Source: Sphingomonas bacterium
GTDB lineage: Bacteria; Pseudomonadota; Alphaproteobacteria; Sphingomonadales; Sphingomonadaceae
Length of the DNA stretch: 43,401 nucleotides
Assembly: GCF_028293085.1 (NCBI RefSeq)
Contig: NZ_JAQGLC010000320.1
Span: 1 to 43,401 of the forward strand
Direction: 5' to 3'
In this document: positions 1 through 43,401 of the stretch, piece after piece
How the letters are laid out: each line of letters begins with the position of its first letter
Numbering within the stretch: the first letter of the stretch is position 1
Notes under the pieces: model-generated
Seen by the model: the letters and a program-made list of their open reading frames with translations, nothing else
The model's database searches: none
Told to the model about the DNA's origin: nothing
Translations under genes and position numbers: made by a program

Positions 1-930
1 CACATGACTGCCTGGATCGGTACCGCGCGACGCATGGTGGCGATGAAGGCAAAATGTACAGGCACGCTGGTGATGATCGCACAGCCCGGCGAGGAGACCG
101 GCGAAGGCGCGCGGGCGATGCTCGACGACGGGCTCTATACGCGATTTCCCAAGCCCGGATTCGTGATCGCCTTCCACGACTCCGCAGCCTTGCCGGCGGG
201 CAAAATCGGTTATTCCAACGGCCCCGCCTTCGCCAATGTCGACAGCGTCGACCTGGACGTGAAGGGCGTCGGCGGCCACGGCGCCTATCCCTATACGACC
301 AAGGACCCGATCGTGCTAGCGAGTCGGATCGTGGGGGCGCTGCAAACGCTTGTCAGCCGCGAGAACAATCCGCTGGACCCCGCCGTGGTGACGGTGGGCA
401 GCTTCCAGGCGGGCGCCACGCACAACATCATCCCGTCGGAAGCCAGGCTGCTGCTCACCGTCCGCAGCTATAGCGAGACCACACGCCAGCTGCTGTTGGA
501 AGGCATCAAGCGCATCGCGCGCGGCGAGGCGATCGCGGCGGGCGTGTCCGAGGCGCGGATGCCAGTCGTCACCGTGCGGGACCGCGAATTCATGCCGGTT
601 ACCTTCAACACCGAGAAATTGACGGCATCGACCGCTGCGTTGCTGTCCTCGCGCTTCGGCGTCGAGCGGGTAGGCGTGGTGCCGCCTATCATGGGGGGCG
701 AGGATTTCAGCCGCTATCATCTCGCCGATCCTGCAATCGAGAGCGTGATCTTCTGGGTGGGTGGGGTGCCGATGGATCGCTGGGATGCGGCCAAGGGCGA
801 TCCGACCAAGCTGCCCTCGCTCCACAGTCCCTATTGGGCCCCCGATCCGGAGATCACGATCAGTACCGGCATTGAGGCGATGGTGACTGCGGCGATGGGC
901 GTGCTGAGCCCCGCCAACCCCGCGCCCTGA
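1..930 (+). CDS. M20 family amidohydrolase/peptidase, 5'-truncated by window start
   Basis: Protein has QPGEETGEGARAML, GGHGAYPYTTKDPI, HNIIPSEA and GGEDFSRY motifs typical of M20D amidohydrolases; the ORF is open at the window edge. Confidence 0.85.
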   Translation, partial: HMTAWIGTARRMVAMKAKCTGTLVMIAQPGEETGEGARAMLDDGLYTRFPKPGFVIAFHDSAALPAGKIGYSNGPAFANVDSVDLDVKGVGGHGAYPYTTKDPIVLASRIVGALQTLVSRENNPLDPAVVTVGSFQAGATHNIIPSEARLLLTVRSYSETTRQLLLEGIKRIARGEAIAAGVSEARMPVVTVRDREFMPVTFNTEKLTASTAALLSSRFGVERVGVVPPIMGGEDFSRYHLADPAIESVIFWVGGVPMDRWDAAKGDPTKLPSLHSPYWAPDPEITISTGIEAMVTAAMGVLSPANPAP

Positions 931-1294
931 ACTGCGCGCAAAGACCGGGTCGTGCCGACAAAGTGGATTCCCAGGCGCGCCGATGTCTGATTCAGGGTAG
1001 TTTTTGGGAAGCTGCCTTGATCCGAGATTTGTTCTGCGACGAGGAGCGGGACTGCGTTGAGCCGTTCGTGTTCCAACGTGGTGCTCGGCGCGACCTGTAT
1101 GGGTATTTCGCAAAATTGGTCATCGGCTTACCCTGGGGTGCGGCGCCGGGCGCCGTCCGGATTGTCGGAACTGGTGCTCGAAGCCACTGAGAGCGGCGGG
1201 GGCAATCCCGGTCTGTAGGTGATCGGCAGCACGATAATCCGGGCAAGCCAGTGTGCAGCCGGCGCTATCCAGGAATAACGAGTATCCGCCACCT

Positions 1295-3439
1295 TCACTC
1301 GGGAGGGGTCTGGCTCGCCCAAACCGGCGTGAGGTTGTCGTTCCTGATCCAGCCGGAACTCCCGCTGGAAAGGCTGACGCGACGCCAGTTGAGAAACTGG
1401 CCTTCGGCTTGGCCAATTGTCCCTGCGGATAGCTGAATGGCGGAAGGGTCACCGAGCGTGTCGACGGGCAGGGGCCGCAACCGCGACTCACGCCAAACGA
1501 TCACGGCGTCGGGATCGGCAAGCAGCCCGTAACTATGCAGGCCGGCAAAGGTGGCCGTCGCGGCGAGAGTTCCAGCGACCAGCACGCCCGCTCCAACGCG
1601 GGCCGCGACCGTCCCCACATGACCGAACACAGCCAGCAGCAGGGCTATCGTCCCCATCGCGGCGATCCAGGTGCAGGCGATTGTCCAGCGCTGCCAGATG
1701 GCGGGGGACGCCATTGCGGCTGCCCGCGTGCGCCAATTGTCGGGGCGGAGTATCCCGGCCTCGCGCGGATTAGCGAATCCTGCTTCCGAAGCGGCGCGGC
1801 TCCATAATGCGCGCGTTTCCTTCGAGGCTGGATGCTGCACCCAGGCTGTTGCCGCCTGTCCGGCCGCCTCGTTCCAATAGCCTTGCCGCGCCAGGCCGAT
1901 CGCCAAATTGTACCGCGCCTTCCAGTCGTTCGGTTGACGCGCGAGCTCGGCGCGGAACACGCCCTCGGCGGGCGGTTGCGTCGCGGGGGCCGGCATCGAC
2001 CAGGAGAGGACCGCCAGCGCGAGCACGCCTGCGAGCGGGAACAGATTCTTCCGGCGCAGCATCGTTGCCGGTGAGAAAGATGGTGGCGGCACTCGCTCTG
2101 CCAGTGCGGCTTGCGCCCGCGTCGGCCAGTCGGGCGGAAGGGGGGTGTCGCGTCCATAGAGATAGTGGTCCGCCTCGGCCCATAATCGGTGCCAGGCGCT
2201 GTCTTTCGCGAATGAGGCGGGGACGGGGACCGCGGCGAGGCCCAGCCACCTTGCGCTGTTGTCCTGCCAGGCCCGCACCAGCTTCCGGCGTTCGATCGCG
2301 TCGCTGTTGTGCATAAGTCCGTCGAGCGCGGCGGTGAGTCCGCGATACGCCAGACGCGACAATCGGTGGGGATCGCGGGAACGGGCGTGCATAAAGGCAA
2401 GGGCCAGCCAGCAGAGCAAGATGATCGCCACCGGGAGCGCGAGCGCCAGCCGCCAGACGGCACGTTCGAGCGGCGCAGTCACCACCTCTCTGCCTTTGAG
2501 CAAGGGCGGAAGGTCGTCGGCCGCACCAGCGTTCGGAGCGAGGGAGCCAGTCGGGATGAGGCTTTGGGCAGCGTTCGGCGCGACGGAGACGGCGATAGCC
2601 GGCGCGGTTACCACGACATAGGCACCTTGTGCCGGATCGAAGACGTGCATCGAGACCGGGCCGAGCGTGAATTGGCCCGCGTGGCGGGGAATCAACGTCA
2701 CGACTTCCTGGCTCGACCGCTCGAACATCGTGGCGCCCGGCGCTTCCTTCGTTCGGGGCTGCCCGTCGATGTCGAAATCGGCGGAAACCTGGCGTGCCGG
2801 CATTCCCCTCAGCATTGGCCAACTTCCCAGGCCCGAAAGCGTCAGCGTCCAGTGTAGGGGTTTGCCCAACGTTGCGGGCCCATTGACCGATGACGACAAG
2901 CGGAACGAACCGACGATACCTAGAAAGTCGGCGGGCGCGGGCGGCAGCGGTCGGACGGTCAGCGTCGCGGGGGCTGTATGGGCGACCAGGCGGCCGGTGA
3001 TCGTGCGCGCGTAATCGTCGGTGCGGAAGACCCCGGTCTGCACCACCATCGCCTGCGCCGCGCGGCGCAGCGGGATCGGGCCTCCGGTGAGCGCCATCGC
3101 GCGGGTGTGCTGGGTGATATCGGTGAAGCGCTGGCCGGGCGGCGGTGGACCATATGCCGGCTTGCCCAGGGATTCTATGATCAGCGGGGCCGCCTGCCAG
3201 TCGAGCTCCCCGTCGAGATTCTGGAACTTGCTCCACTCGACCCGCCAGTCGAGTGTCAGGTCGAACACCTCACCCGCCCATAGCGACCGCTTGGGCCAAA
3301 TGAAGGCGCCGGACACCACCGCGGGAGCAGAATTGCTGGCGCCTGCTGCGGCCTGATTGTCCTGCGCCACGGCAGGAGCCGCGATCGCGAGCGACGCGAG
3401 GACAATAATCCACCTGGCGATCCCGACGACGTTCACCAT
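1295..3439 (-). CDS. BatD-like protein with TPR region and SH3-like C-terminus (BatD/BatE-type fusion)
   Basis: Signal peptide, BatD-like beta domains, TM segment, TPR-like stretch (NDWKARYNLAIGLARQGYWNEAAGQA) and C-terminal SGWIRNDNLTPVW. Start at MVNVVGIARW overlaps the upstream gene stop. Confidence 0.75.
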   Translation of the reverse strand: MVNVVGIARWIIVLASLAIAAPAVAQDNQAAAGASNSAPAVVSGAFIWPKRSLWAGEVFDLTLDWRVEWSKFQNLDGELDWQAAPLIIESLGKPAYGPPPPGQRFTDITQHTRAMALTGGPIPLRRAAQAMVVQTGVFRTDDYARTITGRLVAHTAPATLTVRPLPPAPADFLGIVGSFRLSSSVNGPATLGKPLHWTLTLSGLGSWPMLRGMPARQVSADFDIDGQPRTKEAPGATMFERSSQEVVTLIPRHAGQFTLGPVSMHVFDPAQGAYVVVTAPAIAVSVAPNAAQSLIPTGSLAPNAGAADDLPPLLKGREVVTAPLERAVWRLALALPVAIILLCWLALAFMHARSRDPHRLSRLAYRGLTAALDGLMHNSDAIERRKLVRAWQDNSARWLGLAAVPVPASFAKDSAWHRLWAEADHYLYGRDTPLPPDWPTRAQAALAERVPPPSFSPATMLRRKNLFPLAGVLALAVLSWSMPAPATQPPAEGVFRAELARQPNDWKARYNLAIGLARQGYWNEAAGQAATAWVQHPASKETRALWSRAASEAGFANPREAGILRPDNWRTRAAAMASPAIWQRWTIACTWIAAMGTIALLLAVFGHVGTVAARVGAGVLVAGTLAATATFAGLHSYGLLADPDAVIVWRESRLRPLPVDTLGDPSAIQLSAGTIGQAEGQFLNWRRVSLSSGSSGWIRNDNLTPVWASQTPPE

Positions 3440-5181
3440 GTCTGCTCGCGATCGGCAGAAGGCTTTGCGGAGCCACGCTGCATGAGCCGGAACAATGCGG
3501 CGGGAGAGTCGGTCCCGCGCAACTTGTCGAGCAGATACAGTGGTTGAACCAGCGACGGATCTTGCCACTCGGCGGGATCGTAGCGATCACGGCGATTGCC
3601 GCCGACGTTGCGCGTGCCCGGCTGTTTCCCCTTTCCATCCTGGCCGCCAGGCTGGCTCGACGCGTCCTGGCCGCCGGCCTGGTGGGGCGGCGGCTCGCTC
3701 GGCACGATCTGCTGGCGGTTCGCCATCGTTGGTTCGTTGGTATCGTCCGACTTGCCCGAGCCTTTCGACCTGGACGGTGGCGAGGGCTGGAGCAGCCGAT
3801 TGAGCCGCGCGGCCAATCCATCCCAATCGGCAAGTTTCGGATCGAGCCGCTGCCCGCGCGCGACCGCGAGAAGCCCGTCCCGCAGCACGCCTTCAGACAG
3901 CGGATGGGCATGGCCGCGATGCACTTCGCCATAGCGGGTGGCCGTATTGGCGAAATAAAGCCAATCGGCAGCGGTGATCTGTTTCTTCACGATGAGGTGC
4001 GAGACCGCGGCGTTCATCAGCATTAGTGGATCAGGCTCGATTCCGTGCAGATCGGGGTCGAGCATCGCGGTGACCGTGCCGGGCTGCCCTGGCGTCTCCC
4101 GCCCCGATTGCGCTGTCGCCGGCCGTTGGCCGGATATGGCGGTGAGGAGAAATGCGAGTATCGCAAATGCGGGCGCCGCGGCAGCCGCGTGCCTGTGGAC
4201 GCGCAGACGGCTCGCCCATTCCGTCGCTGCGCTCCACGCGAGCAGCAGCAAAGCGGCTATCAGGAGCCAGAAGAACTGATCGGCACGGCCGTCACCGTCG
4301 GAAGTGTCACGACCGTCGCGAGCGTCCTGCGCCAGGGCCGCGCGGACGTGCGACGCAAGCGTTTCCACATCTGCCCCCTCCAGAACGTCACCGCCGGTCA
4401 CACGGGCGATACGTTCGAGAATTGCGGCATCCAGCCGCGAATGGACGACGTTTCCTTTGCGATCCCGTAGTGGCGATCCGCCCGGTCCTGGGACGGGTGA
4501 GCCCTCCGAGGTGCCGATGCCGACGGCAATCACACGCACTTTATTGGTGCGAAGAGCGTCCAGCGGGGCCTGCCAGGGCGCCGCGTCGGCTTCGCCATCG
4601 CTGAGCAGGACGAGTACATGCCCTCGGCTCGTGCGATCGAATGCAGCACCCGCAGTTTCCAGCAACGCAGCAATGTTGGTGCCCGGATCGACCATGTCGT
4701 CGGGCGAAAGCTTCGGCAGATAGGCCTGGAGCATCGCGCGATCTTCGCTCGGCGGGGCGAGCAGGAACGCCCTGCCGGCAAATCCGATCAGCCCGAGCTT
4801 CTGCTCCGGCAGTGCATCGGCCAGACCGGTCGCGATCGTCCGCGCGTGTTCAAGGCGCGAGGGCTGCACGTCCGGCGCCAGCATGCTGCGGGACAAATCG
4901 AGAGCGATCACGACCTCGCCGGCAGGTGCAAAAGCCGACTGCGGGGCGGTACCGAACTGGGGACGGGCAAGCGCGACGATCGCCAGCAGAACCGCGAGCC
5001 AGAAGCGCCAGCGGAAGGCTGCTCGCGCTCCCACGCCCAAGCGAACGCGGCCACCGGCTGCGAAGCCCGCACGAATATTGGGGAAGAGGGTGGTTGCCGA
5101 AGGGGACGATCGCCAACTCGCCGCGCCGACGGCCAGCGCAGGCACAAGCAGCAGCAACATCCACGGCCAGGTGAAGCTCAT
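3433..5181 (-). CDS. VWA domain membrane protein with C-terminal Gln/Gly-rich tail (BatB/BatC-like)
   Basis: VIALDLSRSMLAPD MIDAS-type motif, N-terminal TM helices, second half with TPR-like and low-complexity segments; ATGA overlap with the upstream gene. Confidence 0.8.
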   Translation of the reverse strand: MSFTWPWMLLLLVPALAVGAASWRSSPSATTLFPNIRAGFAAGGRVRLGVGARAAFRWRFWLAVLLAIVALARPQFGTAPQSAFAPAGEVVIALDLSRSMLAPDVQPSRLEHARTIATGLADALPEQKLGLIGFAGRAFLLAPPSEDRAMLQAYLPKLSPDDMVDPGTNIAALLETAGAAFDRTSRGHVLVLLSDGEADAAPWQAPLDALRTNKVRVIAVGIGTSEGSPVPGPGGSPLRDRKGNVVHSRLDAAILERIARVTGGDVLEGADVETLASHVRAALAQDARDGRDTSDGDGRADQFFWLLIAALLLLAWSAATEWASRLRVHRHAAAAAPAFAILAFLLTAISGQRPATAQSGRETPGQPGTVTAMLDPDLHGIEPDPLMLMNAAVSHLIVKKQITAADWLYFANTATRYGEVHRGHAHPLSEGVLRDGLLAVARGQRLDPKLADWDGLAARLNRLLQPSPPSRSKGSGKSDDTNEPTMANRQQIVPSEPPPHQAGGQDASSQPGGQDGKGKQPGTRNVGGNRRDRYDPAEWQDPSLVQPLYLLDKLRGTDSPAALFRLMQRGSAKPSADREQTW

Positions 5182-6218
5182 GCCGTGGCCGGCCTGCCGG
5201 CATTCGTCGCCCGCCGCCACGCCAAGCCCGGGGCCAAGCCCGGGAGAGCGAGCAGGAGAAGCAACGCGATCGCAGGGAGCGCGGCCCAGGCGAACAGCTC
5301 CGTCACGACGAGGTGCGTCCTAACCTTGAAATCTGCCTTCTTCGCCGAATCGATCGCAGCAAAAGCGGTTGCGATGGCTCTGCTGTCGTCGGCGCGGAAA
5401 TAGCGGCCACCCGTCACCGTCGCGATCGTGCGCAATGCATCGGTGTCGATGCTCGAGGGCTGCATGCGGATTCCGATACGGCGGCCCGCATCGTCGAAAA
5501 TCGGTGTTGGCACCATGCCGTTGCGCCCCGCGCCGATGGCATAGGTTGGTACATGACGATGACTGGCGATCGCGGTCGCCTGGGGCGGTGTCAGGCTGCC
5601 GCTGGTATTGGCGCCATCGGTCAGCAACACGATAAACGCGCCGGTCGAAAGCGGATTGCCCCGGCTCGATTCCAGATTGGTCAGGGCGATGCCAAGGCCG
5701 TCGCCGATCGCGGTGCCGTCCTCGATCAGGCCGATGCGTAGCGCGTCGATCTTCGTGAGCAGCCAATCATGATCGGTGGTCAGTGGCGCAAATGTGTACG
5801 CATGGCCCGCAAAGAGTACCACGCCGATGCGGTCCTTCGGTCGCCCCGCAATGAAGGCGCGGATCACGGGCCGGATCGCGTCGAGCCGGTTGATCGGCCC
5901 GCTGACCCCGCGATAATCCTCCGCCAGCATGGAGGTGGAAAGATCGATTGCCAGCACGAGATCATAGCCGCGCGAGATTACCTCCTCACGACTGCCGATC
6001 CGTTGCGGCCGGGCCGCGGCGACCGCGAGCAGCGCGATCGCCACATATAGCGCAGCCATTCGCCAATTCACTCGCGCGAGCGGCTCGGCCGGCGCCCATG
6101 ATGACGCATAGGGAATCAGCAGCACCCGCGCCCGCCCGCGCCGCCGCCGCCACGCAAACAACACCGGGATCACGAGCAACAGGAGGAGCAGATAGGGATC
6201 GGCAAACCGGGCGCTCAT
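5178..6218 (-). CDS. VWA domain membrane protein, BatA-like
   Basis: DLVLAIDLSTSMLAEDY and VLLTDGANTSG motifs with flanking TM helices; ATGA overlaps on both sides. Confidence 0.85.
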   Translation of the reverse strand: MSARFADPYLLLLLLVIPVLFAWRRRRGRARVLLIPYASSWAPAEPLARVNWRMAALYVAIALLAVAAARPQRIGSREEVISRGYDLVLAIDLSTSMLAEDYRGVSGPINRLDAIRPVIRAFIAGRPKDRIGVVLFAGHAYTFAPLTTDHDWLLTKIDALRIGLIEDGTAIGDGLGIALTNLESSRGNPLSTGAFIVLLTDGANTSGSLTPPQATAIASHRHVPTYAIGAGRNGMVPTPIFDDAGRRIGIRMQPSSIDTDALRTIATVTGGRYFRADDSRAIATAFAAIDSAKKADFKVRTHLVVTELFAWAALPAIALLLLLALPGLAPGLAWRRATNAGRPATA

Positions 6219-7126
6219 GCCGCGCTGGCTCCCGCCCTCGGCCCGGTCCGCGCGCGGCTCCGCAGGAAATGGATCAGCGCCGCCAGCGGATCGGCGGTGG
6301 TGGAGACGACCAGGCGATCGTCGGGATCGGGCCACCATGCGCGCCAGCGCTTTTCGCGTTCGGCGTACCAGGTTGCGTGCGCGGCGCGTGCCGCGGCGCT
6401 GTCGCGCAACTGGACGAGATCGCCCGAAGCCGGGTCGTAAGCGAGCGCGTCTCGCAGAGCGGGGCCTTCACGCTCCCATTCGTCCTCGACCCGGATGCCG
6501 ATCACCTGATGCCGTCGCCGAATCGCCGTCCATTCGTACGGGGGGCTGCCCGCCGGCACCTCGCCAAGCCACACGATCAGCGCGCCACGCGGCACCGGCC
6601 GGGCGGGGATGGGAGAGCCCGCAAACGGCGTGGTCGGATCCGGCAACGGTGCGCGATACAGCCCCGCGATTGCGTTCAGGATGCGTGCCCGCCGTCGTGT
6701 GGGTGGATAGAAAGTCGCACCGTCCGGCGCATGATGCAGCAGGGCGGCACGCTCGCGGTTGATGGTAGCCAGCATCAGGGCGAGCCCCGCCACCTCGAAC
6801 AGTATCTCGCGCTTGGTGACCGCGCCCGATCCGAACTGCAGCGCCGGATCATCGTTGACTATGACGAGGACGGTGACTTCGCGTTCCTCGACAAAGACCT
6901 TGCGATAGGGTTCGCCCAGCCGTGCGGTCACGTTCCAGTCGATGTCGCGGACATCGTCACCAAATTCGTATCGAACGACCTGGTCGAATTCCATGCCGCG
7001 TCCACGGAAGATGGAGCGGTGTTCGCCGACCATCGGTGTCTCGACGCGGCGGTGGCGAAGGCGCCATTCCAGACGTCTGAGCGCGGCGCGGGCGCGCTGG
7101 TCGAGAAGACGCGAAGACGGCAGCAT
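6215..7126 (-). CDS. DUF58 domain-containing protein
   Basis: Contains GRGMEFDQVVRYEFGDDVRDIDWNVTARLGEPYRKVF, the DUF58 signature; sits between MoxR and BatA genes. Confidence 0.88.
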   Translation of the reverse strand: MLPSSRLLDQRARAALRRLEWRLRHRRVETPMVGEHRSIFRGRGMEFDQVVRYEFGDDVRDIDWNVTARLGEPYRKVFVEEREVTVLVIVNDDPALQFGSGAVTKREILFEVAGLALMLATINRERAALLHHAPDGATFYPPTRRRARILNAIAGLYRAPLPDPTTPFAGSPIPARPVPRGALIVWLGEVPAGSPPYEWTAIRRRHQVIGIRVEDEWEREGPALRDALAYDPASGDLVQLRDSAAARAAHATWYAEREKRWRAWWPDPDDRLVVSTTADPLAALIHFLRSRARTGPRAGASAA

Positions 7127-7139
7127 GGTCGTCCGCGCG

Positions 7140-8120
7140 TCAGGACGGCACGGCGATGGTCGCGACGATGTCGGCAATCACATCATCGGCGCTCGATCCC
7201 TCGGCCTCCGCCTCGTACGTCAGGCCGACGCGATGACGCAGCACCTCGGGCGCGATTTCCTGCACCAGATCGGGTGTTACCTGGGCGAGGCCGCGCAACA
7301 GCGCGAGCGCGCGACCAGATTGGTACAGGGCGAGCGAGGCACGGGGCGACGCGCCAAATGCCAGCGGCCTAAATCCGCCGCGCCCCGATTCCGCCAGCGT
7401 CCGCGTTTGACGTACCAGCGCGAGCACATAGCGTTCGATCTCCGGCGCCACGAAAACCGCATCGACCGCCTCGCGCAGGGCAAGAAGCTCCGCTCCGCTG
7501 GAAATCGCGGTGACCTCCGGTGCATGCGTGGCGGAACCCCAGCGGCGCAGCATCTCCAACTCATCGGTATCGGCGGGATAGTCGAGCAGCAGCTTGAACA
7601 GAAAGCGGTCGGTCTGCGCCTCGGGCAGTGGATAGGTACCCTCTTGTTCGACCGGGTTCTGGGTCGCCATCACGAAGAAGGGGTGCGGCAATTTGTGGGT
7701 GACGCCACCGATCGTCACCTGCCGCTCCTGCATCGCCTCCAGCAATGCGCTCTGCACCTTGGCAGGCGAGCGATTAATCTCGTCGGCAAGTACCAGATTG
7801 GCGAATACGGGGCCGTGATGCGGCGTGAAGCTTCCGTCGCGCGGCGAATATACCATGGTGCCCACGACATCGCTCGGCAACAGATCGGGCGTGAACTGGA
7901 TGCGTTCGAACTCCAATCCCATCGCCTGGCCCAGCGACTTCACCAGCAGCGTCTTCGCGAGCCCGGGCATCCCCTCCAGCAACACATGCCCGCCCACGAG
8001 CAACGCGATCTGCAACCGTTCGACGATCGCGTGCTGACCAAGCACGGCCTTGCCGATTTCGGAGGAAACCCGCTCGGCCCAGGCAGGGCCGGACGGCGGC
8101 GTGTTGGCCGGTGCGTTCAT
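7140..8120 (-). CDS. MoxR family AAA+ ATPase
   Basis: GHVLLEGMPGLAKT Walker A, NLVLADEINRSPAKVQSALLEAMQE Walker B, FFVMATQNPVEQEGTYPLPEAQTDRF. Confidence 0.95.
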   Translation of the reverse strand: MNAPANTPPSGPAWAERVSSEIGKAVLGQHAIVERLQIALLVGGHVLLEGMPGLAKTLLVKSLGQAMGLEFERIQFTPDLLPSDVVGTMVYSPRDGSFTPHHGPVFANLVLADEINRSPAKVQSALLEAMQERQVTIGGVTHKLPHPFFVMATQNPVEQEGTYPLPEAQTDRFLFKLLLDYPADTDELEMLRRWGSATHAPEVTAISSGAELLALREAVDAVFVAPEIERYVLALVRQTRTLAESGRGGFRPLAFGASPRASLALYQSGRALALLRGLAQVTPDLVQEIAPEVLRHRVGLTYEAEAEGSSADDVIADIVATIAVPS

Positions 8121-8186
8121 GCGTTCAATCCTTACCCGGCAGCCGCCTCGTCCCAGCGAGCAACGGCGGTGTCCCCACGCCTTGGG

Positions 8187-9812
8187 CTAATGCCCGCGAA
8201 GCAGTACCCGACCGTAATGTTGCGGCGTCAATTCGCCCTTCGCCACCGCTTCCTTGCCGTTGACGAAGACATAATCCATGCCCACCGAATAGGCGTGCGG
8301 CTTCTGATAGGTGGCCACGTCGCTCACCGTTTTGGGATCAAAGACGAGCACGTCCGCGAAATTGCCGGGTTTCAGCACGCCTCGGTTGGGGATGCTGAAT
8401 ACCTGCGCGGCAAGGCCTGACATGGAATGGACCGCCTGCTCGACGCTCATCACGTGGCGCTCGAACACATAATGGCGCAGCTTGCGGGGGAACGAGCCGT
8501 AGGCGCGTGGATGCTCTGAACCTTCGCCGAAGGTCACCAGCGCGCCGTCGGTGCAGGTCATCATCCAGGGTTGCTTCATCAGCAGCTCGAGGTCCTTCTC
8601 GTTCATGTTGAACGAGACGATGCCGGCGCCGCCCTTGATCAACATGTCGATCGCGGTGTCGAGCGGATCCTGGCCGCGCGCCTTGGCGATCTCGTCGAGG
8701 CGCTTGCCGTCGAGCGACGGATCGGCCTTGTAGCCGCGAATCATGATCGCGTTGGCGCCGCCCCGGCGCGTCATGTTGTCCGCCATGTCCTTGCGGATCT
8801 GCCCGCGCTGTTCCGGGTTCTGGAGCCGCTTTGCGATCGCTGTCTGCCCGCCCTCCTGCGCCCAGCCGGGGACCAGAGACGCCTGCAGCGACGATCCAGA
8901 TGCGGCATAGGGATATTGATCCGCCCAGATCTGCAGGCCCTGCGCCCGTGCGTCGTTGATCAGCTTGATCGCCTCGGGCGATTTGCCCCATACCGACGGG
9001 CCCAACATCTTCATGTGATCGACGATGCCCGGCAGATGGGCTTCGCGCGATATCGTGATCAGTTCCTTGATCGCGCCCAGCACGCCGACATCGTAGCTGG
9101 ATTCATCGCGGATATGGCTGGCGTAATAGGCACCCGGATAGCGCGCCGCGACCTTCGCCAGGCCAATGATTTCCGGTGTCTTCGAATATTTTCCGGGAAT
9201 GTAGAACGGCCCGCTCGAAAAACCGTACGCGCCCAGGTCCATCGCGGCTTTGACCAGCGCTTCCATCCTGGCCTGCTCGGCGGCGGTCGGCGCACGATTG
9301 GTCAGGCCCATCACCGCGGTACGCACCGCGTTGTGACCGATCTGGGGCAAGACATTCACCCCCGGCACGTATTTTTCGATCGCCGCGATCTGTGGGGCCA
9401 GGTCCGCCGGGCCAGCGCCGTCGGGATTGATCGCGACCGTAGTGATGCCCTGCAACAGGATCGGCTTGGCGGCGGCGAGCTCGGATGTTTCGATACCCGG
9501 CGCCGCGTGGGAGTGCGTGTCGATAAAGCCCGGCGTCACGTACTTGCCCGTCGCGTCGATCACCAGCGTTGCGGTGGCGCCCGCCGGGATGTCCCCGACC
9601 GCGACGACCTTGTCGTCCTTGATCGCGACGTCGGCGGCGCGGCCGGGGCTGCCGGTGCCGTCCAGGACCATGCCGTGAAGGATCAGCACGTCGTAACGCG
9701 CAGGCACATTTTGCGCCCAGGCGATCGGGCCGGTCACCGCGAAGATCAGCGCCCCCAGTCCGGCGGTGCCGAGCATCGCGCATTTCAACAGGCTTCGATT
9801 GTTCATCCGCAT
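8187..9812 (-). CDS. N-acyl-D-amino-acid deacylase (D-aminoacylase) family amidohydrolase, probably exported
   Basis: Signal peptide MRMNNRSLLKCAMLGTAGLGALIFAVTGPIAWA; VTPGFIDTHSHAAPG, ASHIRDES, VFDPKTVSDVATY motifs. Confidence 0.82.
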   Translation of the reverse strand: MRMNNRSLLKCAMLGTAGLGALIFAVTGPIAWAQNVPARYDVLILHGMVLDGTGSPGRAADVAIKDDKVVAVGDIPAGATATLVIDATGKYVTPGFIDTHSHAAPGIETSELAAAKPILLQGITTVAINPDGAGPADLAPQIAAIEKYVPGVNVLPQIGHNAVRTAVMGLTNRAPTAAEQARMEALVKAAMDLGAYGFSSGPFYIPGKYSKTPEIIGLAKVAARYPGAYYASHIRDESSYDVGVLGAIKELITISREAHLPGIVDHMKMLGPSVWGKSPEAIKLINDARAQGLQIWADQYPYAASGSSLQASLVPGWAQEGGQTAIAKRLQNPEQRGQIRKDMADNMTRRGGANAIMIRGYKADPSLDGKRLDEIAKARGQDPLDTAIDMLIKGGAGIVSFNMNEKDLELLMKQPWMMTCTDGALVTFGEGSEHPRAYGSFPRKLRHYVFERHVMSVEQAVHSMSGLAAQVFSIPNRGVLKPGNFADVLVFDPKTVSDVATYQKPHAYSVGMDYVFVNGKEAVAKGELTPQHYGRVLLRGH

Positions 9813-10262
9813 GCCCCAAATCTCCTGGCGCCTAATTCTCACGTCGAAATCATTCCCGGGCCGTGCGCCCGGCCGCTATTCGAGAAGTTTGAGAGACGAC
9901 CGTCACGAACAAGAGCCTGGGAACCCCGAATAGCGCCGGAGTGTCTTTCCTCTCTGCTTGCTGAATAACCCGGGTCACCGCCACCGCGATGATCTGGATT
10001 TTCCTGGCCCTGGCGTCGTCGTCATTCCCCTTTGGAGCGAGATCAGTAAGGTCCGCCTCTCCCCGCAGGTTTCTGTTTATCCGCCGTTTTTACCTGGTGG
10101 CGCCGTGGAGAGAGATTGGCAGCGAATTCCTGCTTTCGTCAACGGCCTTCCCCTTTCAGAGACTTGCTCAACTCATAGCCATTGGACATGGGTCGCGGCC
10201 TGTGCATGATTTGGCGCCAGCGTCACGCCCGCAGCCCCCTTTTAGCGGAGAAGCAGAAAATC

Positions 10263-11153
10263 ATGATGAGTCTACGTCACATCGAGGTGTTCCACGCCGT
10301 CTATCAGTCCGGTTCGGTCAGCGCGGCGGCACGGGCGCTCAACGTGTCGCAGCCCTCGGTCAGCAAGGTGCTGCGGCACGCCGAAAGTCGGATCGGATTC
10401 GCGCTGTTCCGGATCGTGAAGGGTCGGCTGGTCCCGACGGACGAGGCCCATATCCTGTTTCCCGAAGCGCGCGACCTTCATACGCGCATCGAATCGCTGC
10501 AGGAGATGACCAAGAACCTGCGGCGCGGTGGTGATGGCCATTTGCGCCTCGCGGTGCTTCCGTCGCTGGGGCTGGACGTCGCGCCCTCCGCCATCGCCCG
10601 CTTCCACGAGAAGCATCCGAAGGTCTCCTTCGATGTGCAGACGCTGCACAATGAAGATGTTCTCCGCTCGCTATACGAGCGCGATAGCGACCTGGCGGTG
10701 GCCTATGACGCACCGCATCACCCGCGGCTGTCCTCGATCCGAGTCGGGTCGGGCGAACTGGCGGTGCTCTATCGCAAAAGAGACCTTCCTGACGCGCCGG
10801 CCCGGGTCTCTCCTGAACTGTTGCGCAATCTCCCGCTCATTCGCCTCACCGGCAAAGGGTCGGTCGGGACGCTCTTTTCCAGCAAGCTGGAGCCCGAGGA
10901 CACCGATCGCGCGGGGATCGCCGTCCAGACCTATTACGTCGCGGCAGGCCTGGTGCGGCAGGGCGCCGGTGTGGCGGTAGTCGACGAGTTCACGGCACGA
11001 GCCCAGGTCAGCGCCGACCTGGATTTCCGCTACCTGACCGACGGCCTCTCCTTCAACGTCTACTGCATCCATCTGGAGGATCGGCCCCTTTCTGGTCCGG
11101 CCCGCGACTTCGTCACCACCCTGCAGGAGACGCTGCGGACAATGCAGGCATAG
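10263..11153 (+). CDS. LysR family transcriptional regulator
   Basis: MMSLRHIEVFHAVYQSGSVSAAARALNVSQPSVSKVLRHAESRIGFALF is a LysR HTH; divergent from the deacylase gene. Confidence 0.93.
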   Translation: MMSLRHIEVFHAVYQSGSVSAAARALNVSQPSVSKVLRHAESRIGFALFRIVKGRLVPTDEAHILFPEARDLHTRIESLQEMTKNLRRGGDGHLRLAVLPSLGLDVAPSAIARFHEKHPKVSFDVQTLHNEDVLRSLYERDSDLAVAYDAPHHPRLSSIRVGSGELAVLYRKRDLPDAPARVSPELLRNLPLIRLTGKGSVGTLFSSKLEPEDTDRAGIAVQTYYVAAGLVRQGAGVAVVDEFTARAQVSADLDFRYLTDGLSFNVYCIHLEDRPLSGPARDFVTTLQETLRTMQA

Positions 11154-11255
11154 CCAGAGTCTATGAGGTTCATCTGCCTTTGATCTTTGCTCGGAAGCGC
11201 CGTGGCGACATTGATTGGCGCGGGCGGTTCCGCCCCAAGTCAGTGCGAGATCGAG

Positions 11256-12278
11256 ATGATTCCCTCCCCCTATTTGTTATATCTGGGCAATGCGACAGAT
11301 GAGCTTTCGGTGAAGACCTCACGCGGTGTCGCAGTGTGGCGCCCGGAGCTCTGTGTCGGCGAATATCGCGGTCCCGAAAGCACGGTGACCCTTGGCCTCC
11401 CGCATCTAGAATTCGCGGAAGCGGTGGCGGCGGGCGCGCGCACGCTGGTGCTCGGTGTCGCCAATGCGGGCGGTGTGATGGGGCCACAGGCGATCAGCGA
11501 CGCGGTCGCAGCATTGGAGGCCGGAATGAACGTCGTGTCGGGCTTGCACGATCGCCTCGTCGCGCATCCCGAGATCACTGCTGCCGCGGCGAAGGCGGGC
11601 CTGCAATTGCTCGACGTGCGCAACCCGCCGACCGATCTGGTGGTCGGCAATGGGCGTCCCCGTAGCGGACGCCGGCTGTTGACGGTCGGTACAGATTGCT
11701 CGGTCGGCAAGATGTACACGACGCTCGCGCTGGAACGTGAGATGCGGCAACAGGGAATCCGCGTTGATTTCCGCGCGACGGGACAGACCGGCATCCTCAT
11801 CGCGCATTCGGGTGTCCCGATCGATGCGGTGGTTGCCGACTTCATATCGGGCGCCGCCGAATGGGTCTCGCCGGCGCGCACCGATGGCGGCTGGGACCTG
11901 ATCGAGGGCCAGGGATCGCTTTTTCATCCATCGTTTGCCGGCGTCTCGCTTGGCCTGCTCCATGGATCGCAACCCGACGCGCTCGTCTTGTGCCATGAGA
12001 TCGGGCGTCCCCACATTCGCGGTATTCCAGGGCGGCCGTTGCCGGATTTAAAGACATGTCTCGAGGCTAACCTTACCGCTGCGCGCCTTACAAATCCGGC
12101 GGTTATCGCGGTTGGTGTCGCGCTGAACACATCGCGACTGTCGCCCGAGGATGCGCGCCGCGCCTGCGCCGAGGTGGAGGATCTGCTGGAGCTGCCGTGC
12201 CAGGATCCGATGGTGACGGGTACAGATCGGATCGTCGATTGGATGATGCAATGCTTCGCCACGTCCACGGCCGCGTAG
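11256..12278 (+). CDS. DUF1611 domain protein (P-loop), candidate D-glutamate N-acetyltransferase (DgcN-like)
   Basis: TVGTDCSVGKMYTTLALEREM P-loop and DFRATGQTGILI...GVPIDAVVADFISGAAE...DLIEGQGSLFHPSFAGV signature; overlaps the downstream epimerase gene. Confidence 0.8.
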   Translation: MIPSPYLLYLGNATDELSVKTSRGVAVWRPELCVGEYRGPESTVTLGLPHLEFAEAVAAGARTLVLGVANAGGVMGPQAISDAVAALEAGMNVVSGLHDRLVAHPEITAAAAKAGLQLLDVRNPPTDLVVGNGRPRSGRRLLTVGTDCSVGKMYTTLALEREMRQQGIRVDFRATGQTGILIAHSGVPIDAVVADFISGAAEWVSPARTDGGWDLIEGQGSLFHPSFAGVSLGLLHGSQPDALVLCHEIGRPHIRGIPGRPLPDLKTCLEANLTAARLTNPAVIAVGVALNTSRLSPEDARRACAEVEDLLELPCQDPMVTGTDRIVDWMMQCFATSTAA

Positions 12279-13237
12279 AGCTCTGGCCGCTCGCCGCGCC
12301 GTTCCGGATCTCCCGCGGCGTGAAGACCGTCGCGGAGGTCGTGACGGTCGAGCTGGAGCAGGGCGCCCATATCGGGCGGGGCGAGGCTGTGCCCTATGCC
12401 CGTTACGGCGAATCGTCGGAGGGCGTCCTTCGTCAGATCGAGACGCTGGCGCCGATGCTGGCCGCCGGCCTCTCGCGCACGGAGCTGCGACGAGCCTTGC
12501 CGCCGGGTGCTGCGCGCAATGCGATCGATTGTGCCTTATGGGATCTGGAAGCGCGCTTGTCCGGGCAATCCGTTGCGGTCACGGCGGCCGCGCCGCTCTC
12601 ACCAGTGACGACGGCGTTGACCGTCGGTCTTGATACGCCTGACGCGATGGCCGATGCGGCGGCCGCGCTCACCGGGTCGACGCTGGTCAAGGTCAAGGTG
12701 GATGCGCAGGAGCCGGAGGCGTGCCTGAACGCGGTCCGCCGCGCGCTTCCCGATGCCGCGCTGATCGTCGACCCCAACGAAAGCTGGGACATGGCGTTGC
12801 TCGAACGACTGCAGCCCATGTTGCGGGACCTGCGCATCGCGTTCGTCGAACAGCCGCTGCCGGCGGAAGACGATGCGTGCCTCGAAGGGTTCGAGCCGCT
12901 GGTGCCGATCTGCGCGGACGAATCCTGCCACACCGCAGAAGACCTGCCCGTGCTCGAACGCCGCTACGGCATGATCAACATCAAACTGGACAAGACGGGC
13001 GGACTGACCGAGGCGTTGGAGCTCTATGACGCGGCGCGCGCACGGGGAATGGGCATCATGGTCGGCTGCATGGTGAGCACTTCGCTTTCGATCGCGCCGG
13101 CGCTGCACATCGCCGCGCGGGCGGATTTCGCCGATCTGGATGGACCGTGGTGGCTGAAGGAAGACCGCCCAGGCGGGGTGACGATGCAGGGCAGCACCAT
13201 GCTGCCGCCGGCGCAGGGTTTCTGGGGGACATTATGA
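12251..13237 (+). CDS. Enolase-superfamily dipeptide epimerase, candidate N-acetyl-D-glutamate racemase (DgcA-like)
   Basis: LVKVKVDAQEP, IVDPNESWD, FVEQPLP, CADESCHT and NIKLDKTGGLTEAL motifs of the Ala-Glu epimerase/MLE subgroup. Confidence 0.85.
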   Translation: MLRHVHGRVELWPLAAPFRISRGVKTVAEVVTVELEQGAHIGRGEAVPYARYGESSEGVLRQIETLAPMLAAGLSRTELRRALPPGAARNAIDCALWDLEARLSGQSVAVTAAAPLSPVTTALTVGLDTPDAMADAAAALTGSTLVKVKVDAQEPEACLNAVRRALPDAALIVDPNESWDMALLERLQPMLRDLRIAFVEQPLPAEDDACLEGFEPLVPICADESCHTAEDLPVLERRYGMINIKLDKTGGLTEALELYDAARARGMGIMVGCMVSTSLSIAPALHIAARADFADLDGPWWLKEDRPGGVTMQGSTMLPPAQGFWGTL

Positions 13238-13270
13238 CGATCATCAGTCACGTGCCGAGCAACCGTTAAC

Positions 13271-14521
13271 GTGGTGCGCGCCTTTTTCGCAGTCGCATTG
13301 TGGAAGAGGGTGCTCGTCGCCCTGCTGCTCGGCATCCTGTTCGGGCTCGCCTGGCCGGCTGCCGCGCCCTCGATCGCGTTCCTGGGCGATATCTTCGTTC
13401 GGCTGATCCGAATGCTGGTCGTACCGATCGTGCTGGTGACGATTGCGGCCGGCGTGACGTCGCTCGGCGATCCCAAGCGGCTGGGTTCGCTCGGGGGCCG
13501 CACCGTCCTGCTTTTCCTCGCCACGACAGCAGTGGCCGTGGCGGTCGGAATGGCAGTTGCCTGCATCATCCGGCCCGGCGTGGACATCAATCTCGGCACG
13601 GCGGCACCGCACGCGCTTGGCGAAGCGAAGACACTTTACGACCAGCTGATCGGCATCATTCCCGTCAACATCTTCGTCGCGCTTTCCACGGGCGACATGC
13701 TGCCGATCATCTTCTTCGCGATCCTGTTCGGCGTCGGCACCGTCCTGGCCGGCGAAGCCGGCGAGCCGGTCGCGGCGTTTCTGCACGCCGCCTCTGCCGT
13801 GCTGCTGCGCGTGGTGCGGGTAGCGATGGAATTTACGCCGTTCGGCGTCTTTGCGCTGGTGGCGAACGCAATGGCGACGAGTGGGGTCGCGGTGTTCGTG
13901 CATATCGGCTGGCTGGCATTATGCGTGGTCGTCGGCAGCGCGATTCAGGCGCTGATCGTGCACAGTGCGATGATCCGCGTATTGGCGCGGCTTTCCGTAC
14001 GGCGCTTTTTCGGCGGTATCGTCGATGCGCTGGTGGTGGCCTTCTCGACCGCATCGAGCTCCGCGACGCTGCCCGTGGCGATGCGGGTGGCGGAGGATAA
14101 TCTCGGCATCGACGAAAAGGTCGCGTCGACCGTGCTCCCGCTTGGCGCGGCGATCGGCAAGGATGGCACCGCGATGTATGTCGGCCTGCTCAGCGTGTTC
14201 AGCCTGCAGGCTTTCGGCGTCCCGTTGGAAGCCGGTACAATGGCGATCATCTTCCTGACCGCCGCATTGGCGGCGTTCGGAACCGCGCCCGTTCCTTCGG
14301 CATCCTTGTTCATGCTGTCGGCGGTGCTGTCGGCGGTCCACATCTCGCCGGAGCAGACCGCTTTGGTGGTCGGGTTCGTGCTGCCGTTCGATCGGCTGCT
14401 CGACATGACGCGCACCGTCCCCAGCTGCAGCGCGAACCTGGCTGTCGCCACGGTGATCGCGCGCTGGGAGGGAGAGATCGACACGGATCGCTATCGTGCG
14501 GTCACGGACGAGCGCTTGTAG
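13271..14521 (+). CDS. Dicarboxylate/amino acid:cation symporter (DAACS)
   Basis: FIRLIRMLVVPIVLVTIAAGVTSLGD, AFSTASSSATLPV, LPLGAAIGKDGTAMYVG motifs typical of the GltP/DctA family. Confidence 0.9.
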   Translation: MVRAFFAVALWKRVLVALLLGILFGLAWPAAAPSIAFLGDIFVRLIRMLVVPIVLVTIAAGVTSLGDPKRLGSLGGRTVLLFLATTAVAVAVGMAVACIIRPGVDINLGTAAPHALGEAKTLYDQLIGIIPVNIFVALSTGDMLPIIFFAILFGVGTVLAGEAGEPVAAFLHAASAVLLRVVRVAMEFTPFGVFALVANAMATSGVAVFVHIGWLALCVVVGSAIQALIVHSAMIRVLARLSVRRFFGGIVDALVVAFSTASSSATLPVAMRVAEDNLGIDEKVASTVLPLGAAIGKDGTAMYVGLLSVFSLQAFGVPLEAGTMAIIFLTAALAAFGTAPVPSASLFMLSAVLSAVHISPEQTALVVGFVLPFDRLLDMTRTVPSCSANLAVATVIARWEGEIDTDRYRAVTDERL

Positions 14522-14959
14522 GCTGGCACTACGGTGCATTCCGCGCGGTCAGACATCGATGATCGCGGAAGTGTGACACCGTCCGGTGCAGGTCGGTGAC
14601 GACGTGCTCGCCGCGCTGCGCTGTGCGACCGATGGCCGCCCAGGATCGGAAAGCCTTCTGGTGCGGTGGCGCTATCCATCCCCGCCTCGAGACAATTATC
14701 TTAGATTCAAACGCCGCGCCAAAACGGGTTAGCCAAATGCCATTCCGACGCTGATGAGCCGGAGATATTGCATCACGGCGTTAAGCTTCCGCTCCATCGA
14801 TTCGAAAATGCGTCGTTTGAGCTGCTGCCGGTTTCGTGGGCACCAAGATAAGGTGTTTATGGAACCGGAGGGTATTAATCTGCTCCAGAGCCCCTTTTGC
14901 ATGTCGATTGACACGTGCCATCCTCGGGAAAGCGGTAAATCAGCTCGGGCGACAGCTCG

Positions 14960-15853
14960 TCATTCGTGAACGCGCGTCGCGATCTGGTCATCCGCCGGCG
15001 TGTTGCCCCGGACATAAGACTGGGTGCCGCGCGTGTAGATCGTGTCGGTAGGCAATAGCGACGCGATCTCGATGTCGGGTTGGCCTTCGATTTCGGCGTA
15101 AAGCGGCCCGAAGTCGGTCTCGAGCGTCTGGCGCAGGAGGTCGTCGAAGCTGTCGATCACGAAGTAATTCTGCTGATAATCGTCGATCCGGTATCTGGTG
15201 CGCATCAGCCGCTTCAGGTCGAAGCCCAGCCGGTTTGGAGATGCATCCTTGAGCGCGAACAATGTTTCGCCATAGGATGAGACGATCCCGGCGCCATAGA
15301 TGCGCAAGCCGGCATCGGAGCGCACCAGCCCGAACTCGACCGTATACCAATAAAGCCGGGCCAGCCGGTCGACGACACCCATCGCGGTCGCCCGTTGGCC
15401 GCCAATGCCAAAGGCCTGCATATAGTCCGCGAAGACGGGGTGGGCGAGCAGCGGCACATGCCCGAACACATCGTGGAAGACGTCGGGCTCCTGCAGGTAG
15501 TCGAGCTGATCTGGCTTGCGAATGAAGTTGCCCGCGACGAACCGGCGATTGGCGAGATGATCGTAGAAAATCTCGTCCGGCACGAGCCCCTCGACCGCGA
15601 CCACCTGCCAACCGGTCGCTTTCATCAGACGGTCGGAAAGCTCCTCAAAATCAGGAATACCGGGTTTCGACATCTGGAGGATATTCAGCCCGGCAATGAA
15701 TTCGGGGGTTGCGCGGTTCGGCAGCAATCGGGTCTGGCGGTCGAATAGCCGGTCCCAGACGGTGTGCTCCGCCGCCGTGTATCGGGACCAGTTCTGGGAG
15801 ACGGTCCAGTCGGAGGATGGGGCTTTCGTACGATCTACGCGGATAGGTGCCAT
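14960..15853 (-). CDS. phhA: Phenylalanine 4-monooxygenase
   Basis: QEPDVFHDVFGHVPLLAHPVFADYMQAFG, RLYWYTVEFGLV metal-site motifs of aromatic amino-acid hydroxylases. Confidence 0.95.
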   Translation of the reverse strand: MAPIRVDRTKAPSSDWTVSQNWSRYTAAEHTVWDRLFDRQTRLLPNRATPEFIAGLNILQMSKPGIPDFEELSDRLMKATGWQVVAVEGLVPDEIFYDHLANRRFVAGNFIRKPDQLDYLQEPDVFHDVFGHVPLLAHPVFADYMQAFGIGGQRATAMGVVDRLARLYWYTVEFGLVRSDAGLRIYGAGIVSSYGETLFALKDASPNRLGFDLKRLMRTRYRIDDYQQNYFVIDSFDDLLRQTLETDFGPLYAEIEGQPDIEIASLLPTDTIYTRGTQSYVRGNTPADDQIATRVHE

Positions 15854-15933
15854 GCGGCGTATATTACATGCCGACGGCGAATTTGCGTTCCAAACGCCGC
15901 ACCTTTACGGTATTTTATGAAACGTTCTGCTCA

Positions 15934-16419
15934 ATGAATGGCGATATTATGAAACAAACCTATACGCTCGAAGCGCTGGACCGGCGAATCATTGCAGCGC
16001 TTCAGCGTGACGCGTCGCTCAGCCACGCCGACCTGGCGAAGTGCATCGGCAGCTCGACCGCGTCCTGCTGGCGCAGGATCAAGCAGCTCGAGGCGGCGGG
16101 CGTGCTGACCGCGACGGTGAGGCTCGTCGATGCCGAAAAGATCGGCTGCGGCGTCAATGTGCTGTGCAACATCCGGGTGCAAAGCCATTCGCGCGAAAAC
16201 CGTGCCAGCTTCGAGGATTTCATCCGCGCGAGGCCGGAGGTGATGGAATGCTATTCGATGTCGGGAGACTGGGATTATCTCCTGCGCGTGGTCGCGGCGG
16301 ATGTCGCCGATTATGAGCGGTTCCTGATGCGGACTCTGCTCGAGCATCCCTCCGTCGGCAGTGCCTCGTCGCATTTCGCACTGTCGCTGACGAAATACAC
16401 CACGGCAGTGCCGGTCTGA
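15934..16419 (+). CDS. Lrp/AsnC family transcriptional regulator
   Basis: LEALDRRIIAALQRDASLSHADLAKCIGSSTASCWRRIKQLEAAGVL HTH plus RAM-like C-terminus; divergent from phhA. Confidence 0.92.
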   Translation: MNGDIMKQTYTLEALDRRIIAALQRDASLSHADLAKCIGSSTASCWRRIKQLEAAGVLTATVRLVDAEKIGCGVNVLCNIRVQSHSRENRASFEDFIRARPEVMECYSMSGDWDYLLRVVAADVADYERFLMRTLLEHPSVGSASSHFALSLTKYTTAVPV

Positions 16420-16549
16420 CGAGTCATCGGTGTACCTGGGGAGTAGCTGGTTATTTCTGGCGACCTGCATCGCCGACCACCTGATCAAATGCCGCGGCGC
16501 CTGGGGCGTTCGAATTGCCGCCCCCGCCGAGATCGAGCCGCGCCAGCTC

Positions 16550-17005
16550 TTACAGGGGAAGCGCCACGGTCGATTTGATCTCCGACAGCGCGACGGTCGA
16601 GTTGATCTCCTGGATGCCCGGCACCTGGCTCAGCTTGTCGAAGAAGAATCGCTCGTAGGATTCGATATCCTTCGCAACGATGCGCAGCAGGAAGTCGACC
16701 GGGCCCATCAGTACATAAGCCTCGAGCACCTCGGGGAAGCCACGGATCGCCTCGGAGAAATCGTCGAGGTGGGCGCGGCCATGCGCGTTGAGCTTCACTT
16801 GCGCGAAGATGTGCGCGTTGAGATCGACCTTGCGGCGATCGACCAGCGCGACCCGCGCGGTAAGGATGCCGTCGCGTTCGAGCCGGTCGATCCGGCGCCA
16901 GCAGGGCGAGGGCGAAAGGCCGACCTTCTCGGCGATCTGCGCCGTCGTCTGGCTGGCATCGCGCTGCAATTCGCGGAGGATCTTGCGTTCGAATGGGTCG
17001 AGCAT
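16550..17005 (-). CDS. Lrp/AsnC family transcriptional regulator
   Basis: MLDPFERKILRELQRDASQTTAQIAEKVGLSPSPCWRRIDRLERDGIL HTH; divergent from the dehydrogenase gene. Confidence 0.93.
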   Translation of the reverse strand: MLDPFERKILRELQRDASQTTAQIAEKVGLSPSPCWRRIDRLERDGILTARVALVDRRKVDLNAHIFAQVKLNAHGRAHLDDFSEAIRGFPEVLEAYVLMGPVDFLLRIVAKDIESYERFFFDKLSQVPGIQEINSTVALSEIKSTVALPL

Positions 17006-17130
17006 TTTAACCCCGTATGTGCGAGAATTCGGTTAGATTTACCCTGATATACCCGAACTTCCCTGAGATAGGTGAGAAATGTCACCAGATAGCGGAGATA
17101 ATATGATCAAATAAACCTGCGGAGCATGTC

Positions 17131-18192
17131 ATGGTACTGAGCGTCGTCCCAGCCCCTTCACCGGCGGCAGTGCATGTGGCCCGAGACGAGGCGTCGGGCC
17201 TGGACGGCCTGATCGTGCTGCATTCGACCACGCTCGGGCCAGCCGCCGGCGGGTGCCGCTTCTGGACCTATGCCGGCGCGAACGAGATGGCGGCGGACGC
17301 GTTCCGGCTCGCCGAGGGCATGAGCTACAAGAACGCGCTGGCCGACTTGCCGTTCGGTGGCGGCAAGGCGGTGCTGCGCCGGCCGGAGGGCGATTTCGAC
17401 CGGCGCGCGCTGTTCGAGGCATTTGGGCGTGCAGTCGAGGAACTGCACGGCACCTATGTCACGGCGGAAGATGTCGGCACCTCGGTTGAGGATATGCGCG
17501 CGGTGGCGTCGGCCAGTCGTCACGTCGCCGGGCTGCCGCCGCTTGGCGACCGCCCCGGCGGCGATCCGTCGCCCTGGACGGCGCGCGGCACCTTCCTGGC
17601 GATGCAGGTCGCGGTAGAGCGGCGCCTGGGCCGTCCGCTCGCCGGCTGCACCGTGGCGGTGCAGGGCGTCGGCCATGTCGGCGCGGCGCTCGCGCGGATG
17701 CTCCACGAGGCGGGCGTAAAGCTGATCATCGCCGATATCGGCAGCACCCAGGTCGCGCGGGTCGCGGCGGAGACGGGCGCGCTGGTGGTGCCGGTGGGCG
17801 CGATCCTGTCGGCCAAAGCGGACGTGTTCGCGCCCTGCGCCATGGGGGGCATTCTCTCGCATGCGACGATCGGCAGCCTGAGCGCGAAAGTGGTGTGCGG
17901 CGCGGCGAACAACCAGCTCGCGACGCGCAAAGATGGCGAGCGGCTCGCCGACATGGGCGTGCTCTACGCCCCCGACTATGTCGTGAACGCGGGCGGCATC
18001 ATCAACGTCGCTGCCGAGTATCTGGGCTGGTCGGCCGCCACCGCCGAGGCCCGGGTAGAGGAGACGGGGGTGCGCCTCGCGCGGGTGCTTGATCTCGCCG
18101 TGTCGTCCGGGCTGGCGACCAACGTCGCCGCCGACCAACTCGCCCGCGAGACGATTGCCTCGCGGCCGCTCGACCTGAGGGCGGTGGCGTGA
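17131..18192 (+). CDS. Glu/Leu/Phe/Val dehydrogenase
   Basis: GPAAGGCRFW, GMSYKNALADLPFGGGKAV, TAEDVGTSVEDM, VQGVGHVGAALARMLHEAGVKLIIADI. Confidence 0.93.
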   Translation: MVLSVVPAPSPAAVHVARDEASGLDGLIVLHSTTLGPAAGGCRFWTYAGANEMAADAFRLAEGMSYKNALADLPFGGGKAVLRRPEGDFDRRALFEAFGRAVEELHGTYVTAEDVGTSVEDMRAVASASRHVAGLPPLGDRPGGDPSPWTARGTFLAMQVAVERRLGRPLAGCTVAVQGVGHVGAALARMLHEAGVKLIIADIGSTQVARVAAETGALVVPVGAILSAKADVFAPCAMGGILSHATIGSLSAKVVCGAANNQLATRKDGERLADMGVLYAPDYVVNAGGIINVAAEYLGWSAATAEARVEETGVRLARVLDLAVSSGLATNVAADQLARETIASRPLDLRAVA

Positions 18193-18434
18193 CAGCATCG
18201 CCGACATGGCGCTTCGCCATTGCCGGCGATGCGTGTCCGCAACTTGCGCTGCGGGTGCTCGGCCTGTTCGCGCAACAGGATCTGATCCCTGCCGAGGTGA
18301 CGATCCGATGTGACGCCGAAGCGCTCGACATGGCTATTGTCCAGCCCGCGCTCGATCAGCAGCGCGCCGGCATCATTGCCGAGAAGATGCGCGCGATGAT
18401 CATGGTGCGCGAGGTCATCGAGGAGCCGGTGTGA
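18189..18434 (+). CDS. Small (81 aa) hypothetical protein, possibly ACT-like
   Basis: GTG start overlaps the dehydrogenase stop by 4 nt (GTGA); FAIAGDACPQLALRVLGLFAQQDLIPAEVTI pattern resembles an ACT beta-alpha-beta start. Confidence 0.55.
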   Translation: MTASPTWRFAIAGDACPQLALRVLGLFAQQDLIPAEVTIRCDAEALDMAIVQPALDQQRAGIIAEKMRAMIMVREVIEEPV

Positions 18435-18440
18435 CGCGCA

Positions 18441-19373
18441 TCAGAAGGCGACCCCGTCGCCGCCCTTGAGTCCGAGCATCTCGCGCGCCTCCGCGGGCGT
18501 CGCGACTTCGATATCGAGCACCTCGAGAATCTGGCGGACCTTGCGGACTTGCTCTGCATTGCTTTGGGCGAGCTCGCCGCGCCGGATGAAGAGGCTGTCC
18601 TCGAGCCCGACCCGGACGCTCCCGCCGCCCAGTGCGCACTGGGTCAGGAACTTCATCGGCGGTCGGCCGACCGCGAAGCAGGACAGCATGTAATCGTCGC
18701 CGAACAGCCGGTCCGCGGTCTGCTTCATCAGCATGAAATTCTCGAGATCGGCGCCGATCCCGCCCAGGATCCCGAAGATGCACTGGATCAGGAAGGGCGG
18801 CTTGATCAACCCGGCATCGGCGAAATGCTTGACGTTGTAGAGATGCCCGACATCATAGCATTCATATTCGAAACGGGTGCCGTGCCCCTCGCCAAGCTCG
18901 ACCATGATCCGCTCGATGAGCGCGAAATTATGGTTGGCCGGGAACTGCTTGCTCTTGATCATGAGCTCGCGTTCCCACTCGTGCTTCCAGTCGAACTTGT
19001 CGGCCAGCGGCCAGAAGCCGAAGTTCATCGACCCCATGTTGAGCGAGGTCATTTCCGGGCTGGCGCGCAAGGGGCCGGCCATGCGGTCATCCTCGGAAAA
19101 GCCCGGGGCGCCGCCGGTGGTGATGTTGATCACCGCATCGCAGGATTGTTTGATGCGCGGCAGGAACTGCATGTAGAGTTCGGGATCGGGGGACGGCCGG
19201 CCGTCGCGCGGATCGCGGGCGTGAAGATGCAGGATCGCGGCACCCGCCTCTGCCGCCTCGATCGCCTGCCCGGCGATCTGATCAGGGGTGATCGGCAGAT
19301 AGGGCGACATCGAGGGGGTGTGAATCGATCCGGTCACCGCGCAGGTGATGATCGCTTTGCTCGTCTTCTTCAC
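18441..19373 (-). CDS. 3-keto-5-aminohexanoate cleavage family protein (BKACE, DUF849), copy 1
   Basis: IITCAVTGSIHTPSMSPYLPITPDQIAGQAIEAAEAGAAILHLHARDP and INITTGG motifs. Confidence 0.92.
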   Translation of the reverse strand: MKKTSKAIITCAVTGSIHTPSMSPYLPITPDQIAGQAIEAAEAGAAILHLHARDPRDGRPSPDPELYMQFLPRIKQSCDAVINITTGGAPGFSEDDRMAGPLRASPEMTSLNMGSMNFGFWPLADKFDWKHEWERELMIKSKQFPANHNFALIERIMVELGEGHGTRFEYECYDVGHLYNVKHFADAGLIKPPFLIQCIFGILGGIGADLENFMLMKQTADRLFGDDYMLSCFAVGRPPMKFLTQCALGGGSVRVGLEDSLFIRRGELAQSNAEQVRKVRQILEVLDIEVATPAEAREMLGLKGGDGVAF

Positions 19374-19385
19374 GGGTGGGTCCTG

Positions 19386-20729
19386 TCAGTTTGAAGAGGA
19401 GAGGGCGGCTGTGGCCGCGAAGAAGCGCCGGCTGAGCACCGCCAGCGCCGATCCGAGGATTCCGACCACGGTGATCACCAGGATGAGCGACCGCCCGAGC
19501 GCCTGCGGATCATGGAAGAGATTGTCGGTGACGAAGCCGACCAGCGGCGGCCCGAAGCCGATGCCGATCAGCGTGATCGTCGCCAGGAACATCGAGGTGA
19601 CGACGCCGCGCAGACGGTCGGGCGTCAGCATCTGGATGCCGGCGAGCGAGGCGGGCGCCCCCATCGTCACGCCGAAATTCAAAAGACCATAAGCGACCAG
19701 CGATACCGGCAGGCTGCGCGTCAGGCCGAGCAGGATCATGACCGGGATCGCGCCGATCAGACTGATGATCATGACAGGTGCTGCAGGCGCCGGCGATCCG
19801 CGCTTTTCGAACAGGTCGGTCAGATAGCCGCCGGTCAGATGCCCTGCCGGGGCGGCGATGAGGATGACACTGCCGACCAGCAATCCGGCTTGCGGCGCGG
19901 TCAGGTCGAAGAGGCGCTGGTAGAAGGTTGGCGCCCAGGCGGCGAGCGACTGGATGACGAGGATGACGGCGGAGGCCGCCGCGGTGTGGCTGAAATACGC
20001 CTTGCCATGGGTGCGGACATAAGCCGCGGCCGAGGCGATGCTGGGCTTGATCGTGCTCGAGGCGACCCGCGCCGGCTCACGGACGGTCAGCAGCAGCAGC
20101 GCGAGCACGATGCCCGGGATCGCCATCAGCACGAAGGTCCCCTGCCACGGCATGAGGTGGCCGAGCCCCGGCAGCCAGAGCCCCCCGGTGACGGTCAGTG
20201 CGGCGAGGACCGCGCCGCCGCCGATCAGCGCGGCGCTCTTGCCGAGCGAGGCGCCGAGCGTGAACACTGAAACGGCGCGGCCGATTTGCGACCGCGGGAA
20301 ATAGGATGCCAGGATCGACATCGCCGCCGGCACCAGCGCTGCTTCGCCGAAGCCGACGCCGATCCGTGCCAGGAACAGGGTGCCGAACGAGTATGCGAGG
20401 CCGCACAAAGCAGTCGCGATGCTCCACAGCAGGATGCCGGCGATAATCAGATTGCGGCGATTGACGCTGTCCGCCATCCGCCCGAGCGGTACCGCCAGCA
20501 GCGTGTAGAGGATGACGAAACCGGTACCCTGCAACAGGCCAAGCTGCGTGTCGCTGACGCCGAGATCATGCTTCAACGGCTCCATGACGAGGCTCATCAG
20601 GAACCGGTCGATGAACGACACGAGATGGCCGGTCGACAAGAGCAGCGCGACGTACCAGGCATAGACGGTCGCCGGCGTGCCTGTGACGGGACGCTCGACG
20701 AGATTTTCGGCCGCCAGGGTCGGGTTCAT
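19386..20729 (-). CDS. MFS transporter
   Basis: Twelve-TM-like hydrophobic profile; FIDRFLMSLVMEPLKHDLGVSDTQLGLLQGTGFVILYTLLAVPLGRMADSVNRRNLI. Confidence 0.92.
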   Translation of the reverse strand: MNPTLAAENLVERPVTGTPATVYAWYVALLLSTGHLVSFIDRFLMSLVMEPLKHDLGVSDTQLGLLQGTGFVILYTLLAVPLGRMADSVNRRNLIIAGILLWSIATALCGLAYSFGTLFLARIGVGFGEAALVPAAMSILASYFPRSQIGRAVSVFTLGASLGKSAALIGGGAVLAALTVTGGLWLPGLGHLMPWQGTFVLMAIPGIVLALLLLTVREPARVASSTIKPSIASAAAYVRTHGKAYFSHTAAASAVILVIQSLAAWAPTFYQRLFDLTAPQAGLLVGSVILIAAPAGHLTGGYLTDLFEKRGSPAPAAPVMIISLIGAIPVMILLGLTRSLPVSLVAYGLLNFGVTMGAPASLAGIQMLTPDRLRGVVTSMFLATITLIGIGFGPPLVGFVTDNLFHDPQALGRSLILVITVVGILGSALAVLSRRFFAATAALSSSN

Positions 20730-20805
20730 ATGCTGGCCATGGAAGCGGCGTCCTCGTGCCTGAATGCTCGATGGCCGCAGGAAAACACGAACCGACAATG
20801 TGCGC

Positions 20806-20882
20806 AACAAGAATCGTCGACGATTTTAGAATTTAGTGATGGAATTGCGGCCGATTTCTCACTAATCGTAGACGATCTTAGT
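20806..20882. promoter_or_regulatory. Operator pair upstream of MFS-BKACE: ATCGTCGACGAT (20813-20824) and ATCGTAGACGAT (20865-20876)
   Basis: Palindromic 12-mers read directly; start-to-start spacing 52 bp; same motif pair is found upstream of the TonB gene. Confidence 0.7.
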
Positions 20883-21639
20883 TTGGCGCCTGCAGCAAGG
20901 TAATGCACCAATCGGCATGGTACAGCATGATCGCCTCTGCAGCGCGCGCATCGCCGGCCAGGATGGCGTCGGTAAGACGCTGATAATTCTCGACATATTT
21001 GTCGACATGCTTGTCCAGGTCGATCGCGATGGCAATCAGCCGGTTCCAGTATTCGACGTTGAGCGCACGCAGCACGAAATCGACATAGGGCTTCTCGCCG
21101 ATCGCGTTGGCGAGATAATGGAATTCATTGAGGATGAGGTAGAAGCGGAAGCGCGGCGCCGCATCGCTGGCCGCCGATCGTATCGCCGTCATCGCATCGG
21201 CGATTCGCGCGGCATTGTCGCCCTCGTGGATCCGCATCGCCGCGCCCTTCAGGCCCAGTGCCGCGACCGGCGCGGTCATCTCGTAGATGCCGACAAGGTC
21301 GTGGTGCGCCATCGGCCGCAGCATCGCGCCGCGATCCGGCAGCAGCTCGACCAGTCCCTGCCCGGCGAGCACCGCGAGCGCCTCGCGCACCGGCCCGCGG
21401 CTGAGCCCGAGCTGCAGGGCAAGCTCGGCCGCGACGATCCGGCTGCCCGGGCGAAGGTCGCCCGCGTCGAGCGACTCCATGATCTTCGCGTAGACGAGTT
21501 GGACAAGAGAGGTCTTGAGGCCGCCATCCGAAAGTTTCTTGGGAGCGCCGAAAGGCAAATTCGTCAGGAAAGGCGAGTTTACGCGAGCCGCACGCTCTTC
21601 AGACTTCTTCCGCCCGGCGCCATTTGTCTTGCCGTTCAC
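20878..21639 (-). CDS. GntR family transcriptional regulator with FCD-type ligand domain
   Basis: LVQLVYAKIMESLDAGDLRPGSRIVAAELALQLGLSRGPVREALAVLAGQGLVELLPDRGAML wHTH; GTG start at 21639 preceded by AAAAGGGAA. Confidence 0.9.
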   Translation of the reverse strand: MNGKTNGAGRKKSEERAARVNSPFLTNLPFGAPKKLSDGGLKTSLVQLVYAKIMESLDAGDLRPGSRIVAAELALQLGLSRGPVREALAVLAGQGLVELLPDRGAMLRPMAHHDLVGIYEMTAPVAALGLKGAAMRIHEGDNAARIADAMTAIRSAASDAAPRFRFYLILNEFHYLANAIGEKPYVDFVLRALNVEYWNRLIAIAIDLDKHVDKYVENYQRLTDAILAGDARAAEAIMLYHADWCITLLQAPN

Positions 21640-21738
21640 CGTAGTTCCCTTTTCAACAGGCACAGTGACTGTGCACTCGAATATCAACGAACCGCTTCAT
21701 GTATCGAGGTGATGTTCGGTAGCCAAGGATGAATATGC

Positions 21739-23235
21739 ATGATCGACGATAACCGGTCATTTTACCACGCGCTGGCCGAATCCTTAAGTCGGGAACCGGG
21801 CTCGATCCGGCTGACAGGCGGCGGCCAGTCGTTCGACGGAGCGGCGCTGCACGCCGCCATCGAGCGCTGGGCCGGCGCGCTGGCGAGCCTCGGCGTCCAC
21901 GCCGGCGACCGGGTCGCAGTGCAAGCCGAGAAATCGATCGAACTTGTGCTGCTCTATCTCGCGACGCTGCGAATCGGCGCGGTCTATGTTCCGCTCAACA
22001 CGGCCTATCGCACGGCCGAAATCGACTATTTCCTCGGCGACGCCGAGCCCGCGATCTTCGTCTGCGATCCGTCGGCGGCGGATGCCTGTATCGGCCTGCA
22101 GGGTTGCGACGGGTCGCTATGGACGCTCGACCGGGACGGCGGCGGGACGCTCGCCGACATCGTCGCGGCTTGCGGCGACCAGGCACCACCGGCTTCGGCG
22201 GGGCCGGACGATCTGGCGGCGATCGTCTACACTTCGGGTACGACGGGCCGCTCCAAGGGAGCGATGATCACGCACCGCAACCTGCTGGCGAATGCCAGCG
22301 CGCTGATCGCGGCGTGGCGGATCGAACGCGGCGACACGCTGCTGCACGTGCTGCCGCTCTACCATATCCACGGCCTGTTCGTTGCGCTGAACACCATGCT
22401 GCTGGCGGGTGGGCGCACCAATCTCGCCGCCGGTTTCGACAGCGGTGCCGCCATCGCCGGCTTTGCCCGCGCCACGATCTTCATGGGGGTGCCGACCTAT
22501 TATACGCGGCTGCTCAATGAAACGCGGCTCAACCAGCAGGCGACTGAGGGAATCCGGCTGTTCGTCTGCGGCTCGGCGCCACTGACGCCCGCTACCTTCG
22601 ACGCGTTCGAGGCGCGAACGGGGCATGTCATCCTCGAACGCTACGGCATGTCGGAATGCGGCATCATCTGCAGCAACCCGATCGACGGCCCGCGGATCGC
22701 CGGCGCGGTCGGGTTGCCGCTGCCGGGCGTCGAGGCCCGGATCGGCGACGACGCGGCGGTCGGGGTTCTCGAAGTCCGGGGCGCCAGCGTGTTCTCCGGC
22801 TATTGGCGCCAGCCCGAAAAGACGCTGAGCGAGTTCCGCGAGGACGGCTTCTTCATCACCGGCGATATCGCGACGATCGACGATGAAGGCGTCGTCAGGA
22901 TTGTCGGTCGCGAAAAGGACATGGTCATTTCCGGCGGGCTGAACGTCTATCCCAAGGAGATCGAAACACTGATCGACCTGTTCGAGGAGGTCGACGAATC
23001 CGCAGTGATCGGCCTTGCCCATGCCGATTTCGGCGAGGCGGTCGCGGCGGTGGTCAGGCTCCATCCGGGTGCGGCCCTCGATCAGGCGGCGGCGATCGCC
23101 CGGCTGAAAGCGGATCTGGCGGGCTTCAAGCTGCCCAAGGCCGTGTTCTTCGTCGACAATCTGCCGCGCAACGCAATGGGCAAGGTTCAGAAGGCGGCAC
23201 TGCGCGAGCGCTTCAGCTGCCATTTCGAGGCTTGA
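21739..23235 (+). CDS. AMP-dependent acyl-CoA synthetase, malonyl-CoA synthetase-like
   Basis: IVYTSGTTGRSKGAMITHRNLLANA, LPLYHIHGLFVALN, ERYGMSECGI, VISGGLNVYPKEIE; followed directly by malonyl-CoA decarboxylase. Confidence 0.9.
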   Translation: MIDDNRSFYHALAESLSREPGSIRLTGGGQSFDGAALHAAIERWAGALASLGVHAGDRVAVQAEKSIELVLLYLATLRIGAVYVPLNTAYRTAEIDYFLGDAEPAIFVCDPSAADACIGLQGCDGSLWTLDRDGGGTLADIVAACGDQAPPASAGPDDLAAIVYTSGTTGRSKGAMITHRNLLANASALIAAWRIERGDTLLHVLPLYHIHGLFVALNTMLLAGGRTNLAAGFDSGAAIAGFARATIFMGVPTYYTRLLNETRLNQQATEGIRLFVCGSAPLTPATFDAFEARTGHVILERYGMSECGIICSNPIDGPRIAGAVGLPLPGVEARIGDDAAVGVLEVRGASVFSGYWRQPEKTLSEFREDGFFITGDIATIDDEGVVRIVGREKDMVISGGLNVYPKEIETLIDLFEEVDESAVIGLAHADFGEAVAAVVRLHPGAALDQAAAIARLKADLAGFKLPKAVFFVDNLPRNAMGKVQKAALRERFSCHFEA

Positions 23236-23236
23236 G

Positions 23237-24517
23237 ATGCGCTTGCCATGGCGGCGCAAGCGCTCGGGAAGCGAGGGCGTACCGGTGCAGCGCGCGATCG
23301 GCCTGTCGCGCAAGCTGATCACCCGCGCCGGCGAAGCGGAGGGAACCCGAGTCGCCGGCATGCTGGCGACGCTGTGCTGCACGCTGGACGATGCCGATCT
23401 TCTTGCCTTCTTCCGCTGGCTGGTCAGCGATTTCGGCCCGGATCAGGAAGGTCTGAAGGCTGCGGCGAGCGCCTATCTCGCCGATCCTGATGCGGCCCTG
23501 GCGGCATCCCTCACGGTGGCGGCGGAACCGCGCCGGCAGGAATTGCTGCGGCGGCTGAACACCGCAACCGGAGGAACCGCGCTGATCGTCGCCTTGCGTG
23601 GGCGTTTGCTGACGATGCTCCGCGCGCACCCCGAGCTCGCGCCACTCGACGCTGACCTGCGGCATTTGCTGGCCTCCTGGTTCAATCGCGGCTTTCTCGA
23701 GTTGCGCCGGATCGACTGGCACACCTCCGCGGCGATTCTGGAAAAGCTCATCGCCTATGAGGCAGTGCATGCGATCCGCGGCTGGGACGATCTGCGCGGG
23801 CGGCTTGGCGGGGACCGGCGCTGCTACGGATTCTTCCATCCCGCGCTTCCCGAGGAGCCGCTGATCTTCGTCGAGGTCGCGCTGACCGCTGCGATCAGCG
23901 ACGCGATCGGCCCGTTGCTGGATCATCCACCGATGCGCACCGAGCCGCACGCGCCGACCACCGCGATCTTCTATTCGATCAGCAACTGCCAACCCGGCCT
24001 GCGCGGCATCAGCTTCGGCAATTTCCTGATCAAGCAGATCACGCAGAACCTGAAAGCGGAAACGCCGTCGCTCGAAGTCTTCGCCACCCTGTCCCCGGTG
24101 CCGGGCTTCCGCCGCTGGCTGGACGCCGGCGGCAACGCCCTGTCGGCACCCGGCTGTGAACCGGGGGACGATCTGGTGCGGCTGTGCGCGCATTATCTGT
24201 CGGGGGTCCAGCCCGACGGGGCGCAGGGTGTCCCGCGGGACCCGGTCGCGACCTTCCACCTGTCGAACGGCGCGCGGGTGGATCGGATAAATCCCGATGC
24301 CGATCTGTCGGAGAAAGGGCAGGCCGAAAGCTGTGGGATCATGGTCAATTATCGATACCTGCCCGAAGCCATCGCCGCGAATCACGAGCGGTTCGCCGAG
24401 CGCGGCGAGGTCGCGCTTGCGCCGGCCGTAGCCGCGCTTCGTCTCCTGCGACGTGAGGGGCGCCGTGTCCGAAAGGCAACGGACGCGGTGAAATCGTCGA
24501 CGATATCCTCACAATAA
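23237..24517 (+). CDS. Malonyl-CoA decarboxylase
   Basis: PLIFVEVALTAAIS, AIFYSISNCQPGLRGISFGNFLIKQI, VATFHLSNGARVDRINPDAD, CGIMVNYRYL are hallmark MCD motifs. Confidence 0.95.
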   Translation: MRLPWRRKRSGSEGVPVQRAIGLSRKLITRAGEAEGTRVAGMLATLCCTLDDADLLAFFRWLVSDFGPDQEGLKAAASAYLADPDAALAASLTVAAEPRRQELLRRLNTATGGTALIVALRGRLLTMLRAHPELAPLDADLRHLLASWFNRGFLELRRIDWHTSAAILEKLIAYEAVHAIRGWDDLRGRLGGDRRCYGFFHPALPEEPLIFVEVALTAAISDAIGPLLDHPPMRTEPHAPTTAIFYSISNCQPGLRGISFGNFLIKQITQNLKAETPSLEVFATLSPVPGFRRWLDAGGNALSAPGCEPGDDLVRLCAHYLSGVQPDGAQGVPRDPVATFHLSNGARVDRINPDADLSEKGQAESCGIMVNYRYLPEAIAANHERFAERGEVALAPAVAALRLLRREGRRVRKATDAVKSSTISSQ

Positions 24518-24567
24518 GACGGTATCGCGCATAATTTATTTCAAATCGTCGACAATCCCGTTGCGCA
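24486..24567. promoter_or_regulatory. Operator pair upstream of TonB gene: ATCGTCGACGAT (24493-24504) and ATCGTCGACAAT (24545-24556), with GTTGCGCA (24560-24567)
   Basis: Palindromic 12-mers spaced 52 bp, same geometry as the pair upstream of the MFS gene. Confidence 0.7.
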
Positions 24568-24640
24568 TCCCCATTATTTATGTTTCTTTGAAATGCAGGT
24601 GCAGCGCTCGATGCGACGGCACGAAAGCGGGGATCGAGAT

Positions 24641-26788
24641 ATGCGCGCAGCCTTACGGACACTTCTCATCACGACGGCTCTGGTCACCACGGCGGGGGCG
24701 GCGACAAGCGCCTTTGCCCAGGCAGCGCCGGTGGCCGACGACAGCGGCGGCCTCGGCGATATCATCGTCACCGCGACCAAGACCGGCGCGACCAAATTGC
24801 AGGATACGCCGCTGGCGGTGACCGCTTTCAACAGCGCGACAATCGGGCAGACCGGCATCAAGGACATCCGCGACCTGGCATCGCTGACGCCGAACCTGCT
24901 GGTGACGCAGAACAGCTCCTTCTCGCAGGTCTATATCCGCGGCATCGGATCCAACAATGTGTTCGGTGGATCCGATCCGTCGTCGACGATGCATGTCGAT
25001 GGCGTCTATTTCGCCCGGCCGGCAAGCTATCTCGGCAATTTCCTCGACGTCGAGCGCATCGAAGTGCTGCGCGGCCCGCAAGGCACGCTCTATGGCCGCA
25101 ACTCGGTCGGTGGCACGATCAACGTCATCAGCCGCAAGCCGGACAACAGCTTCGCCGCCAAGGCGCAGGTCACGGTCGGCGATTACGACCTGGTCCGTGG
25201 CGAGGCCTATGTCAGCGGCCCGATCATCGAGGACAAGCTCGCCGCATCGCTGTCGGTGCTTCGCTCGAAGCATAGCGGTTACCTCAAGAACGTGGCGCCT
25301 GGCGTCGGCGACGTTGACAGCGAGGACGTGGAGGGCGCGCGCGCCCAGTTACGCTATACGCCGATCGGCCCGCTGGAGATCATCCTGCGCGGCGATTACA
25401 ATCATTCCGACGATTCGATCAGCGGCTATGTCAAGCTGCTGCAAACGACCGCTGATCCCTATGCCAACAGCGTGCTCGGCGATTTCCACAAGATCGCGCT
25501 CAACATCCGGCCGAACGCCAATCGCCGGCAATGGGGCACGGCCGGCGAGGTCAATTATGATCTGAGCAGCGCGCTTCAATTGAAGTCGCTGACCTCGTAC
25601 CGGGAAAGCCGCCTGATCCAGGTTGGCGATACCGACGGCACCGCGATCAACACGCGCCGTACCGATCAGTTCGAGGATCAGCATCAATTCTCGCAGGAGT
25701 TCAACCTGACGGGCCATGCCGATGGCCTGACCTATATTGCCGGGCTGTATTACTTCAAGGAGACCATCAACGTTGCCACGGCGGTGACGACCTTCCCGAC
25801 GACCAAGGCAGCCTATTATCCTATCATCAACACCAATGCCTGGGCCGGTTTCGGGCAGGCCACCTACGCGATTACCGATCAGATCTCGGTGACGGGCGGC
25901 CTGCGCTATACCAGGGAGCACAAGACGTTCGACCAGGATGCGGTCACCACGTCGCTGGTGACGGGGCTGCCGGCGGCAGGCTATCCCATCATCTATCACT
26001 CGAGCGGGGTCTACACGGCATGGACACCCAAGTTCGACGTCGAATTCAGGCCGACCCACGGCATCCTGCTCTATGCGTCGGCGACCAAGGGCTTCAAGTC
26101 GGGCGGCTTCAACCTGACCAGCGCCAATCCCGCGCAGGGTTTCGAGCCGGAATCGCTGTGGAGCTATGAGGGTGGCGCGAAAATCGACCTGATCGATGAC
26201 CGCCTGCGGCTCAACGGCACCGTCTTCCATTACAACTACAAGAACCTGCAGGTTCAGTCGTTCCTGACGCCCGGCGTGATCGATATCACCAACGCATCCG
26301 ACGCAACGGTGAACGGCGTCGAGATCGAGGCGGTCGCAAAGCCGGCCTCCGGTGTCCGGCTTGGCGCCAACCTCGCCTACCTTGATGCGAAATATAAGAA
26401 CTATACCAAGGCGCTCGGTCCCGGGAACGTGCCCTTCGACGCGTCGGGCAACCGACTCAACCTCTCGCCGAAATGGGCGTACACCCTCTATGCCGAGGTC
26501 GAACGGCCGATCGGCACCGGCAAGGGCTTGATCCGGGGTGAATTCAGCCATCGCACGCGCCAGTATTTCACGGCGGCGAATGCCGGGCTCGACACCCAGG
26601 CAGCCTATGGCCTGATCAACGCGACGATCGGCTATACCTTCGCGGGCGACCATATCCAGCTGCTGGTCTTCAGCCGGAACCTCGGGGATACGCAATATAT
26701 CACCAGCACCGCCACCTTCGGTGCCGGCGTGGCGGGTCGTGTCGGCGAGCCGCGGACCATCGGGGTGCGCGCAATCTTCAAATACTGA
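24641..26788 (+). CDS. TonB-dependent outer-membrane receptor
   Basis: Signal peptide, DIIVTATKTGATKLQDTPLAVTAF, VYIRGIGSNN, RGPQGTLYGRNSVGGTINVISRKP, terminal IGVRAIFKY. Confidence 0.95.
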   Translation: MRAALRTLLITTALVTTAGAATSAFAQAAPVADDSGGLGDIIVTATKTGATKLQDTPLAVTAFNSATIGQTGIKDIRDLASLTPNLLVTQNSSFSQVYIRGIGSNNVFGGSDPSSTMHVDGVYFARPASYLGNFLDVERIEVLRGPQGTLYGRNSVGGTINVISRKPDNSFAAKAQVTVGDYDLVRGEAYVSGPIIEDKLAASLSVLRSKHSGYLKNVAPGVGDVDSEDVEGARAQLRYTPIGPLEIILRGDYNHSDDSISGYVKLLQTTADPYANSVLGDFHKIALNIRPNANRRQWGTAGEVNYDLSSALQLKSLTSYRESRLIQVGDTDGTAINTRRTDQFEDQHQFSQEFNLTGHADGLTYIAGLYYFKETINVATAVTTFPTTKAAYYPIINTNAWAGFGQATYAITDQISVTGGLRYTREHKTFDQDAVTTSLVTGLPAAGYPIIYHSSGVYTAWTPKFDVEFRPTHGILLYASATKGFKSGGFNLTSANPAQGFEPESLWSYEGGAKIDLIDDRLRLNGTVFHYNYKNLQVQSFLTPGVIDITNASDATVNGVEIEAVAKPASGVRLGANLAYLDAKYKNYTKALGPGNVPFDASGNRLNLSPKWAYTLYAEVERPIGTGKGLIRGEFSHRTRQYFTAANAGLDTQAAYGLINATIGYTFAGDHIQLLVFSRNLGDTQYITSTATFGAGVAGRVGEPRTIGVRAIFKY

Positions 26789-26801
26789 CGCGCAAGAGAG
26801 C

Positions 26802-27956
26802 ATGGAGCAGACAATGTCCGCCGACCCGACCTCCACGATCCAGGGCTATTGCGACCCGGCCTTCGCGTCGGTCGCGGACGCGTTCGCGGCGAATTTCCGC
26901 GAGCGAGGCGAGAGCGGGGCGGCGGTCTGCGTCTTTGAAAAGGGCGAGAAGAAGGTCGATCTGTGGGGCGGCTGGGCCGATGCCGCCCACACCCGTCCCT
27001 GGCGGGAAGACACGATCGTCTGCATGATGTCGGTCGGCAAGGGCATGGCCGCCCTGTGCATCTGGATGCTGGTCGACCGGGGGCTGATCGATCTCGACGC
27101 CCCGGTCGCACATTACTGGCCCGAGTTCGCCGGCGGCGGCAAGGGCGCGATCACCGTGCGCACCCTGATCACCGGCAAGGCCGGCTTGCTATACGCCGAT
27201 GCCGCACCGGACGGCGCCGGCTTCGACTGGGAGACGATGGTCCGCGCCTACGAGGTCCAGGTCCCCGAATGGGAGCCCGGAACGAAGCACGGCTATCACT
27301 CCGCCAGCGCCGGCTATCTGTTCGGCGAGCTGGTGCATCGGGTCGACGGACGAGCGATCGACCGCTTCCTGCAGGAGGAAGTGTCAGGCCCGCTGGGTGC
27401 GGATTATGGCTATGGCACACGTGGGGCGGACCCCGATCGCGTCGCCGACATCATCCCCAACCCGGATAGCCATACTTTCGTGCAAACGCGCGACCATAGG
27501 ACGAAGCTTGGACGCGCCTGGCGCATGCGACCTTATTCGCCCGATCACTACAACGACGCGCGGCTTCGCAATGAACTGATGCCGTCGACCAATGGCCATG
27601 GCAATGCGCGAGCGGTGGCGCGGATTTACGCCGCGCTTGCTTGCGGCGGAACGCTCGACGGCGTTACCCTGCTGTCCGCAGCGACAATCGACCAGTTGCG
27701 CGCGGAAAGCTGGCACGGGCATTGCGAGATGACCGACCGGATTTTCCGCTATGCGCAGGGCTTCTTCCTCAACGAGCCGGCGACGTCGCCGATGGGGACG
27801 AATGACGGCAGCTTCGGCCATCCCGGCGCCGGCGGCGCGCTTGGGTTCGCCGATCCGGAGGCGAAGATCGCGTTCTCCTACAGCCCGACCTTGATGTGCG
27901 CCGGCGGGGGTATCGGCGATCGCTGTGCCGCCTTGGTTTCGGCGCTCTACCCGTGA
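26802..27956 (+). CDS. Serine hydrolase, beta-lactamase/EstB-like family
   Basis: SxxK motif in MMSVGKGM, YHSASAGYLFGELV, and FGHPGAGGALGFAD C-terminal motif. Confidence 0.88.
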   Translation: MEQTMSADPTSTIQGYCDPAFASVADAFAANFRERGESGAAVCVFEKGEKKVDLWGGWADAAHTRPWREDTIVCMMSVGKGMAALCIWMLVDRGLIDLDAPVAHYWPEFAGGGKGAITVRTLITGKAGLLYADAAPDGAGFDWETMVRAYEVQVPEWEPGTKHGYHSASAGYLFGELVHRVDGRAIDRFLQEEVSGPLGADYGYGTRGADPDRVADIIPNPDSHTFVQTRDHRTKLGRAWRMRPYSPDHYNDARLRNELMPSTNGHGNARAVARIYAALACGGTLDGVTLLSAATIDQLRAESWHGHCEMTDRIFRYAQGFFLNEPATSPMGTNDGSFGHPGAGGALGFADPEAKIAFSYSPTLMCAGGGIGDRCAALVSALYP

Positions 27957-28420
27957 TCGCTACCGCGGCCTCGCCAGGCGCCCAGCAGGATGACGAGGGC
28001 TATTTGCTGACCGGGCTGGGCGTGATCCACCCCTGGCTGTGTGACGCGATGGGGCATCTGACGACACGCTTCTACACCGCCTTTTTCGACGACGCGTCGT
28101 GGCACCTCTTCGCCGAGCTCGGCTATGTCGAAGCCACTGCGCGTGCCGAAGGCTGGGGCTGGGCCGATGTCGTCACCACGACCGAATATAAGGGCGAGAT
28201 CGGCGCCGGCGGCCTGATCCGCGTGAAGAGCCGGATCATCGCGATCGGCAACAGCTCCCTCGCGGCGGAACATCTGCTGTGCGAGCGATCGTCCGGCGCG
28301 GTCTGCGCCCGGATGGAGGCGAAAACGGTGTGCTTCGACCTGGTCGCGCGCCGTTCGCGTCCGCTTCCCGATTCGATTCGCGCGGCCGCCACCGGCATGC
28401 TGCCCGCGGCCGCCGCCTGA
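27953..28420 (+). CDS. Acyl-CoA thioesterase, hot-dog fold
   Basis: GVIHPWLCDAMGHLTTRFYTAFFDDASWHLFAELGY; GTGA overlap with upstream stop. Confidence 0.75.
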   Translation: MIATAASPGAQQDDEGYLLTGLGVIHPWLCDAMGHLTTRFYTAFFDDASWHLFAELGYVEATARAEGWGWADVVTTTEYKGEIGAGGLIRVKSRIIAIGNSSLAAEHLLCERSSGAVCARMEAKTVCFDLVARRSRPLPDSIRAAATGMLPAAAA

Positions 28421-28421
28421 C

Positions 28422-29273
28422 ATGCCGGAGATCGAAACCCGCCGCGACGACCTGCGCGCGCTTCACGGCGTGCATCTCTGGCACGCCGGCAACTCGAACT
28501 GCTCGCAACGTGTACGGATGGTGCTCGAGGAAAAGGGCGTGGCGTGGACGAGTCATCCCGTCGACCTGTTCAACTTCGAGCACGCCACCCCGGAATATCA
28601 GGCGATCCATCCCAAGGGGCTGGTGCCGGCGCTGATCCATGACGGGCGCACGATCATCGATTCCAACGACATCATCGCCCATGTCGATGCGGCATTTCCC
28701 GGCGCCGGGAGCCTGCGCCCGCTGCACGAGAGCGACGAGCTTGCCGTGCTGCTGGCTCTCGCCTCCGATGCGCAAATGTCGCTGCGCATCCTGTCGCACG
28801 AATTCATGTTCAGCGATTTCCGCCGCTACGGCCGCGCCCAGCTCGAGCATTTCTCGGCGAACCACCACAATAGCGAGTTCGCGCAGTTCCTCTGGAAATT
28901 CTCGGTCGACGGCTTCTCGCACGAGGAACTGATGGCCTGCCGCGCCACGCTGGCGACCGCGGTCGAGGCGCTCGACCGGCACCTCGCGACCAATGTCTGG
29001 CTGGCCGGCGATCAGGTGTCGCTGGCTGATTTCAGCTGGGTGCCGAATATCCATCGGCTCGAATTGTTCGACTTTCCGCTCGGGCGATACCCGCATCTGC
29101 TGCGGTGGCTCGACACGATGAAAGCCCGGCCGAGCTACGCGGCAGCACTCGGCGCCTATGAGAAGGAGTTGCCGCGGGTCTCCGACGCCGAACTGGCGCG
29201 GCGCGCCACCTTTTTCGCAGCGGCCGACCTCATACGAGACGCTGCGCGCTCAAGCCTGAACGGGGAATCATGA
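28422..29273 (+). CDS. Glutathione S-transferase family protein
   Basis: NCSQRVRMVLEEKGVAW, NPxG-like HPKGLVPALIHDGRTIIDSNDIIAHVDAAFP thioredoxin-fold motifs; LAGDQVSLADFSWVPN C-terminal domain. Confidence 0.9.
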   Translation: MPEIETRRDDLRALHGVHLWHAGNSNCSQRVRMVLEEKGVAWTSHPVDLFNFEHATPEYQAIHPKGLVPALIHDGRTIIDSNDIIAHVDAAFPGAGSLRPLHESDELAVLLALASDAQMSLRILSHEFMFSDFRRYGRAQLEHFSANHHNSEFAQFLWKFSVDGFSHEELMACRATLATAVEALDRHLATNVWLAGDQVSLADFSWVPNIHRLELFDFPLGRYPHLLRWLDTMKARPSYAAALGAYEKELPRVSDAELARRATFFAAADLIRDAARSSLNGES

Positions 29274-30031
29274 AGAACAAAGTCGCGCTCATCACCGGGG
29301 GCAGCTCGGGCATCGGCCAGGCGATCGCGCTGCGCTATGCAGCTGCCGGGGCCAGGGTCGCGGTCGTCGCGAGCTCGGATGTTTCGAAGGCGCAGGCAAC
29401 GGTCGACACGATCCGTGCCGCCGGCGGCACCGCCGAAGCTTTCGCCGCCGATGTGCGCGAGGCGGACGCAGTGCAGGATCTGGTCGCGCGCGTCGCGGCG
29501 TCGCTTGGGCCGGTCGAGATCCTCGTCACCGCGGCCGGCATCTTCCTGCCGACGCCGATCGGCGAGGCCGATCTCGACGTCTTCGAACAGATGTTCGATA
29601 CCAATGTGAAGGCCGTGTTCCAGTGCGTGAATGCGGTGGTGCCGGGGATGAAGGCGGCCGGCGGCGGCCGGATCGTCTGCTTGTCCTCGGTGGCGGCGAC
29701 GCTCGGGGTTGGCGGCTTCAGCGCCTATTGCGCGAGCAAGGCTGCCGTCTCGATGATGGTCCGCACGCTCGCGATCGAGCTGGCGCCGCACAATATCAAC
29801 ATCAACGCGATCGCGCCGGGCAATACCGAGACTCCGATGAACGAGGGGATGCGGACCGATCCGGCGCAGGCGGCGTTGCTCGAAGGGCTCAAGGCGGCGA
29901 CGCCGAGCAAGCGCATCTTCTCGTCGCCGGAGGACATCGCCGAGCTCGCCTTCTTCCTGATGTCGCCGGCGGCGCGCGCAATGCACGGCTCGACCGTGCT
30001 GATGGATGAGGGGCTGTCGGCCGGCATGTAG
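29270..30031 (+). CDS. Short-chain dehydrogenase/reductase (SDR)
   Basis: ALITGGSSGIGQAIA, VTAAGI, SAYCASKAAVSMM, NAIAPGNTETPMN; ATGA overlap with GST gene. Confidence 0.95.
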   Translation: MKNKVALITGGSSGIGQAIALRYAAAGARVAVVASSDVSKAQATVDTIRAAGGTAEAFAADVREADAVQDLVARVAASLGPVEILVTAAGIFLPTPIGEADLDVFEQMFDTNVKAVFQCVNAVVPGMKAAGGGRIVCLSSVAATLGVGGFSAYCASKAAVSMMVRTLAIELAPHNININAIAPGNTETPMNEGMRTDPAQAALLEGLKAATPSKRIFSSPEDIAELAFFLMSPAARAMHGSTVLMDEGLSAGM

Positions 30032-30122
30032 AGTCCGGATTGGCTGAATGGAATGGATGGGATCCGGCAACCGGGTGCGCTGCGCCCGGCGTCGGGCCGC
30101 GTCCGCAGAAAAGGAAAGAGTC

Positions 30123-30896
30123 ATGGATCTGGTCAAGGGCGCGTCGGTCGTCATTTCCGCGGGTGGCGGCGGCGCAGGCCGGGTGATCGCCGAGACCTTC
30201 GCGAACGCCGGCGCGCGCGTCTCGGTCTGCGATGTCGATGGCGGCGCGCTCGACGCGCTCTCGGCTGCCAATCCGGCGATCGCGGTGACGCGGATGGACG
30301 CCTCCGACGAAGCCCAGGTCGACGCTTTCTTCACCGCGGCCGAAGCGCGTGGCGGAGGCGTCGATGTGGTCGTCAACAATGTCGGCATCGCCGGGCCGAC
30401 CGCGGCGATCGAGGCGATAAGCCTTGCCGACTGGGAAGCGTCGCTCAGGGTCAACCTGACCAGCCACTTCCTGTTCGCCAGGCGCGCCATCCCCGGCATG
30501 AAGGCGCGCGGCAAGGGGCTGATCGTCAACATCTCCTCGGGCAGCGCGAAGACCGGGCTGCCGCTGCGGCTGCCCTATGTCGTCTCCAAGGGCGCGGTGC
30601 TCTCGATGACGATGAACATGGCGCGCGAGCTCGGGCCGAGCGGCATCCGCGTCAATGCCATCCTCCCCGGGGCGATCCGCGGCGAGCGAATCCAGCGCGT
30701 CGTCGACGCCAAGGCGGAAGCGCTCGGCGTGTCTCCTGCCGAGTATGAGCGGACGATGCTCCGCTACATCTCGCTCAGGACGATGGTCGAGCCCGAGGAC
30801 ATTGCGGCGATGGCCCTGTTCCTGGCGTCCGGCGCCGGTGCGCGGATCAGCGGTCAGATGATCGGCGTCGACGGCAATGCCGAATATGAAGAATAG
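30123..30896 (+). CDS. Short-chain dehydrogenase/reductase (SDR)
   Basis: VISAGGGGAGRVIAETFANAGARVSVCDVDG, NNVGIAGPT, YVVSKGAVLSMT, NAILPGAIRG. Confidence 0.93.
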   Translation: MDLVKGASVVISAGGGGAGRVIAETFANAGARVSVCDVDGGALDALSAANPAIAVTRMDASDEAQVDAFFTAAEARGGGVDVVVNNVGIAGPTAAIEAISLADWEASLRVNLTSHFLFARRAIPGMKARGKGLIVNISSGSAKTGLPLRLPYVVSKGAVLSMTMNMARELGPSGIRVNAILPGAIRGERIQRVVDAKAEALGVSPAEYERTMLRYISLRTMVEPEDIAAMALFLASGAGARISGQMIGVDGNAEYEE

Positions 30897-30908
30897 GAGC
30901 ACACCTTC

Positions 30909-31835
30909 ATGAACAAGGTCATCATCACCTGCGCGGTCACGGGCGGCATCCACACCCCGACCATGTCGCCCTATCTGCCGATCACCCCCAGCGAGATCGC
31001 CGCATCCGCGATCGAAGCGGCCGAGGCGGGCGCGGCGATCCTCCATCTCCATGCGCGCGACCCGGAGACGGGAAAGCCGCGGCAGGACCCCGACCTGTTC
31101 ATGGAATTCCTGCCGCGCATCAAACAGTCGACCGACGCGGTGATCAACATCACCACCGGCGGCGGCCTCGGCATGCCGCTCGAGGAGCGGATCGCCCCGG
31201 CGATGCGTGCCAGGCCCGAAGTAGCCAGCCTCAACATGGGCTCGATGAACTTCTGCGCCTTCGAGCTCGCCAACAAGTACAGCGAGTGGAAGTTCGAGTG
31301 GGAAAAGCCTTATCTCGAGAGCACCCGGGCCTCGATCTACCCCAACACCTTCGAGATGATCGAGCGGGTGATGGTCGAGGTCGGACAGGGGCTCGACACC
31401 CGGTTCGAGTTCGAATGCTATGATCTCAGCCATCTGGAGACGCTCAAATATTTCGCCGACAAGGGGCTCGTGAAGCCGCCCTTCCTGATCCAGGGCATTT
31501 TCGGCGTGATAGGCGGGATGGGCGCGACGGTCGAGAATCTCGTCCACTTCAAGGCGACCGCCGACCGCATGTTCGGCGACAGCTATCGCTTCTCCTGCTT
31601 TGCGGTCGGACGCCAGCAAATGGCCTTCCTGACCATCGCCGCGATCATGGGCGGTGCGGTACGGGTCGGGCTCGAGGACAGCCTGTTCATCGGCCGCGGC
31701 AAGCTCGCGGTCTCCAATGCCGAGCAGGTCGCAAAGATCCGCCGCATCGTCGAGGAGTTGGGGCTCGAGGTCGCGAGCCCCGCCGAGGCGCGCACGATGC
31801 TCGGCCTCAAGGGCGGCGACAAGGTCGCCTTCTAG
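30909..31835 (+). CDS. 3-keto-5-aminohexanoate cleavage family protein (BKACE, DUF849), copy 2
   Basis: IITCAVTGGIHTPTMSPYLPITPSEIAASAIEAAEAGAAILHLHARDPETG; paralogous to the 18441-19373 protein. Confidence 0.93.
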   Translation: MNKVIITCAVTGGIHTPTMSPYLPITPSEIAASAIEAAEAGAAILHLHARDPETGKPRQDPDLFMEFLPRIKQSTDAVINITTGGGLGMPLEERIAPAMRARPEVASLNMGSMNFCAFELANKYSEWKFEWEKPYLESTRASIYPNTFEMIERVMVEVGQGLDTRFEFECYDLSHLETLKYFADKGLVKPPFLIQGIFGVIGGMGATVENLVHFKATADRMFGDSYRFSCFAVGRQQMAFLTIAAIMGGAVRVGLEDSLFIGRGKLAVSNAEQVAKIRRIVEELGLEVASPAEARTMLGLKGGDKVAF

Positions 31836-31855
31836 TTTTCCTGAAAGGAAAAGCA

Positions 31856-33925
31856 GTGCGTTTCGCAGTCGATACAGGCGGCACCTTTACCGATCTGATC
31901 GTCGAGGACGACGACGGGCTTTGTCACATGTTCAAAGCCTCGACTGTCCCGGCCGATCCGGTCCAGGGCGTGCTCGACGCGCTCCAGGTCGGCGCCGACG
32001 GGCTGGGGATCGCGCGGCGCGATCTGCTCGGCCGCGGGTCGCTGTTCATCCACGGCACCACCCATGCGATCAACGCGATCATCACTGGCCGCACCGCGAA
32101 GACCGCGCTGCTGACGACCGAGGGCCATCCCGACACCCTGGTGCTGCGCGAAGGGGGCAGGGCGGAGCCGTTCAACTTCACCGTGCCGTTCCCCGAGCCC
32201 TATATCCCGCGCTCGCTCACCTTCGAGGTCGCCGGCCGCATCCTCTCGGACGGGTCGGAGATGATCCCGCTCGATGAGACCGCGACGATCGCGACGATCG
32301 AGCGGCTCAAGGCAGCGGGCGTCGAGGCGGTGGCGGTGTGCTTCCTGTGGTCGGTGGTCAACGCCGATCATGAAGAGCGGGTCGGGCAATTGCTCGACGA
32401 ATATCTGCCGGGTATTCCCTACACCCTCTCGCACCGCCTCAATCCGACTTTGCGCGAATTCCGTCGCGCCTCTTCGGCCGCGGTCGATGCGTCGCTCAAG
32501 CCGCTGATGGGCCATTATATGCGCTCACTGCAGGCGCGGCTGAGCGACGAGGGCTTTGCCGGGCGGGTGCTGGTCATTACCTCCAATGCAGGCGTGATCG
32601 ATGCGGCCGATGCGGCGCAGGCGCCGATCCATATCGTCAATTCAGGGCCGTCGATGGCACCGGTGGCCGGGCGCTGGTTCGCCGAGATCGACGAAGGCAC
32701 GAGCAACGCGATCGTCGCCGATACCGGCGGCACCACCTATGATGTCAGCCTGGTCCGCCGCGGCGTGATCCCGACGACGCGCGAGACCTGGATCGGCGAG
32801 CCGTATCGCGGGGTGATGCTCGGCTTTCCCTGGGTTGATGTGAAGAGCGTCGGCGCCGGCGGCGGCTCGATCGCCTGGGTGGATTCGGGCGGGCTGCTCC
32901 ATGTGGGCCCGCAGAGCGCGGGCGCGGTGCCGGGCCCGGTCGCTTATGGCCGCGGCGGCACGCTGCCGACGGTGACCGACGCGTCGATCGCGCTCGGCCA
33001 TCTCGATCCCGATTTCTTCCTCGGCGGCGCGATGAAGCTCGACCGGGCAGGGGCGATCGAGGCGATCCGCCTCCACGTCGCCGAGCCGCTCGGCATGGAT
33101 GTCGCGGCGGCCGCCGATGCGATCCTGGCGATCGCCACCGAGAATATGGTGCAGGCGATCGTCGACATCACCGTCAACCAGGGCGCCGACCCGCGCGAGG
33201 CGGTGCTGGTCGGGGGCGGCGGCGCGGCCGGGCTCAATTCGGTGCGCATCGCCCAGCGGCTGGGCTGCCCGACCCTGATCGTGCCGAGCGTCAGCGCGGC
33301 GCTGTCCGCCGCCGGCGCATTGATGTCGGACCTCAAGGCCGAGTTCCACAAGGCGCGTTTCGCGACCAGCGCGAAGTTCGATTTCGTCGCGGTCAATAGC
33401 GCGCTCGCCGACCTGAAGGCGCAGTGTGAGGGTTTCGCGGCATCCTCGGGTTCGAGCTATCCGGCGAAGATCCGGTTCAAGGCCGAAGCGCGCTACGACA
33501 CCCAGGTCTGGGAGATCGAAACGCCGGTTCGGGGCGACCGCTTCGAGAGCGACGAGGATCTGGCCGCGTTCGTCGCGGATTTCCACCAGACGCACGAGGA
33601 CCTGTTCAGCTTTGCCGACACCGCCTCGGCGATCGAGGTGGTCGGCTGGACCGCGACCGTCACCTGCGCCCTGCGCGAGGAGCCGCAGCTTATATTGTCG
33701 GCGGCGCCGCGTGCCGGCGCCGACCGGACACGCACCGCCTATTTCGCCTCGACCGGCTGGACCGAGACGCCCGTCAGGCGCTTTGATGCGATGGAGCCGG
33801 GCGAGACCATCGCCGGCCCGGCCCTGCTGGAAAACCCCTTCACCACCGTCGTCATCGAGCCGGGCGCGATCGCGACGCGGCGGGCGAGCGGCGGCCTCTC
33901 GATCGCCATTGGGAAAGCAATATGA
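31856..33925 (+). CDS. Hydantoinase/oxoprolinase A family protein (HyuA)
   Basis: FAVDTGGTFTDLIVEDDDG, HGTTHAINAIITGRTAKTALLTTEGHPD, VADTGGTTYDVSLVRRG, SVGAGGGSIAWVDSGG. Confidence 0.95.
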   Translation: MRFAVDTGGTFTDLIVEDDDGLCHMFKASTVPADPVQGVLDALQVGADGLGIARRDLLGRGSLFIHGTTHAINAIITGRTAKTALLTTEGHPDTLVLREGGRAEPFNFTVPFPEPYIPRSLTFEVAGRILSDGSEMIPLDETATIATIERLKAAGVEAVAVCFLWSVVNADHEERVGQLLDEYLPGIPYTLSHRLNPTLREFRRASSAAVDASLKPLMGHYMRSLQARLSDEGFAGRVLVITSNAGVIDAADAAQAPIHIVNSGPSMAPVAGRWFAEIDEGTSNAIVADTGGTTYDVSLVRRGVIPTTRETWIGEPYRGVMLGFPWVDVKSVGAGGGSIAWVDSGGLLHVGPQSAGAVPGPVAYGRGGTLPTVTDASIALGHLDPDFFLGGAMKLDRAGAIEAIRLHVAEPLGMDVAAAADAILAIATENMVQAIVDITVNQGADPREAVLVGGGGAAGLNSVRIAQRLGCPTLIVPSVSAALSAAGALMSDLKAEFHKARFATSAKFDFVAVNSALADLKAQCEGFAASSGSSYPAKIRFKAEARYDTQVWEIETPVRGDRFESDEDLAAFVADFHQTHEDLFSFADTASAIEVVGWTATVTCALREEPQLILSAAPRAGADRTRTAYFASTGWTETPVRRFDAMEPGETIAGPALLENPFTTVVIEPGAIATRRASGGLSIAIGKAI

Positions 33926-35679
33926 CCACCGGAAAGACGATGGATGGCGTTCAGCTGGCGATCCTCAACCACCGGTTCGAGGGCATCACCCGCAAGATGG
34001 CGAACACGCTGTTGCGGACTGGCCGGTCGGGCGTGCTCAACATCGCGCGCGACTTTTCCTGCTGCATCGTGACGGCGGGCTGCGAGTTGCTCAGCACCAA
34101 TGACGGGCTGCCGATCCATGTCCTGTCGGGCCCCGACATCATGGCGCGCTGGATGAAGGAGTTCCATCCCGATCTGAAGCGCGGCGACGCGTTCCTCAAC
34201 AACTCGCCCTATCACGGCTGCAGCCACGCCGCCGATCACACCATCCTGGTGCCGGTGGTCGACGACGATGGCGTCCATCGCTTCACCGTGGTGGTGAAGG
34301 CGCACCAGGCCGATATCGGCAATTCGATTCCGACGACTTATCACGGCGCGGCCAAGGACGTGTACGAGGAGGGCGCGCTGATCTTCCCCGCGGTGCAGGT
34401 GCAGCGGGATTTCGAGACGAACCAGGATTTCGTCCGCATGTGCCGGATGCGCATCCGCGTGCCCGAGCAATGGTGGGGCGACTTCCTGGCGATGATCGGC
34501 GCCGCGCGGATCGGCGAGCGCGAGATCATGGAGCTGGCGGCAGAGCAGGGCTGGGATAATCTCGCCAGGTTCGAGCATGACTGGCTCGATTATTCCGAAC
34601 GCCGGATGATCGATGCGCTGGCCGCGCTGCCGGCTGGCACCTCGATCCGCAAGAGCCGGCACGATCCCTTCCCGGGGACGCCCGATACCGGCATCGAAGT
34701 GACCGCCAAGGTCTCGGTCGATCCGGGCGCGGCGCGGGTGGTCGTCGACCTGACCGACAATCCGGATTGCCTGCCCTGCGGCCTCAATCTCTCCGAGGCG
34801 TGCTCGCGCACCTCGGCGATGATCGGCGTATTCAATTCGATCGAGCATTCGGTGCCGAAGAACGCCGGCAGCTTCCGCCGGATCGAGGTCCTGTTGCGCG
34901 AGAATTGCATCGTCGGCATTCCCCGCCATCCGACCAGCACCTCGGTATCCACTACCAACGTCGCGGATCGCGTGGCGAACGCGGTGCAGAGTGCGCTGGC
35001 CGATGTCGGACCTGGCATCGGCCTGGCGGAATGCGGCGCGGTCATTCCGCCCGCAGTCGGCGTCGTGTCGGGCTTTCGCCCGCTCACCGGCGAGCCTTTC
35101 GTCAACCAGCTCTTCCTCGGCATGACCGGCGGTGCCGGCGCGCCGCATGCCGACGCCTGGATCACGATCGGCCATGTCGGCAATGCCGGGCTGTGCTTCG
35201 TCGATTCGGTCGAGCTCGACGAGCTCCGCCAGCCGATCCTCGTCTATGAGCGCCGCCTGCTGAAGGACACCGAAGGCGCAGGCGAATATAAAGGCGCACC
35301 GTCGATCGCGGTATCGTTCGGACCGGTCGGCTGCGACATTTCGCTCGGCTATGTCAGTGATGGCGCGGTCAATCCCGCCGGCGGCGTGCGCGGCGGCGGC
35401 AGCGGCGGCCGCGCCGACCAGTATCGCATCACGAACGCAGGCGTACGCGAACCGCTTGAGCCCTGCGCGCAGATCACCCTGCATGACGGCGAGCGCGTGA
35501 TGTCGCTGTCCAGCGGCGGCGGCGGCTATGGCCGGGCGGTCGAGCGCGATCCGGACCAGGTGGCACGCGACGTCCGCGAAGGCTGGGTCTCCACCGAGCG
35601 GGCGCGCGATGTCTACGGCGTCGTCGTGACCGATCGCGGTGCGATCGACGCCGCAGCGACCCGGGCATTGCGGCAATGA
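33922..35679 (+). CDS. Hydantoinase/oxoprolinase B family protein (HyuB)
   Basis: LAILNHRFEGITRKMANTLLRTGRSGVLNIARDFSC, FLNNSPYHGCSHAADHTILVPV, SSGGGGYGRAVERDPDQVARDVREGWVS. Confidence 0.95.
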   Translation: MTTGKTMDGVQLAILNHRFEGITRKMANTLLRTGRSGVLNIARDFSCCIVTAGCELLSTNDGLPIHVLSGPDIMARWMKEFHPDLKRGDAFLNNSPYHGCSHAADHTILVPVVDDDGVHRFTVVVKAHQADIGNSIPTTYHGAAKDVYEEGALIFPAVQVQRDFETNQDFVRMCRMRIRVPEQWWGDFLAMIGAARIGEREIMELAAEQGWDNLARFEHDWLDYSERRMIDALAALPAGTSIRKSRHDPFPGTPDTGIEVTAKVSVDPGAARVVVDLTDNPDCLPCGLNLSEACSRTSAMIGVFNSIEHSVPKNAGSFRRIEVLLRENCIVGIPRHPTSTSVSTTNVADRVANAVQSALADVGPGIGLAECGAVIPPAVGVVSGFRPLTGEPFVNQLFLGMTGGAGAPHADAWITIGHVGNAGLCFVDSVELDELRQPILVYERRLLKDTEGAGEYKGAPSIAVSFGPVGCDISLGYVSDGAVNPAGGVRGGGSGGRADQYRITNAGVREPLEPCAQITLHDGERVMSLSSGGGGYGRAVERDPDQVARDVREGWVSTERARDVYGVVVTDRGAIDAAATRALRQ

Positions 35680-36890
35680 TCGACGTCCTGGAGAAAACCT
35701 TCTCCGCCACGACGCCGACCATGTTCGACGCGCTCGAACCCCAACCGGCCGATGCCCTGCTGGCACTGATCGGCCTGCACCGGGCGGATCCGCGCCCCGA
35801 TAAGATCGATGTCGGCGTGGGCGTCTATCGCGACGCGACGGGCGCGACCCCGGTGTTCGGCGCGGTAAAGGCCGCCGAGGCGCTGCTGGTGCGCGATCAG
35901 CCGACCAAGGCCTATCTCGGCGCCGAGGGCGATGCCCGCTTCACTGAATTGCTGTCGAAAATCGTCCTCGGCCCGGTCCTCGCCCGCTCGGATCGGCTGA
36001 CCGGCGTGCAGACGCCCGGCGGCACCGGCGCGCTACGGCTCGGCGCCGAACTCCTCGCCCGTGCCGGCATGACCGGCCGGGTCTGGATCGGCGCGCCGAC
36101 CTGGCCCAACCACGCGCCCATCTTCACCGCGGCCAGGCTCACCGTCGCATCCCACCCTTATTATGACGCGGCCATCTCGCATCTCGATTTCGACGGCATG
36201 GTCGAGGCGCTCCGATCCGCGGCACGGGGCGACGTCGTACTGTTGCACGGCTGCTGTCACAATCCCACCGGCACCGGCTTTTCGATCGAGCAATGGGCTG
36301 TCCTGGCGCAGCTGTTCGCGGAGCACGGCGTCGTTCCCTTCATCGACCTCGCCTATCAGGGGCTCGGCGACGGCCTTGAGCAAGATGCCGCTGGCATGCG
36401 TCTCATGCTGGACGCAGTGCCGCAGGCACTGATCGCCTATAGTTGCGACAAGAATTTTGGTCTTTACCGCGAGCGTGTAGGTGCGCTCTGGGTCCAGGCG
36501 CCAGCCACCGCGCTTGTCTCGACCATTCGTGACAATCTGCTTGTGCTTGCCCGCAGCCTCTGGTCGATGCCGCCCGATCACGGCGCGGCCGTGGTTCGCC
36601 TGATCCTCGAAGATCCGGGATTGATCGACCTGTGGCGTGCTGAGTTGGACGAGATGCGGACGCGAATCGGTCAGCTAAGATCCGCGCTTGCCGCCGCCCA
36701 CCCACGGCTCGGACCCATCGCCGGCCAGCGCGGCATGTTCGCGATGCTCCCGATCGACCGCAACGCGGTCGACGCGATGCGCGAGCGGCACGGGATCTAC
36801 ATGGCTGGCTCTGGACGGATCAATATCGCGGGCCTCAAGACCGAAACGATCATTCCCTTCGTCGAGTCGCTTACGCCTTTCTTGGGATGA
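35676..36890 (+). CDS. Aromatic amino acid aminotransferase (class I PLP)
   Basis: KIDVGVGVYRDATGATPVFGAVKAAE, CCHNPTGTGFS, CDKNFGLYRERVGAL; ATGA overlap with HyuB. Confidence 0.92.
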   Translation: MIDVLEKTFSATTPTMFDALEPQPADALLALIGLHRADPRPDKIDVGVGVYRDATGATPVFGAVKAAEALLVRDQPTKAYLGAEGDARFTELLSKIVLGPVLARSDRLTGVQTPGGTGALRLGAELLARAGMTGRVWIGAPTWPNHAPIFTAARLTVASHPYYDAAISHLDFDGMVEALRSAARGDVVLLHGCCHNPTGTGFSIEQWAVLAQLFAEHGVVPFIDLAYQGLGDGLEQDAAGMRLMLDAVPQALIAYSCDKNFGLYRERVGALWVQAPATALVSTIRDNLLVLARSLWSMPPDHGAAVVRLILEDPGLIDLWRAELDEMRTRIGQLRSALAAAHPRLGPIAGQRGMFAMLPIDRNAVDAMRERHGIYMAGSGRINIAGLKTETIIPFVESLTPFLG

Positions 36891-37305
36891 GGGCCCGATA
36901 CATTAGAGCTGCGTGCGTGAAATCCGATCTGAACCGCCCCGGGTCACGTCACGAGTCGTATCGGATCGCATCTGCTGGCTCCGGCAGCGGCCAGAGCAAA
37001 CAGGGTCGCTGTCCGAGGTTCAAGCTCGTCGATGTGCTCGCCTGGATGGAGACGCGCGCCCTCTGGTGATGTTGCGGCGCGCCGGCCACTAATGGGGTGG
37101 CATTGGCGTCGGTGCACCGCTTCATCGCCGGGGACGCGCAGAATCTCCGTGATGCTTGCGCGTGGATTGCGGTTGAACTGCGTAATCATGTTGCCGCTCT
37201 GGTCGGCCGGGCCGCTCGCCGAGCTGTCCACCTGGGACAGGGTCGGGACCACGGTCGATGTCAGCGCGCTGATGCAGCCGACCGGAACGCAACCGCGCGG
37301 ATGGC

Positions 37306-39051
37306 TTACAGATGCGGATACCAGACATAACGACCGCCGAAGGCTCGCCAGTCCATCGCAAACGGGGCTTCCCAGGAATTACGCATCGAAAAGCCGAGCA
37401 CGCGGCCGTCCGACAGCAGGACGCCAAGCTCGTCGTTCCGGTCCGTCAGGAGAATGCAGCCGGTGTAGACCGGCAGGTCAGGCCCGGCGAGATACAGCTC
37501 CTTGCCGATGCCGCCGATCAATTCCGCGAAGTCGGACGTCGCAAAAGGCGTTCCGCTTGTCACGTCGCGCAGGAAATACTCGAGCGGGTCGGAGCCGCGC
37601 AGCGTGGAGAAATGCGTATCCAGCAGAGCCGCAAAGCGTTTCATGTCGGGCCCCCAGAAGGCGCCGATCGCGGATTTGTCGTCGAGCGGCCTCTCCAGCA
37701 TTGGCTGCCAGGCCCGCCTGATGACGCCTGACAATCCCGGGCGGCGATGGAAGCGGGTGCCGCCCGGATAGGCGACGATGGCATCGGTCACCATCCGCTT
37801 CTCCGCCGCCAGCACCAGCGCCCAGTGCGCGCCGTCGGCGACGATCGGATTGGCGATGAGCACGAGGTCGCCAGGAGCAAGGTCTTCGGTGGCGCCGCGA
37901 AACCGTCCGCCGGTGAGCATGGCTTTGTAGACGCCGGTCTCGTCCATTTCGTCTCTCGGCACACGGACGAAGGGCTTGAGTGCCGGAATCGCCTTCACCA
38001 GGCCGGCAAACAGCGCCGCCAGCGGCTCGCCGGCCGGCTCCATCTCGGCCTTGTCCAGCTTCTGCAACGGCTCCAGCGACATTGACCACACCGCGCTCGG
38101 CGCGACAGGCCCCGGATAGGGCGGTACCGGCGGCCGCCCGGCGAGAAGCTGGTCCGCCCATGCAATCAGGCCGCGCCGAATCTCCGTCCGCTGCTGAAGG
38201 ATCGCCCCGAACGGATGCTCGGCTGGCGGGTCTGCTGCATCCGGCGACTGAACCGCCTCGAGCCTTCGCTCGGCCCGGACCGGAGGCGGTTCTGCCGGCG
38301 GTTCTTCCGGCGGTGCCGCGGGTTCTGCCGCCGGGTCGACGGGTACATCGACGATCTGGGCCTTGTCGGCCAGGTAGCTGTTCGCGTTCTTTAAGGCTTC
38401 GGGATCGGTATCCGCCACCACAGGGGCGGCCTGCGGCTCGGCTGCGTCGGTCGCGGCCTGCTCCGCTGCGGCGTGCTTTGCTTCGATCGACTTGATGAAC
38501 GCGTTCAGCTGCGCGATCTGCTCGTCGGTCGTCGGCACGGGATGCCGCAATGCATCGAGTGTCGAACTGAACAGGTCGCCGACGCGTTCGGCGAGGCGTT
38601 TGAAGCCGGTCGACGCGGGGCCGATGGTCTCGATCTGCGGCTGCCCGCCCGGGATGACGAGATAGGGTGTGTAGGCGCTCGGATCGACGACATAACTCGG
38701 GGCGGCGTTCATCGGCGGGCCCAGCAGCGTGACCGACTGGTCGACAAAGGACGTGTTGACAGCCGTTCCGAACAGGGTGACGAACTGGTTGGCCGCGAAA
38801 TGCTCATGCACATATTGGCTGATCGCGACCATCTCGCGGGCGCTGATCGTGACCCGGTCGTCATGGTCGCGCGAGGCGGCCTGATGGATGAGGACGCCAT
38901 ACTGAAACAGAAGCGACGGCGCGCCGCTGTACATTGCGTGGCCCTGTTTCATCAGGATGAATTCGTTCCGCGGGTCGATCCCGGTCATCCAGGACGACGA
39001 CTCGATCAGGGTGCCCAGATTCTTCGGCGGCTCGGCTGCCTGGTCTACCAT
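37306..39051 (-). CDS. Uncharacterised 581-aa protein: N-terminal domain, Pro/Ala/Glu-rich linker and C-terminal YVWYPHL domain
   Basis: Long ORF with AGGAGC SD 9 nt downstream of the upstream paralog; C-terminal ~230 aa align by eye with the 39061-39927 protein. Confidence 0.85.
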   Translation of the reverse strand: MVDQAAEPPKNLGTLIESSSWMTGIDPRNEFILMKQGHAMYSGAPSLLFQYGVLIHQAASRDHDDRVTISAREMVAISQYVHEHFAANQFVTLFGTAVNTSFVDQSVTLLGPPMNAAPSYVVDPSAYTPYLVIPGGQPQIETIGPASTGFKRLAERVGDLFSSTLDALRHPVPTTDEQIAQLNAFIKSIEAKHAAAEQAATDAAEPQAAPVVADTDPEALKNANSYLADKAQIVDVPVDPAAEPAAPPEEPPAEPPPVRAERRLEAVQSPDAADPPAEHPFGAILQQRTEIRRGLIAWADQLLAGRPPVPPYPGPVAPSAVWSMSLEPLQKLDKAEMEPAGEPLAALFAGLVKAIPALKPFVRVPRDEMDETGVYKAMLTGGRFRGATEDLAPGDLVLIANPIVADGAHWALVLAAEKRMVTDAIVAYPGGTRFHRRPGLSGVIRRAWQPMLERPLDDKSAIGAFWGPDMKRFAALLDTHFSTLRGSDPLEYFLRDVTSGTPFATSDFAELIGGIGKELYLAGPDLPVYTGCILLTDRNDELGVLLSDGRVLGFSMRNSWEAPFAMDWRAFGGRYVWYPHL

Positions 39052-39060
39052 GCTCGGCTC

Positions 39061-39927
39061 CTAGAGATGCGGGTACCAGACATAGGCCGGCCGAAACTCA
39101 GACAGGCTCATATGCGCGGCGAAATTGTCGAGACTGTCTTCCCGGATGCCGAGCACGGTCCGGTCGGGCAGCGAAACACCGATCTCCTCGTCACGCTCGG
39201 TCAGAAGGACGGCGCCCGGCCAGAGCGGCAGGTCGTCCGCCCAGGGATAAAGCTCGTGTCCGATCGCCTCCAGCAGCGCGGAAAAGCTCGATGTGTCGTA
39301 CCGCACGCTTGGAAATATAGTGTCGAGCAGGTCGAGAATATTGCCTGGGCGAGCCGTCAGGAGATGGCGATACCGCGTAAGCACCGGGCCCCAGAACGCA
39401 CCGATCTGGGTGTCATCGCGCAGGACACGCTCGGATGTCGGTGTCCAGACCGATGTCGGGCCGCCCGCTGGTCCGCCCTTCAGCGTCTCCGTCGTGAAGA
39501 CAGGCTCGTCCCCCGAAAAGGAAAGAGTGAGCGCCGAACTGATCTCGCGTCCCTGCGCGGCGAGGATGATCAGCCAGTGCCCGTTGAGAAGCGCAAGGCT
39601 TCCGGGATGGAGGTCGCTCGACGGGTCGGACCGTCCGAAGCTGTAGGTAAGGTTCCGCAGCTCGGCCGCATCGAACACGTCCATGAAGGCCGGCGCGAAG
39701 AAATTCCCGAAGTCCGGAATGCCCCTGGCCAGCCCGGCGACCATGGCATCGAGATGGTCGTCATCGTCGAACACGGTAAATCCGACCGGTTTGCCGTCGA
39801 GCTCGCCAAGGTCGCCCGAGCCAATGGTGAACGGCACATCCATTGGCCCCGGGCCCTGCGCCTGCGGTATCGGAGGACGACGTATCGGGTCGATCCGGTC
39901 TGCTCGGGTCTTCTTGGAACCTGCCAT
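39061..39927 (-). CDS. Uncharacterised 288-aa protein with C-terminal YVWYPHL domain
   Basis: Strong SD GCGGAGG before ATG at 39927; shares IGAFWGP, xELYxxxxDLPxxxGxxLLTxRxxExGVxLxDxxVLG and YVWYPHL with the neighbouring gene. Confidence 0.85.
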   Translation of the reverse strand: MAGSKKTRADRIDPIRRPPIPQAQGPGPMDVPFTIGSGDLGELDGKPVGFTVFDDDDHLDAMVAGLARGIPDFGNFFAPAFMDVFDAAELRNLTYSFGRSDPSSDLHPGSLALLNGHWLIILAAQGREISSALTLSFSGDEPVFTTETLKGGPAGGPTSVWTPTSERVLRDDTQIGAFWGPVLTRYRHLLTARPGNILDLLDTIFPSVRYDTSSFSALLEAIGHELYPWADDLPLWPGAVLLTERDEEIGVSLPDRTVLGIREDSLDNFAAHMSLSEFRPAYVWYPHL

Positions 39928-40471
39928 GGATCCTCCGCCAATGTCTTTCGAGCTGCCGCCGAATCAATCTCCGTATTTGGTGGGCAATACTATGGCTCTG
40001 TCAATGCTCGGAAAAAAATTGCTTCATGAATATTCTGAGTAATTGCCCCGTGATGATTGATGCAGGTCATTGAGCAAGATGTGTCCGGCTGTTGTCGGGC
40101 ACCCAAAGCTTTCGCGTTGCACATTGAAGACGCTTCGCCGGGCCATGGGATGTCGGATCGCCCGCTGACAAGCCTGGCGGGGTCGCAGCCTGCAAAGGGA
40201 TCCCTCCACCGCGCGGGTATTGGCTTGCCCTTCGGCGGTCGGTCGGCACATATTGTGCGGATGCTCGACCTTGTCGCCAGTGAGCGAGTTCGTCGCTACG
40301 GTATTCCCGAATGCCTCGGTGTGCCTATCCCCGCTGTCGATGAGGCTGCGATCGAGACGTGCGTCACCGCTCGTTGTCATATGCCTTGTCGCGGCGGTCG
40401 CCTGCGTTCAGCTTGTCGTTGGAGCGGCGGCTGTACGAAGGCATTGCCGCCGCTCCGGGTCGCGTTACAGA

Positions 40472-41059
40472 CTAGGGATGCAGATCCCGAAGGCGGCCGC
40501 CGATCGCGCCACTGACGCTCCCGATGAAAGCACCCACGACGAGCGACAGGCCCGTAAATGTCGCAAGCTCGGCAGCGACCTTTCGTGCTGCTTCGGCTGC
40601 TTCGGCGGTTGCCGGAGCGTCAATCGGCGTCGCCGCCACGGTGGACAGCGCTGCCGCAACAACGGTGATCACCGCCATGACGACGGTCGCCGTCGCCCAG
40701 GTCAGCAGACCATGGGCCGTGTCTCGGAAGAACACCTCGTCACCGTGCAGACCGTGCCAGCGAACGCGCAGCCTGCCGGCAAGATAACCGCCCATGGCGA
40801 CTGACAGCCATTGCGTGACGATCAACCAGATTCCCGCGCCGATCGTGAATGTGGTTGGCCTTGCCCCTACGCCGGGCCAGGCTGAAACTGACGCCAGGCC
40901 GAAGGCTGAGCCCAGCGTCAGCAGCGTCAGGGTGAGGGCGATCGCGGCCACCGTGCCGGCGGAAACCGCGGACCAGGATACAGCCGAGCCACTCGAGGCA
41001 GGCGGAACGTCACCTGGATAGAGAGCGGGATCGACTGCGCGATAGGAATCGTTTGCCAT
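40472..41059 (-). CDS. Multi-pass integral membrane protein of unknown function
   Basis: MANDSYRAVDPALYPGDV... followed by hydrophobic helices (AGTVAAIALTLTLLTLGSAFGLASV, WLIVTQWLSVAMGGYLAG, VVMAVITVVAAAL); begins 2 nt after the upstream mini-ORF stop. Confidence 0.75.
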   Translation of the reverse strand: MANDSYRAVDPALYPGDVPPASSGSAVSWSAVSAGTVAAIALTLTLLTLGSAFGLASVSAWPGVGARPTTFTIGAGIWLIVTQWLSVAMGGYLAGRLRVRWHGLHGDEVFFRDTAHGLLTWATATVVMAVITVVAAALSTVAATPIDAPATAEAAEAARKVAAELATFTGLSLVVGAFIGSVSGAIGGRLRDLHP

Positions 41060-41061
41060 GA

Positions 41062-41139
41062 TCAGTGCCATATCAGGAGGAGAATAAGGATGATGGGCAG
41101 CGGTATGCCCAGCAGCCACAACAAGATGCCTTTTCCCAT
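41062..41139 (-). CDS. 25-aa hydrophobic mini-protein MGKGILLWLLGIPLPIILILLLIWH
   Basis: Strong SD (AAGGAGGAGGACACT) 5' of ATG at 41139; single TM helix; directly precedes the membrane protein gene. Confidence 0.7.
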   Translation of the reverse strand: MGKGILLWLLGIPLPIILILLLIWH

Positions 41140-41420
41140 AGTGTCCTCCTCCTTCTCCCGCCGAAGTGGCGGTTCGATTGCGTAACGTGCTGTGGGAGCG
41201 GGAGTTCCTGCGGCTGGCGATGGCCAGCCGTGACCGGCGGCGCCGCAGCGGTCTGAGCGTGAACGTAGCACCGGGCACGGCTCGGTTGCGTGAGCATGGA
41301 GCAATTCGCGCCGTTCGTTCATGTGGTAAGCAAGAATCGCTGCGGCAGGCTGGCCGATTTCCGCCTGACTCTAGCGCCGGAGTTGACCTGAATCGCCTGC
41401 GCCCCTACCTCGCACCCGTA

Positions 41421-41560
41421 ATTGGGGAGTAGCTACCCGCTTTATGCGGGGCCTTCGTCAACATGCTCGGCATGGCCTTATGGCCGTCCTTGGCGGAGGC
41501 AGCCGCGCCGACAGGCCCGTCCGGCAAGACCAACGATGCCTCGTCTCCCATGGCCGGAGC
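41421..41560 (+). ncRNA. yybP-ykoY-type Mn2+ riboswitch upstream of mntP
   Basis: ATTGGGGAGTAGC (41421) followed by CGTCAACATGCTCGGCATGGCC (41456) and GGCAAGACCA (41523), conserved elements of the yybP-ykoY element; located upstream of mntP. Confidence 0.85.
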
Positions 41561-41597
41561 GATCGCTATCGTTCGTCCTGGCCCCGGAGCATTCATC

Positions 41598-42170
41598 ATG
41601 GTTGGCATCATCACGCTGGGGGGCATGGGCCTCAGCCTCTCCGTTGACGCCTTTGCGGCTGCAGTCGGCAAGGGCTCCGAGGGCGGCTCCCCGCGGTTCC
41701 GCGATGCGTTGCGCGTCGGCGCGGTGTTCGGCTTCTTCGAGGCGATCACGCCGGCGATCGGCTGGGCGGTCGGGCTGGCACTCAGTAGCTGGATCGCGGC
41801 GGTCGATCATTGGATCGCCTTCATCCTGCTCGGCGCGGTCGGCGGCCACATGTTGTGGCAGGCCTGGCGGGCGGCGCCGAAAGAGGAGGATTCAGCACCG
41901 TCGGCCCGGCCGGGAATCGCGCGCCTCATGGCCACCGCGCTCGCCACCAGCATCGACGCGACGGCAGTCGGCGTCACGCTTGCCTTTCTGCACGTCAATA
42001 TTCTCGTTGCCTGCCTCGTCATTGGCGGCATTACGACAATTGTCGCTACGATCGGCGTCAGAGTCGGAAAGCATGCGGGCGCTTATCTCGGGCGGTACGC
42101 CGAAGTGCTCGGTGGCCTCACGCTGATCATCATCGGTAGCCTCATCCTGTTCGAACATCTGACCGCCTGA
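41598..42170 (+). CDS. mntP: Manganese efflux pump MntP
   Basis: GLSLSVDAFAAAVGKG, FEAITPAIGWAVGLAL, LATSIDATAVGVTLAFL, GKHAGAYLGRYAEVLGGLTLIIIGSLIL motifs of MntP. Confidence 0.93.
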   Translation: MVGIITLGGMGLSLSVDAFAAAVGKGSEGGSPRFRDALRVGAVFGFFEAITPAIGWAVGLALSSWIAAVDHWIAFILLGAVGGHMLWQAWRAAPKEEDSAPSARPGIARLMATALATSIDATAVGVTLAFLHVNILVACLVIGGITTIVATIGVRVGKHAGAYLGRYAEVLGGLTLIIIGSLILFEHLTA

Positions 42171-42534
42171 CGACCTCGCCAACGAAGAGCAGGACGTCAT
42201 CTGTGGTAACGCGGCTGTCGGGGTTGCCGAGCCACGCAATAGTCAGTCGGTCGCCAACGCGCTCGCACTGGATCATCATATATCATTCGACAGGACAAAG
42301 GTCCCATTTTGTTGCGACCCGATACCAATATTATCCGGTCGCAGATCAACGTCCATAATTCGCGTATTAGCCCGGCCGGTAACTTGAAGGAGCGGCAGTG
42401 CACGAGTGGCAATGCCAATTCAATTGGCACTGTAAGTGTCGGTTTCAATTGTGAAATTTCTCCGTTTTAAGAAGTTGTTAATTGACCTGCGTCAGATGTC
42501 AGCCGTTGGACGTCCCCCCTAGTTCGTCTGCCAG

Positions 42535-42570
42535 GAGTCCCGGCCACCCCTCCCCCCTCGGCCGGGGCTC
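42535..42570. repeat. Inverted repeat GAGTCCCGGCC ... GGCCGGGGCTC (11-bp arms, one G-T wobble)
   Basis: Read directly; 14-nt C-rich loop, no following T tract. Confidence 0.7.
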
Positions 42571-42599
42571 ATTGGCGTTTGAGTCCGACGCGGCATCGG

Positions 42600-42891
42600 G
42601 GCGACCGAGCGCCCAAGGCCTTCCTCGCGCTCGAGCCTAACGTGCGTATATGCATAAATGAGTTGCCGGCAGTGACGCGGTTGTTCCGGGCCGCCGCTAT
42701 GCTGTGCTGCGGATAATTTCCGAGCGTCCGTTGACGGGAATTCCGGAGCCGACGACCCGGCGCCGATACCTCCAGATCTTCCTTCCTTTCGCGCCGACGA
42801 CGATCCACAGGCCCTGGGTAAGGGGATCAGCCATCCGGCCGGTTACAAGTGCATCAATGCTGTCCGGCGTGAGGTTTTGCCTTCTCGACAT
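42600..42891 (-). pseudogene. Tyrosine-type integrase (Arm DNA-binding/DUF4102 N-terminus), frameshifted and truncated
   Basis: MSRRQNLTPDSIDALVTGRMADPLTQGLWIVVGAKGRKIWRYRRRV in one frame continues as RTLGNYPQHSIAAARNNR in another frame (ORF 42569-42808), matching the LGxYPxxSIAxAR integrase motif. Confidence 0.75.
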
Positions 42892-42912
42892 CTCCGACTC
42901 CACGTCGGTCTC

Positions 42913-42955
42913 GGGGCACAAACCCACCAAAACAGGGCACAAATTGGGGCACAAG
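42913..42955. repeat. Three direct repeats GGGGCACAAA / AGGGCACAAA / GGGGCACAAG
   Basis: At 42913, 42934 and 42946, directly upstream of the integrase relic; candidate integrase arm-type sites. Confidence 0.6.
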
Positions 42956-43058
42956 AGCCGTCCAAAATGGGTCGAGCCAGGTCGAGCTGTGTCGAACTTA
43001 CGGCTGCTGATTATTTCAGGGGGTCAATAGCTTAGGGCCGAATCTTGAGGATTCGAAG

Positions 43059-43134
43059 TGGTGCCGGTTGCAGGAATCGAACCCGCGACCTTCGGTTTAC
43101 AAAACCGCTGCTCTACCAGCTGAGCTAAACCGGC
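43059..43134 (-). tRNA. tRNA-Thr(TGT), CCA encoded
   Basis: Reverse complement GCCGGTTTAGCTCAGCTGGTAGAGCAGCGGTTTTGTAAACCGAAGGTCGCGGGTTCGATTCCTGCAACCGGCACCA folds as a cloverleaf with loop TTTGTAA. Confidence 0.95.
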
Positions 43135-43176
43135 CCTTGGGGTAGAAGCCCCGATTCTGGTGGGCGCGTCAATGCG

Positions 43177-43401
43177 TCAGACGACGCCGAAGGTCCAGCC
43201 CTCGCGTCGGGCGATGTCGCGGGTGAGGGCGGGTGGGTGCCAGAGCTCTGCGCGCCCGGCATTGGCGCGGAGCCAGGCCGCGGTCAGGATCGCGTCGGTG
43301 GCGTGGTCGGTGTAGCGCGCCAGCGGCACGTGCGGCCGGGATCCGATCGCGGCCAGGGCGGCATCGAGCGCGGCCGCGTCGCGGAACTTGCTCATGCCCA
43401 T
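43177..43401 (-). CDS. C-terminal part of a hypothetical protein, possibly DUF429-like; 5' end may lie outside window
   Basis: ORF reaches window edge; TDHATDAILTAAWLRANAG...EGWTFGV is compatible with a DUF429-like C-terminus. Confidence 0.5.
   Translation of the reverse strand: MGMSKFRDAAALDAALAAIGSRPHVPLARYTDHATDAILTAAWLRANAGRAELWHPPALTRDIARREGWTFGVV

Follow-up and report, generated by a model that had tools for sequence, protein, structure and literature searches.

Two tandem genes of the window (the whole stretch of Sphingomonas DNA analysed here, 43,401 nucleotides) encode paralogous proteins. Our favoured reading, held tentatively, is that they form a translationally coupled cytoplasmic pair of non-catalytic ligand binders, sharing a tandem NlpC/P60-like module devoid of the catalytic cysteine. 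The genes are arranged as follows.

39061-39927, minus strand: gene 1 (protein P0002), 288 aa, almost entirely composed of the shared two-domain module, with zero cysteines.
39052-39060, minus strand: intergenic gap of exactly 9 nt, gene 1 lying upstream of gene 2.
37306-39051, minus strand: gene 2 (protein P0001), 581 aa, with an N-terminal region (residues 1-175), a linker and the shared module (residues 306-581).

The tandem ORFs, the 9-nt gap and the good SD sequences described in the original prediction were all confirmed on the minus strand. An SD-like GGAGG is present ahead of the ATG of gene 1, with a spacing of ~6-8 nt. The SD of gene 2 (AGGAG, ~6-8 nt before its ATG) overlaps the TAG stop of gene 1 (CTCTAGGAGCCGAGCATG), the junction reading CAT CTC TAG GAGCCGAGC ATG. 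This overlap suggests translational coupling, and from the layout of the sequence the two genes probably constitute one translationally coupled operon. No promoter-like site was found, and the search for Rfam elements returned none besides a tRNA.

By sequence comparison the 288-aa protein is clearly paralogous to residues 306-581 of the 581-aa protein: BLASTP aligns P0001 306-581 with P0002 17-288 at 111 bits, E 6e-32 and 33% identity. The homology of the two C-termini, first proposed by eye, is thus borne out. The shared region is real, its length being ~275 aa, i.e. nearly the whole small protein, and not the ~230 aa initially estimated. Identity between the paralogs at codon positions 1, 2 and 3 is 54, 56 and 40% respectively (29, 26 and 34% by chance), about half of the residues that are identical between them (49 of 96) are specified by different codons, and the GC3 of the pair (0.81 and 0.76) matches that of the neighbouring genes. 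These codon statistics and GC3 values show that both genes are genuine, constrained coding sequences. An antisense ORF of 518 aa runs across the pair; we consider it a high-GC artefact because it is the annotated frame that carries the paralog signal.

Beyond the paralogy, the following regions were delimited in the two proteins.

38527-39051, minus strand: N-terminal region of gene 2 (residues 1-175), for which relatives were searched and none found.
37689-38049, minus strand: putative NlpC/P60-like domain 1 of gene 2 (residues ~335-455), from hhalign.
37306-37689, minus strand: domain 2 of gene 2 (residues 455-581), with a predicted NlpC/P60-like strand order.
39415-39786, minus strand: putative NlpC/P60-like domain 1 of gene 1 (residues ~48-171), from hhalign, weak when taken alone.
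39061-39420, minus strand: domain 2 of gene 1 (residues 170-288), with the same motifs as domain 2 of gene 2.

In P0001 a linker rich in Ala, Pro and Glu (24%, 14% and 10% respectively) occupies about residues 176-300. Domain 1 is marked by F348-AGLV (at the Cys column), VPRD, PGDLVLI and HW409 in P0001, and by VAGLA, PGSLALL and HW117 in P0002. The motifs of domain 2 in P0001 are IGAFWGP, ATSDF, ELY....DLP...G..LLT.R and the terminal YVWYPHL. IGAFWGP (37648-37668 and 39385-39405) and YVWYPHL (37309-37329 and 39064-39084) lie exactly where they had been placed beforehand. No internal repeat, domain 1 against domain 2, is detectable by sequence. The cytoplasmic character proposed for the proteins is supported, neither of them having an apparent signal peptide or TM helix: the maximal 19-residue Kyte-Doolittle values are 1.65 and 1.22, and neither maximum is N-terminal. 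P0002 has no cysteine, and the only one of P0001, C532, is located on a strand, outside the catalytic position, and is not conserved.

The strands of NlpC/P60 enzymes follow the scheme GDLVFF...HVGIY-GDG-FIHA. The comparison with this family was triggered by motifs noticed by eye, PGDLVLI...HWALV in the first half of the module and G-ILLT...ELGV-L-DGRVLG in the second. We assembled a profile of 39 NlpC/P60 sequences from PF00877 matches in genomes, against which domain 1 of the pair gave by hhalign a probability of 62%, E 7.6e-5 and a score of 29.8. None of 400 column shuffles reached this score (best 19.4), and reversing the query or the template left nothing. With the Spr-type subset of the family the probability was 71% and E 3.6e-5. 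These single-comparison E-values are optimistic, because NlpC/P60 was chosen after the motif had been spotted. The signal is limited to 33-44 columns and is largely due to P0001; with P0002 alone, E is 0.02. MAFFT and hhalign agree on the register, in which F348-AGLV falls on the C-SGLV column and VPRD, PGDLV and H409 are aligned. The catalytic His column is thus occupied by H409 in P0001 and H117 in P0002, in domain 1 only, and the catalytic-Cys column contains Phe (F348, P0001) or Val. The alignments are suggestive of an NlpC/P60 (papain-like) fold for domain 1, a reading that we hold to be somewhat more probable than its opposite.

The serious competitor of this reading is that the pair belongs to an orphan family with another, possibly new fold, the likeness to NlpC/P60 being due to a chance short motif (PGDLVLI...HW) and to an unreliable model. 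Several results are in line with it. HMMER with our own 39-sequence profile gave a non-significant E of 0.12 for the fragment (0.25 for a shuffled decoy), and hmmscan did not report Pfam PF00877 for the pair at E 10. In the same hhalign test, an unrelated aminotransferase fragment carrying RGDVVLLHG scores 21.3. But the score of domain 1 is clearly above all 400 shuffles and above the 149 real fragments of other window proteins submitted to this test, the best of which reached 22.4.

Domain 2 has no significant match with NlpC/P60 by sequence, and its comparison relies on a model built from a two-row alignment (pLDDT 62.4, pTM 0.61). The model displays the order helix-strand-strand-strand-strand-strand, like NlpC/P60. 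Searched against BFVD, a library of viral structures, it returned an NlpC/P60 protein at rank 1 (E 0.014, probability 0.99), two others at ranks 6 and 8 (probabilities 0.87 and 0.84) and a Tae1-like "Type VI secretion exported 1" protein at rank 18, no E being below 0.001. This independent structural search, which also leads to NlpC/P60, argues against a new fold; the Foldseek search of PDB with the same model, which gave no significant or coherent match, argues for it. By inspection, the core helix of the model starts at ATSDF/DTSSF, where NlpC/P60 has DCSG(F/L), and a Glu occupies the position of the NlpC/P60 His. The NlpC/P60 reading of domain 2 is, on this model, plausible. A model of the whole module is poor (pLDDT 40.6), again in keeping with the new-fold alternative; the NlpC/P60 enzyme CwlO appears at ranks 20 and 31 of its PDB matches, and we consider this model too poor for interpretation.

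Family libraries bring no further support to either protein, and this silence also fits a new fold: searches of Pfam, NCBIfam, PHROG, PADLOC and PDB sequences gave no family match. The initial impression that no family was recognisable therefore holds as far as these libraries are concerned; it has to be amended by the suggestive, sub-threshold relation to NlpC/P60 (papain-like) proteins lacking the catalytic cysteine. Sub-threshold matches to Pfam LTXXQ and CBM-like, to NCBIfam FcmC and dihydroorotase and to phrog_29594 were disregarded. LRAT (PF04970) was rejected as well: the HW is present but is followed by no NCEHF Cys motif, and hhalign against two LRAT sequences gave E 0.28-0.48. The genome itself contains no PF04970 member, and no member of Peptidase C92 (PF05708) was found in the 14 genomes searched.

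Homologues were searched widely. In the genome that carries the pair only the two window copies were found, and no relative was detected at the order, class, phylum, genus and family levels (several hundred genomes at each level, ~1,700 with overlap counted), the pair being absent from the ~250 genomes searched within the genus. Two pattern scans of GTDB, pattern scans of IMG/VR and tblastn against phages and plasmids gave no homologue. That the degenerate motif pattern is effective is shown by its recovery of both window copies. Four genome matches were weak (E 0.001-0.005) and were rejected, as they lie over or opposite unrelated genes. These searches used seed filters and sampling and may have omitted near-identical genomes, so that the pair can be called "very rare" but not "unique". 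It is an orphan pair, found in a single draft genome within a large genus. Membership among prophage proteins found no support (no PHROG match, no relatives in phage collections), nor did a known anti-phage defence system, no PADLOC model being matched.

Compared with the NlpC/P60 family (PF00877, peptidase C40), domain 1 has the AGLV helix, the PRD, the PGDLV strand and the His in register, and domain 2 has the predicted strand order and the viral structure matches. The pair differs from it by the missing catalytic Cys, by falling below Pfam detection, by its apparently tandem domains and by the absence of a signal peptide. Without a usable cysteine ordinary Cys catalysis is excluded, and a normal thiol peptidase or amidase activity is impossible. 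NlpC/P60-like domains devoid of the catalytic cysteine would most likely be non-catalytic binding proteins. A precedent is RipD (Rv1566c) of Mycobacterium tuberculosis, whose altered NlpC/P60 catalytic residues go with binding rather than cutting of peptidoglycan (PMC6628586). The likeness to our pair is by analogy: RipD is predicted to be secreted, whereas the pair appears cytoplasmic and duplicated. The inactive papain-like family DUF1175 (PF06672) is also said to bind peptidoglycan (PMC10318531); the pair has no Pfam match to PF06672.

In the favoured reading, that of coupled non-catalytic binders, the shared modules would grip either a partner protein or a ligand resembling a peptide or cell-wall material. 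Since neither protein has an export signal, the ligand is expected to be intracellular, with a muropeptide, a peptide tail and a partner protein as candidates. For two paralogs, coupling at the level of translation suggests a heteromer, in which P0001 and P0002 would associate via their shared modules; the long protein would add its N-terminal domain, carried by a flexible arm rich in Ala, Pro and Glu. Whether these genes represent an undescribed family of cytoplasmic, Cys-less tandem NlpC/P60-like pseudoenzymes, a paralog operon in which a cell-wall hydrolase fold would have become an intracellular complex for binding, is more doubtful. If the fold reading is true, the pair represents a cysteine-free, duplicated branch of a well-known hydrolase superfamily, retained as a cytoplasmic operon. 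It could then illustrate how a cell-wall-cutting fold is converted for binding, with RipD as the counterpart outside the membrane. If it is false, what is left is an orphan family for which the sequences searched contain no relatives.

Tae1 and Tse1 are active Cys enzymes delivered by the T6SS. They have a papain-like fold, and the weak structural match of domain 2 to a viral protein concerns a Tae1-like one; the pair differs from them in that it has no usable Cys and that no T6SS sheath gene was found in the draft genome. The original prediction had mentioned an effector-like two-gene system, which could take the form of an effector or toxin, e.g. an NlpC/P60 effector that has degenerated, accompanied by a paralog acting as partner or immunity protein. 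The pairing of the genes and their accessory location would suit this proposal, as would the occurrence of NlpC/P60-type folds in the interbacterial amidase effectors Tae1/Tse1 (PMC10318531). But it seems very improbable: the catalytic cysteine is missing, the draft genome (90% complete) has no T6SS sheath gene (PF05591), there is neither a PADLOC match nor a signal sequence for export, the window contains no toxin or secretion gene, and no toxin, immunity or secretion partner adjoins the pair.

The source genome, of which the window is one contig, is a draft of 401 contigs and 5.0 Mb, with 90% completeness and 5.6% contamination. Upstream of the pair are genes of amino-acid/amide catabolism (BKACE, hydantoinase A/B, aminotransferase), and on the other flank a membrane protein gene, MntP and a tRNA-Thr with an integrase relic. 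The relic (42697-42954), already pointed out in the original prediction, matches only Arm-DNA-bind_3, below the cut-off (17.9 vs 27 bits), but this N-terminal relic directly adjoins the 3' side of tRNA-Thr (TGT, 43059-43134), which suits an integration site. A 48-nt, 96% identical copy of the 3' part of this tRNA is present in the same genome at positions 29695-29742 of contig C34, where there is no tRNA gene. The tRNA-Thr/relic site and the C34 copy may be the two ends of one integrated element, and the pair may have arrived with this tRNA-Thr-linked accessory region. Comparable copies of 45-50 nt of a tRNA 3' part are carried by several relatives.

The pair could then be decaying or transient cargo of such an element, i.e. 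formerly functional proteins with no role now. The tRNA-Thr with its adjoining relic, the 48-nt copy elsewhere and the absence of the pair from the ~250 genomes of the genus are all compatible with this history. But we hold it improbable, given that the genes are intact, have good SD sites and have accumulated coding-type substitutions since their duplication.

Other features of the window can be mentioned. Two BKACE-like genes, at 18441-19373 (by eye) and 30909-31835 (PF05853 confirmed), flank the catabolic cluster, which comprises an MFS transporter, a GntR-type regulator, an AMP-ligase, a TonB receptor, a beta-lactamase-type hydrolase, two SDRs, hydantoinase A/B and the aminotransferase. 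At 11187-13237, after a LysR-type regulator, DUF1611 stands beside an enolase-superfamily (MR_MLE) gene and a transporter. The interval between the aminotransferase and the pair (36944-37252) looks non-coding; the ORF listed there has poor codon usage and is perhaps what remains of a gene. The membrane protein gene (40472-41278) is ~74% identical at the DNA level to genes of two genomes of the same genus, the neighbours of these counterparts being different: an Nramp-like transporter in one (L010) and a calcium-binding-repeat protein in the other (L011).
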